64,000 bases of DNA from Azorinus chamasolen. Taxonomy: Eukaryota > Mollusca > Bivalvia > Cardiida > Solecurtidae. A model generated the notes under the pieces. The model was not told the origin of the DNA. It searched no databases and saw only the letters and a program-made list of their open reading frames with translations. Positions 1 to 64,000 of the stretch are shown piece by piece (position 1 is the first letter of the stretch; every line of letters begins with the position of its first letter). The stretch spans positions 28,340,078 through 28,404,077 of the forward strand of contig OY755252.1 in NCBI GenBank assembly GCA_963576725.1. The letters are read 5' to 3'. The position numbers were made by a program, and so were the translations under genes.

Positions 1-149
1 TTTGTAACAAGGTGAAGACACCATAAAGTATACACTTGTTTGGTGAGAGAAGTTAAATATTATACAACCATCTACAATCGATCCAATGTGCTAATCAGTG
101 AGGAGATGCTGCGTTATCTTGACAGACATGATGCTAGTGCTATTGTGTT

Positions 150-1200
150 TAATATTATGAAACTGGAATTCATTATCACAGTTTGTTTTGGTTAGTGTTT
201 GAAGGACATTCCTTTATTACAAACAATAACGGGAGGGTACGACAAAAACGAAATAGTACAGATATCCGACGTTCTCCTTCCATTTCTGGATTTAAGAGGT
301 CGCCTTCATAGAGTACTAAACCTTTCTTGTCGGCGTACATGCAAAGAGGCCAGCGTGATTGCCAACTGCAAAAGGGTTGACAACCAAACATGCAGTATGT
401 TGTAGTACTACAGGATCATATCCCTTTTTAATGATTTTTTAACATATTTGATGAACAAAGTGAGAAAATGGGTATGTCCAATAATTTTTTGAAGTTTGTA
501 AATCACATCACCATAAAATTCCGGATGTGAAATACCGTGTCGCAGAAGCGCCTTGAGATTACATTGGTACTTGCCAATAAGCGAGAGATTTCGATAGTAA
601 AATTTAGAGAAAGTTTTTTTTAGTTTATGGTATCTATATCCTTGCTTAAGCAGTTTTTCAGTTAAAATGAGATTTCGACTGTTAAAATCGTCAATAGATG
701 AACAAGCTCTAGCAAAACGAATAAGTTGAGATATATAAACCCCGTAAGATAGAGCACGGGGAACATCTCCGTCAAGATGAGGAAAATTTACAATATTAAA
801 ATCAAAATCATCTCTTTTGTCATATATTTTAGAAGAAATCATTCCATTATCAATTTTAAGGTATAGATCAAGAAACGCTGCATAATTGTCGGACGGGTTA
901 GCTTTATTCAATTTGAGTTCTTTAGGATAAATTGTAGGAATTAGAGCATCAAAGAAAGGGTTATCTAAGTTAAAAATATCATCCAAATATCGACAAGTTT
1001 CATTGAAGGTTTTTATAACATCTTCTTGTGATTGAGGATTCAAACTCAACATGAAATCTCTCTCATAGCAGTACAAAAACAAATCTGCGACAACTGGTGC
1101 ACAATTCGTACCCATAGGAATACCAATTACCTGACGATATATGGCATTCCCATAACGTACAAATATGTTATCCAAAAGAAAAGTTAGCCATTGTGAAACA
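150..1200 (-). pseudogene. Penelope-like element family A, C-terminal RT half plus 3' UTR (5'-truncated)
   Basis: On the minus strand this encodes the palm/thumb half of a PLE reverse transcriptase. Visible are the motif IPMGTNCAP, then YCYERDFM, then the catalytic YLDD box (in RYLDDIFNLDN), then the family's conserved thumb segments RFARACSSIDDFNSRN and GYRYHKLKKTFSKFYYRN. Homology to the other copies begins near 1200 (LTFLLDNIFVRYG); everything N-terminal, including motif A and the endonuclease, is missing. A one-base deletion in an A-run near 425-435 shifts the frame, so the true C-terminus (GYDPVVLQHTACLVVNPF...) continues in another frame to a TAG at 316-318. A SECIS-like hairpin follows immediately. 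Dead copy; assignment to PLE is firm, assignment to the permuted Naiad-type clade rests on the copy at 55.9-59 kb. Confidence 0.9.
255..317 (-). promoter_or_regulatory. SECIS-like hairpin of PLE-A
   Basis: Read on the minus strand: AGTAC, then ATGA (complement of 306-309), a 5' stem GAC/CTCTT, an apical loop that begins AAA, a 3' stem AGGAG/GTC, then a GGAT containing the GA of the quartet, then GTACT closing the basal helix. This is the arrangement of a eukaryotic SECIS element, the 3' UTR signal for reading UGA as selenocysteine. It begins at the TAG stop of the RT frame. Structure was judged by eye, not folded computationally. Confidence 0.72.
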
Positions 1201-1455
1201 TTTTTGTTATAGTTGTTGTAAAACAATGTAAATTATTCAAATATACAGCAACAGAACCCGATACGTGCCAAAGGTCTTATTCTGCTCTGATGCTGCAAAT
1301 TCTGTCAAAGTGCGTGTGCACGTACCGACTGGCTCCGAAACCTCCTCTTTTAAAAAGACAATCAACGCCCAATGCGATTCCTATTTTATTTATACACATG
1401 CACAGTACACGTACCTGTAAAATGTAGTATAGCCGCTCATTTCAACGTCCTTTTT

Positions 1456-3053
1456 ATACGCCCGAAGGGTCGTATTATGTTATGGTCTCCATCGTCTGGC
1501 CGTCTGGCTGGGTGTCCGTCTGTCCGTCTGTCTGTCCGTCCGTCCGTCCGTTAGCAAATTCGTGTCCTGGCTATAACTTACTCATTTTTTCTCCGATTTT
1601 CAAAATTCTTTCACACAAATGTTCAGTATCACTTGAAGGTGTGTCGCGTACAAAACCCAATTGTGAACTTTCAAGGTCAAGGTCACAAATAGGGCGTTAG
1701 CAATTTTCGTGTCCTTGCTAAAACTTACTCATCTTTTCACCAATTTTCAAAATTCTTTCACACGTATGTTCAGTATCACTTGAAGGTGTGTCGCGTACAA
1801 AACCCAATGGTGAACTTTCAAGGTCAAGGTCACAAATAGGGCGTTAGCAATTCTGTCCGTCCGTCCGTTAGCAAATTCGTGTCCTGGCTATAACTTACTC
1901 ATTTTTTCTCCGATTTTCAAAATTCTTTCACACAAATGTTCAGTATCACTTGAAGGTGTGTCGCGTACAAAACCCAATTGTGAACTTTCAAGGTCAAGGT
2001 CACAAATAGGGCGTTAGCAATTTTCGTGTCCTTGGTAAAACTTACTCATCTTTTCACCAATTTTCAAAATTCTTTCACACATATGTTCAGTATCACTTGA
2101 AGGTGTGTCGCGTACAAAACCCAATGGTGAACTTTCAAGGTCAAGGTCACAAATAGGGCGTTAGCAATTCTGTCCGTCCGTCCGTTAGCAAATTCGTGTC
2201 CTGGCTATAACTTACTCATTTTTTCTCCGATTTTCAAAATTCTTTCACACAAATGTTCAGTATCACTTGAAGGTGTGTCGCGTACAAAACCCAATTGTGA
2301 ACTTTCAAGGTCAAGGTCACAAATAGGGCGTTAGCAATTTTCGTGTCCTTGGTAAAACTTACTCATCTTTTCACCAATTTTCAAAATTCTTTCACACATA
2401 TGTTCAGTATCACTTGAAGGTGTGTCGCGTACAAAACCCAATGGTGAACTTTCAAGGTCAAGGTCACAAATAGGGCGTTAGCAATTCTGTCCGTCCGTTA
2501 GCAAATTCGTGTCCTGGCTATAACTTACTCATTTTTTCTCCGATTTTCAAAATTCTTTCACACATATGTTCAGTATCACTTGAAGGTGTGTCGCGTACAA
2601 AACCCAATTGTGAACTTTCAAGGTCAAGGTCACAAATAGGGCTTCAGTATCACTTGAAGGTGTGTTGCATACAAAACCCAATTGTGAACTTTCAAGGTCA
2701 AGGTCACAAATAGAGCGTTAGCAAATTTTGTGTCCTGGCTGTAGCTAACTAGACCTACATCATTACCTTTAAGGTCAGTCATATTTGAAGGTGAAAGGTT
2801 AAACGCACTTATGTCACGTTCGGTTTAAACTTTCTCGACTTTTTTTCCAAAGTTCAAAAAAGTCTGAAAGTCTGAAAATGATTGCTATGTACACTGTTCT
2901 TACCATGCTCATATCTTGGATATTTATTCACTTATTTCAAACTTGTTCATTCTGGAGTTATTGCCCTTTGATAGTTTCAGGTAGCAATTTCTTGTGCAAC
3001 TAACTCCTCCTTTATTTTTCAACATAATTTTATAGAACAGCCTTCGGGCGTAT
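1456..3053. repeat. Satellite array with ~317-bp higher-order unit inside short inverted ends
   Basis: A tandem array whose basic monomer (~155 bp) contains a stretch rich in ttcaaggtcaaggtcac. Two diverged monomers alternate, one preceded by gtccgtccgttagcaaattc and one by gcgttagcaattttcgtgtc. The landmark ttagcaaatt recurs at 1551, 1868, 2185 and 2498, giving spacings of 317, 317 and 313 bp. The array ends degenerate near 2750. The left border has tacgcccgaagg (near 1458) and the right border its inverse ccttcgggcgta (near 3041), so the array looks like the interior of a mobile unit. Short ORFs here are not genes. Confidence 0.8.
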
Positions 3054-3059
3054 ATTGCC

Positions 3060-4575
3060 CCGTCTTGCGGTGCTCTTGTTTGAATATTATAAAACAGTCA
3101 ATTTGACGCCATCCAAATTACGTCGGAATTGCGCCATTCCCTCAATTAAGTTTAACCGTTCGCATGCTGAAAAAAGTGTCTGCTTAATCTCTGATCTGAT
3201 GAAAGTTTTACCAACGCTTGAGTATTTCAATCTCTTGGGAAACTTATGCATTTGGAAGGCCCCTTTCCGCAAATGTAATAAACGGGTTATTGCACAGTGA
3301 AGTAGGATCGCATAGTGATATAAGCACTTACCTTACAGTATGAGGCCCCTGGGGGAGCAAAACGACGCATATATCAACTACGCTAACGGCGAGGTCTACA
3401 TGTAATTTCCTCAGCAGGGAATAAAAAGTCAGACCCCCCAATGATCTGTATAACTAATAATACCTTGTAGAAATACATAAGAACTAACAATTGTCCTCCT
3501 TTTTTTTCACTTTTTCTAAAACAACCACACAGCGAGGTATAGCACGAACAATCCGACATGGACTATTACCTACTCAATATGCATAAATCAAATTTCGTAT
3601 CATTTCTATTTTTAGTATCGGCATTGCACGGTTTTATCCTACGCAAGTGTCCTGGTAAGCAACTATGCATGGACACACTCGTAATTGTTATGCTTACATA
3701 TGCACGGGTAATCTCTCTCCCGTAATATACCGGCGGAGTTTTATTTATACAGCGTCATCTCTCGCATTATGTATTCTGCATACAAGTCAAGGTCCAGGTC
3801 AATTTGTTTGAGCTATAAGTAAATAAGGAACTCTTTACATGAAATTTCCTTGCGCATCGCCCACTTGGCTACGTTGCGAACCGCTTCTCATGATACTTCA
3901 TTGGCCCACAATGGGTACATTCAAGCGTTTAAGAGTAGATCTTGATACGATGCTTGGTCTTCTTTTTTGGTAGCATGCCTTTTGCAAAAGCAAGACAGGT
4001 TGCGCTTTGCAAAAAAGGTAAACTTTGAGATGAACTAGTGCAAATATTTAAAAAAAATAATAATGTGTATTTTGAAGTAGGTACAGTAGTATATATGTGT
4101 CATTTTGTCATAATGTCGTTGGATCTTTCCGAATGGAGAAAGTACGATTCTTTGAAAGCAATAAAAACACTGTACAACATGATAAATTGATAAAACGCAA
4201 TTCAATGGTACGAGCGTTCTTTTTTCAAGTATTAATCAGTCATTCATTTTATCTTTACGCATATTCGATCGTCCACATGTTGCATATATACGTACACATT
4301 TGTCGAATTGGCTGGCTTTCTGTTACTTGTATATACGTACGCGTGTAAACGGCTGCCTTCTCCTTTACTATGAGTGATAACGGTCTGTTGTGTAAACATG
4401 GCATTGGTAAGTCAATAATCAATGACAGGATTACTCGGCGTCTCATCTGGATCCACACTGTTTGCATAGGTAATCACAGAGGCGACATTGGCACCGAAAG
4501 TTACACAGTAATTTAGTAACATAACTAGAAAACAACAACAACAAAGGATCCTTTATTCTCGGTGTCACATAACCA
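3060..4575. other. Intergenic, no gene recognised
   Basis: AT-rich unique-looking sequence. Short open frames at 3055-3300 and 4097-4348 have no recognisable motif and overlap open frames on the opposite strand. Near 4433-4500 there is half of a foldback (actcggcgtctcatctggat) related to the central hairpin at 46.84 kb. Confidence 0.5.
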
Positions 4576-7386
4576 TTAAAGAGGAAGTCCCTACAATGAT
4601 CGCATATTTTCAATAATATCATAACAATTTGTATTTGTTATGCTCTATCATTATTATGAAGGTTCCCAATTTGAACTTATATCGAAACAAGATGTGTTTG
4701 TGAAACACTATGCCCCCTCAATATGATATTTGGCCCTGAAGGATGACCTTGACCTTGACATGTCACTCCAAAAACTGCGCAGCTTCATGGGGTACACATG
4801 CATACCAAATATTAAGTCTGTATCTCTACTGGTTCAAAAGTTATGGCCAATGTTAAAAGTTGGTGACCTTTGACCATGAAGGATGAACTTGACCTTGACA
4901 TGTCACCCCTCAAACTGTGCGGCTTCATGAGATTCACATGCATACCAGTATCAAGGCTGTATATCTACTGGTTCAAACGTTATGGCCAATGTTAATGACC
5001 TTTGACCTTCAAAGATGACCTTGACCTTGACATGTCACCCCTCAAACTGTGCAGCCAAATGAGAAACACATATATACAAACTATCAAGTCTGTATCTCTA
5101 CTGGTTCAAAAGTTATGGCCAATGTTAAAGTCGGTGACCTTTGGCCCTGAAAGATGACCTTGACCATGACATGTCACCCCAAACTGTGCAGCTTCATGAG
5201 GTACACATGCATACCAAATGTCAAGTCTGTATCTACAGGTTCAAAAGTTATGGCCAGTGTTAAAGTCGGTGACCTTTGACCCTAAAAGATGACATTTACC
5301 TTGACATGTTGCCCCTCAAAATGTGCAGCTTCATGAGATACACATGCATACCAAATATCAATACTCTATCTCTATTGGTTGAAAGGTTATGGCCAATTTG
5401 AATGGCGACCTTTGATCCTGAAGGATGACCTTGACATGTCACCCCTCAAACTGTGCAGCTTCGTGAGATACACAAGTATGCCAAATATCAAGTCTCTATC
5501 TGTACTGGTTCAAAAGTTATGGCCAATGTTAAAGTCAGTGATTTGACCCATATGTTTGACCTCTGACCTTTAAGGGTGACCTTGACCTTTACATGCGGCT
5601 TTATGAGATACATATGCATGCCAAATATCAAGTTTCTATCTGTACTGGCTCAAAAGTTATGACCAATGTTAAAGTTACAGAAAAACAGACAATTTGACCT
5701 TTGACCCTGACGAATGACATTGACATGTCACCCCTCAAAATGTGCAGCTTCATGAGATACACAAGCATGCCAAATATCAAGTCTCTATCTCTACTGGTCC
5801 AAAAGTTATGGCTAATGACCTCTGACCTTGAAGGATGACCTTGACCTTGACATGTCACTCTCAAAAATGTGCAGCTTTATGAGATACATATGCATGCAAA
5901 ATATCAAGTCTCTATCTGCACTGGCTCAAAAGTTATGACCAATGTTAAGGTTGCGTTAAAGTTACAGCCTAAAAACAGACAATTTGACCTTTGACCCTGA
6001 AGGATGACCTTTACCTTGACATGTCACCCTTCAAAATGTGCAGCATTATGAGATACACAAGCATACCAAATATCAAGTCTCTATCTCTACTGGTCCAAAA
6101 GTTATGGCCACTGTTAAAGTCGGTGATTTGACCCATATATTTGACCTCTGACCTTGATGGATGACCTTGACCTTGACATGTCACCCCTCAAAATGTGCAG
6201 CTTTATGAGATACATACACATGTCAAATATCAAGTCACTATCTGTACTGGCTCAAACGTTATGACCAATGTTAAAGTTACAGACAAAGAAACAGACAATT
6301 TGACCTTTGACCCTGAAGGATGAACTTGACCTTGACATGTCACCCCTCAAAATGTACGCTTCATGAGATACGCAAGCATGCCAAATATCAAGTCTCTATC
6401 TTTACTGGTCCAAAAGTTATGGCCAATGTTAAAGTCGGTGATTTGACCCATATATTTGACCTCTGACCTTGAAGGATGACCTTGACCTTGACATGTCTCC
6501 TCTCACAAATGTGCGGCTTTATGAGATACATATGCATGCCAAATATCAAGTCTCTATCTGTACTGACTCAAAAGTTATGACCAATGTTAAGGTTGCGTTA
6601 AAGTTACAGCCAAAAAACAGATAATTTGACCTTTGACCCTGAAGGATGACATTAACCTTGACATGTCACCCTCAAAATGTGCAGCTTTATGAGATACACA
6701 AGCATGCCAAATATCAAGTCTCTATCTCTACTGGTCCAAACGTTATGGCCACTGTTAAAGTCGGTGACTTGACCCATATTTGACCTCTGACCTTGAAGGA
6801 TGACATTGACCTTGACATTTCACCCCTCAAAATGTGCGGCTTTATGAGATACGTATGCATGCCAAATATCAAGTCTCTATCTGCACTGGCTCAAAAGTTA
6901 TGACCAATGTTAAAGTTGCTGACAAACAGACAAATAGACAAACAAACAGACAGGGCAAAACAATATGCCCCCCAGATCAAATCTGGGGGGCATAAAAATC
7001 CCCTGTAATACAAATAAACCGATTTCATCAATACTGATACTTTTTGTTCTACAACACAATATTATCGGCTTTTTCCGTTAAGTTCTTCCGCGTTTTGCCG
7101 ATGATCACCCGATCCCTCCATTGTTTACGTAATAGCTTTCTCGAAAGTGGTCGGAGAATCGCGAATAGGGCGAACAGTTACGAAACTAAAACCCTACCCG
7201 AATAAAACTGAAACATCGGGGAGTAAATCCGGGATCGGCGATATCAAACACATGGATGTTTTGTCATTATAAACGGTAATTGGATGGGGCTTTTAGCGAT
7301 ATACTACTTTTCAGCATATAAACAAATGAGTTTTGTATATTTTAAGTGTTTATAAAACGCGTCAAATGTAGGGACATCCCCTTTAA
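4576..7386. mobile_element. Non-autonomous element with inverted ends carrying a satellite array
   Basis: The left end reads TTAAAGAGGAAGTCCCTACA and the right end, inverted, TTAAAGGGGATGTCCCTACA (18 of 20 identical), with TTAA at both extremes. The interior from about 4690 to 6990 is a tandem array built on gatgaccttgaccttgacat, followed by tgtcacccctcaaa and ccaaatatcaagtctctatc. Early units are about 132-140 bp apart (4751, 4891, 5023, 5162); later ones acquire an extra acagacaatttgacc segment. The array closes with a small hairpin in gccccccagatcaaatctgg. No transposase is present. TTAA borders would fit a piggyBac-like target preference, but they may simply be part of the inverted repeat. 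Confidence 0.6.
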
Positions 7387-7389
7387 CTC

Positions 7390-8258
7390 GTTTGAGCGGA
7401 CGGATGGACAACGCCAAAATATATCACTCCGCCTTTGGTGGAAAATTCTAGCATCGAAACTAATGATGTTCACTCAAACACATTAGTCATTTGGATTTAG
7501 CTATCAAACAGGCATACATTCACAAGTATGCATTATGTCAATATAGCAGAACATGTCATTTATTGAGAAAGAGAGTCTTCAAAAGCTTACTACAGGGCAG
7601 AAGTAATACGGACAAACACTATAGGACATTTCGGCATTACCTCTGGCTTGCATTAAACTACCACTTGTCTTACATATCGCTATTTTGACCTCTTTTTGGA
7701 TTGCTGCTTAATACAACCCCTCCTCGTGACGCATTTTGGCACCTCTGTAAAAGTCACATAGGAGCAAATGCTCTAGTTATCACAATGGTTTAATACTACA
7801 CAATTCTAAAACTCATTTTCCATCGTTAATGCTCCTTTTCAGTAGATCTTTAAACAGAGGCTGTGTCTAAACATAGTCTAGGAGGGAATGACTTAAGGCA
7901 GGTTCTGCTGTACATAATAGCTTTCGCTTAATGACAGCTTTCATTACTCTGATTGGTTTATAAATGCACAAAGAGGATCTGCACTAAATTGTGCAAGCAT
8001 GCGTTGTCCCGTTATATAAACGCTAGGATAATCAAATGAGTAAGCGTATTGAACAGGTTCTCGCCTTGGACGTTATACCTGAATGTGAGTATTTTGCTAA
8101 CTATTGAAAGTGTCAGTTTTGCTGAATTGATTCGGTTTGCGTGGTCTGTATACATCGCTAGTGATAATACATTTGTATATGGGATGTTGTTGCATCGTTT
8201 CAATCCAAATGATGTACACTGTCGAATCACAAGACTTGATCATGTTAATCTTGCTCAT
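7390..8258. other. Intergenic with foldback fragment
   Basis: No gene recognised. Around 7725-7870 are remnants of the 'gagcaaatgctctagttatcacaatggttt' foldback type seen complete at 50.1-50.3 kb. The remainder appears unique. Confidence 0.45.
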
Positions 8259-8478
8259 TTAACCCTTTATTCCATAACTACGTCTTTCTACACCTTAGCA
8301 AACAGAGTTGAGCCGTCTGGCCAGCGTCTACTCTGTTTGCCTATGATATAATATATATATGATTCTACAGTTTCTTCTATGACAAAACATTCCTGTCCCC
8401 AAGTACTATTACGTATAACAAATTATTCAAAATAATTATGTCATCATTTTTACATGAATATTCATGGAGGAAAAGATT
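8259..8478. mobile_element. TTAA-type foldback/MITE copy
   Basis: Starts with TTAACCC at 8259 and contains the family core agcaaacagagttg...tctactctgtttgc near 8313-8340, then the gattctacagtttcttc and catgaatattcatgg segments shared with copies at 50.3 and 63.7 kb. Right border is degenerate (ggaggaaaaga). Confidence 0.6.
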
Positions 8479-8526
8479 ACATAAAATAGATTTACCATTT
8501 CTATTCGATACATTGCCATTGCAAAC

Positions 8527-8578
8527 AGTTTGGATGCAAATGAGACGCCGAGCGTCTCATCAGGACACAAACCGTTCG
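8527..8578. repeat. Short palindrome (gtttggat...gacgccgagcgtc)
   Basis: Imperfect hairpin centred near 8552 on gacgccgagcgtctcatc, flanked by gtttggatgc and cacaaaccg. Same stem type as the foldbacks at 44.3 and 46.84 kb. Confidence 0.6.
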
Positions 8579-8682
8579 ATAATATGACCTTGTTATTGAA
8601 AATATATGCAAGATTAATAAACAGTGACAACCGAAATAGATGTATTTTCTTCAAACAAAATTTGCTCAGCTGGCCAAAGGTT

Positions 8683-8855
8683 AAGCAAGGTTTCAGATAT
8701 CACGATATCACAACATTCGTTTTCTGAATTTTACTATCGAAATTTACCCCTCATTAGTAAATCTAATTACGATCTACGGACGTTACTGCAACATAGTATT
8801 TCAACTCCAGAATTATATGGTGATGTTATCAACAAACTTAGGGCGTTGGTAGTAT
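8683..8855 (+). pseudogene. PLE family B fragment (RT thumb)
   Basis: Encodes a degraded stretch matching the thumb region of the full B copy: KQGFRYH, then after a frameshift EFYYRNLPLISKSN, DLRTLLQHSIS and PELYGDVINKLR. The similarity stops at 8855, where repeat X begins. The same codon is the breakpoint in the B copy at 24235. Confidence 0.8.
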
Positions 8856-9115
8856 TGCACTTTTAATTACTACTCATGAAAATATTCAATAAAACCGAGT
8901 CTGTAATGTTCTCTTTTTGAATTGCTACTTTTGTTTTCGAAGGATCACTCACGTTCAGAAAATATGTACTTTACAACAGCAGGTGTTACGTGCTTGTGTG
9001 GCGGCTGTAAAAGGTCGCCCCGTTATTCATTCTCAGTGTTGTTATATATTCTGGTCCCTCGGGATCATTAGTTGTGATGGTATAAGATTTGCAAATTGAA
9101 TACAGGGTGTGAGTA
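8856..9115 (+). repeat. Repeat X
   Basis: Interspersed repeat shared with 12755-12925 (minus), 23905-24235 (minus) and 36435-36594 (plus). Landmarks are gtagtattgcacttttaatt, ctactcatga, aaaaccgagtctg and gttatatattctgg. It directly follows the PLE-B fragment. Nature unknown; no ORF. Confidence 0.65.
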
Positions 9116-10600
9116 TTACAGACTCAGTATTACGTAAACATTCAGTTGAGATTTAAGATTCAGTTTTTAATTAGCATACCTACTTTGACAACTGTAATTT
9201 ACTTCATTTAGTGATTCAATGTTTTGTTTCTAAAGTTGTTGAAAGCACAGATATGTTATTGTTTCTATGACATATTTGGTTGTTTCAGTGCCGCGTTACT
9301 ATATATTTACAGTAGTGCAAATTGTTCCATTTTTTTTATTTATAATTTAATGACCGATATTACATGATCATGATGTTTGGTATTACCTTCTATTTCAGTA
9401 GTGTGTGTTACTATTTTGCAGTTACAAATTATTGCCGCTTGTATTATAGGAATTTGTTTATCTTCTTTTTTTAACAGAGATTAACAAAGATGCTATAAAT
9501 TTATGTTAATATTTCTACAATGTATTGAATAGCATTAGGTTTCCCCATGTCAACATTTGTCGCTACATTTTGCCTCATCTCTAAATAGAGCAGTACACAA
9601 TTAGATACTTTTCAGATTTTTTTCCCCAAAGTAAATATTGCGAAAAATTACAATATCTATCATAAACTATGTTTATTTTTTACATTTCCAAATACTATTT
9701 GTCAGTACGAACATGCAGCTATAAACTATAAGTATTTATAATAATAAATGATAAAGACATGATCCGTTAAATTTAAAACTGTGCGAGCTGTTTTCTCCAA
9801 AGCTGAAGAATGGTAGACGGAGCATCGTTACACCCGGGCGACAAATTGGCGTTAATAATATTAAAAAGGTAGTTTGCAATTCATTTCAGATGTGAGTTTG
9901 CTGGGTTGGGCTGATGCGTTAAATTGACAAAATTAATGATGTTTATTGGCTAAATAATAGGAACTAAAACAGTCCCTAAATCGTTTTAGAATGCATCTAA
10001 ATAGCATATAAGAAAGCACAAATTTAAAAATCAGCACTGGAAGGGCTTGTACTCTTAACACCGCCTTTCTTCGGCTCCGCGGTCCCAATCTTCAAAACCC
10101 TTCTGACCGTCATTCCTTCTGTCTGTCCGTCCGTAACACTTTTGTTCCCTTCCCATATTTCCCAACCCATTGAAATATTTTGAAATGAAAAACAGCACAT
10201 GCATGTGCGGATCCAACTCTACCCCATCCCCATCCACACACACACACGCATGCATAAACATTAATTGTCAAAAGGACACTCGGCGATGATTGATTTGACA
10301 TGTAAAACTGGATATACTTATTTCTAAGTTGAACCAAATACTTGGTAAGTTCAATTCACATTTCCCGGGGAAGGCGAGGCTTACATGTAAAGCATGTCAT
10401 AATGGGTAATATAGAGCTTGTGATAATTGTTAATAGCACAGCGATGTTGTAGTGCACGTGCTAAATTCGTATAAATATGTGTACATCGTGGGTGTTTGTA
10501 TTAACTATTAAACCAACTCATATAAACAGAATAAATTAATCTGATTGTTGGTAGAATTAAGAAAGATGGAATGAATGTCAAACAGCGTTGAGGCGGACGA
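9116..10600. other. Intergenic, nothing recognised
   Basis: AT-rich sequence with homopolymer runs and a short CA run near 10223-10242. The open frame at 10055-10261 is low-complexity and antisense to another; I do not regard it as a gene. Confidence 0.5.
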
Positions 10601-10639
10601 ATGCTGAGTTACTCGATCTCTCATGCGGATCTAAGCTGT

Positions 10640-11100
10640 TTGCATATGATTAAAGAAAAACGTCTACGATCTCTTCTTTATAAAGGTCCAAAATATAGAA
10701 TAAAATCCTTGATAGATTTCAACTCTTGTCGAGGTCAGATTGCTGAGGCTTTACAAATTGTTAGTATTAAATGGTGTCGTAGAGAACAAGCTGAGTCTAG
10801 AATTGCGATTAGACATCTTAAAAAGGGTTTACATTATTATCATTTAAAATCATTCAAAATACGTCTTTTATTAATCAAATATGTTAAAAAGCACTGAAAA
10901 GAGATATGAACCTATAGTACTACAACATACTACATGTTTGGTTGTCAACCGTTTTACAATTGGCAATAATACTGGCCTCTTTGCATGTAAGCCGACAAGA
11001 AATGTTTAGTACTCTATGAAAGCGATCTCTTAAATCCGGAAACGGAAGGAGGTTGTCGGATATCTATACTATTTCGTTTTTTGTCGTACCCTTTATTACT
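10640..11100 (+). pseudogene. PLE family A copy with large internal deletion, plus 3' UTR
   Basis: The left part encodes the pre-RT region (IKEKRLRSLLYKGPKYRI, LIDFNSCRGQIAEAL, IKWCRREQAE) and then IAIRHLKKG. It then jumps to the extreme C-terminus (IKYVKKHLKRDM and, in the next frame, EPIVLQHTTCLVVNRFTIG) ending at the TAG at 11007-11009. All catalytic RT motifs are deleted. A SECIS-like hairpin follows the stop. The left deletion border, at RHLKKG, coincides with that of the B copy at 25755. Confidence 0.85.
11008..11070 (+). promoter_or_regulatory. SECIS-like hairpin of PLE-A
   Basis: AGTACTCT, then ATGA at 11016-11019, stem GAT/CTCTT, apical AAA, stem AGGAG/GTC, then CGGAT with the 3' GA. 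Compared with the copy at 255-317 the stem pair A-T/C-G is retained as A-T plus a T-G wobble, so pairing survives a base change. Confidence 0.7.
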
Positions 11101-11174
11101 CTTCTACAGTTACTCTGTTTGAATACCAATCATTGAGTACACTAGCGATAGGTGGATACAGTTTGTTTCTTTTA

Positions 11175-11300
11175 AATGGGTCAACTGTTAGCTTAATACG
11201 TTGTCTGAAAGCCATTCCTATCCTTAGCTTTGTTGCCACTGTACTTGACTATTGGGTAACCTGTTAGCTTAATAGGTTGGCTGAAAGCCATTCCTATTCT
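11175..11300 (-). repeat. Tandem ~76-bp repeats in the LINE 3' UTR
   Basis: Two units with landmark ttg(t/g)ctgaaagccattcct at 11201 and 11277 (76 bp apart). They sit immediately 3' of the antisense LINE ORF, and the same unit type follows the second LINE copy near 27.2 kb. Confidence 0.65.
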
Positions 11301-12290
11301 GAACAAAACTGTCCTAGTAACAAATGTTGAAAGAATGCGTTTTCAGACACTTTTTGAAACAGGACAGTGACCTTGCGACTAATGCCTGAAGGTAGAGCAT
11401 TCCAAAGTTTTGGAGCTGCATACATGAAACTTCTCTCACCGTATTTTACCTTACGACTTTTTGGCACAACCAAAGACAATGATCTACTTGCTGACCTTAA
11501 CTCTCTGCGCGGCCTGCATACGTCAAGCATGTCGACAATGTACTTGGGAGATTCATTGTGCATGGCTTTATACGTAAGAGTCAGAATTTTGAATTTATTC
11601 CGATGTTGAACCGGAAGCCAGTGAAGTTCCTTCAAAACCGGCGTGATATGATTATATCGAGGAGTTCTGGTTATGATGCGGGCTGCTGTGTTTTGCACAA
11701 ATTTCCGCAATGAGTTGTTTGAAATTCCATGCAGCAGTGAATTGCAGTAGTCTATTTTCGATGTAACAAGAGAGTTTACCAAAGGCTTGGTAGCATCAGG
11801 TGAGAGGTACTTTCTGATGTAGCCTATTTGTCGGAGCTGTGCATAACTAGACCTACACACGGCATTGACATGTGATGTCATATCAATTTGTGAATCGAGT
11901 CATGCACCGAAAGTCTTTATACACAAAGATGGCCTGATTTTAGAGGGTCCTACTTGCACACTAACCTCTGCAGGTACTTTTGTGTTTTTTGTATGAAACA
12001 GAATGACCTCAGTCTTGTCAGTATTGAGCTTCAGCATGTTCTGATGCATCCAAGAGAGTACTTCTTTGAGACTGTCCTCAACTCGCGATAAAGCCTCTTG
12101 TTGACAGGAAATGCCCTTGTGCTTAAAGGACAGGTATAACTGTGAGTCATCGGCATAGAAATGGTGATTAAGCCCATGGTTTTGCAGATTGAGCCGACAG
12201 GTTTCGTATACATTATGTAGTGTTTTGGTCCTAGGACGGAACCCTGTGGAACTATTGACATCACATTTATAAAGAACAACCATACTGGTT
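11294..12290 (-). pseudogene. CR1/L2-like non-LTR retrotransposon, RT C-terminal part (5'-truncated)
   Basis: On the minus strand, in shifting frames, it encodes PQGSVLGP, then HHFYADDSQLYLSF with the catalytic YADD box, WMHQNMLKLNTDKTEVILF, then after a break SSYAQLRQIGYIRKYLS, SKIDYCNSLLHGI, ITPVLKELHWLPVQHR, RRELRSASRSLSLVVP and APKLWNALPSGI. This motif series is typical of CR1/L2/Rex-group LINE ORF2 C-termini. The apurinic endonuclease and N-terminal RT are absent. At least two frameshifts make it dead. Clade placement is by motif memory and could shift within the CR1 group. Confidence 0.85.
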
Positions 12291-12754
12291 CTGTTTAAAT
12301 CTATTGTGAAACAAATATGCTTAGAATATGAGTGATCATGAGACGTATGTCCTGTACTAACACTTTAAATAGTGATACTTGTCTGCTGTTGAAACAGTGT
12401 AAACAAAAATGAAGACAAATGGAATATTTTGCATGAAAAAATACACTGATTGTCAATATCGTAGGTTTAGTTCAGCATATTGCTGTTGGAATTACTACAG
12501 CCATCCTATCAAACAATGAACTCATTAAATAATTAATTTTTCCAAACTTTTCAATACTGTAAATTTAAAAAATGATTTTTTACCGAAAGACCGAAATAGT
12601 TTTGATATATAATAGGCACGGTTTTATAAATTATTTTAATTGATTATTGATTGATTAGTCATTATTAAATCTTAGAAAATAATAGTATCCTTTTCAGTGT
12701 AAACTCTAGTTCACATATTAATATAATCTGAAGTAGGAGATGCATTGCAACAAT
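12291..12754. other. Intergenic, nothing recognised
   Basis: AT-rich, no repeat family or coding signal that I can identify. Confidence 0.5.
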
Positions 12755-12925
12755 AGAAAATTGCAGACTCGTTTTTTAATCTGTTCATGAGTAGTAATTA
12801 AAAGTGCAACACTACTCACGTCCCCTAGCACCGGCTTAAGCAGCATTTAATTTTCAAAACTAATAACATCAAAACTAATGATCCCTAAGGACGAGAAAAT
12901 ATAACAACACTGAGAATGAAGTATG
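12755..12925 (-). repeat. Repeat X
   Basis: Inverted copy of repeat X with aaattgcagactcg, cactcacg, ccctagcaccggctta and agaaaatataacaacactga landmarks. No PLE sequence abuts it here, showing the repeat can occur alone. Confidence 0.65.
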
Positions 12926-13256
12926 GGTTCATAGCCTAATATTACAAACCTATTTGCAACACATCTGGAGTTTAACTGTGAAAAAGAAAATCGTTTAAAT
13001 GTCATACGTCATTCTAATTACACGATGTTAAAATATCTCCAATTATGGTACCAATGTACTCAATGTTTTGCATTTTATACAATGGTGTACTTAAATTTAA
13101 GTCAACAATACTTTAAAACTAAAGCTCCTATCATATAGCTGGGTTTCTTTACATTTCAATAAATATACATTATGTAAATATAGGGCGAAAATATTATTGA
13201 GTTGCGTGTGATGATCATGCGTATGTTATTATTATGTGCATACGTACAATTAGTAC

Positions 13257-13621
13257 TACAGTGCTCCCTCCCTATAATGTCCCTCTCAATAACGATTCCC
13301 TCTTTAAAACAACGCGTGTCACTGTTTCCGAAACAACAAGGCTCCAGAAACAACCTTTGTCCCTCGTATGTTCTTTATGCCTCAATCAAACCCTATGTTG
13401 TGACCACTCTTTAGAATCGTCACTTTGTGACGATTCTAAAGAGTGGTCACAACATAGGGTTTGGTTGAGGCATAACGGTTTTTGTTCTCGAAATACACCT
13501 TATCTGGGGATCTGCAATCAAGCTAATTATGTTTGATTTTCCCTCCCTATACAACTCCCTCTGAACAACACATACAATATTCGTATCACAAAGGGTGTCG
13601 TTGTAGAGAGGGAGCGCTGTA
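13257..13621. mobile_element. Foldback DNA transposon with TA-flanked inverted ends and large palindrome
   Basis: Left end tacagtgctccctccctata and right end gtagagagggagcgctgta form inverted ends bounded by TA, fitting a Tc1/mariner-type target. The centre (13376-13474) is a nearly perfect palindrome with arms of about 48 bp (tatgcctcaatcaaacccta and its inverse) around a TTT loop. No transposase. The overlapping open frames are by-products of the palindrome. Related palindromes recur at 47.8-48.2 and 62.2-62.5 kb. Confidence 0.75.
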
Positions 13622-14880
13622 ACAGACTAACTCCTTTGCGTCACCGTACTATGGTGAAATAGACTATGTCTTTCTGACCTTGTGATTGGCTTCAAGTCGA
13701 TATTCAACTAAAACATTCATTTATATACAGTAATGTATATGCCTTTTACTCTTAATTGGGCCTAACTTTACATAGCAAATATACGCTATACTTAAACTAA
13801 AAGTTAACTAAAACTGCATAATGGACTGTCCATTTACTGTAAAAGTGTATTACTTTCCTAAACCTTTAGGCAAGCCTATTGCGCCGGAACTTTGAAATAC
13901 CAATGTATATCATGTATTAATTTTATTTATTGCAAATTATAACAAATGCTTAGTTTTATTTCATTACGTCTGATATGTTAATCGCACTCTTAATCAACCA
14001 GTACATACAATTTACTACATTGCTCAATCAAGTAATTTACATTTCTTCAGCGATACAGAAATGACTGCTCCTCCCATTTGTTGAAAGATTCCTAAGCCCA
14101 CATAGGCGCCCTGCTTAATGAGGGTGCGCCAATAACATGTTTTGTCATGCAATTATACTGTGTGCAGGCCCAACTATAAGGCATAACGGGTGACGATTCG
14201 TGACTCCTCGTACAAATAAAAGTGCACTGTTAAATTAAAGCCGTCGATTATTGTCACCCCCTGTGTTAATCTTTCCGGCATAAGTAGAAATTTAGTTGAT
14301 TATAAGTAGTCGTTATCCAACAGCCTGTTCAACAATATTGTATAATTATGTGACGGAGGCTCCACATAGTGACTTTGTAGAGTTTAGCCGGCGTATGTTG
14401 CATAACGTGTGTTTGTAATGAATAGAAGAGTTGGTTTGTTTAATATTACATAACGTTTAATGCTGAAATATGTTAGTTTTGTTTGCACAATAGAAGTAAT
14501 TTAAAGGGTAAAAGGTTACTTTATTATGAATGAAATTGTTCTATGTCAATAGAACAGAGTAATACTGAGTGCAAGAGAAGGTAGAATTTGAAATTAATCT
14601 TAAACCGAAGGTAAGAAGTATCTAAAACATTATGCGTACACTTTAAATAGAACCTTGTAAACACATAATGCACCAGGTAAAGTCGGGAAAATATCAAGAT
14701 CCGTGCAAATCATGTTTTAAAGGTGTGCAAAGTTTACAGTAGAGTTTCCCCAAACTGTCTTCATGGCGGAAAGAACACTCTAAGAATGGCACGGCGAATA
14801 AACACTTTCCCTAAGGAACATTTATATATGAATCGATCACTAATATTCATTATTTGGTGTTTAACAATATATATGTTACA
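13622..14880. other. Upstream region of candidate secreted-peptide gene
   Basis: AT-rich, no coding frame of note; no element recognised. It precedes the TATA box at 14889. Confidence 0.4.
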
Positions 14881-14888
14881 TAGTTTGT

Positions 14889-14900
14889 TATATATACATA
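14889..14900 (+). promoter_or_regulatory. Candidate TATA box
   Basis: tatatatacata about 30 bp upstream of a pyrimidine/A transition near 14920-14925 and 61 bp upstream of the ATG at 14950. In this AT-rich sequence the motif is weak evidence by itself. The alternative is that ttgtttgttactatcgtttt followed by AG (14921-14922) is a splice acceptor for a 5' UTR exon starting near 14923. Confidence 0.35.
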
Positions 14901-14949
14901 AATTGTTTGTTACTATCGTTTTAGCTTCTACATCAACGGACAAACAGTC

Positions 14950-15013
14950 ATGAGGTTCGGCGTGACAATGCTTGTTCTGGTCTTGCTATTTGCGAGCATC
15001 AACGCCCAACATG
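14950..15013 (+). CDS. Small secreted peptide, exon 1 (signal peptide)
   Basis: ATG at 14950 opens 21 codons, MRFGVTMLVLVLLFASINAQ then H, plus one base, ending in G just before GTATGA (donor at 15014). The peptide has a classic signal-sequence profile: Arg near the start, a Leu/Val-rich core of about 12 residues, then a small-residue cleavage context (probably after SINA). The spliced partner is proposed at 25286. Supporting points: a clean donor, signal-peptide hydrophobicity, codon use that differs from the surrounding AT-rich DNA (CTG, GTC, GCC, AGC), and phase match with the downstream exon. No homologue is recognised. This is an inferred gene without transcript evidence. Confidence 0.5.
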
Positions 15014-15659
15014 GTATGAACCGTTTCCGATAATTTGGATCGTCATTATTGTTTATTGGAAACAGGGGAAACTGTTTAGTCCAAAATATCAAGGGATACT
15101 TATAATTTCTACAATTACACGTAGTACTTTTCTCATAACTATTTATGCTACTGCTACAATTATATCCCGCTTCTAACCACGTAACTATTTCTTCAGATAC
15201 TATATTCTAATTACTAATTCTAACAAACACAGCACGGACAAAATATGCAACTATTACTACTCCTATTGTCATTATTATTAATAATATCACTACTACTGCT
15301 TCTACTACTACTATTATTATCAATATTACTTCTGCTTCTTCTACTACTACTACTACTATTGTTATCACTGAAACCGCAACTACATTAGCATTACAACTAT
15401 TACTATTAATATCACTACTACTGCTTCTACTACTACTTCTACTATTACTATACCCCGGGGCCAGATAGGGATACCGTGCACCCCCGTCTGACTTTTTTTA
15501 CATAGGTGCCAGGATATTTGGTAGGGTCTGCTGAATGGAAATCAAAATTGTACTCATGTAAACACTCGTTCCTGCTATGGGTATTTCTACTGGTTCCAAC
15601 AAGTGGTTTGGACAACGACGGTGGGTACAGGCTATAATGTATTATATCTATGCTATTTT
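15014..15659 (+). other. Start of candidate 10.3-kb intron, with (CTA)n stretch
   Basis: Follows the GTATGA donor. From about 15240 to 15450 it is interrupted CTA/CTT triplet repeats (actactactgc, ttctactacta). The open frame on the minus strand at 15448-15714 is not supported by any motif. Confidence 0.5.
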
Positions 15660-15895
15660 GAGTGCTAAAAGTTTGACACTTGTGCAAAACTAAAGGTAAG
15701 ACATTGGTCCTCAATCATAAATATGTTTTTGTTAATTAACTCTTTTGCATAGTCATGACTATTAATGTATAACCCGAAAAATGACGGAAAAAACACTAGA
15801 AGATGGTGAAAACTATATCTGAAATCAGCTGCGATGCTCCAGATACACCAACTTAAGTTATTATACATAAAACATTCTCAATGAGAGTATTATAT
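15660..15895 (+). repeat. Unit of a ~364-bp tandem repeat, left of PLE-B
   Basis: Landmarks tgactattaatgta, atggtgaaaac, gcgatgctccagata, ttattatacataaaac and caatgagagta. The same order recurs at 18590-18785 on the other side of the PLE-B copy. Confidence 0.65.
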
Positions 15896-15914
15896 AAAAC
15901 AAAATGGTGACTGT

Positions 15915-17843
15915 ATGGCTTCTGACTTAAATATTGATGTTAATACCCCTATTTCTTGAGATTGTAGCATTTCTAGCTTTTGCTATAAACCAGTTGGTCA
16001 TGTCATTACTGGTAATTTTGATATCATTAAGGATAAACGTCTCAGGACCCTCCTAACTAAAGGACCTAAATATAGATTACCTTCCCTTATTGATTTTGAC
16101 GCTTGTCGAACTCATATTGCGGAAGCTATTCAAGAATTCTGCATCAAATGGTGTCGACGAGAACATGCTGATGTTAATGCCCTTTCGGATTGGAAGAAAT
16201 GTATTTTCGATATTATTGATACGCGAATAACTTTTTACAAATCTAATTACCATCTTTTACCACCTCGACCTAGAGTTACATTTCGCTACTTGAAGAAAAA
16301 CATTTCTAATTTTCATTCAGATTATGTTCTTGTTCCTGCTGACAAGGCATCAAACAATGTAATCATTATTTGAAGATTGTATTATGTTGATGTTTTAAAG
16401 AAGGAGCTAACTGATTCAAAAACTTATATAACAGTTCAAACACCTGAAAAAGATATAGTCTCGGAACATGTAAAAATGTGCAATAATTTTAAGTCTGGTC
16501 CTAACATAAAACAACATAAACTTTCTACTTTGTACTGGATTCCGAAACTACATAAAAACCCTTATAAGTCGCGTTTTATTGCCAACTCTAGCTGTTGTAC
16601 CACTACTAAATTATCTATACTTTTGACGTCCTGTCTTACTACGATCAAAGAACATGTTAAACGCTACTGTGATAAAATATATGAAAATTCTGGTATTAAT
16701 GTTTTTTGGTCCATAAAAAATTCAAATGATGTTTTAACAAAACTTGAAAATGAACAGTATAACATTTCTTTACTGAGCTCTTATGATTTCTCTACACTCT
16801 ATACTACTCTACCTCACCATCTTATAAAGGATAAACTTATTAAATTAATAGAAAAAACCTTTGCCAGAGAAAACAAAATGTTCATTGCTTGTAATGTTCA
16901 ACGTTCATTCTTTTCGAATTCAGAAGTTGAACATTACACAATGTGGACTTGCCTTGATGTTTGTAGATCTCTTACCTTTCTTTTAGATAATATATTTGTG
17001 CGTTATGGGGATACCATATATCGTCAAGTTGTTGGTATACCCATGGGTACAAATTGTGCCCCTCTTGTTGCAGATTTGTTTTTGTATTGCTACGAGAGGG
17101 ATTTTATGCTTAGCTTAAAACCTGATACACAGACCGATATTGTTAATGCTTTTAATAAAACTTCAAGGTATTTAGACGATATTTTGAATTTAGATAATCC
17201 TTATTTTGATGCTATGGTTTCTTCAATCTACCCAAAAGAACTGTCTTTAAACAAAGCTAATCAATCTGACATTAATGCTTCATTTTTAGATTTGAATCTT
17301 TCAATTACAAATGATAAAGTTTCGTCCAAAGTATACGATAAAAGAGAAGATTTTAATTTTAAAATTGTTCATTATCCTTTTCTAGATGGGGATGTGCCAC
17401 GTTCTACATCTTATGGGGTTTATATTTCTCAACTTATTAGGTTTGCCCGAGCCTGTTCTTTGCTTGAAGATTTTAACAGACGTAATTTAGTTATAACTGA
17501 TAAACTTCTTAAGCAAGGTTACAGATATCACAAACGTCGGAAAACCTTTTCTAAATTTTATTATCGAAATTTACCTCTCATTAGTAAATATAATTGCAAT
17601 CTACGGACGTTACTGCGACAAGGCATTTCTCAACCAGAATTTTATGGGGATGTTATCTACAAACTTAGGAAAATTCGGGGTCATATCCATTTTCATGATT
17701 TGTTTATTAAACGCATTAAAACATTTAAAAAGAAAGGTTATGATCCTATTATATTGCAACACACTGCATGTTTGGTTATCGACCCTTTTACAGTCGGTAG
17801 CTACGCTTCCCTCTTTGCTTGCGCGATGACAGGCCGAGGGTAG
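15915..17843 (+). CDS. Reverse transcriptase of PLE-B with two in-frame TGA (putative selenocysteine) codons
   Basis: Reading from ATG 15915 gives about 642 codons to the TAG at 17841-17843, interrupted only by TGA at 15957-15959 and 16371-16373. Regions in order: SDLNIDVNTPIS then TGA then DCSISSFCYKPVGHVITG; LRTLLTKGPKYRLPSLIDF; IKWCRREHADVNALSDWKK; PADKASNNVIII then TGA then RLYYVDVLK; STLYWIPKLHKNPYKSRFI; motif A YDFSTLYTTLPHH (Asp about residue 291); IPMGTNCAP (Met about 377); catalytic YLDD (419-422); thumb RFARACSLLEDFNRRN and YHKRRKTFSKFYYRN. The RT copies RNA into DNA during target-primed transposition. Both TGAs are conserved in family A, which argues for recoding rather than decay. 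The copy lacks its N-terminal GIY-YIG endonuclease, so it is not autonomous. Start codon choice is tentative because the copy is truncated. Confidence 0.8.
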
Positions 17844-17907
17844 TACTCTATGATGGTATACTCTTAAACTTGGATACAGGAGGAGCTTACCAGACTCATG
17901 TATTACT
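17842..17907 (+). promoter_or_regulatory. SECIS-like hairpin of PLE-B
   Basis: AGTA (17842-17845) pairs with TACT (17904-17907). ATGA is at 17850-17853; stem GGTA (17855-17858) pairs with TACC (17888-17891); CTCTT (17861-17865) pairs with AGGAG (17881-17885); AAA (17866-17868) opens the apical loop; AGAC (17892-17895) supplies the 3' GA. In family A the first stem is GAC/GTC, here GGTA/TACC, so pairing is kept with different bases. This is a strong sign of selection on RNA structure. Confidence 0.78.
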
Positions 17908-18432
17908 TTTTCCCTGTCGTGCCCTTAACGGCTTACCTGCAGGTGCTCTGACTTCAGCAAAGTCATTGAGTACATATTTGACGGATTGTCACAGTTATTA
18001 TGCTATGTTTTACATGTTGTCCTGTGTTCACCGTCGTCTATGTTGTGGGTAAGTCCAGCGGCGATACCTTTATTTACAATATTTGTAACGCTAGGGTGAC
18101 TTTGAGAGAAGTGTGAGGTTAGGACGTCCGTAAACCGGTTTAAACCCCCAGTGGTGTTTTTGCTGCTGACCGTGCCAAGGCGGTACTCTCTTTGTCACCC
18201 TTCCTTTTGTTTGCCTTGCGTCTTTGTGCTTGTTGTTTGTTCATGTTGTGGAACGTTTGTCCCTGTTTCTTGTGTGTATTTTGGTGTTTTCTGTGTTCAT
18301 TTCGTGTGTGTGTGTGTGTGTGTGTGCGTTTAGGTGTGTGGTTGTGTGTGTGTGTGTCATGCTGTCTATCGGTGTTTTGGTGGTGGTTGCGTCTTGCATG
18401 TGGCTTTGCCTGCTTGACTTTACTACTTTTCC

Positions 18433-19030
18433 ATTTATTCGCATGTTTATTGAGTTTTTTAATATCCATAGCAGACATAGTATACGTCCGGACAACGTCA
18501 GCAAATAGAGAAGATAACATTATATATCAGGGTCTTTGAGAGCTGGTAGGTAACAATATCAACATGTTACCAAACATAAAATAAATACACTGGTCTTTGA
18601 TTTAGAATGTCATGTTGTTAATAAGTTCATTGGCATATTCATGAATATTAATGTGAAACCCCCTAAAATAAGGGAACAAGACAGGGAAATGGTGAAACCA
18701 GATCTGAATCATATGTGATGCTCCAAATGCATAGAGATGTGTTATTATACATAAAACTACTTCATTGAGAGTAATCTAGCTGATAAAAACTTGTCTCGCT
18801 GGGTCATCTGCTTCTTATTAAGTTTTAGAGTTTCCATTGCAAATATACGTCCGGACAGCGTCAACGCATAGAGAATGTAAAAACGTTACATCACAGGTTC
18901 TTGGGCAGCTGGTAGCTAGCATAATCAATATGTCACCTAATATATAAGAAATACAATGGTCTTTGATTTAGAATATCATGTTAATCAGTTAATTAGCATA
19001 TTCATTAATATTAAAACTTAAATCGAACAA
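18433..19030 (+). repeat. ~364-bp tandem repeat, right of PLE-B
   Basis: The landmark tatacgtccggaca occurs at about 18480 and 18844 (364 bp apart), followed by tcttt/gggcagctggta and ggtctttgatttagaat. The second unit is partial. The unit at 15660-15895 completes the array on the left, so PLE-B sits inside it. Confidence 0.65.
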
Positions 19031-19900
19031 AAATAATGGACATTATTTAAAAACTGTAGAATGAATTTTGAACCATCCGGTATTCCGAAATAATTCAACC
19101 GCTTCCAAATTATGATTTATCTGGTGTTATATCAAACGATGGTGCCTGTACCCGTTATTTTCTTTATACTGGCGTGATTGTGCACCCTTCTGGTATGAAA
19201 ACAAATGAACAGTTATGGTACAAATTGCGTTTCAATTTCCAAATATGATATGAAACTTTAAAACATGCTTACTTTTATATTCATAACAGTACATGTAGGG
19301 TATCACGAAAACGTGACATGATTTACCAAGTATCTGACTTATACAAAGATTAAGATAATGAATCAAGAACTTAAATATATTAAGTAAACTAAATAAAGTA
19401 TGTGTAGGCTGGTGTCTCGGTTCATTTGAATAGTTGCATATATACGAGTATACCCGTTGTTGATATCCGTATCAGTACACCACAGCAAATAGTATGATAT
19501 TTAGAATATTTTTAAAGGTACATGTATCATGTTTTGCAGAGACGCCATTGAAATGACATGTAAAATACCAGTATTGATGAGAACATCGAAAAGCAGTATT
19601 TTGTTACTTACAAGTGACATTATCGAAGCTAATGTTCTTGACGCATACATGTATTTACAAACAAAATCATACATGTGTTTACAAATCATTATATCATTTT
19701 CGTTTTCAGCACATGTACAAAGCGTTGTCATTGCATACTGTAGATGGATAGCTAGACTTTTTAGAAAAAATACCAAATGTTGACAATCGGCCTAAATTAC
19801 TAATTTTTATGCTTTAAGACTGTAACAAACCAAAAGTAGAGACTCTGATATAAATATCATGATGCTATGTGTCACGTGATGCGACTGGAGGCATTGGGCG
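19031..19900. other. Intronic/intergenic, nothing recognised
   Basis: AT-rich unique sequence. Open frames at 19501-19776 and 19529-19783 mirror each other on opposite strands and lack motifs. Confidence 0.45.
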
Positions 19901-19904
19901 TAAA

Positions 19905-20330
19905 CGCACGAAACATGGAGGTCGGAACTTGGAACTTGGAAGTCGGAACTTGGAAGTCAGAACATGGAATATAGAAGTCGGAACTTGGAACAGAAAAGTC
20001 GGAACATGGAAGTTAGAACTTAGAACATGGAAGTTGGAACTTTGAAGTCGGAATTTGGAACATGGAAGTCGAAATATGGAAGTCGGAACTTTGAACATGG
20101 AAGTTGGAACTTGGAAGTCGGAACTTGGAACATGGAGGTCGGAACTTGGAACTTAAAAGTCGGAACTTGGAATTTGGAAGTCGGAAATAAGAAGAAAAAA
20201 CTCGGGCGTAAACAATTTACAATAACCATATAGCAAATTATCCTGGAAGAAAGAAGTAAGAACTTGGAAGTCGCAACTTGGAACTTGGTACTCGGAACTA
20301 CGAAGAAGGAACTTAGAATGTCAAAACCGG
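19905..20330. repeat. Minisatellite of ggaacttggaagtc units
   Basis: Roughly 13-15-bp units alternating ggaacttggaagtc and ggaacatggaagtc across more than 400 bp. Open frames in several phases (e.g. VPTSKFQVPT-type on the minus strand) are products of the repeat. Confidence 0.85.
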
Positions 20331-20335
20331 ACTAT

Positions 20336-20825
20336 CGTAATTACCACTACTACTTCTACTACTGCTTCTATTACTACTACTACAACAACTACTACTACTA
20401 CTTCTTCTAGTACTACTACTATGTACTGCCATTACTGCTATTGCTGCTACTACTACTAGTACTACTACTGCTACTACTACTACTACTACCATTAATACTT
20501 CTACAACATCAACAATAACAATTTTTTTTACTTCCTCATACTACTACTACTAACAATAATAATATCACCACAACCACTACTATTACTACTCTTTCTACTA
20601 CTACCACCACCACTACTACTGTTAGTTTTACTACTACTAATAGTTCTACTACTAATACTGCTACTAATACTATTACTACCATTACTACTACTACAAATTG
20701 TACTACAGCTACTACTTGGTACTTCTACTGTTGCTACTACTGCTACTACTACTATAACTACTAATACTACCACTACTACTACTCATTCTTCTACCACCAC
20801 CACTACTACTACTATTTCTACTATT
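20336..20825. repeat. (CTA)n microsatellite
   Basis: Interrupted CTA/ACT triplets over ~490 bp. The right edge abuts a PLE-A 3' tail read on the minus strand. Ser- or Val-rich frames here are artefacts. Confidence 0.85.
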
Positions 20826-20834
20826 ATTAGTTTG

Positions 20835-21300
20835 AGCCAAACACCACATACAAAACACATCCACTCGAACAGTACCATGACGAAAACAGTAAATGCATAT
20901 AAAGGACACAAAGAGACGAACAAAGACATAACAAAAAACAAAGGAGAGAGATGGAAGTACCGCCTTGGAACGACCAGTGGCAATGTGTAAATGTAAATAA
21001 ACGTACCCCCTCTCCGACTATTTTAAACCAACCGAAATGTCATATACAGTGACATATTGCATGTAATACATATTCAAGTCAGACGAACTTGGTTCACTTG
21101 TAGCTAGTGTACTCAATGATTGAGCTGCAAACACGTAACTGTATAAACGTAATAAGGCGTACGACAAAAAGGAATGTGAATGTACAAAGATCCGACGTCC
21201 TCCTTCCTTTTCCGGAATTAAGAGGTCGTCGTCATAGAGTGCGAAAAGTGCAAATATGAGAAAACACCACATGCAGAACAAACAGCCGCCCGAACAGTAA
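20835..21300 (-). pseudogene. PLE-A 3' UTR/tail fragment with SECIS
   Basis: On the minus strand it starts with the tail-type segment ctgttcgggcggctg and gcatgtggtgttttc, then the SECIS-like hairpin, then UTR down to tggcggtacttccatctct-type sequence and ends against the CTA microsatellite. It follows in tandem, head to tail, the other PLE-A fragment at 21303-22030. No RT coding part. Confidence 0.7.
21181..21242 (-). promoter_or_regulatory. SECIS-like hairpin of PLE-A (solo tail)
   Basis: Minus strand: CACTCT, ATGA (complement of 21232-21235), stem GAC/CTCTT, apical AA, stem AGGAG/GTC, then CGGAT. Core and quartet are retained; the basal helix is weaker than in the other copies. Confidence 0.62.
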
Positions 21301-21302
21301 AT

Positions 21303-22030
21303 CGAAAAGTAGTAAAGTCTAGCAGGCAAAGCCACATACAAGACTCAACCACCACCAAAACACCGATAGACAGCACAGAAAATGAACATAGCTACTCTAA
21401 ACATAAAGAGACGCACCAAGACAAAACAAACAAACACTAGGGGGAAGATGGAAGTACCGCATTTGAACGGTCAGTGACAAAGTCACTAAGGGTTTAAACC
21501 GATTTAGGGGCGCCAAACCTCACACTTGTTTTCATCCCCATCCTAAAAGACAAACTGTACATAGACGTATCCCCTCTCCGACTATTCTACAACATCGCGA
21601 TGGCAAATACAGCGCATGTAAAACGAAAGCATTTAAATGAAATAAACTTTATCCACCTATGGCTATAGTGTACTCGAAAAGTAGTTAAGGGTACGACAAA
21701 ATCGAAATACGTAGTACAGATACATGTATCCGACGTCCTCTGTAATCCTTTCTTGCCGGGGAACATGCAAAGAGGGCAGTGTGATTGCCAACTGTTACAG
21801 GGTTGAAAACCAGACATGCAGTATGTTGTAGTACTATAGGATCATATATATTTGTTAATGATTTTTAAACAAATTTGATAAACAAAGTGAGATAACGGGT
21901 ATGTCCAATAATTTTACGAAATTTGTAAATCACCATAAAATGCAGGACGTGAAATACCGTTACAGAGCGCCTTAAGAGTACACGTGTACCTGTCAACAAA
22001 TGAGAGATATCGATAATATAATTTAGAGAA
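21303..22030 (-). pseudogene. PLE-A fragment: RT C-terminus plus tail, SECIS partly deleted
   Basis: Minus strand encodes a decayed KLYYRYLSF, ALCNGISRPAFYGD, KIIGHTRYLTLFIKF and YDPIVLQHTACLVFNPVTVG. After FACSPARKD the hairpin's 5' strand with ATGA is deleted, leaving gaggacgtcggat. The tail ends near 21303. Its 5' truncation point at 22030 joins the CTA microsatellite directly. Confidence 0.75.
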
Positions 22031-22032
22031 TG

Positions 22033-22256
22033 TTTATACTACTACCAATACTTCTTCTACTACTACAACAACAACTACTACTATTACTACTACTACTACT
22101 ACTACTATTACTACTACTACTACTACTGCTGCTGTTACTACTACTACTACTACTATTACTACTACTACTACTACTACTACTGCTACTACTACTACTACTT
22201 CTGCTACTACTACTACTACTACTACTGCTGCTGCTACTACTACTACGGTTACTCTT
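22033..22256. repeat. (CTA)n microsatellite
   Basis: Nearly pure CTA triplets with CTG/CTT interruptions; the poly-Leu frame is an artefact. It directly abuts the truncated 5' end of PLE-A. Confidence 0.9.
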
Positions 22257-22439
22257 TATGTCACTTTTGCTACTATTACACTATCTATACTGGGAATCGA
22301 CCATGGACATAGTGTACGTGAGCTAGAGAAAATAGTTCAAACTAAATTCAAATGTATTACCCGGACAAGTTCTAATCAAGCATGAAGAACAAGAGGGACA
22401 TGATATTCCAGTATCATTCATCTTTATGAATGCGTAAGT

Positions 22440-22602
22440 TTATCTCTGTTGCCTGTGTGTTTATTGGTGTTTTCTCTGTTCATCTCGTTTGTGTGCGTGT
22501 GTTTGGGTGTGTGGTTGTGTGTGTGACATGCTGTCTATCGATGTGGTGGTGGTGGCTTCGTTTTATATGTGACTTTGCCTGCTTGACTTTACTACTCGTT
22601 CA
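22440..22602 (+). repeat. PLE-B 3' tail fragment
   Basis: Contains ttattggtgttttctctgtt, gtgtgtgacatgctgtctat and tttgcctgcttgactttact, matching the end of the B tail. No coding part. Confidence 0.7.
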
Positions 22603-23379
22603 TTTCTAATATATTAGGTCGTGATACTTTAGTCTTACATACGTATCATACTTATCCATATATCCAATTATTGTTTAAAACACAGCACACAAGTTAGGTT
22701 TTGTCTTGTCGTTGTGCCGTTTCTTGTTTGATGGTGTCTGGTGCCGATGCTGATATATGCTGATGTAGATACGAGCAGATGAGTTGTATTTTTTCAAATA
22801 CCTTCATTATTGGTTGACAATGAAATGTTGTTAATGTATACAAAGTAAACATTAACCATTCTCCATCTTAAACATAATTCTATTTAATTAGATTTCATTT
22901 ACTTTGAGATACACAAGGACAGGAAAGTCAGACATATGATAGGATTAACGGCAACAAAAGTGTACATATTAGTAGACATGTGGCCAAACATCAATATCTT
23001 ACTTACTCGCACACATATGTATATCAGTTACAAAGGTTTGCTACAGCATTGACCTTGCTCAAGAAACGCTTCCATTATGCTGTACTAGGACGTAGACTCC
23101 CCTGTATGGCTACACTAAAACAATCTTTTATTAATTCATTCCATCATAGATTAATTTTAAACCAAACGTCTTTGAGTTATTCTACCGCATTAACTATAGA
23201 AAAGGAGAGTTTCAAATGTATGTAGTTTTGAAACCATTATCACAATAATTTCGAGAAATGAGTTTTACAGAGGCGGAATAATGCGACAGTATGTGAGAAT
23301 AGGTGAACATCTAATGGCATCATTTGTTTAAAACAAAAACATGAACAAAAGCACAAGTATAAAGACACAATACAAACAA
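22603..23379. other. Intronic/intergenic, nothing recognised
   Basis: AT-rich. An open frame at 22980-23225 shows no known motif. Confidence 0.4.
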
Positions 23380-23656
23380 AAGTAAGGGTGACAAGGAGAG
23401 TACCGCCTTGGTGCGGTCAGTGGCAAAATCACTACTGGAGGTTTAAGCGGTTCACGGACGTCCTAACTTCACACTTATCTCCCTAGTTTAACAAGTAGTG
23501 TACGTATCCCCGCCAGATTTTTACACAACACAGGGGACGGTAAATTCATGGCAATATGTAAAAAACTGTGAAAAGTCATTTAAATATATACTCAATGACT
23601 TTGCTGAAGTCAGAGCAACTGCAGGGAAGCCGATAAGGGCACGACAGAGAAAACGC

Positions 23657-23717
23657 AAAATATGAGTCTGGTAATCTCACCCCGATTAGAGTTTAAGAGT
23701 ATACTATCATAGAGTAC
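23657..23717 (-). promoter_or_regulatory. SECIS-like hairpin of PLE-B (degraded)
   Basis: Minus strand: AGTACTCT, ATGA, AGTATACTCTTAAA in the 5' arm, TTACCAGAC in the 3' arm. The quartet and apical AAA persist; the CTCTT partner is partly lost. Confidence 0.55.
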
Positions 23718-23904
23718 TACCCTTGGCCTGTCATCGCGCAAGCAAAGAGGGAAGCGTAGCTGCCGACTGTAAAGGGGTCAATAACTAAACATGCAGTGAG
23801 TTGCAATATAATAGGGTCATAACCTTTCTTCCTAAAGGTTTTAATAAGTTTTATTAACAGATCTTGAACATGGATATGACCCCGAACTTTCCTAACATAT
23901 TCTG

Positions 23905-24235
23905 AAAATAGGTGATCCATCGACAGCATAAGTAGCAATGCAAAAAGAGAAAATTGCAGAGTCAGTTTTATTGAGTCTGTTTATGAGGAGCAATTGAAAG
24001 AGCAACACTACTCATACCCCTAGCACCGGCGTATGCAGTATTCAATTTTCAAAACTAATAGCATTAAAACTAATGTTCCCGAAGAACCAGAAAATATAAC
24101 AATACTGAGAATGAAGTGCAGGGCGACATTTTACGACCGCCACTCAAGCAATTAACACATGTTCATGAGTAGTAATTAAAAGTTCAATACTACTCATGCC
24201 CCCCCCCTAGCACCGGCTTAAGCAGTATTTTGTAG
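23905..24235 (-). repeat. Repeat X inserted in PLE-B (one and a half units)
   Basis: Contains two copies of the gccggtgctagggg / catgagtagt motif. Read with the PLE, its 3' edge is cacctattttcag directly before resumed PLE coding sequence, which resembles a splice acceptor. Its 5' edge lacks an obvious GT donor. Confidence 0.6.
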
Positions 24236-25285
24236 ATAATATCACCATACAATTATGGGTGAGAAATACCTTGTTTCAGTGATGATGATGATGGAGTCTC
24301 CCGTCGTTTCGACGGATGAGTATGCAAACATGTAGTTAGCTGGTATGCTTCCTCATGTGGGAGTGGAGTCCTATCTATGATGAACACCGTTTCAGTAACG
24401 TCGGTTATTTGCAATTATATTTATCAATGAGAGGTAGATTTCGATAATACAATTTAGAAAATGTTTTCCGAAGTTTGTGACATCAGTAACCATGTTTTTG
24501 AAGTTTTTCAGTTATAACTACATTACGACTATTCATATCTTCTAGCACAGAACATGCACGAGCGAACCGAACAAGTAGAGATATGTAAACCCCATAGGAT
24601 GTAGAACAGGGCACATCTCAATCTAGAAAAGGATTATTAACAATTTCAAAATGAAAATATTTCCTGTTATCGTATATTCTGGGCGAAACTTTATCATTTG
24701 TGATGGAAAGATTCAAATCTAAATATGAAGCCATAATGTCAGATTGATTCCCTTTTGTTTAAAGACAGATCTTATGGGTATATTGAAGAAATCATAGGTT
24801 CAAAATGAGGATGATCCAAATCCAAAACATCGTCTAAATACCTTGCAGTCTAATGCATTAACAATATCGACCTGTGTATCAGGTTTTAAAGTTAGCATAA
24901 ACGCCCTCTCTTAGCAATAGAGAAACAAATCTGCAACATAAGGTGTACAATTTGTACCCATAAGTATACTAACAGAGATGTACAAACATCAGGACAAGTC
25001 CATATTGTTTAATGTTCAACATCTGAATTAGAAAAGAATGAACATTGAATATTACAGGCCAGGATAATTTTATGTTCTCTTTTTCTATTAATTTAATCAG
25101 TTTTTCCTTTATAATATATCGTAAATGTAAAACATGCTGATGATCGTTAACAAAAAGATACAGGTGGGACGCCGAGAAACACGCCGTATCATTTGAGTCC
25201 AAAGTGTTTGGAGAGGTCGTCAAATTTAGTATAGTGTTTTAGAGTTAGAACAAACCGACACACGCTTCCAGTTTTCTATTTACAG

Positions 25286-25452
25286 ACAGGAACCCGTGCG
25301 TTAACGGCCTGGTGGAAGAAAAACTTAGAAAGGCGTGCTTAAAGGAACATCTTGTTAGCAAGAGAAATGCTCTGCTGAAGAAAGCTGTGCTGAAGAAAGC
25401 TGTGAGTATGAATAAAAGTTTTCATCCTAACCTTTACGCTCCATGTGATTAA
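25286..25452 (+). CDS. Small secreted peptide, exon 2 (mature peptide)
   Basis: Acceptor gttttctatttacag ends at 25285. Joined in phase to exon 1 (one base carried over) it reads D, then RNPCVNGLVEEKLRKACLKE, then HLVSKRNALLKKAVLKKA, and runs on VSMNKSFHPNLYAPCD to TAA at 25450-25452. The joined product would be 76 residues (64 + 167 nt = 77 codons with stop). The mature part is basic, with three Cys (C-x13-C and one three residues from the end... of the form APCD), a dibasic KR and a repeated LKKA, consistent with a small secreted or processed peptide. A strong GTGAGT donor at 25402 offers an alternative in which exon 2 ends at 25401 in phase 0 and further exons follow. No family recognised. 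Confidence 0.48.
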
Positions 25453-25502
25453 AATGCATATAAAGAATTTAATATAATATATAATGTATATAGAATATTT
25501 AA

Positions 25503-25508
25503 AATAAA
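25503..25508 (+). terminator. Candidate polyadenylation signal
   Basis: AATAAA about 50 bp after the TAA of exon 2. Fits a two-exon gene, but the hexamer is common in AT-rich DNA. Confidence 0.35.
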
Positions 25509-25754
25509 TGAAATGTAAGATAGCGATATAAGTAAACATACTAAAAATTGAATTAATTTAAGAATTATAGCTAAACAAAACCACCATTTTCTGTACTTTT
25601 GTTTGTCCGCAATTCAAGGGAAACAGACGCACACTGTGACTATATTGTGTCAGCCCACTTATGTCACCAAAATTCAAATGAATCTAATTTTTGGAAAAAA
25701 CTAACTTTTTATATAATTGACAAACACATTTCATGTTATAGCTCAAATTAACAC

Positions 25755-26896
25755 CGTCTTCCAACTAAACCTAGCCTTTCCTTTAGACATCTTAAAAAAG
25801 GTTTCGTCCAAAATATACGATATTTTAATTTTAAAATTGTTAATTATCCTTTTCTAGATGGAGATGTGCCCCGTTCTACATCTTATTGGGTTTATATTTC
25901 TCAACTTATTCGGTTTGCCCCAGCATGTTCTTTGCTTGAAGATTTTAACAGTCGTAATTTAGTTATAACTGATAAACTTCTTAAGCAAGGTTACAGATAT
26001 CACAAACTTCGGAAATCTAACATTTTATTATCGAAATGTACCACTCATTAGTAAATATAATTGCAATCTACGGACGTTACTGCGACAAGGCATTTCTCAA
26101 CAAGACTTTTATGGGGATGTTATCTACAAACGTAGGAAAATTCGGGGTCATATCCATTTTCATTATTAGTTTAAAAAACGCATTAAAACATTTAAGAAGA
26201 AAGGTTATGATCCCATTTTATTTCAACGCACTGCATGTTTGGTTATCGACCCTTTTGCAGACGGTAGCTACACTTCCCTCTTTCCTTGCGCGATGACAGG
26301 CCGAGGGTAGTACTCCATGATGGTATACTCTTAAACTCAGATACGGGATAAGCTTACCAGACTCATGTATTACCTTTTCCCTGTCGTGCCCTTAACGGCT
26401 TACCTGCAGGTGCTCTGACTTCAGCAAAGTCATTGAGTACATATTTGACGGATTGTCACAGTAATTATGCTATGTTGTTGTCCTGTGTTCACCGTCGTCT
26501 ATGTTGTGGATAAGTCCGGCAGGAATACCTTTATGTACACTATTTGTAAAGCTAGGGTGACTTTGAGAGAAGTGTGAGGTTAGGACGTCCGTAAACCGAT
26601 TTAAACCCCCAGTGGTGTTTTTGCTACTGACCGTGCCAAGGCGGTACTCTCTTTGTCACCCTTCCTTTTGTTTGCCTTGTGTCTTTGTGTTTGTGATTTT
26701 GTTCATGTGTGGAGTGTTTGTCTCTGGTTCTTGTGTGTCTGTTTGTGTTTTCTGTGTTCATCTCGTGTGTGAGTGTGCGTTTGCGTGTGTGGTTGTGTGT
26801 GTGTGTATGTATGTGTGTGTCATGCTGTCTATCGGTGTTTTGGTGGTGGTTGCGTCCTGTATGTTGCTTTGCCTGCTTGACTTTACTACTTTTCCA
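25755..26896 (+). pseudogene. PLE family B copy with internal deletion, SECIS and tail
   Basis: Begins RLPTKPSLSFRHLKK, then jumps to the thumb-proximal part (SSKIYD, FNFKIVNYPFLDGDVPRSTS, SQLIRFAPACSLLEDFNSRN, QGYRYHKLRK), so motif A, MGTNCAP and YLDD are deleted. The C-terminus runs to the TAG near 26309. The 3' tail continues to ttttccattg at 26896. Tail frames (26612-26980) are not genes. Confidence 0.82.
26309..26373 (+). promoter_or_regulatory. SECIS-like hairpin of PLE-B
   Basis: AGTACTCC, ATGA (26317-26320), GGTATACTCTTAAA, then GGATAAGC, TACCAGAC, TGTATTAC. GGTA/TACC pairing and quartet intact; the AGGAG partner of CTCTT is degraded. Confidence 0.62.
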
Positions 26897-27270
26897 TTGA
26901 CACAGACAAGTTGACTGAAAGCCATGCTCATCAACGGCATCAATTAGAATATTCTGTATTAACAAACTTGATGCAGACAAGTTGATTGAAAGCCATGCTC
27001 ATCAATATCACAAATTACATTATCTGTATTTAACAAATTTGATACAGACAAGTTGACTGAAAACCATGCTCATCAATATCATAAATTAGAATAAACGGTC
27101 TGACAAAATCATTCCATATATTTGACTATTGGGCCAACTACTAGCTGAATAGGTTGGCTGAAAGCCATTCCTATCCTAAACTTAGTTGCCACTGTACATG
27201 ACTATTGGGTCAACTTTTAGCTTAATAGGTTGACTGAAATTATTCCTATTCTGAGCTTAGTTGCCGCTGT
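26897..27270. repeat. Tandem 71-76-bp repeats between PLE-B tail and LINE
   Basis: cagacaagttga landmarks at 26903, 26974 and 27045 (71-bp period), then related units with ttggctgaaagccattcc at 27154 and ttgactgaaat at 27230 (76 bp). The second type is the LINE 3' UTR repeat also seen at 11.2 kb, so both types are probably one family trailing the antisense LINE. Confidence 0.65.
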
Positions 27271-28310
27271 ATAGAAGCCGATTCAAGTAGAAGTTGGCCT
27301 TTGTCCAAACCCTGCCGGGCTTCAACCTGCTCTGTACTGAAAGTCCTGACCAGGTTCGTGAACACGAAAAATGTCCGTGGGAACCTCTGACATTTAAGAT
27401 ATTTGACATCACTAACCGTGAGGATCCGCACGAATGTCTATCTGGTCAATGGAAAATATGCAACATATCGTTTCCTAAACTGTCCTAGTAACAAATGTTG
27501 AACAAAAGGCGTCTTCAGATACCTTTTGAAACATGCCAGTGACCATGCGTTTCTAATACCTGGCGGTCTAACATTCCAAAGTTTTGGAGGTGCATTACAT
27601 GGAACCTTTCTCACCGTAATAACCTTAAAACAATTTGGCTCAATAAACGACAATGATCTACTTGCTGACCTTAACTCTCTGCGCGGACTGTACATGCCAA
27701 GCATGTCGACAATGTACTTTGGAGATTCATTGTTCATGACTTTATACGTAAGTGTCAGAATTTTGAATTCAATCCGATGATGAACAGGGAGCCAGTGAAG
27801 TTCCTTCAGAACCGGCGAGATATGATTATATCGAGGAGTTCCGGTTATTACGTGGGCTGTTTTTTTGCACTCTTTGAAATTTCCGCAGTGAGTTGTTTGA
27901 AATTCCACGCAACAGTGAATTACAGTACTCTATTTTTGATGTAACATGAGAGTTCACCGAAATATTGGTAGCATTAGGTGAGAGATACCTTCTTATATGG
28001 CCTATTTGCCAGAGTTGTGCATAACTAGACCTACACATGGAATTGACATGTGATGTCATATCTATTTATGAATCGAGACATGCACCGAGATTTTTTATAC
28101 ACAATGATGGTCTGATTTGAGAGGGTCCTACTGGCACATTAACCTCTGCATGTACTTCCGTCTTTTTTGTATGAAACAGGATGACCTCAGTTTTGTCAGT
28201 ATTGAGCTTCAGCATGTTCTGGTGCATCCAAGAGACCCTTTCTTTGAGACAGTCCTCAACTCACGATAAAGCTTCTTGTTGACAGGTATAACTGAGTCAT
28301 CGGCATAGAA
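27271..28310 (-). pseudogene. CR1/L2-like LINE fragment, second copy
   Basis: Minus strand encodes, in broken frames, HVNSMCRSSYAQLWQIGHIRR, SKIEYCNSLLRGI, ITGTPRYNHISPVLKELHWL, RRELRSASRSLSF and PKLWNVRPPGI, matching the copy at 11.3-12.3 kb. It ends at 28310 after a decayed segment equivalent to the YADD neighbourhood. Compared with the first copy it keeps ~200 bp of extra 3' sequence (27275-27480). Confidence 0.82.
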
Positions 28311-28980
28311 AAATATGATTGTATTATGGATATATAATAGTGACGCATACTAAATATTGCACTGTTAATACTATGACCTGTTTACTTACCTGATATGAAT
28401 AAATAATTATATAGTAGAATTTGTCCTAAGGGGCCATACATTTATCGGAAATATGTGTCGTAAAAAGCAGTTGGTTGATTAATGCAGGACAAATATATCG
28501 CAGGAAGCATTTCGTTGTGTGTGTTACATTTATGTTGTAAGAACTATCAAAGACTGAAGTATTATTTTATTTCACTTCTGTTAATTCATTCAGCCTTATG
28601 CATAACACGTGTATTCTAATTTATGAATTGAATTACAAAGAGTGATGGTTACCCCTTACTCTAAATGGTGTGCGAGCTAACTACGATAGCATAAAGATTT
28701 GAAAAAAGCTTTCGAGCTTTGGTAATCTGGCATTATCCAATACGAACGGATCTTCGAAAACCGCGCAACGTACATATCATGCGGTTTCGTCGAGTGCCAT
28801 TCAAAGTTACACACTTTCAATGCGTATATATTCAGCTGACCCTGTATCTAATTGTATATTTCATTCTCAGTTTTCTGCTCAGTCTTGAAATATTGTTTAA
28901 TCCGATAAATGTGGTATATTCTATTCTCAAATTTCTGTTTAGTCTTTAAACATTTTGCTTGATATCCTAAATGAAAACAT
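28311..28980. other. Intergenic, nothing recognised
   Basis: AT-rich with no repeat family or motif that I can name. Confidence 0.45.
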
Positions 28981-29254
28981 AGTAGCAGCAGAAAAAGTCA
29001 CACCCAGGCCGCAACCACAATCAAAACATCGATAGGAGCTGCAATTTGGTATATTGTTTTGACTTCTTCATTCAAATAATTATCGTTTTGCAAAACAGTA
29101 TTTTCTATCATCAAATATTCGTTCTGTAAAATAGACTAAATGTATTTTGAAACCAGTCTAATAAACACTAACACATATATACACATTCTGATATAAATTA
29201 CTGCACACGTATCTGTATTTGCATGTTGCTGCAGAAAGTGTCTAACAACATGTG

Positions 29255-30585
29255 TAGACATAAATGGAAAAGTAGTAAAGTCAAGCAGCCAAAGCCACAT
29301 GCAAGACGCAACCACCACCAAAACACCGATAGACAGCATGACACACACACACACAACCACACACCCAAACGCACAAGCACACACACATACGAAATGAACA
29401 CAGAAAACACCAAAAGACACACAAGAAACAGGGACAAACATTCAACAACATGAACAAACCACAAGCACAAAGACGCAAGGCAAACAAAAGGAAGGGTGAC
29501 AAAGAGAGTACCGCCTTGGCACGGTCAGCAGCAAAAACACCACTGGGGGTTTAAACCGGTTTACGGACGTCCTAACCTCACACTTCTCTCAAAGTCACCC
29601 TAGCTTTACAAATATTGTAAATAAAGGTATCCCCGCTGGACTTACCCACAACATAGACGACGGTGAACACAGGACAACATGTAAAACATAGCATAATAAC
29701 TGTGACAATCCGTCAAATATGTACTCAATGGCTTTGCTGAAGTCAGAGCACCTGCAGGTAAGCCGTTAAGGGCACGACAGGGAAAAAATAATACATGAGT
29801 CTGGTAAGCTCCTCCTGTATCCAAGTTTAAGAGTATACCATCATGGAGTACTACCCTCGGCCTGTCATCGCGCAAGCAAAGAGGGAAGCGTAGCTACCGA
29901 CTGTAAAAGGATCGATAACCAAACATGCAGTGTGTTGCAATATAATAGGATCATAACCTTTCTTTTTAAATTTTTTAATGCGTTTTATAAACAAATCATG
30001 AAAATGGATATGACCCCGAATTTTCCTAAGTTTGTAGATAACATCCCCATAAAATTCTGGTTGAGAAATGCCTTGTCGCAGTAACGTCCGTAGGTTGCAA
30101 TTATATTTACTAATGAGAGGTAAATTTCGATAATAAAATTTAGAAAAGGTTTTCCGAAGTTTGTGATATCTGTAACCTTGCTTAAGAAGTTTATCAGTTA
30201 TAACTAAATTACGTCTGTTAAAATCTTCAAGCAAAGAACAGGCTCGGGCAAACCTAATAAGTTGAGAAATATAAACACCATAAGATGTAGAACGTGGCAC
30301 ATCCCCATCTAGAAAAGGATAATTAACAATTTTAAAATTAAAATCTTCTCTTTTATCGTATACTTTGGACGAAACTTTATCATTTGTAATTGAAAGATTC
30401 AAATCTAAAAATGAAGCATTAATGTCAGATTGATTAGCTTTGTTTAAAGACAGTTCTTTTGGGTAGATTGAAGAAACCATAGTATCAAAATAAGGATTAT
30501 CTAAATTCAAAATATCGTCTAAATACCTTGGAAGTTTTATTAAAAGCATTCACAATATCGGTCTGTGTATCAGGTTTTAAGCTAA
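29255..30585 (-). pseudogene. PLE family B copy: RT C-terminal half, SECIS and tail
   Basis: Minus strand from about 30585: LSLKPDTQTDIVNAFNKTS, a one-base shift, then RYLDDILNLDNPYFD (YLDD present), SKVYDKREDFNFKIVNYPFL, RFARACSLLEDFNRRN, YHKLRKTFSKFYYRN and the C-terminus FACAMTGRG at the TAG near 29850. The 3' tail runs to ttttccattt at ~29262. N-terminal half missing. It is the closest relative of the 15.9-18.4 kb copy. Tail frames at 29136-29502 are not genes. Confidence 0.85.
29787..29852 (-). promoter_or_regulatory. SECIS-like hairpin of PLE-B
   Basis: Minus strand matches 17842-17907 almost exactly: AGTACTCC, ATGA, GGTATACTCTTAAA, AGGAGGAGC, TACCAGAC. All paired blocks are intact. 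Confidence 0.72.
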
Positions 30586-32200
30586 GACGTTTCACTATAA
30601 TTCATCCTAACAATTGGTCTAGTTATCTTTATCTTTCGCTCCATTGTCCGTAACTCTAAGTTAGATTGCGGACCCGTATCTTAGTTTGTTTGATGTCTTA
30701 CTCAGATTTCTTATAACAATTAGTGGCCCATTGGTCAATCAATGTCTGTAGCTGCGTAGTAGTTTATCTGGAGTGTCGTATCATTCACATCCAATGGGTT
30801 TCCGCAATAACACCACTTTTCACGACATGTTTCGCTCGGATTGCCATCAAACTCTTATCCCAGTATGATTGTAATGCCATTAACAATCTCTTTTTATTCG
30901 ATCAGGAGCACTTGACATTTGTTTTTCCATTTCATGTTATGTTGGTATTTATCCACAGTTGATCGACAAAATCAGTGCCAAAAATTCGTTTCAGTATAAT
31001 CTGTCCGCTATTTATTTTTAACCAACAGGCTACGATGTCAAATGTCATGCTTGCCTGTCTGTCTGTTTACACGGAAAGTTTTGGCCCCAAATTCTGGTCT
31101 GGTTATGTCCAAACCATGGTGTAAAACGTGTACAAACCATCTGCTTATTGTATTCACAGATATGGATCAATTGACCAAGAAATATTTAAGGGTGAATCCG
31201 TGTGACTGGAAATAATAAAATCCATTGTTACCAGCATACCGTCTAAGTAACCGGTGTTGAGATCGGAGCATATATCAAAACAATTCAATGCGGAAAGTTT
31301 TCATATAAGTACAATACAATACAATATAAGTATAGAAAACTGTGCACTGTAGCTAAATGAAGCTTGTGAATTGTATGTTCACGAGGTACTTTCAAGCTGC
31401 AGTCCGTCACTGTTTCCTTGCACACTTGGAAACAAAGGCATAGTAAGTCGACGATGATGTGTCGTAAACAATTGTTGTCTAGTGCCAACTTGAGGTTTGC
31501 TTTTCCCAGGACGAGACACAGATAACGGAACGAATACGTGCAAAGAACATTGTAGATTAGAACATCTGCTTTGAATTTATACTCACAGTGGTGAGGTCGT
31601 TAATTATCAATTATTTATCTAGTATTTCTTGAAGTGCATTGTGTATAAGTCGCATTTTACCGTCACCCTGTGTTTTGCATGTGTAATCCCCGTAATTAGG
31701 TGTATTGATCCTATCGTCAAACCCTTGATTTCCTTCTAGATGTCGCAACGAGTTCATTTTGAAAAATACATGATATCTATGAAGTTATTGTATAAGCATC
31801 AGAAGTATCTGGATCAACACTTTATGTATTTTAATTTGAAGCTGAACGAGAAGAACAACCCTTAAGATGTTGTGTTTCATAGTTCGGGTCAAAGAACAAC
31901 CCATTCGTCAATAGAAGACTTAATTAACCCTGTCAGCGCCAACTATCTAGTTGTAGTGAATCATTCGTTAACATAAGGAAATGAGATAAATAAATGCACA
32001 TTTTAAAGGAATAAAATACAGATAAATAACTGCGTAGTTGTGTATGAACTTGAGTAATCAGACATATCCATATATCCGGAATCATATACTTCCTACAGTA
32101 ATAAAAATGCGTGTGTTTAACAGTCTTACAAACCGGAAGATTTGTTTCATAGTTCTGGTCAAATCACAACGCATGTGTCAATCGAAGGTTTCATTGTTTA
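30586..32200. other. Intergenic, nothing recognised
   Basis: No gene or named repeat. Open frames at 30723-30962 and 31285-31488 lack motifs. Confidence 0.45.
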
Positions 32201-32212
32201 TAATGTTCACCA

Positions 32213-32420
32213 TTTCCCTCATATAAACGTGTTCTTCACGCATTTGCGAACAGAGTAGACCCAGACCAAAACGGCTTCTGCAGGAGCCGTTTGGTCAATA
32301 TCTGCTCTGTTTGCTAATGGACTTTGATAGATCGGTTTCTTTACTTTCTAAAATGCCTACACTGTTCCTTCAATAAATATTCAGTAGATATTGAAATTTT
32401 GAACAAACAGTCAACAAGGA
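32213..32420. mobile_element. TTAA-type foldback/MITE copy
   Basis: Left part catttccctcatataaacg, core hairpin 32246-32314 (gcgaacagagtagaccc to gctctgtttgc around cttctgcaggagcc), then gtttctttactttctaaaat and attcagtagatattg. Orientation is inverse to the copies at 37 and 39 kb. Confidence 0.65.
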
Positions 32421-32489
32421 GAGTGTATACAACACTGATCCTTATCAGACGATGAAAATATTGAGCATCGTTGCTCTTAAACATTGTAG

Positions 32490-33100
32490 TGCCTGCTGAA
32501 CACTTATTTGTCCCCAACCGGCTCTATTCCGTCTGTTTGTCTGTCTGTCATGATGAGGGATAGTGTCATGCACATGGATCATAACTCTAGCATCAATATT
32601 TTTGGAGTTATTTCCCTTTCTCATATTTCCTTGACGGACAATAACTCTCTACCAACTGGTTCAATTGATTTGAAACTTCACATATGGAAGAAACATGATG
32701 CGGGGTGGTGTATTGCATAATGGGAATAAATCTAGTATCAATATTTTTGGAGTTATTCCCCTTTTTCATATTTTCTTGTCTGCAAATATAACTCTTTATC
32801 ACATATGGTACAAGCATAATGAAGTAAAATGTAATGCACAAATGCCATAATTGTAGCATCATTTGTTATTCCCTTTTTTCATATTTTCTTGTCCGGACAA
32901 TAACTGTTTATTTACTGGTTTAATTTATTTGAAATTTCATATATGGATCAGGCATGATCAGAAAAAATGTCATAAATAAAGACCATAACTCTAGCTTCGA
33001 TAGTATTGGAGTTATTCCCCTTTTTCATATTGTTTTTGGTATGAAATTTTCAAATACCATTCAGGAAGGTCATGTATATACCCTGGTCAACTACCCCATG
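32490..33100. repeat. ~142-bp tandem repeat
   Basis: Four degenerate units containing ataactctagcatcaata, tttttggagttattcccct and ttttcatattttcttg, with repeats near 32588, 32730 and 33000. Confidence 0.7.
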
Positions 33101-33309
33101 GGTGTGGTGTTTTTTTGATTTGGTGGGGGACTCATGTACAGCATTGCAATACAACTTTAGCTTGTTTTGTCTGCTGCATGTTTCTTCAATTCCTTTACAT
33201 AAAGAGAATACCAAACAGCTTTAATCCTGAAGAGTTATTTACCTGTTTGAATATGATATCACAGGCTCATGTTTGTAGCACTGAAGAGGTTAACCTGTTG
33301 TCTGATGTA

Positions 33310-33464
33310 TGCAGTAAAACCCCGCTCATGCAACCACCTAAAAGAGGTATAGTTCTCCCAGAGGAGCTTTCTGTATTATTTTTGTCCTGCATTAAGCAAC
33401 AACCTGCTTATAAAGACACCCATGTTTATTCATTAAGTGGTCGCATTAGAGGGGTTCTACTGTA
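33310..33464. mobile_element. CAGT/TA foldback (MITE) copy, degenerate
   Basis: Left gcagtaaaaccccgc, internal gaggagctttctgta and cctgcattaagcaa, right ggggttctactgta. Overlaps a 123-codon open frame that I therefore reject as a gene. Confidence 0.5.
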
Positions 33465-33754
33465 CATGTATTCGTGTAAAATGTAATGATATCACGAATT
33501 TTTAGTAACTGACGTTTACAACTGTTTATAAATATGTGATGTTTTTGACATGGCAGAAACTGTAGAATAAGAACTCTATAGTTCCATAAGTAAACAGAGG
33601 AGACCCTTATCAGACGGTCCATGGTCTGAGTTTCGTCTATTATATTTGCATAAATGTGTCTTTATCAGTTAAATAGTTCAAAATGCTGACTGTTCAAAAC
33701 AGACGTGGCAAAGTTAGAAAATGTTACTAAATGAAAAACAAAGTTCTACACAAT

Positions 33755-34178
33755 ATAATATTAACCAGTTCACGGACGTCCTAACCTGACATTTTCCTCA
33801 AAGTCAATCTAGCTTAACAAATAACCTAAATAAACGTATCCCCTCCAGACTTCCCCACATCATAGAAGACGGTACGCACAGGACACTATGTATAACATAA
33901 CATGACAACAACTGTGGAAGTCATTTAAATATGTACTCAATGACTTTGCTGAAGTCAAAGCAACTGCAGGGAAGCCATTAAGGACGCGACAGAGAACAGA
34001 GAACAGGCAATCGTTGAATCTGGTAAGCTCATCCCGTTTCTGAGTTTAAGAGTATATCACCATAGAGTACTATCCTCGGCCTGTCAACGTGCAAGCAAAT
34101 AGGGAAGCGTAGCTACGGACTGTAAATGGGCCAACATGCAATGCGTTGCAATATAATGGGGTCATAACCTTTCTTCAT
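33755..34178 (-). pseudogene. PLE family B 3' end (C-terminus, decayed SECIS, UTR)
   Basis: Minus strand carries a decayed GYDPIILQRIAC, SVATLPYLLAR and the stop, then AGTACTCT followed by ATGG instead of ATGA, CTCTTAAA, TTACCAGA. So the hairpin's essential ATGA is mutated. UTR continues to about 33755. It is cut at 34178 by a foldback. Confidence 0.7.
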
Positions 34179-34189
34179 AAACGTGTTGT

Positions 34190-34265
34190 TGTGCAACTAT
34201 TGTGATAAATAGAGCACTTACTCCTATGGAGCAACTGCTCTTTTTATCAAAATGGTTTCAGAAAG
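34190..34265. repeat. Foldback of the gagcaaatgctc type
   Basis: actattgtgataaatagagc around ggagcaactgctc, a shortened copy of the palindrome at 50.2 kb. Confidence 0.55.
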
Positions 34266-34603
34266 TGACAATATGAGGGAATGGTTATGCGACATTTCAT
34301 TTATTGGACATAGTGTTAAATAGCAAGTTCTTGCTTAATGTAGGGCCAAAGCAGAAGGCTCATATATCTCTGCATTAAATTTGACCTGCATTAAGGTACT
34401 ATCTGCATTAGAGACCAACCAGTAGACCTGATTGTACTGGTTCCACTGCACTTTCAATTCGTTCAGAGTTTTGAGAATTATCTGATCGTGAATCAGTTTA
34501 GATCCTGATGAGATACCGAGGTTTTCGGCATAAAGCTGGATCCAGATTCAATACTAGTCAGGTCTGGAATATTTACTCCATAAACACGCTATTCTACGCC
34601 TCT

Positions 34604-34684
34604 GCAAACAGAGTAGACCCATATCAGACGGCTCCTATAGGATCCGTCTGATTGCATGAGTCGTCTGATCATGGTCTACTCTCT
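34604..34684. repeat. TTAA-type foldback core
   Basis: gcaaacagagtagaccc, gacggctcctataggatccg, tggtctactctctt; flanked by ctccataaacacg on the left and gatgaaagggttgag on the right. Confidence 0.65.
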
Positions 34685-35306
34685 TGTATGAAAATGCGTT
34701 AAAATGCGTTTCCATGGATGAAAGGGTTGAGAAACTTGAACGTAATGTAGCGTTTTGCGTAAATCAATAAAATGAATAATCTCCATGATTTCTCCACTTG
34801 TTTCTCAAGGTCAAGCCGTTTGATTCTTATACCGCTAACTGCCATTTGTCTCACATTTGTAAACAGCTTGGATCAAGATAAGACGTCGTTTGAGTCCAAG
34901 CTGTATGAAATTGTGTCAAAAGTTTTTAAAAAAAACTGAGAGAAGTGAACATTGCATCAGATCTAAATTTTGGCAGACATAATAGTTTGTACAGCTCGGT
35001 TAAGAGGTACGGCACAGAATGTGAATAGATAATTATCTTTGCCAATAGCTATCCAGGGTCTGCATGCTGACTTAAGGTAACTCGGTGTCTCATCCGGGTC
35101 CATAGTGCTTGAAACTCGTATTTCTTTTTTATTCGATATTGAATAAATCTTACTTTTGAATATGAAACGAACAAATACATGTGCAGAGAACATTCTCGGA
35201 ATGCTGATAGATGGAACTAGTTACAATACGAATATATTATTCCACTATTTACGATACATATAAACATTAACTACCAATCGATCAATAAGAAAGGCTTGCT
35301 TTGGAA

Positions 35307-35470
35307 TACAGTAAACCTCCGATAGTTCGAACACTGAAACAAGTATCAGTATCGATCCTCAAGACAGGTGACAGCTTAATGCAGGGTGAAAGTCATGCTC
35401 CTCTGTATGATTTTCACCCTGCATTAAGCAGCCACATCCCTAAAAATGTATCACTTCTCTATTACTAAAA
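35307..35470. mobile_element. CAGT/TA foldback (MITE) copy
   Basis: Starts tacagtaaacctccgat; hairpin gacagcttaatgcagggtga to tcaccctgcattaagcagcc (35370-35433). Right inverted end is lost. Confidence 0.6.
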
Positions 35471-35640
35471 CTTCGAAGTATCGTGTTGATACTGTAATTT
35501 CACTTGGATGACCGTGTGTCATCGTATTAGACTGCACATCGCTTTATCATGTAAGGATACAGATATGACGTAATAGCTTCTGTTATATAGCCCACTTCCA
35601 TGTTAAATATTAACCTCGTACTTCATATTTATAATGCGTT

Positions 35641-35710
35641 TACAAACAGAGAAGACCCAGATCACTCGGATCCTATAGGAGCCGTCTGCGCAGAGTCTGC
35701 TCTGTTTGCT
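35641..35710. repeat. TTAA-type foldback core
   Basis: acaaacagagaagaccc, ggatcctataggagcc, gtctgctctgtttgc. Followed by gtttctttactttctagaat as in the copies at 32.3 and 59.4 kb. Confidence 0.65.
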
Positions 35711-35821
35711 AATATAATTTGATATATTGTTTCTTTACTTTCTAGAATGGATACAATTCTCAACCTCTCAAATTTCATTTTAACTATTTTGTCAATGACT
35801 ATTATGAATATAGAATGAATA

Positions 35822-36029
35822 TACAGTATAACCTCTCTTAACCGGAATTCTACTAGATAAGAATTTAGATACTTTTAGGCAGGTGACTGCTTAATGCAGG
35901 GTGAAAGTCGAGCAGAAAGCTCCTCTAGGAGCTTTCTGCATGACTTTCACCCTGCATTAAGCTGCCACCTGTCTCCAAGACCGATATTCATACTAAATTT
36001 AACGGCCGGTTAAGAGAGGTTTTACTGTA
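35822..36029. mobile_element. CAGT/TA foldback (MITE), best copy
   Basis: Both ends present: tacagtataacctctctta and, inverted, tacagtaaaacctctctta, with TA borders. Interior is a long hairpin: gcttaatgcagggtgaaagt, agaaagctcctctaggagct, actttcaccctgcattaagc. No coding. Ends fit a Tc1/mariner-type non-autonomous element. Confidence 0.75.
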
Positions 36030-36434
36030 GAATAGAGAAAGTGTTAGTTATCCATTACATGGTTGTAAAAGGAATGGCTGCTTGAAATTGTATCTGTAAC
36101 AATTTTGACTACTCTGGATTCGAACCAGCTTTTGAGAGAATTTTATCCAAGTGGCATTACACTATAGGCTTTTGGGAAACGAATGACCGAGTGTCATATG
36201 TCCTGGATATTTTCTTATTGATCGATGGGTCATATCCTGGACTCAAGTTGTTTACAAAACATACATTTATTTGATATTCATAATACCATTATTTATTACA
36301 TTCACGGAGGAAATTGTTAAGGTTAATATATCGTGACGCGGTTCGAACATAGTGACAGCATGCCTTAAACACTAGATACTATTACATCTATGATTTGCTT
36401 ATTTTTTTCGCGTTTGGAAGGTTATACAGAAGGC

Positions 36435-36594
36435 TACTTCTTTCTCGGTGTTGTTATATTTGCTGGTCATTCAGAAGCATTAGTTTCGATGTGAATAGTT
36501 TTGAAAATTTAACCACTTCAGCCGGTGCTAGGCGACATGAGTAGTGTTGCACTTTTCATAACTGCTCATGAACAAATTCAATTAAACCGAGTCT
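36435..36594 (+). repeat. Repeat X
   Basis: gttgttatatttgctgg, tagttttgaaaattt, cagccggtgctagg, catgagtagtgttgcac, ttaaaccgagtct. It stops abruptly at 36594 where the GC-rich inverted end begins. Confidence 0.65.
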
Positions 36595-36822
36595 ACAGTA
36601 CAAGCCACGCGGATTTTTTGTTTTCCGTTTTACCAGCGCGGACAAAATTATTTGAGAGCGGGTTTCCAGCACGGACAATTTTTATGGATCACCGCGGACA
36701 AATTCTGTGTCCACCGCGGACCGAAATTTACCCTACGGGATATTACCGCCGCCGAGCCATCGCTGTCCGTGCTGATATCAGCGTGAATTGCGGGGCATCA
36801 CCGCGGACACTACCTTTATGAC
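36594..36822 (+). repeat. GC-rich inverted end (left) with CCGCGGAC motifs
   Basis: Starts tacagtacaagccacgcgga, the inverse of the sequence ending at 45929. The following ~200 bp is conspicuously GC-rich for this window and carries repeated gcggac / accgcggac motifs. The 98-codon frame here has no family match. Confidence 0.6.
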
Positions 36823-37217
36823 TGGCAGTCGTTTAATCGATTTAGGTATAAATTATTTAGATAAGATATATACAAAAGCTTACATGTATATATAAATACA
36901 CATGTGCATTTTTTTTCAACTGAAGAAACGCATATTGAATATACTGTCAGATCTAGAATTCAAAATGAAATTAGATAGCATACGTATATAGATAGCCTTC
37001 ACCCAAAACCCGAGACTGAAACGGTTTCTTTCTGCTAAAACTACAATTTATAGTCAGCTTTTAACGATTACCAGACTGTAATTGCTGGAGAAAAAAGAAA
37101 TAGATACAAAATATCAGCAGCAATTGTTTTCACAATCTGATTTTCAGAAAATGCGTAGCGCAGAGATTATAGATATCAGGAGCACTCGGTCATATTTGTG
37201 TTGACCCCACGCGCGTA

Positions 37218-37481
37218 TTAACCCTTTCCCTGTTCTATATGTGTTCCAAATTTAAATACAAATGTACATGTACCTACTGAATATTCATGGACAAAATAGT
37301 TATGATGAATTATGGAAGGTGGTGCATTGTAGACATTTTAGGAAAGCAAATAAACAGATCTATAAAATTCTATTAGCAAAGTGAGTAGACCCTGATCAGA
37401 CGGTTCCTCTAGGAGCGGTCTGATCTAGGTCTATTCTCTTGACAAATGCGTGAAAACAGGTTTATATGAGGGAAAGGGTAA
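37218..37481. mobile_element. TTAA-type foldback/MITE copy
   Basis: ttaaccctttccctgttcta at the left and tatatgagggaaagggta at the right, inverse of each other at the tips. Contains tgaatattcatgg, gaaagcaaataaac and core agtagaccctgatcagacgg ... tctgatctaggtctatt. Confidence 0.72.
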
Positions 37482-38331
37482 AAGGGTGCAGAGTTGTATC
37501 CAACCATTATTTGTTGAAATACTTTTTTTTTGGAAACCTTAACACTTTACTCCATAGTTTGTGTTCAGTATTGAAGACATATGTTTGATTAAAACAGGCT
37601 GAATGGGACCATTTTGCGTTTTTCTCAGCCTGCTTTAAGCTACCGTCTACTGTGATATAGAAATATTTCTTATGGCGCATATTCATGAATGTATCAAGTG
37701 GAACTATTTTGAGTGGAGGAATGGATTAACGCACTATAATGAGTACCTATGGAGTAAAGGGTTGAACTGGGTATCATTCGACGAAGAGATGCAACAGTTG
37801 ATTAAATAATTATAAAGTTCGAAACGCATCTACACTAATACACTGATACACCGCATCTACACTATTAATCTATACTGTTACAGCTATTCTTGTTTGACCG
37901 ACTATGTAGTGCAGCTACAAGATTTAAGTTGACATCAGAATTAAGATGAAAACTATTGTAGCTTATTGTATTATAATCTATTTTGAAACGGCGCAAAGCA
38001 GTCGCCTGCATAAATCATTACTCTGTATAAAAGAGCCACCTGAAATAACAGATAGCCAAATATTGGTATGTCGTTGTCTTTCAGATGAGTTCAAAGCTGC
38101 GATCGTAATGTTATTCATTTAAGTCATATTAACCCTTTTCATGCTAGTAGCATATATTGACACAATTTAAAAACAGTGCAGCTCTTAGAGGCTGTAAGAT
38201 CAGGGTGTGCATTGGTTTCTTATAGGATCTGTCAAGCATAAATTGCCATTCGTCCTGGGGAAATTATTACTTCATTACCAATATAAAAGTTGAAATGATA
38301 GATAGTCATACGTAATCCATTCATATCTGCG

Positions 38332-38334
<3 letters not shown>

Positions 38335-38371
<37 letters not shown>

Positions 38372-38565
38372 TGTGGGGAGAGAGAGACACACAGAGACAG
38401 AGACAGAAAGAGACACACACAGAGAGACAGATAGATAGGGACAGCCATAGACAGACAGACAGACAGAGAGGGAGAGTAAGAGGTGGAAGAGACGGAGAGA
38501 GAGAGAGAGAGAGACGGGAGAGAGAGACGGAGAGAGAGGGAGAGACGGAGAGAGAGAGAGATTTT
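38335..38565. repeat. (GA)n purine tract
   Basis: agagag runs with gacaga/gacggag interruptions and a G-run. Frames in several phases (Ser/Leu or Arg/Glu rich) are artefacts. Confidence 0.92.
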
Positions 38566-38985
38566 GACGTCCCTTCTGGCCTTGTGATTGCATATCATTG
38601 TAAATGTTTATTTGGGGGAGAGGACTTCTTAGAAACAACAATTGTACACAGAGAGAGGGACAGGGACGGTGAGGAAATATATTATGGGCTTATTAATTAT
38701 GTATCAGACAATAACAAAGTCTAAAACATGATAAATATTTCATTTTAATACAGTGCCCCTGTATTGATTCACAGGTGCTCGTAGCATGCTATGTCTCCAC
38801 GACAACAACAGACAAATTCAATATAACTGGTCTATAAGGCCTTGTCCGATCTGATAGCATGGATGGATATCTTGTATTAACAATTTCTTAAAATAATACT
38901 TACACGTAAAATAACATTGACTGGTTTTAAACCTAACGTCAAACCCTCACCGACATCAATTTCAAGCTTATAGAGATTGTTTTAT

Positions 38986-39233
38986 TTAACATTTCCCTGT
39001 TCTATGTTTATTCAGAATTTCAATACTTACTGAATATTCATGGACAAAAATAGTTATAAATGAAATATGGAAGGGGGACATTGCAGCTATTTAACAAAGC
39101 AAAGAAATATATCTATCAAATTTTATTAGCAAACAGAGTAGACCCTGATCAGACGGCTCCTCTAAGAGGTCAGAGAAGACCCTTCTCTGTTTGCAATTGC
39201 GTGAAAACACGTTCATATGAGGGAAAGGGTTAA
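38986..39233. mobile_element. TTAA-type foldback/MITE copy
   Basis: ttaacatttccctgttcta to catatgagggaaagggttaa, TTAA at both tips. Core gcaaacagagtagaccc, ggctcctctaagagg, gacccttctctgtttgc. Confidence 0.72.
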
Positions 39234-40055
39234 AGTACAATATGAAGAAATTTTGAATACATAATACCTATTCATTCTATATTCAATATTGTGGGAAATA
39301 TAGATGGCCGCACATCAATTATGAAGAGCAATATCAATTATTGGTGATTGACACGCCTATAGGTGACAGTTGATTGGATTATGTCTTTTCAATGGGTTGG
39401 TCTTAAAGATACTGAACCAATGAGCTGTGACATCGTGATAGTAGCAAAAGAGCGGAAATACCCGATAGTCTTTCTTTAAAGTTGTCGGAACTTTATTGAT
39501 GACCAAATAATTAACACAACGATGACCATAAATCAATGACCCCCTGCGCTGAAACACCAATGTAGTTTCCGTACATTGTAGAGCACGCAAAGCGATCATT
39601 GTTTTAATGTATGACCAAAACATTTGACCCTCATTATACTGAATTATCGTCCGCTTAAAAAATGTAGTCTGCAAAATAAATGAAATAAGCATTGCTTTAG
39701 TTCGTTGAAAATAAACAGAAAAATGAGAGTCAGACATATTTGACCCTAGTAGCACTCTGGGGAACTCATCATCTGTTCAGTATACAAACTGTTTGTAAAT
39801 ATTAAGGAAGCCACGCTCGGCGGGCTAAGGGTTGCTCTGCATATTTTTTTTTATCTTTTTAAACTTTCAGGGTCCTATAGAGAATGTCCAAGTTACCTAC
39901 ATTTATTATGCTGAAAGAATTTGCTTTTAAAAATGTTTTTTTGTTTTCTTACCGGGTTTCCTTCTGTCTTTAAAATAAAAATCGACTAAATTTTGTTTCC
40001 GCGTAAAAACATCGAATTAGTGTTAGTGTATCATTTTCAAAGGCAAGTGACTGCT
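39234..40055. other. Intergenic with an unassigned open frame
   Basis: A 132-codon frame on the minus strand (39357-39755) shows no recognised motif. The DNA around it contains ccaatgggttgg and ccaatgagctg, which could be CCAAT-like, but nothing else supports a promoter. Probably repeat-derived. Confidence 0.3.
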
Positions 40056-40059
40056 TAAT

Positions 40060-40275
40060 GCGGTGTGCGGAAAAATGCCACTGGAAAAAAATGCCACCGG
40101 AAAAAATGCCACTGGAAAAAATGCCACCCTGATTTGGAAAAATGCCATTGGAATATATGCCACTGGAAAAAATGCCACCTTTTTTTCAAAATTATATTTT
40201 ATCCTTTTTTTAAGGCCCCAAATAGGGGGCAAAGGTCCGGGGGCAAGTGTCCGGGGGGCAAATGTCCGAATATTT
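40060..40275. repeat. Low-complexity aaaatgccac array and ggggcaa motifs
   Basis: Six or more ~15-20-bp units of the form gccactggaaaaaat in 40075-40180, then gcaaaggtccggg, gcaagtgtccgg and gcaaatgtccg repeated three times (40227-40268). Confidence 0.7.
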
Positions 40276-40364
40276 ATTAAATTTATTTTTAAAATAGCTT
40301 ATGTACTGAGGCTGATTTGGTATTGAAACAAAACTATAGAGTTAGATTCAACATGAATTCATAA

Positions 40365-40432
40365 GCAAACAGAGAATACCCTGATCAGACGGTTTCTATA
40401 AGAGCCATCGTATCGGTGACTACTCTGTTTGC
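40365..40432. repeat. TTAA-type foldback core
   Basis: gcaaacagagaataccctga ... actactctgtttgc. Confidence 0.62.
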
Positions 40433-40555
40433 AAGCACGTGAAAAGCGTCGATGCTCTCAGAATTTTTACTTCTGTTGCCGGGTCATGTCAGACGTGCGG
40501 ATCTCTAGCTGAACAGAAGCGTAACCTAAAGGTTGGTTGGTTGTCGGTGGGTTTC

Positions 40556-40807
40556 AACCATTTCCCTGTTTAATATTTATGTCGGAAAAGATGACATCAT
40601 GATATTTATAAGTTGATTTTTATAATGGTGTAGGTACGCGGTCCATGACTTTTCTTGGTACTTGTAGAAAATGTAGAGTCAGATCTTATATAATTTCACA
40701 AGTAAACAGAGCTGGTCCCGATCATACGACTCCAATAGGCGCCTTCAGATCTTGGTCTACTCTGTTTGCAAAGGCATGGACATTGTTTATATATGGTAAA
40801 GGGATAA
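40556..40807. mobile_element. TTAA-type foldback/MITE copy
   Basis: aaccatttccctgtttaata at the left, atatatggtaaagggataa at the right; core gtaaacagagctggtccc, actccaataggcgcc, ttggtctactctgtttgc. Confidence 0.68.
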
Positions 40808-40953
40808 GCAAACAGAGCAGACTCCTGGTCAAACAGCTTTTATTTAAGAAATCTGATCTGAGTCTTATCATTTAAGAGTTTTAAATTAATAAACATAGTT
40901 TTATGAATTGTATAACTATGAAAACATTCTTGTAATTCTGTTACTTTTGCTGA

Positions 40954-41181
40954 TTAACCCTTTCCCTGTTCAGTATTCATGTAAGAAATAATGATATCAT
41001 GAATATTTATAAGCTAATGTTTTGAATGGCATTTGTAGACAAGATTGTTTTGATGTTGGTAGAAATTGTAGAGTCGGGCCTATTACAATTCCATAAATAA
41101 ACTGAGCAGGCCCAGATCATGCGTATGATCTGGGACTACGCTGTTTGCAAATGCTTGAAAACACGTTTATATTAGAGAAGG
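40954..41181. mobile_element. TTAA-type foldback/MITE copy
   Basis: ttaaccctttccctgttcag at the left, cgtttatattagagaagg at the right; core cccagatcatgcgtatgatc then tgggactacgctgtttgc. Confidence 0.68.
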
Positions 41182-41990
41182 TTTGTATTTTAAGGTGGAA
41201 TGGCCCGTCATTGTTTAACTGTAGATTCCATTCATTATATAAGACCTAACTTAGCTATTTGATTTTGAATAATACACAGTGAAGACCCTGGTCAGATGGT
41301 TGCTTTTTGAGCCACCTTGTCTGGTTCTACAGTGTTCAAATGTCAGTAGTTTTATTTCCCACATTTAACAATACAAACTGTTTGTTTTAAATACTGAAAA
41401 TGAATTGTGTTAGGCAGTTGGAGACTATATTATTATATTACTTACTCAGCCTAAATACATGTATACTGTAATTTACTAGCTAGACATAAGAAAATAGTAA
41501 CGATCAAAGGTGCCCCCTCAACAGGGGGCAAGGGTCAGTGTCACACAACTGCCATCTATCATACACTGTCAACAAAGTTATGAATTATTACGTAACAGGA
41601 ATGCGTGTAATGAAACCGAACTACCTAACAATGTGCCAATAGTCTAAAGTTATGATTTGTTAAACAGTTTCCCGAAAAATAGAAGATAACTATGCTTTGA
41701 CTAATTAGATCTATGGCTAAGCATAATTAAACCCTACCGATTAAAACCAGTTAGACTATTGCGAATTCTAGTTCTAGAGCCAGTTTAGATTGATATGATC
41801 TAGATCTATACTAAAATACTTTTACTAGATCTGATATGGTACTTTACAATATCCAGAAAGAAGACATTTTACAACACATAAATGAACGCTGTGAGACTGT
41901 ACATGTATATCTTAATATCTAGATATTATTAAAACAAAACGAGATTTAAAATTCTAAATACTATTGATCTAAATTATTCAACGCGTGTAT
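41182..41990. other. Intergenic, nothing recognised
   Basis: AT-rich; small decayed foldback near 41276-41340 (agaccctggtcagatgg). Confidence 0.4.
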
Positions 41991-41995
41991 CACAA

Positions 41996-42750
41996 TAGCC
42001 CCTCACTACAAAAGCCCCTCTTGCAAAAGCCCCTCACCAAAATGGTCAAGGTTTACAAAAGCCCCTCACAAAAAACAATACTAACATTAATTGAACTTTA
42101 AGTGCTTTGTTAAGTGTACTTTTAAAAGGAGTGTTCTAATTACCTTACTTAACGAATCTTTATAAGCTTGTGATTGAGCAAACAGGGTAGATCCAGATCA
42201 AATTGCTCAGTATTTTGATTTTGGTCTACTCTGTTTGAAATTTAAGAAAGTTAAGGAATTAGAAAATGGAAAAAGTTTGTGTTTAAGTTAATTGGGGTAA
42301 TATTATAATAATTTATAAATAATATGGCTAATATTACATCATCCATAGCTATTGGATCTATATTAACTGTCACAAAGCAAACATGGTTGAACTAGATCAT
42401 ATAGCTTTAGATTTGATTTGGGTCTACCCTGTTTGAAATAAATATAAGGAATCTCCTCCTTGTGATCTACAATGTTTACTTTTATAAGTATAGAGTGTGC
42501 TAATTACCTTACTTAATGAATCTTTATAAACTGGTCATTCAGCAAACAGAGTAGATCCAGATAGGTGTAATTTTGATTTTGGTCCACTTTGTCCATATAT
42601 TTGGAGTATAATGATTAATTAACAAAAATAGTGGGGGCTTTTGTAAGCCTTGGCCATTTTAGTGAGGGGCTTTTGATCGAGGGGCTTTTGTAGTGAGGGG
42701 CTTTTAGATGAGGAGCTTTTGTAGTAAAGGTCTTTTGAGTGTATCCCTAT
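41996..42750. mobile_element. Inverted-repeat element with (AAAAGCCCCTC)n ends
   Basis: Left 41996-42075 carries four caaaagcccctcac units plus aaaatggtcaaggtttac. Right 42632-42735 carries the inverse (gtgaggggcttttg units, cttggccatttt). The interior has two direct ~360-bp-spaced repeats of taattaccttacttaa followed by the cagggtagatccagatc foldback (42178-42238, 42377-42436, 42540-42595). No ORF. Probably a non-autonomous DNA element. Confidence 0.6.
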
Positions 42751-43580
42751 TCGACATATGAGGCATGTCCAACACATAAATAAGAATGTCTTCCATTTCA
42801 AAGAAAGGCCAGATCATGGGATCTTTTTTTCCAAAGTTCAGCTGGTAATGTATAGGCCGTTCCTGAAGGCCGATTCATTCCAGCTTCTTGTTGTACATTG
42901 TATCTACCCTTCGGTATACGGACATTTTTCTCTCTAGGACATTTGTTCTCCTATTTGGGCATGGGAGGATAGGGCTGACATTTGTCCCCTTCAAATTTTA
43001 TTTTATTTTACTTGCTCTACTTGCTCGCAAAGGATAAAAAAGAAAATACCTACATTGTTCTAAAAACGGACTGTTGATTACACAGGAAATCGGTAATGCA
43101 GAAAGAGTAAGGAGCTTTCTAAATTACTTCAATTCTGCAATTAGCTGTCATCTGTTTTAAACGATCGTCAAATCAACATTTTTAAGAATGGTTGTTTACA
43201 ATCGCCGCCCCTTAACCAATAATCTTTCTAAACCGATATTGGAGCTACATGTATCCTGTGTTTAGTTACCACATTTTTTAAATGACAGCCAATTCAACTG
43301 TTTTGAATTGTTATTTTACTTCGCTATACCGGTTTGAGAACCTCTCTAATCAGGTCATTTTCTCGGTGTGGTCACAGGGTTCGTTTTATAAGGTTTTGCA
43401 GTAATTTTGTTATTATCAGGGGCAGTTACATTTTTAACGCATCGAATATTAGACCACCGGCTTACTTTAAAACTAGAAATTGGCATTTAAATTAAGAAAT
43501 ATGCTTTTAAAAAGAAAGAAAGTTGGCGTACATGTATGAGAAATATATTTTGCTGTACGTATTTATTAATAAATGATAAC
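42751..43580. other. Intergenic, nothing recognised
   Basis: No gene. gacatttttctctctagg and gacatttgttctcc near 42925 resemble the gtccg motifs at 40.2 kb in inverse. Confidence 0.35.
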
Positions 43581-43837
43581 TACAGTATAACCTCTGCAAA
43601 GCAACACTCTGGGGGATATAAACTTCTGTATTGTCGTTGTAGAGAGGTTGTTGCTCATCGGAGTTTCATGGCAAATCTCTCTCAAGAGACAACCCAGTAA
43701 GGAATACCTGGGATCTTTTGAATACAAGTGGCCGCTTAATGCAGGACCAATGTACTTTTATCCTGCATTAATCTGCCACCTGCCTTAAAACAGACATTTT
43801 ATTTGTACATGTATCGATGTAGAGAGGTTCCACTGTA
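43581..43837. mobile_element. CAGT/TA foldback (MITE) copy
   Basis: tacagtataacctctgcaaa left and gtagagaggttccactgta right, TA borders; interior ggccgcttaatgcagg and cctgcattaatctgccacc. Confidence 0.7.
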
Positions 43838-44030
43838 AGTTTTGGGGATTCATTTAAAGTGTTGTTGAAAGGAGGTGTTTGCTGTAATCTGTACTGTGTG
43901 CTATAAACCCCTTCACTGTCATTATGACGTAATAATCCACTAAAATAGTCACTGTCAAATCATTGTCTGCTTACATGTTTCATCTACTTTTCTTTTTAAA
44001 AAAATTATGATAGTTTTTACTTAACCCTTT

Positions 44031-44264
44031 CCTCCATAAATACTCCTTTCTACGCCTCTGTAAAAGTCACCTGTTGAAACCAATGTGACAAAATGAGCAT
44101 TTGCTCCTACACGTATAGGAGTATATGCTCTATTTAACACAATGGTTTCAAATTACAAAATTCTAAAAACAATAATTTTATCTACTTAATGCTCCTTTTC
44201 GGTAGATTTATTCAAAGAGGTTGGATCCAAATTGAGCCTACATGTATGGAGGAATGGGTCTTAA
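44031..44264. mobile_element. TTAA-bounded foldback with gagcatttgctc palindrome
   Basis: ttaaccctttcctccataaa left; aggaatgggtcttaa right. Palindrome gaaaccaatgtgacaaaatg / gagcatttgctcctac / gctctatttaacacaatggt. Confidence 0.65.
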
Positions 44265-44282
44265 GAAACTTTAATATAAGTG

Positions 44283-44345
44283 TCAAATGGTTTGGATCCT
44301 TATCAGACGCGGCGTCTGATCAGGATCCAAACTGTTTGCAAACAT
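44283..44345. repeat. Hairpin ggatccttatcagacgc
   Basis: atggtttggatccttatcag / acgcggcgt / ctgatcaggatccaaactgt. Same stem as the centre of the element at 46777. Confidence 0.7.
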
Positions 44346-44349
44346 TAGA

Positions 44350-45660
44350 GTTTTCAAGTTTGACATGGAAGGGTTTAATAGTAAATACAACTTACAATGG
44401 GGAAATTGTGATCTATTTCTAAATAAGGAATAGGTCATGGAATTTAAGCAGGCGACACGTTGGTTTAGACATATCCGTTTAACGAAAGAATGTGGGTGTA
44501 CGAGGTCCGTGGTTTGATAAACCATGTACATACTGTATATGCTTCTTTAATAACATTGATTAATTTAATTCGTATGCCCATTCACTCCCAGAATTCGGTT
44601 GCCATGACATTAACAACACTTTAGATTTAGACCAGACGTCCAATATATCATTATCAAACCAGAACCAAAAACTGGTTTACATCTATATCTACGTTTTTAG
44701 GAAAAAAATGGATTATCCTTTTTAATCCATAGGATGCAGGTACATCATAGCAGTGAATCGATTGATCAGAATCTAAACATGCAGTACATGTACATCAAGC
44801 AGAAAGACAAAACATGTACACAGGTACATTTGTACACAGTAAAATATTAAGCACAAGGGTAATAAAACAACCATACAAGTATTATTCGAATGGCTATTGA
44901 AACTGGTTAAAACGTACATTTAAGCTGCCGAACCAAGACTAAATAATGGAGAAAACTTATAACTTTACAACTCACCTGGCTGAATTGATATTAGATGTAT
45001 TAGTAAATAAAATCCCTCAATTCTTTCGTCTGCCAGAACAATATTTATATACATGTAGATCTATACAGAAATCATAAGAAGACCAGTCAGGACTATTCTC
45101 ATAACAGAATCAATAGGTTTTGTTGGTCGTTTCCAGTAGATTTCTGATAATTAAAATTTACACTGATGTGAAACTGAAAACAAAATCGATTTGGAATTAG
45201 AATTGGAACCTAAAACATAGAGTCGAAATGAAGATGAATTCACTAACAATGTGCACAAACGTATGCAAACCTGATACAAGTTATACAACCTAGTAACTTA
45301 TTGTGTGTGTGTTTTGTGTTTAACGGGTGTTCCGTGTTTCTATATAAAACATCTTACGTATTGAACAACAAATAATTGAAATAGAAAGCATACTAGAATA
45401 TCGCACCCATATTATGCAGAAACGAATCAGACAATTCACGGACAGGTTATATTCCAGTACAATCAAACGCGCCAAAAAATGGATGAATTAATTTGTGTTT
45501 GCCGAATGCAGAACAGTTTCGGTTTGGAATTAGTCTAAACGAACCATTTCTCGAGTGTTTTATTTCATACATTTCATATCAATTTTGCAACATGTGGATG
45601 TATATATTTGTATGTACATGTAAAGAGAAAGATAAGCCGTGAAAATGGATATAAAAGGAT
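44350..45660. other. Intergenic, nothing recognised
   Basis: AT-rich. No coding or repeat signal identified. Confidence 0.4.
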
Positions 45661-45664
45661 GAAA

Positions 45665-45929
45665 AGGATATAAATATCAATCCAGGTAAGGTCCAGCGCG
45701 ATCCGCAGTGGTACACAGTGGTCCACGATGATACCACCGCGACCTGCGGTGATAACGATCGCACCCGGCGACGAGTGCCCCTGTGGAGGGACCAGCGCGG
45801 ACCCATCACAACCCGTGCTCGATTGCGGAAGACCGCATATCAGCGCGGACAAAAATACCCGTGTCCGCGTTGGATAAAATTGCGATGGGCCGCGGAAAAC
45901 AAAAAGTCCGCGTGGCTTGTACTGTACTT
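45665..45929 (-). repeat. GC-rich inverted end (right) with gcggac motifs
   Basis: Ends gccgcggaaaacaaaaagtc then cgcgtggcttgtactgta, the inverse of the start at 36594 over about 32 bp. The inner ~230 bp is GC-rich with agcgcgga, cgcggac and accgcg motifs in both orientations. Confidence 0.6.
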
Positions 45930-46776
45930 AATAGACTTAATCTGCTTCGTATGTCACTCAAAACGGCATGTCATACTCAATTTCGTTTTAATTTTATAAA
46001 CGAAATTGAACACAGTTAAATTTGTTCTGTTTCATTTAGATGCACTTAGAACACTTCATAAAACCAGGAAGCACGAAGAACACGAGATACACATTAAAAC
46101 TGACTTGATCTGCCAGGAATATCTGACCAAAACGTATTAATATGTCGTATTCGAAAGAGATAACTGTTTTTACCCTTTACTCCATGTATGTTTAATATAT
46201 AGAACCCGTCTGCTCTGTGTCTACTCTGCTTGCAAAGGCGTAGAAATGCGTATTTATTGTGAAAATAATTAAATCAATACGTATTTCAGTATTTAAACAA
46301 TACAGCGTTTGGTCTTTATCCACAATACAGATATTATTTTCGTTTTCAGTTTGAATAATCTAACCGTGCTTTTTCAATTTAAAAGATAACTTGGAGTAAA
46401 TTAACATCGATTTGATATACATGTAGTTGATCTTAAGAAAATTTATCTTTGTTTTTTGGAAAAGGGTGATGAAATATTTGATAAATCACATGATTGCAAA
46501 TGTAAGGTTCGAAATGGAGTACCTAATATCCCGACACACACATGCATCAATTCAATGTGTTTTAAACTAGATTCTGTCTACACCGTAATAAGGACATTGA
46601 AGTAATTTACGATGGTGAATTTCCCATGAAGAAGCGAAAGGCAGAACTTAATTTATACATTAGAGGAGGAGAATGCTGCATGCCAAATCTGCCTTACATA
46701 CCTACTGGAATACAACAAATAGTCGTATGTCAGGCTCGCAATTGTATGGTAAGATCTGTCGGACGTAACCGTTTCC

Positions 46777-46933
46777 TTAACCCTTTCGCTGCCAAACTCT
46801 GTCGTCTGCTAACTTTCAAAAACATAGTAACAGTTACAAACAGTTTGGATCCCGATGAGACGCCGAGTTACTCGGCGTCTCATCTGGGTCCAAACTGTTT
46901 GCATAGGTCCGGCATTGGCAGCGAAAGGGTTAA
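46777..46933. mobile_element. Foldback element with perfect 19-bp inverted ends and TTAA borders
   Basis: TTAACCCTTTCGCTGCCAA at 46777-46795 and its exact inverse at 46915-46933. The centre (about 46837-46902) is a hairpin: caaacagtttggatcccgat, gagacgccgag, loop tta, ctcggcgtctc, atctgggtccaaactgttt. No ORF that is not explained by the palindrome. Confidence 0.82.
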
Positions 46934-46956
46934 TATAAACGCATTTCGACATCTTT

Positions 46957-47024
46957 GCAAATAGAGTAGACCAAGATCAGACGGCCCTTATAGGAGCCGT
47001 CTTATCAGCGTCTTTACTGTTTGC
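46957..47024. repeat. TTAA-type foldback core
   Basis: gcaaatagagtagaccaaga, cggcccttataggagccg, gcgtctttactgtttgc, immediately right of the 46777 element. Confidence 0.62.
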
Positions 47025-47810
47025 TTATGATACTATAATACATATACCATTATAAACAAATCAATCCCAACAAATCTCTACGGAAAGTAACAGGCCTTTA
47101 TCCTAGTTTTGATTCTACAGAATGCCGATAAATATGTGTTTATTTTACAACTGTCTGTAGCTATTAAATCTGTCTCAACACCAGGAAAATGATTTCTAAA
47201 CTTGGATTAGTTTTATTCACAATATTTATAAACATCAAATAAGTTTGTCTAAATTTGTTAACAATTTATAGCTTACTCACCACCAGAGTTTCAAGCGTTT
47301 GGAATCAAATTGGATGTCCATTGTGTACTGCCTGTCAAAGTTGAATATACTATTATGTTAATTATGCAAAGTATTATCTAACTTGCATCCACCTATAGTA
47401 TCAGTTTAACCATTTCCCTCATATAGACAACTTTTGGTACCGCTGAAAACAGAGAAGTCCCAGATCAGGGTTTACCCTGTTTATGGAATGATACGAATAT
47501 TATTCTACTAATTCTAAATTGGCAAACATTCCATTTTAATTAACCAATGTACAAAATAAAGAAAGATGGCGATATTCCCGTATCATAAGGCCAATAGTCA
47601 CTGAACCGAAAACGCACTTCAGAATCAAAAGACGTGATGTAAGAATAACGTAAACATATCGTGTCAAATATCATTTAAACTTCAGTATCCTGTACAAATG
47701 TGTTTGCACAATTCATTCTTTACCTCATCACTCAAAACAAAAGATGCATTCAATGATGTCAAAATAAGATGAGCAAATTTAAATCATCTTCAAGAATAAC
47801 CCGTTTATTT

Positions 47811-48165
47811 CTCCACCAAACCCTATCCTGTGAACTTGTGACCACGCTTTAGAGTGGTCACAACCTAGGATTTAGGTAGGAAATAACGATATTAGTACAT
47901 GTACCTGGGTTCGCACATCTGTTGCCCTGCTCAACCAGAATGCCAAATAGTTTGTATACTGACGAAACGCTAAATAAACATTTTCAAGAAATCCCCGATT
48001 ATTTCTCCACCAAAACCCTATATGCTGTGACCGCTTAAGAGTGGTCACAACATAGGGTACTCTATGTTTATTTCTCTACTAGACCCTATATGTTGTGACC
48101 GCTCTTTAGAATCGTCTCGTAGAGGCGAGTCTTAAGAGTGGTCACATCATATGGTTTAGTGAAGA
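47811..48165. repeat. Three palindromes of the ccctatgttgtgaccac type
   Basis: Hairpins at about 47815-47880, 48008-48057 and 48083-48160, each aaaccctat..tgtgaccgctctt and its inverse. They are short relatives of the 13376-13474 palindrome, here in tandem at ~90-190 bp spacing. Confidence 0.68.
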
Positions 48166-48207
48166 ATAGTGAAGAGTTTTGTATTTTGGTATCTGTTGCC
48201 CTGCTCA

Positions 48208-48373
48208 TGCTTATAAAGCTTTTAGTTGAGTCTGAGTTTCGTTCTCAAGCTTTTGATTGGTCAGATTTGAGTTCTCAAGCTTTTGATTGGTCAGATTTGA
48301 GCCAGAGGCTCAAATCTGACCAATCAAAAACTTGAGAACGAACTCAGACTCAACTAAACGTTTTATAAGCATG
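48208..48373. repeat. Long hairpin with duplicated left arm segment
   Basis: Left arm atgcttataaagcttttagt, cttttgattggtcagatttg present twice, loop agccagaggct, right arm caaatctgaccaatcaaaa once, then aacgttttataagcat. The duplication makes the arms unequal. Confidence 0.78.
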
Positions 48374-49664
48374 GACCCAGATTGTTGTTATTATTATTAT
48401 TGTACCACATTTATATAGGCGCTCTTTTCACACAGGATATGTGCGTTCAAAAGCGCTTCACATAGATACATTTTATATACAAAACAGGGTATATTCAATG
48501 TGTAATTATAGGACATTTAAAATAAACTATATTTAATACTTATATATAGATAAGAATAATAATAAAAAAAAGAATTTATTTAGAACATAGGTAAAAAAAG
48601 TTCATCCCTTCCGTAAGTGTCTGTGTCATATTATGCTCTATTATATTGTGTCAGCGCACTCACATCATAAAAAACAAAATTTGAATTTAACATTCATTGC
48701 ACAGTGCCAGTACGTCACACACTTTTGACCCAGACCCAACAGAATTGGTACAGTTTTTGGCATACAACACTACACATAAAATATTGTTGGGAAAATGGGT
48801 AACAGAACATATCAATTTGAAGTTCATGCATATAAACAAACTAAGTAATACAAATAAACAACTGTAATATACGCGCAATATGCAACCCCCCAGTCAAACA
48901 CTATTCGACCCGTCATGGCAATGAGGGAGTACACAAGGGATACTCCGTATTTTAACGGAGTTGTAATAGGGTATATCCGAAATTTAATTACAGAGTAAAA
49001 CGTCCTATTATGGGAACCCGAAAAGCCCAGCCAAAGTAAAACTAAAGAGGGTATCCCGTATACTGTTCCTACAACATATCCCACCGGCTGCAATGGAACG
49101 GATTCATATTGGACAAATCGAGATTGACTGAGACACGCGATGCTGTATCGGACCGTACATGCTTCACCTGCCCACTGTCCATATATTACACGACGACACA
49201 GTCCACTGGTAAGCAAAAATAAGGAAACTGGGTTAGCTTAACAGGAATCCCTGGCACTGGTTGAGGGCAGGGTAGCAAGTCATGCCAGCAAGACTCCCAA
49301 TGTACCAGTGGGAATAGGGATGCCCTGTTCCACTACGGTGCTCTCTCCGGCATTGGAACTGGAGTTACCAGAGGTACCAAGCATATAGGGATGTCCCGTT
49401 TGACAACAGCACTCCCTCGGAATCCAACTCCTGGACAGCGGAATCCGGCTGACACAACACCCGCACGTACAACAGCAAGGGGATTCCTTAGAAGTCCATA
49501 AAAGTATGGTTGAGATCTTTTTTGTTCTTTTATCTAATTATTTCTTCTACATTTATGGAGCATTATGTTTGGAAAAGGGGTTTAAAAAAAAGTCCCACAG
49601 TCATAAGCGAGTGGCAGGATCAACACGCTGTGGCTAATGCAGCAGTTATGATAACCGACAATTA
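48374..49664. other. Insertion specific to duplication copy 1
   Basis: Absent from copy 2. Contains ttattattattattgt, a tatataggcgctctt / aagcgcttcacatag inverted-motif repeat (48410-48470), and a less AT-rich stretch 48880-49510. An open frame on the minus strand (48824-49216, 130 codons) is hydrophobic in places but shows no recognised domain. Confidence 0.45.
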
Positions 49665-50080
49665 GAATGTTCAATAGTTTCTGTTATAACGAGACACTAT
49701 ATCAGCCGGTGTACTAAATCCAACCCGTTTACAAAACAACACAGACCATAAAATAAACATGCGCATTTAGTATTCTAAATATGAACATTGAGACAGGTTC
49801 ATAATGCAATTCCCCTAAAGCTTGTTTATGATTGATGATATCGGGCATGCACCACTGGAGTTACATTCTATAGTAGAATACATGCTCCCAATAGCTAATA
49901 CGATCTAACAATGCATCCATCTTTTGTCAACTTGCAGCATTTCCTGTTAGGTTCTCATTTATTGATAGAAGTTAAAGTACAGTAGAACCAGTATATAGCA
50001 GCCATATAATGAATAATGCAGAACGATGTAATGCAGAACGTTTCCAAAGGACCTTTCTCCATACCTTTCGTACTGCATTA

Positions 50081-50307
50081 TACCATTACCTCATATGCTA
50101 TTTTTAGATACAATATCTTTGAATAAATCTACCAAAAAAGGAGCATTAACTAGCGAAAAGGAAACGTTAATAGTTTTGTAGTTTGAAACCATTGTGATAA
50201 ATAGAGCATTTGCTCATATAGGAGCAAATGCTCTATTTATCACAATGGTTTCACAAAGTGACATTTACAGAGTCGTCAAAAGCCATCCATATGAGGGAAT
50301 GGGTTAA
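50081..50307. mobile_element. Foldback with long perfect palindrome (gagcatttgctc type)
   Basis: Centre tgaaaccattgtgataaata / gagcatttgctc / atataggagcaaatgctcta / tttatcacaatggtttca, almost perfect over ~70 bp. Ends ccattacctcatatgct and catatgagggaatgggttaa. Confidence 0.75.
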
Positions 50308-50319
50308 AACTACCACAAG

Positions 50320-50540
50320 TCTTAATCCTTTGATCCATAAATACGCATTTCTACGCCTTTGCAAACAGAGAAGACCCGGATTAGACGGTTCCTTAAGCTT
50401 ATGAAATAATATAGATATTATTATTCAGTTTCGACCATGGCCAAAATGTTTGGTGTTCATGTGCCTTTATAAAAAAGTAATGTAGTCATTATTCACGATG
50501 TCATTATTTCTTACATAAATAGCAATGGAGTAAGGGGATA
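50320..50540. mobile_element. TTAA-type foldback/MITE copy
   Basis: ctttgatccataaatacgca, gcaaacagagaagacccgga, ttcgaccatggccaaaatg and ttcttacataaatagc; counterpart of 63621-63880. Confidence 0.6.
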
Positions 50541-51559
50541 CACCCAAGAATTGGACCAAATGTTGAAGATCGCTACAGGCAGGTTTTACAGTACATGCTT
50601 CCTATAGCTAACACAATCTGACAATGCATCTATCGTTTGTCAAAATTCAACATTTTCTGTTAAGTCTGAATAATTAGTCTGAATGACATAACAACTACAT
50701 TAATTCTACATCCGAAGTAAACAATTTCAACATAGAATATTCCGAAACCATTTTCTCTGAATGCAGAAGGGTGCCTTGGATTGTTTTTGTATTCCATACC
50801 CAGTGTGCGTTGTGCGTCGATATTAAACTACTCCAATGATGGCATAAAGGGGGTATAGACAAACGACGTTACTCGTTCATGTCGACACCGTATTATGAAC
50901 CGATAAGTTCCAACGGTTTACACCGGCGTATATTTACCGTGCCCCTTCAAGATAACATTCTTACACTCATTTCTTTCAAGTTGCAAACTACTGTGAAGGA
51001 CAACTGTTTCAATGACTAAAATCATCATCACCTGATCAATTCTAAATAAAAATATATTTCCATATCTAAATGTGAGCAGAGGTAGATACTGTCAAGTTAA
51101 CAAACCTCCAAAGGCTTGGGACAAACACAAACATGCCACGTAAATGGTATGTGTTCGTGAATATACAGTAAACCCATTATTTATCAGCCATTAAATAAAT
51201 GACTATAGTGATGTTTAAAGTATTGTGGTTGCTTACTGCAAGGTGAAAGTAATGCAAAAACTCACATTAAATAATTTCCGTCCTGCGTGAAGTTTCCTTT
51301 CGACTATGACTTAGAATTAGCCCCATTATGGTTGTGAAATAAGAAATGTTTGTTAATTTTTTTCTGAGTAATATACAGCAGCAATTGTGTGCCAAAACAC
51401 TATACAATGAATATGTTACTTTTGCATTTTGTTGGAGAGAAAGGAAAACCATGACTTGATAGAAATTTTACCGTTGGTTGATATCCTTACACAGTCACTG
51501 TTGAGGTTTCAACATGCTATTTCATACTAACCAAAGAAGAACATTGCATATAAAAGTCA

Positions 51560-51990
51560 TTCGTTTCGGCACGATTCTCGTTATTGTAGTGGCACATTTG
51601 GCATTTTCGCCAGACAAAACTATATGTTGTCTGTGTATACCCACACTGTGGATGACATGAACCATGACCGAAATGTTTACGAAATGCAATTCAACAGGAT
51701 TGGATAAGATATTCATTAACAAGAGACTTCACTCGAGAAAATACAAGCTGTTTTGCAAGAGTCTTTGAGAATAATGACGTTCAAGCTTCTAAACTGGCAG
51801 AAACGGACCAGATTGGAAACAACGCAACTCTTAACATACGCAATTACAGAACAAGCTAACCGTGTAGACTTGATGAAGAAGTAAGACATTTACGCACACA
51901 GCAGGTCAGAAGGGAAAAACAGAACCAGCCTAGAACCATGTCCAGAACGGGACAATAGACGTTGTTATTTGTGCGGAGGCAAATGGTATT
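51560..51990 (+). pseudogene. Unidentified coding-like repeat within duplication block B
   Basis: Both duplicates keep related amino-acid strings in the same order: HTVDDMNHDRNVYEMQFNRI here against HTVDGMNHDYNVDEMQCNGI in the other; ASKLAETDQIGNNAT against ASKMAETDKIGNNAT; and PCPERDNRRCYLCGGKW against PCPERDNRMCY-stop-CGGRW. The CYLCG string is reminiscent of a zinc knuckle but incomplete. Multiple frameshifts. Could be an old mobile-element gene or a decayed host exon; unassigned. Confidence 0.4.
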
Positions 51991-52015
51991 TTTGACACGA
52001 ATACCTTAACCCGTT

Positions 52016-52197
52016 CCCCATAGGCTATTTTTAGATCCTACCTCTTACATTATCTACTGAAAAAGAACATTTTCTAGATAAAATGAACTGGTAAGAATAT
52101 TATAGTTTTGAAACCACTGGAGCAAATGCTTTAACTATCACAAAGGTTTCAAAAAGCTATTTTTACAGAGGCGTCAATATAATGAAATGTGTTAAAT
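52016..52197. repeat. Foldback of the gagcaaatgctt type
   Basis: ttaacccgttccccatagg, ttatctactgaaaaagaaca, gaaaccactggagcaaatgc, aatgaaatgtgttaa; decayed relative of 50081-50307. Confidence 0.55.
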
Positions 52198-52282
52198 CAA
52201 CTTAAATGGTACAACAGTGCAGGAAACGTGGTTAGTATGTGCTTATGTCTCAGCACCGCAGTTTGGGATTTCAACTTCTAAA

Positions 52283-52490
52283 TACAGTAAAACCTCGATT
52301 ATTCGAATTTTCGGTATAGAAGAATTTAGACCCTTTTAGGCAGGTGGCTGCTTAATGCATCGTGAAAGTCATACAGAAAGCTCCTAGAGGAGCTTTCTGC
52401 ATGACTTTCACCATGCATTAAGCTGCCACCTGTCTTAAAGATCGATAATAATACGTATTTTAGTGTTCGGATAATCGAAGTTTTACTGTA
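52283..52490. mobile_element. CAGT/TA foldback (MITE) copy
   Basis: tacagtaaaacctcgattat left, inverse at 52471-52490 (aatcgaagttttactgta), TA borders. Centre gcttaatgcatcgtgaaagt, agaaagctcctagaggagct, actttcaccatgcattaagc. Confidence 0.75.
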
Positions 52491-53202
52491 GTGATAAAAC
52501 ATTCGAAGAATTGAATGCAATCAAACACGTCTCCAAATTTGAATTCAGTACGGGCTTCTATCCAATAGAGCTGAATCAATACGAAATGGCGAACAATTAC
52601 AACCTTTTTATTGATTTCTTGTACTAGTAAAGCTAAACACGACCAGTGTTTAGAATTACATGTGCCCCTGAAATCAACCAAATGATTATTCAGCACACAA
52701 ATCAGGACATTAATCCTGTTCTTCAGCAAATGGAGAAATCATGGATTAATCATTTTATTGATTTACCCCAAAATTACGTTCATACACGCTACTATACTTT
52801 CAAGGTTTTTAGCACTCCCCTCCCGCATAGCGACGCCTTTACAAACAGAGTAGGTGCAGTCTGGTCAGGGTCTGCTCTGTTTGCGTAAACAATTATATAG
52901 ATTGCACTATTTTTACCATGGCATAAACTGAAGAAGCAGACCTATATCATTGCGTAAAACCTGATCAGGCGGCTTCTGTTGGATTCGTCTGACCTGTCTA
53001 CTCTGTTTTCACAGATGTGAAAACGTATTTCTATCGAGGAAAGGGTTCAGTTTATTTGTGTTTTCTGTCCTAACCTTCAATCAGTTCGCAGCATCCGAAT
53101 ATATAAGACATTTGTAAATCGTGTAGAACCAGATCAAAGGACATCTAAAGGTGCCCCGTGATCAGTGTCTGCACTGTCTAACATACAAAATATTTAGGGC
53201 AT

Positions 53203-53440
53203 TAACCCTTTCCCTGTTCTAGAAAATAGTTAAAATTTGAAACCAAATAAATGAAACCTTGAAATATGGAAGGTGTAACACTATAGCCATTTAAGAAAGT
53301 ACACTCCACAACACAGGTATATTCTAATTCCGTTTGAAACCTGATCAGACGATTATTCTTGGCCTAACCAGTTTGAAAATGAGTGAAAAAGCGTTTATAT
53401 GAAGGATAGCGGGGAGACAGACTTAGCAGACTTAGTTTTT
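53203..53440. mobile_element. TTAA-type foldback/MITE, decayed
   Basis: ttaaccctttccctgttcta, aaatatggaaggtgtaaca, cctgatcagacgattattc, gcgtttatatgaaggatag. Confidence 0.6.
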
Positions 53441-53572
53441 AGCAGGTTAAGTGTTAGTTATTTTTTTCTTTCAGGTGTGAGCCCTGTTCACACTGTTTTG
53501 TAATTTGTTGATCGTTGAACGCACGAGGTGTTTGCCCTTTTGATCTCGATTTGTTCCACAGTTAGCCCTACT

Positions 53573-53790
53573 CCACATGCACATTCATGTGAGAAATAAC
53601 GTATGAATATCAATTAGATGTGTTTTATGATAGCCTCATGAACAAGGCAATTCGTACCATGTAACATGCAGAAGCTGTAGAATCAGATTCCACTAATAAA
53701 CAGTGTATAGATCCATATCAGACGACTTCTGTTTGAGCCTGTCTGCAGAAGCGTGAAAGAGCGTTTTTATCAAGGAAAGGATAACAGGGC
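53573..53790. mobile_element. TTAA-type foldback/MITE, decayed
   Basis: tagccctactccacatgca, gtagaatcagattcca, tagatccatatcagacgac, ttatcaaggaaaggataac. Confidence 0.55.
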
Positions 53791-53799
53791 AAACATGGC

Positions 53800-55000
53800 G
53801 AATTATGACTGATCTGCCTCTGACCTTTGACACAATTTGATTTATTTCAGATTTTTTCAGGCTTTAGAAAAGACAGTGACCAGGTGACAGTCTGTTTGGA
53901 TCCTGATGTGACACCCAGTTTTATTCGGCGTTTCAGTTCGTGCCAAGCTGTATACACATTGACTGCATATTGCTCTTGGCATGAGATGTGTCAGCAGCAT
54001 AGTAATTGGTTCGGTTTGGCTGCAAGTTTGACATTGATTAGTTTAATTATTAACACAGCATGTATACAACCGTGATTAACGAGTGATAATATACAGCTAA
54101 CTATACGATAAGATCACGCAAAAAATAAACTCACGCAAGATGTAAGTTAGGGTTCAATTGAAAACGGTGTGTAGGTGGGAGATAAGGGATGTATGTACTC
54201 AAAAAACATATGCAAGATGAGTAAGATCGGTTTAAGGAGTAGGAGTTACTAGGTGTGTTTCTAACATACATTTGTACGACGACAACATTAAAAACATTGT
54301 GCAAGCTATTGCACAAGTGAAAAGGTGTGTTATTGTTTTTAAATAATGTTCAAGTTTGTAACTCAACATACATGAACAAATACATGTCATGTAGGATCCG
54401 TCCGCTGCGTTTGCTTTGGAATCATATAAATCTAATTACCAAGTATTTACCAAGTATAACCCGTCTGTTTCCCATGTGTTATTATAGATATTAAGCTAAT
54501 TAGTATGCATAAAATACATACATTATTTGATACACCAATATTCATAGAGTAATTGGGTTAAGATACTGTCAATTGTACAGATATACACGTGCCTATTTGA
54601 AAATGTAACTATTTGTAGAAAGTGACTGTAAAACAGAACTTTCTCTCAAACCAGTGTGTAATATGTTTGCATTTTAAAGGATTCAAACATCACGTGATCA
54701 AAGAATTCGTCTCGTTTCCTATGTAAAGTACGTTTTGGCTATTTTGCCATACAAACAATTATGAAGAATATAATGGCGTTATTCCTTTTTATGTCATTAC
54801 TTGCATTTGCAAATTTATGTACAAACCTGTGGAGTGACTCACTTAAATATGCAAATGTGAAGGAAATTCAGATTGACAGTTAGCAATTAATGAATATTCT
54901 GTACATTATGTGCTTCTTAACCCAGGTCGATATTATTAGAGCTGTCAGTAGAGAATACGGATGAAACAAACACATTTGACTTCGTATTAACAATGGCTAT
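53800..55000. other. Intergenic, mostly unrecognised
   Basis: A decayed gtttggatcctgatgtgacac foldback near 53895-53955. Otherwise AT-rich with no gene seen. Confidence 0.4.
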
Positions 55001-55439
55001 TTACTAAACCTTTCTCAATACGCGTTTCTACGCTTTTGCGATCAGGGTATACCCAGATCAGACGGTTCCTGTAGGAGCCATCTGACCAGGGTCTGCTCCT
55101 TATGCTTATGGTATAATAAAGATATCAGTCTACAGTTTCTTCCGTGGCAAAACAATCCTGTGTTCATGTGCTATTATAAAAATATCTAATTCTTTATATC
55201 TTCTACGAATCGTATGCAGAAAACCTCGTGCTAATAGACGTCTTTTTTGATAACCGCTTAAGGCAGGTTCTACTGTACACATAAACATTGCGAAAGGGCT
55301 GAGTTAAATTTTACATATTTATTTTGGAATTTGATAATATACTGTGGCGTGACAGGTAGTGCAGACGCTAATTTGAGGGGACTGTCGGAGCCCTATCATC
55401 GGGGTCCATACTTTCTAGACAATGTAAGTGTACCCATTT

Positions 55440-55870
55440 ACGAACAATTTATCTGAACTTTTCATTGATTCTGAAAATGTTGACATTTGCGTAGAAAAGT
55501 TTGGAAGAGATTAAGGACGTTTTAGATACACATGCTCCTCTCAAAGAGAACACCAACATTTGTCGTGCACCTAAACCATGATTTACAAATGATATACTCA
55601 AGCTTATATTAAGCGAAAAGTGCGCAAATCTGAGCGTCATTGGAAAAATCATAACGAACCCGAACATTTTTAAGATTTTTAAAGCAGCAATGACTGAATA
55701 CAGTTGTCAATTAAAAAAGGAAAAACGTCATTGATCGTAAGGGTGACTCTTAAAGGTCGTATCAATATGTATCTGACTTGACAGGAAACTAAATCCGACA
55801 ATCCAATGCCTCTTAGCGAAAGTGAGTTTACCGCCAGTGACAACTTTTACCAATTATTTGGTTTAAAGCG
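55440..55870 (+). pseudogene. CR1/L2-like LINE fragment (linker between endonuclease and RT)
   Basis: In broken frames: VLDTHAPLKENTNICRAPKP, then TGA where a Trp is typical, FTNDIL, KRKVRKSERHWKNHNEPEHF, DFKAAMTEYSCQLKKEKRH and later DNPMPLSESEFTASDNFYQL. The pattern HAPLKE..PWF...KR..R..ERRW is characteristic of the region before the RT in CR1/L2/Rex LINEs. Plus strand; truncated at both ends. Possibly the same family as the two antisense LINE copies. Confidence 0.75.
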
Positions 55871-55949
55871 TTTACAGAAAACAATTTTACATATATATTC
55901 TGGAATTTGATAATGTACTGTGGCGTGACAGGCAGTCAGAATTAAAACC

Positions 55950-57800
55950 AAAATCATCTCTTTTGTCATATATTTTAGAAGAAATAATTCCATTATCAAT
56001 TTTAAGGTATAGAAATTTCCAATGAAGGCTTTTTTACATCTTCTTGTGATTGTTGATTCAAACGTAACATGAAATCTCTCTCATAGCAGTACAAAAACAA
56101 ATCTGCGACAAGTGGTGCACAATTCGTACCCATAGGAATACCAATTACGTGACGGTATATAGCATTCCCATAACGTACAAATATATTAGCCAAAAGAAAG
56201 GTTAGTGATTCGCAAACTTCTGATTGGTCCAATTGGTGTAATATTTCATTTGCTCGTCAGTACAGAAAGGTTTTTCAGCATAATATGCCAAAAGTGATGT
56301 TTTTTTCCCAGGCAAATACTTTCTGGATTAAATTAGTAAGATTATCTTTAATAAAAATATGAGGAAGAGTTGTGTATAAAGTAGAAAAATCGTAAGTGCT
56401 TGCAGTGGATTCAAGATTCCTTTTGCTCTTAAGTTTGTTTCAGACCTCTGAAGAATTCTTAATAGACCAGAAGAGATTTATTCCAGACTTTTCATAAAAT
56501 TACAAAAATGAGTCAAGCAGGAAACACCACATACAGAACGCCAGGTCTTATCACAGTAGAAATTTACATGTTCTTTTATCTTCGTTAAATAATAAGTCAA
56601 ATGTACAGACAATTTAGTAGTTGTACATGAGCTAGAATATGCAATGATACGCGTTTTATATGGTTTTTGTGTAGTTTTAGTAACCAATACATTGTAGGAA
56701 GTTTATGTTGTGTAATTTTAATATCGGTTCCAAGTTGTTCACACTTTTTGACATGGTCTGAAACGATGGTCTTTTCGTCAGTATAAACTGAAATGTATGT
56801 CTTGGTATTAATAATTTCCTGCTTCAATACATCGATATAATGTTATCGTCAAATAATAATCACATTATTCGATGCCTTATAAGTAGAAACAAAAATATTT
56901 TGAATGGAAATCCTGTAAACCCTTTTTAAGATGTCTTAAAGAAATTCTAGGTTTAGGTGGAAGAATGTGTTTATTAGAGCTATTAGAAAAAGAAATGCAT
57001 TTGACAATTATATCAAAATTAGTTTTTTCCAATTTTTTCCAATTTTCCAATTAGAAAGAGCATTAGACTAATCATGTTCTCCTGGACACCATTTAATATT
57101 AAAATTGTGTAAAGCCTCCGCAATCTGAACTCGACTAGAGTGAAAATCTATCAAGGATGGTATTCTATATTTGGGACCTTTATTCAAAAGAGACCGTAGA
57201 CGTTTATCTTTAATAATCTCAAAATTACCAGTAATCACATGATCAGCCGGCAAAAAGGCAAAGTTTTGAGGTGGCACACTCTCAATTATCAGGAATAATA
57301 TCATTAATATTAAGGTCGGCCACAATTTTATTATAGTTGAAAATTGTATTTCTAATGGGTTTGTTATATTTGTAGCCGATAATAGGTGATTCTGTATTTT
57401 TAAAGTTAGTAATAGTGTCAATTACAGTTTTGTCTCTAAAAATACTTCGGAGGTCAATAAAATCATTACCTTTACTAATAAAAGGACTTTTCAAGAATAT
57501 TCTTTGGTGTTCAGATAATTTGTCAATGTGCGGTCTGAGAACATGTAGAGTAAAGCTTTGTATCAAACTAGCCGTTCCTATGAGAAGGTCTGATCTAAAA
57601 ATGATTTTATCGGCTTGCTTGTCAATTTCTTTTAATGAAGATATTGATAAAGAGGAAAGTCTAGAAAGCATGGCATGTCTATCAGAAGTAAGACGTAAAG
57701 TATGTAAATCAAGAATACGAGAATTTCGTTTAATATTACCATTTTTACGAATGCCATGTGATCGAGATTTGCGTTTTCTTAAAGAAAAAAATTAGAAAAT
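55950..57800 (-). pseudogene. Reverse transcriptase portion of PLE-A with conserved in-frame TGA codons
   Basis: Segments: HAMLSRLSSLSISSLKEIDK, DFIDLRSIFRDKTVID, YNKIVADLNINDIIPDN, TGA (57292-57294), ECATSKLC, one-base shift, ADHVITGNFEIIKDKRLRSL, KYRIPSLIDFHSSRVQIAEA, IKWCPGEHD; later KASNNVIII, TGA (56849-56851), R, a TAA, HYIDVLKQEIINTKTYISVY, MYWLLKLHKN, then FLLANIFVRYGNAIYRHVIG and PMGTNCAPLVADLF. Beyond the TGAs there are ordinary frameshifts and a TAA, so this copy is dead. Motif A region near 56380 is decayed. Confidence 0.85.
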
Positions 57801-57859
57801 ATCTATATCAGGATCTTTTGAAATATTTCAAGTCTGGTAAATATTATCATATCAGCCTA

Positions 57860-58245
57860 AAGGAAAATGTGTTTGCTTTTTTTAATCTAATTTAATTCAG
57901 ATATAAATCTAGATTTCGATTTTATTCTACTTGTAGCATCCTTATCATATGATATATGCTCTACAATTTGTACTGAAACATCTTTAAAAGAATGGATAGA
58001 CTTCCGAAAGTGTTTGTATAAAAAATGGTGTAGTTTACGATTTCGACACTGGTATACGTGCTTCAAAGCACGCCCTGTTTGTCCTACGTACTGTATACCG
58101 CATCTAGGCGCGTTTCAAGTTAAAACATAAATAACGTTAGTAGTAGTACAATCAACGTCTGAGTTTATCTTGATATTAAATGTTCTATCATTTACTGTTG
58201 ATTAAATAGTGGAAGTACAACAAATGTTACTACAACATATTCACC
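57860..58245 (-). pseudogene. GIY-YIG endonuclease domain of PLE-A
   Basis: Minus strand: ICCSNICCTSTI (Cys-rich, preceding), FNIKINSDVDCTTTNVIYVL, T, TGA (58115-58117), NAPRCGIQYVGQTGRALKH, LHHFLYKHFRKSIHSFKDVS, VQIVEHISYDKDATSRIKSK and SRFI. The strings IQYVGQT (the Y-V-G of the YIG box), CG before it and the final RIK-x-K-x-x-I are hallmark PLE GIY-YIG features; the domain nicks target DNA for integration. The TGA sits where PLE endonucleases usually have a Cys (xxCxxCGxQYVG). An additional TGA precedes ICCSN (58241-58243) and a TAA at STI shows decay. Confidence 0.82.
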
Positions 58246-58365
58246 TCTTAGCAAAGCACTTTTGGATAATCGGATACACTCTGTGTCGCTTGTATAAGGA
58301 CCGTTTACAAATAGAAGAAACATTTTGGATAGCAGATTTGGTGAAGGTATAACTCTTGATCCATT

Positions 58366-58960
58366 GAAAAACACAATTATTAATCGAAAGAGATGGTATG
58401 TCAAAAGATGACTGCCGACTGAAGATTAAGTTGTTTTAAACGAACATAAGGTTGAAGGGGAGAGAAATGAGAAATATTTTGGGTAATTGTACAGTGCATA
58501 TTTATAGATTTGAGTTCTATCAGAGATATTTTAACTTTATTCATATGGGAAGAGGGGCCTGTTTTATGTTCATCAGCATTTCAATACACTAGTGTAGCTA
58601 CTAAGTACATCACAACTCGTTGGTGAGCACAACACCTACTACGAGTTGAAAGTACAATTATTTGTCCATTGCAAAAACATTTATTAATCGAAAGATATAG
58701 TATGTGAAAAGATGATGCCGACTGAAGATAAGGTTGTTTTAAAAGAACATAAGGTTGAAGGGAAGAGAAATAAGAAATAGTTTTGGGTACTTGTACAGAC
58801 GACACAGAGTGCATATTTATAGATTTGAGTTCTATCAGAGGTATTTTAACTTTATTCATATGGGAAATTGATAGGGGCACCTGTATTGTGTTCAACACTT
58901 CAATACATTAGTGTAGCTACCAAGTGCATCAAATCGTTGGTGAACACATCACCTACCACG
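58366..58960 (-). repeat. Tandemly duplicated PLE 5' region (pLTR-like)
   Basis: 58366-58640 and 58671-58960 are direct repeats at ~310-bp spacing: taatcgaaaga, gactgaagat, aacataaggttgaag, tttatagatttgagttctat, ttaactttattcatatggga, tagtgtagcta. The outer copy keeps a frame (58581-58898) with NKVKIPLIELKSINMHS and SYFSSLQPYVLLKQ. PLEs are known to occur as partial tandem copies with pseudo-LTRs, which this resembles. Confidence 0.7.
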
Positions 58961-59099
58961 AGGTGCATGACATACTTACGATGATGTAAGAGGCGGATGA
59001 GAGTGGTGTATGTTACTTGCATATCCTGTAAGAGAATGATAACAACATCGATAACGTGTACGGGGAGACTTTTACGGCAACCATACGGCACACAAGCAA

Positions 59100-59275
59100 C
59101 ACTGTTGTAATAATAAAAGTACAAAAATGAATCACGCAAGAAACACCACATACAGAACAAACAGTCGCCCGAACAGCAACACAAGGAAACAGCAAATGTA
59201 CATAACTATAAAAACATCAAGAGACGCACAAAGACAAAACAAACATAAAATAGGGGGAGATGGAAGTAAAAACCG
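59100..59275 (-). repeat. PLE-A 3' tail fragment
   Basis: Complement of ctgttcgggcgactgtttgt, tgtatgtggtgtttcttgcg and gtctttgtgcgtctcttgat; nearly the same sequence as 62860-63000. Lying just upstream (minus strand) of the 5' region, it could be the tail of a preceding tandem PLE copy. Confidence 0.6.
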
Positions 59276-59290
59276 AGCCAATTACCATGC

Positions 59291-59500
59291 TAATCATTTC
59301 CCTCATATAAACGCGTTTTGTCGCATTTGCAAATTGAGTAGACTCAGATCAGGATCTGCTCTGTCTGAGTGATTAATTTCATAGATCTGTTTCTTTACTT
59401 TCAAAACTGGCTGCAATGTTTTATATTCAATGTGTTATATTAACTATTTTGTTCCTGAATATTAAGTATAAAATAAACATAGAACTGGGGAAAGGGTTAA
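59291..59500. mobile_element. TTAA-type foldback/MITE copy
   Basis: catttccctcatataaacgc left, gaactggggaaagggttaa right. Core gcaaattgagtagactcaga then aggatctgctctgtctg; gtttctttactttcaaaac. Confidence 0.7.
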
Positions 59501-59744
59501 CACTGTTCACGCTAAGAGCAATATGAAATGCATTTACAATCAGCTAGGCACGAATTGCAACGCTGAATAAAACTGGGCATCACATCAGGATCCAAGCTGA
59601 TTGCCACATGGTCACCGACTTCTCAAAAGCTTTGCAGAGGAATTAGACCAGACCTGACCTTTTCAGAATAGCTTTTGTCATGTTTGCCATGTAACCCGTT
59701 TCTTGATAGAAATGCATTTTCAAACCGTAAGGTTATAAACAGTG

Positions 59745-60400
59745 TAAAATTAAACTAAAACTATGTATGATAAACAATACAGATACTGATGGCGAGACAC
59801 CTTCATACGTTCTTTGATCTGGGTCTACACTATTTGCAAATGTCTTTTATATTAGAAACCTGTCAATTAAAGGTTAAACTTTCTCAGGAATAAAGGTCTA
59901 AACTGCATCCTTTCCCTGATATACTTTGTTACTCCTTTGAAAACAGAGTAGGCCCAGATCATAATGATCCAATAGAAGCCGCTTAATAAGGTTTTACGCA
60001 ATGATATAGGTCTCATTCCGTCAGCTTATGCCATGGCAAAAGTAGGTCAATCTATATAAGTTTCTACTGTAAAACTAAATTAAAACTATGTATGATAAAC
60101 AGTACAGAAACTGATCGCGAGACACCTTTAGACGTCCTTTGATCTGGGTCTACACTATTTTCAAATGTCTTTTATAGTCAAATACTGTGAATTAAAGGTT
60201 GAACTAAGGACAGAAAGCATAAAAGTTCTCGGGAATAATGTTCTAAACTGTATCCTTTCCCTGATATATTTTTTACACCTTTGAAAATAGATTGATCCAA
60301 AAGAAGCCACTTAAAAAGGTTTTACGCTATGATATAGGTTTGAGTATGCAGTTCATGCTATGGTAAAAGTAGTTCAATCTATATAAGTTCGTACGCAAAC
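59745..60400. repeat. Tandem duplication, ~323-bp unit
   Basis: aaactatgtatgataaaca at about 59759 and 60083, followed in both by gcgagacacctt, tttgatctgggtctacacta, aaatgtcttttata, atcctttccctgata and gttttacgc(a/t)atgatatagg. Confidence 0.75.
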
Positions 60401-61735
60401 GGAGCAGACTCTGAACACACTGCACCTACTCTGTTCGCAAAGGTGTAGCTATGGAGGGAGGGAAGTGTTCATAACCTTGAAAGTATAGTAACGTGTATGA
60501 ACTTGCTTTTTGCGTAAATCAATAAAATGATTAATCCATGATTTCTCCGCTTGCTGAATACAGGGTTACGGTCCTGATTTGTGCGCTAAATAATTATTTG
60601 GTTGATTTCAGGGGTTCGTGTAATTCTAAACACTGATCGTTTGTAGCTTTACTACTACAAGACGTCAATTAAAAGGTACATGTTTCGTATGGATCTAAGT
60701 CTGTTTGATATAAGCCCATACTGAATTACAATTCGGAGACGTGTTTGACTGCATTCAATTCTTCGATGTTTTATCACCTTTTAGAAGTGGAAATCCCAAA
60801 CTGCGGTGCTAAGGCGTAAGCGCATACTAACCACGTTTCCTACATTCTTGTAGCATCTAAATTGATTTAACACATGTCAAAACTATATAATTCTAAACTG
60901 TTCATTTTCTCTATTAAATGTTCCTTTTTGGTAGATTTATTCAAAGAGGTTGGATCTAGAAATAGCCTATGATGGAACGTGTTAAGATATTCGTGTCAAT
61001 CGTGCCATCTGCCTCCGCACTAATAACACATTCTGTTGTCCCGTTCTGGGCATGGTTCTAGTCTGGTTCTTTTTGCCCCTTTCTGGTCTGTTGTGTACGT
61101 TCACGGCTTACTATTTCTATAAATATACTACTGTTCGGTGATTGCGTATGCTTCGAGTTGCGTTGTTTCCAATCTTGTCCGTTTCTGCCATTTTAGAAGC
61201 TTGAACTTCACCATTCTCAGAGACTCTTGCAACAACTTATATTGTCTGGAGTGCACTCTTCTTCAATCCCGTTGCATTGCATTTCGTCAACATTATAGTC
61301 ATGGTTCATGCCATCCACAGTGTGGGTACACACAGAAACATCTAGTTTTTTCTGGTGAAAATGACATATGGGTCATTATAATCATGAGAACCTTGTCGAA
61401 ACGAATGCCGTTTATATGCAATGTTTTTCCTTGGGCTGATGTAGCCTGTTGAATCCTCAACAGTGTCTTTGGAAGAATCTCAAGCAACAGTAAATGTTTT
61501 ATCAAGTCATGGATTTCTTTTCTCTCCTCCCAGATGCAATAGTAACACTTTCTGTTGCTAGTCTTTTGGCACATAATTGCTGCTGTATGATACTCAGCAA
61601 CACATTAATAAAAAAGATAATGTCACAAAATAAATGGGGTTAATTCTTGCATTACTTTTCTCCTAACTTAGCAACCACTTGGATTTAAACTCCACTATAT
61701 AGTCATTCATTTAATAGTTGTTATAGAGGGATATA
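60100..61735 (-). repeat. Segmental duplication copy 2, block B (inverted)
   Basis: Inverse of 51180-53185, moderately diverged. The order of landmarks is exactly reversed, from ggtgtctcgcgatc at the left to agtcatttatt at the right. The unidentified coding-like repeat lies at about 61010-61420 on the minus strand. Confidence 0.75.
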
Positions 61736-62159
61736 TATTATTTTAACCATTTCCTTCATATAGACAACTTTCCAGTTGAACAATGTTTAACAATGTTCAA
61801 AATTTAGAAAGATGGCGATGTTTCGTTATTATGTTGCATCACTAGAACTCGTCCTGTTTCATACTCTTTCTTATACAGCATGTAAATGCATGTTGACATG
61901 CAAACATATCAATGACGTTAACATTCTAATAATTATAAGGGCAATAATCCATGAACTGAAAATGCACTTCAGAATCAAAAGACGTGATGTACGAATAACG
62001 TAAACATATCGTGTCTAATTCCACTTAAACTTCAGTATTCTGTACAAATGCTTTTGCGCAATTCATTCTTGACGTCATCACTCAAACTAAAAGGTGCATT
62101 TAATGATGTCAAAAATAAGATAAGAAAATTAATCTTTAAAACATATTAAGCAATATCCC

Positions 62160-62530
62160 GTTTATTTCCTCCACCAAACTCTATATTGTGAACTTGTGAC
62201 CACTTTAACACAAAGGATTTCGGGACAAAATAACGGTTTTAGTATCTGGGTTAGCACATCTGCTGCCCTGCTAAACAAAATTCCAAAATAGTTTGTATAC
62301 TGACGAAACCCTTAATAAACGTTTCAGAAAAAAACGTTTATTAATCCACTAAAACCCTACATGTTGTGACCGTTCTTTAGGATCGTCTCGTAGAAACGAT
62401 GATTAAGAGTGGTCACAACATCGTGTGCTCTATGTGTATTTTCCCCTAGACCCTATATGTAATGACCGCTCTTTAGACTTGTCTCGTATAGACGATTCTT
62501 AAGAGTGGTCACAACATAGGGTTTAGTGAA
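62160..62530. repeat. Three palindromes of the ccctatgttgtgaccac type
   Basis: At about 62165-62225 (mostly lost), 62345-62425 and 62448-62525; counterparts of those at 47.8-48.2 kb. Confidence 0.65.
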
Positions 62531-62844
62531 GAGGTAACAATTTTAGTATTTGGATATCTGTTCAACTAGAATGTTCAATAGTGTGTATTCTAACGAGACA
62601 CTTATTCATCCAGTGTACCAACTAGATCCAAACCGTTTACAAAACAACACAAACCCTTAACTAAACATGCGCATTTAGTATTCTTGATATTAATATGAGA
62701 CAAGCTCATAATCGATATTCCCCTTAAGCTTGATTATGATTGATGATATCGGACATGTACCACTGGAATTGCATTCTATATTAGAATACATGCTCACTAT
62801 AACTAGTACACTCTAACAATGCATCCATCTTTTGTCAACTTGCT

Positions 62845-63447
62845 TATTGATAGAAGTACAAACATGAGTCATGCAGGAAACACCACATACAGAACAAACA
62901 GTCGCCCGAACAGCAACACAAGGAAACAGCAAATGTACATAACTATAAAAACATCGAGAGCCGCACAAAGACAGAACAAACATACAATAGGGGGACGATG
63001 GAAGTACCGCCTTGGAACTGTCAGTGACAAAAGTCACTGGGAGGTTAAACCGGGTACTTGCCAATTAGCGAGAGATTTCGATAGTAAAATTTAGAGAAAG
63101 TTTTTCTTAGTTTATGGTATATATATCCTTGCTTAAGCAGTTTTTCAGTTAAAATGACATTTCGACTGTTAAAATCGTCAATAGATGAACAAGCTCTAGC
63201 AAAACGAATAAGTTGAGATAGATAAACCCCGTAAGATGGAGCACGGGGAACATTCCCGTGAAGATGAGGAAAATTTACAATATTAAAATCAAAATCATTT
63301 CTTTTGCCATATATTTTAGAAGAAATCATTCCATTATAAATTTTAAGGTCTAGATCAAGAAACGCTGCATAGTTGTCGGACGGGTTAGCTTTATTCCATT
63401 TGAGTTCTTTAGGATAAATTGTAGGAATCAGAGCATCACAGAAAGGG
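62845..63447 (-). pseudogene. PLE family A insertion: RT thumb piece joined to 3' tail
   Basis: Minus strand: decayed KWNKANPSDNYAAFLDLDLK (63440-63350), MISSKIYGKRNDFDFNIVNF, RFARACSSIDDFNSRN, KQGYIYHKLRKTFSKFYYRN, LIGKYP; then an abrupt jump at 63055 into the 3' tail (gtcactgacagttccaaggc ... catgactcatgtttgta), ending at 62845. The C-terminus and SECIS are deleted. The PLE is closest to the copy at 408-1200. Confidence 0.82.
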
Positions 63448-63620
63448 TAAAGTACAGTAGAGTCAGCCTATATTAACCATATAAGGTATTTAGAGGTCCA
63501 TAAGAATATGTGGTTATTTGATGCAGAACGAAGAAATATAGAATGTCCAAAAAGGACAGCTATGCATGCTTCTCGTACTGGATTAAGTCACCATAAGCTA
63601 TCATTAAGCTACTATATGTA

Positions 63621-63880
63621 TTAACTCTTTACTCCATAAGTACGTATTTCTGTACCGTGATGTCATATTTAAATATACGCCTTTTGCAAATAGAGAAGAC
63701 CCAGATAAGACGGTTCCTATAAGGAGGCTCTGCTCTGTTTGTTTATAAAGTAATATAGATATGATTCTACAGTTTCTGCCATGACCCAAATGTCTGGTAA
63801 TTATTTCCAAATGTAAGACCTAATGTAATCCATATTGATTGATTTACTATTTCGTACATGAATATTCATAGAGTAAATAG
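63621..63880. mobile_element. TTAA-type foldback/MITE copy
   Basis: taactctttactccataagt, gcaaatagagaagacccaga, gaggctctgctctgtttg, gattctacagtttctgccat, catgaatattcatagagtaa. Confidence 0.62.
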
Positions 63881-64000
63881 TGAAAATCTAGATTTGGTCC
63901 TAATTTCGATGGTCGCTATAGACAGGGTGTCCTGTACATGCTCTCTATAGTTAACACAGTCTAGTAATACATCCATATTTTGTCAACCTGCAACATTTCC

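Follow-up and report, generated by a model that had tools for sequence, protein, structure and literature searches.

The window, the whole stretch of 64,000 nucleotides analysed here (positions 28340078–28404077 of contig C18, in a genome of 1.72 Gb and 137 contigs), holds copies of two families of Penelope-like retrotransposons (PLEs), called PLE-A and PLE-B (Table 1). PLE-B contributes a frame of 642 codons (15915–17840) that ends in TAG (17841–17843) and, as an earlier note on this DNA had pointed out, is broken only by TGA at 15957–15959 (site 1) and TGA at 16371–16373 (site 2). The PLE-B alignment starts at 15921 in 19 of the first 20 copies fetched, and the 3′ UTR is common to copies until about position 18438. 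The flanks of this copy (15729–15889, 18447–18773, and 18815–19014) are similar to one another (73–77%), as if the element had been inserted into a multi-unit repeat, and two PLE-B copies have GT repeats within their 3′ UTR (18304–18357 and 26765–26820). A further PLE copy (10616–10795) ends short of both sites. Elsewhere, the window carries two tandem arrays, at 1538–2642 and 4729–6923; one unit measures about 317 bp (repeated 3.5 times, 99% matches) and the other about 127–484 bp, in overlapping registers. Two related copies (11294–12283 and 27438–28286; identity 86% across 813 bp) contain frames of 195, 127, and 156 aa and look like pieces of another retrotransposon.

Table 1. PLE copies, TGA sites, and SECIS-like hairpins in the window (positions are those of the window)
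Feature	Position	Strand	Remarks
PLE-B copy	15921..18438	+	5′-truncated, endonuclease part absent in window; RT frame 15915–17843 and 3′ UTR
Site 1 of B, TGA (Sec, predicted)	15957..15959	+	first Cys of CxC linker motif
Site 2 of B, TGA (Sec, predicted)	16371..16373	+	ADKASNNVIII-U-R, RT part
TAG stop codon of B	17841..17843	+	TAG in 38/38 copies reaching the codon
SECIS-like hairpin of B	17842..17904	+	starts inside TAG stop; Rfam SECIS_1 23.2 bits, E 0.054
SECIS-like hairpin, A-family 3′ end	255..317	-	RT frame 408–1226 upstream; SECIS_1 26.0 bits, E 0.0029
SECIS-like hairpin, another A-family 3′ end	11007..11071	+	SECIS_1 27.6 bits, E 0.0011
SECIS-like hairpin, second B copy	29769..29856	-	alignment and core scan
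SECIS-like hairpin, third B-like copy	26305..26392	+	alignment
SECIS-like hairpin, fourth B-like copy	23637..23722	-	alignment
Decayed SECIS, B-like copy	33984..34072	-	core ATGG, not ATGA
PLE-A copy, decayed	56000..58330 (ends approximate)	-	endonuclease at N-terminus, then CxC linker and RT; frame broken by frameshifts and private stops
Site 0 of A, TGA (Sec, predicted)	58115..58117	-	IYVLT-U, endonuclease; TGA in 5/5 homologous A copies
Site 1 of A, TGA (Sec, predicted)	57282..57284	-	U-E-C; TGA in 12/12 copies
Site 2 of A, TGA (Sec, predicted)	56849..56851	-	NNVIII-U-R; TGA in 9/12 copies

A first look at the genome gave 1772 candidate copies of PLE-B, of which the best 40, the window copy included, were scored; all are 100% identical over a 761-base query, and, as the best-scoring copies were chosen, older B copies lie outside this sample. 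Site 1 is TGA in all 40 copies and site 2 in 39, the remaining copy (locus L016) having TCA. Other in-frame stops number ten in 25,344 codons (four TAA, three TAG, and three TGA), each confined to a single copy. Within the endonuclease part, TGA stands at codons −299 (SDLD-U) and −288 (IYVLT-U) relative to site 1 in all 17 copies that reach there, and the 380 upstream codons contain four further stops, one occurrence each. One copy, L027, can be followed from a Met (the start codon being a guess) through four TGAs to TAG, a frame of about 1063 residues. The B stretch that includes sites 1 and 2 writes Cys as TGT or TGC at 20 codons and has TGA at only two fixed columns. Single B copies that have lost a part provide natural controls: L016, with TCA at site 2, and L028 and L045, with deletions in the SECIS.

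In PLE-A, TGA occupies the same alignment columns at both sites (U-D-C in B and U-E-C in A at site 1, NNVIII-U-R in both at site 2), as had been claimed; of the two A codons originally named, 56849–56851 was correct, whereas 57292–57294 was 10 bases off, the true codon being 57284–57282. DNA identity between A and B is only 67% over 1.26 kb, and third codon positions vary most on either side of site 2 (differences at positions 1/2/3 of 15/11/23 in 65 codons, 19/10/33 in 61, and 8/3/25 in 56, with residues 256–310, at 32/29/34 in 54 codons, omitted for a misframed alignment). The first look for A gave 2268 candidates, from which 41 matches were listed and 12 copies fetched, the best full-length matches outside the window being 82–90% identical. 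Among the 12 fetched copies, site 2 has three exceptions to TGA (TAA, CGA, and GGA, once each), which count against a reading as Sec. Site 0 of A is the same codon as −288 of B, and the DVDC codon of A is TGT in four of five homologous copies and a gap in the fifth. With the VLT-U codon TGA in A and B, and the SDLD-U codon TGA in B only, there are thus four such codons in B and three in A.

A further TGA of the window's A copy, at 58241–58243 (minus strand), lies on a conserved Cys and was considered as a fourth Sec codon of A; it is TGC in six of six homologous copies and is a mutation private to this copy rather than a family-wide Sec site. A chance figure of P 1.7e-6 was discarded because its calculation had counted this codon, and the codon is likewise included in both Fisher tests that compared TGA with TAA/TAG at Cys columns (A alone, p 0.09; A and B together, p 0.037). 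The assertion that the other stops of A are unshared holds for those checked (58204, 57889, 57854, 57830, 57794, and 57070, all non-stop in 12 other copies), except that the TAA at 56845 recurs in one copy. TGA 57854 (mostly Leu codons in the copies), TGA 57830 (mostly Gly), and the TAA and TAG codons checked were rejected as Sec or shared sites and assigned to decay.

Relatives of the encoded proteins were taken from two protein searches (the best 120 of 1446 matches and the best 120 of 257), giving 229 distinct sequences. Among the matches listed, all 70 relatives spanning site 0 have Cys there; Cys is also the residue of 99 out of 105 at site 1 (five Trp, one Ala) and of 123 out of 135 at site 2 (ten Trp, one Ser, one Tyr). 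Columns with at least 80% Cys number 5 of 642 in B, both TGAs among them (P = 4.9e-5 for two random B codons both falling on such columns), and 10 of about 919 in the wider alignment, the four shared TGA columns among them. The earlier placement of site 1 at a Cys/Sec position of a Cys-rich motif agrees with this result, the site being the first Cys of the CxC linker. Neither outcome that the earlier note had named as counter-evidence appeared: Cys is the prevailing residue of the relatives at both sites, and TGA in the genomic copies is far more frequent there than stops at other positions. The Trp residues of P0006, P0008, and P0073 agree with the family except at these two sites; we infer that the exceptions stem from a gene caller that applied a UGA=Trp code.

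In a third search, for which the part from site 0 to site 1 served as query (best 120 of 325 matches), 67 relatives end exactly before site 1, 38 have Cys at site 1 and end exactly before site 2, and 15 end elsewhere; the predicted genes of many relatives therefore stop at these sites, the stop letter itself not being visible. Viral contigs yielded no relative and genome contigs three (L001–L003), of which L001 was used and L002 is uninformative. The DNA of L001, a distant relative, encodes Cys at each of the four sites; no SECIS match came from its 3′ part, but this is one broken sequence. L001 and L002–L003 are PLE pieces of eukaryotic type whose contigs are catalogued as bacterial (Planctomycetota, mussel symbionts), probably through contamination.

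Turning to the 3′ ends, the frame closes on an arrangement of AUGA, 12 nt, AAA, a hairpin, a 3′ arm, and GA, which is a SECIS-like structure with compensatory changes between A and B. Pairing was assessed in five B-like and two A-family copies of the window: paired cells make up 88.7%, as opposed to 37.6–48.5% with the partner slid, and the covariation score exceeds that of all 500 shuffles. A core scan of both strands gave four matches (17850 plus, 29844 minus, 21235 minus, and 309 minus), compared with 0.35 per shuffled window; all four lie at PLE 3′ ends or 3′-end remnants, and the scan misses three copies present in the alignment as well as the decayed one. Of the 40 scored B copies, 36 contain the AUGA-12-AAAC core together with its 5′ flank; among the four that do not, one differs in the flank, two carry deletions, and one is missing the end. 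Several results count against the structure. The Rfam SECIS_1 model aligns over its full length at three 3′ ends with 23.2–27.6 bits, in each case short of the gathering score (35), and a search of the whole window at that threshold found nothing. Taken alone, the B hairpin folds no better than shuffled sequences (z −1.0; 29/200), 22 of 500 shuffles attain the five pairs changed on both sides, and the seven copies have no surplus of additional pair types.

In both A and B, the TAG stop begins helix I of the SECIS. Among the 113 relatives that reach the frame end, 27 have an MMxxx C-terminus; read back from the protein letters as AUG AUG Gxx ... UAA, this gives AUGA, 12 nt, and AA, so that the stop codon would form part of the SECIS loop and supply its conserved AA. 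Two others, P0074 and P0087 (IWRxLSK), fit an arrangement in which the stop is the core UGA of the SECIS, and the remaining 84 of 113 show neither. The history of site 1 was followed in a FastTree of the linker with 189 rows, in which the site-1 states come mostly from ORF ends, many forks are weak, and long branches leave the details unsure. A UGA-type site 1 occurs in 72 rows, which together with 42 Cys rows make up a single branch of 114 (support 96); the 75 rows outside it are all Cys. On this tree, at least 18 changes between Sec and Cys are needed, eight of them forced by well-supported branches, and the two residues appear to have switched repeatedly.

Several features of A and B fit Naiad-type PLEs, with an N-terminal GIY-YIG endonuclease, a CxC linker, a C-terminal RT part, and pseudo-LTRs. 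In A and in the fuller B copies, an endonuclease of the CGIQYVGQTGR type stands ahead of linker and RT; the Pfam GIY-YIG model is passed by relatives P0125 and P0147 and falls below cut-off in P0123 and P0130. At the linker, U-D-C and U-E-C align to the C-x-C of relatives, with UGA replacing the first Cys. The RYLDD motif is intact in B, and Pfam RVT_1 matches of the relatives lie below cut-off. As a sign of pseudo-LTRs, 10 of the 40 B copies have 3′ UTR sequence ahead of site 1, in direct orientation in nine cases. With Pfam, the window's decayed A piece gave no match and other window pieces no clear match; nothing meaningful emerged when solved structures were searched with a profile. Naiads are characterised by the CxC linker motif, an insertion-in-fingers domain, and an insertion bias for microsatellites. 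Craig et al. reportedly named them in 2021, and those of spiders and clams are said to encode selenoproteins with multiple Sec; we accordingly assign A and B to a kind that is reportedly already described. A literature search covering few subscription journals brought up no paper recognised as treating Naiad selenoproteins. An excerpt of PMC11167929 cites Craig, Yushenova, Rodriguez, and Arkhipova (2021, Mol Biol Evol 38:5005), and Naiad is listed as a PLE group in an excerpt of PMC10941475.

Dead copies might have acquired the TGAs through chance mutation of Cys codons, or the mutations of one dead master might have been spread by copying, TGT and TGC being one base from TGA; the window's A copy is plainly decayed, and its TGA at 58243, on a conserved Cys, really is private decay. 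The copy counts already refute this account, in line with the original argument against random decay: TGA is present in nearly every copy examined of both families (40/40 and 39/40 in young B copies, 12/12 and 9/12 in A) and other stops are rare, with ten in 25,344 codons of B. A carries TGA at the same codons despite its 67% DNA identity to B, the ORFs of many other relatives stop at these codons, and a dead frame has no need of a SECIS-like hairpin. We therefore regard decay as highly improbable.

It is a little less improbable, if still quite unlikely, that the codons are kept as UGA without selenium, either suppressed by a near-cognate tRNA or retained as stops to give separate or truncated proteins. 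UGA is the leakiest stop, the frame is conserved between the sites, so that separate products are conceivable, and decoding of several UGAs is described as inefficient in most selenoproteins in an excerpt of PMC8310308. Plain suppression does not, however, predict that each shared TGA should fall on one of the 10 of about 919 columns with at least 80% Cys; the SECIS-like hairpin at the frame end and the alternation with Cys at sites 1 and 2 in close relatives also tell against it. A changed genetic code, with UGA read as Cys (as in Euplotes) or Trp, would place UGA where Cys is expected and would suit the Trp found at the sites in some database relatives. We give it almost no credence: B uses 20 TGT/TGC Cys codons against TGA at two fixed columns, old copies carry stray TGAs at non-Cys codons as ordinary decay, a SECIS would serve no purpose, and the Trp letters are best explained by a gene caller.

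The TGA codons are conserved in both families and equivalent to Cys, and we consider it very probable that A and B are multi-selenocysteine Naiad-type PLEs in which a single long frame encodes a selenoprotein, with UGA read as Sec. The selenoprotein interpretation first put forward for this locus is supported computationally, with a SECIS-like element, not part of the original observation, at the frame end; its two sites belong to a larger set of four in B and three in A. We infer selenium insertion at these UGAs, by which residues that are normally invariant cysteines would be decoded as selenocysteine. B would contain four Sec, in SDLD-U and IYVLT-U (endonuclease), U-D-C (linker), and VIII-U (RT), three of these four sites falling within or next to Cys-rich endonuclease and linker motifs; A would contain three, keeping Cys at DVDC. 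Sec machinery is recruited via SECIS and comprises SBP2, eEFSec, and Sec-tRNA. In these elements, a single SECIS at the frame end could recruit the host's SBP2, eEFSec, and Sec-tRNA and so redefine all of the UGAs, with TAG terminating translation; the full endonuclease-RT would be made only if every UGA is decoded.

From the repeated swaps, Sec and Cys would seem almost interchangeable at the endonuclease and linker sites, and a host that decodes Sec well would tolerate both, which a mollusc host would fit. The less familiar features are the overlap of the SECIS with the end of the coding frame and the apparent repeated Sec/Cys switching at site 1. Somewhat better than even, in our judgement, are the chances that SECIS and translation end form one module and that the eight or more Sec/Cys swaps at site 1 constitute a natural record of Sec gain and loss. 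A mobile element would here be keeping a costly and rare residue at three or four positions, and would offer a compact SECIS joined to a stop codon. With about two thousand first-look candidate copies per family (candidates may overlap), many near-identical natural copies make Sec, Cys, and other codons comparable. There is also a pitfall for annotation, in that gene callers cut such elements at the UGAs or seemingly translate them with a UGA=Trp code.

Among known systems, the closest are the Naiad selenoproteins (Craig et al. 2021), which reportedly share with A and B the N-terminal endonuclease, CxC linker, RT, and several in-frame UGAs; the three sites of A, the four of B, and the SECIS at the stop may or may not figure in that work. 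Naiads and other PLEs with an N-terminal endonuclease and Cys at all of the sites (for example P0123, P0125, and L001) have the same domain order and conserved cysteines and differ in having Cys codons or residues in place of UGA. Selenoprotein P, which is unrelated to A and B in sequence family, likewise has a frame in which numerous UGAs are read as Sec, but is a secreted host protein and not a mobile element. A title in a reference list credits it with up to 132 UGAs in molluscs. SECIS of cellular genes lie in the 3′ UTR, with fowlpox as an exception, according to an excerpt of PMC8310308, and fowlpox virus glutathione peroxidase 4 thus resembles A and B in that its SECIS is not confined to the 3′ UTR. 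The same excerpt places the fowlpox SECIS inside the coding sequence of the viral enzyme, whereas that of A and B starts at TAG and, unlike the fowlpox arrangement, the SECIS of relatives of A and B seems to contain the stop codon itself.
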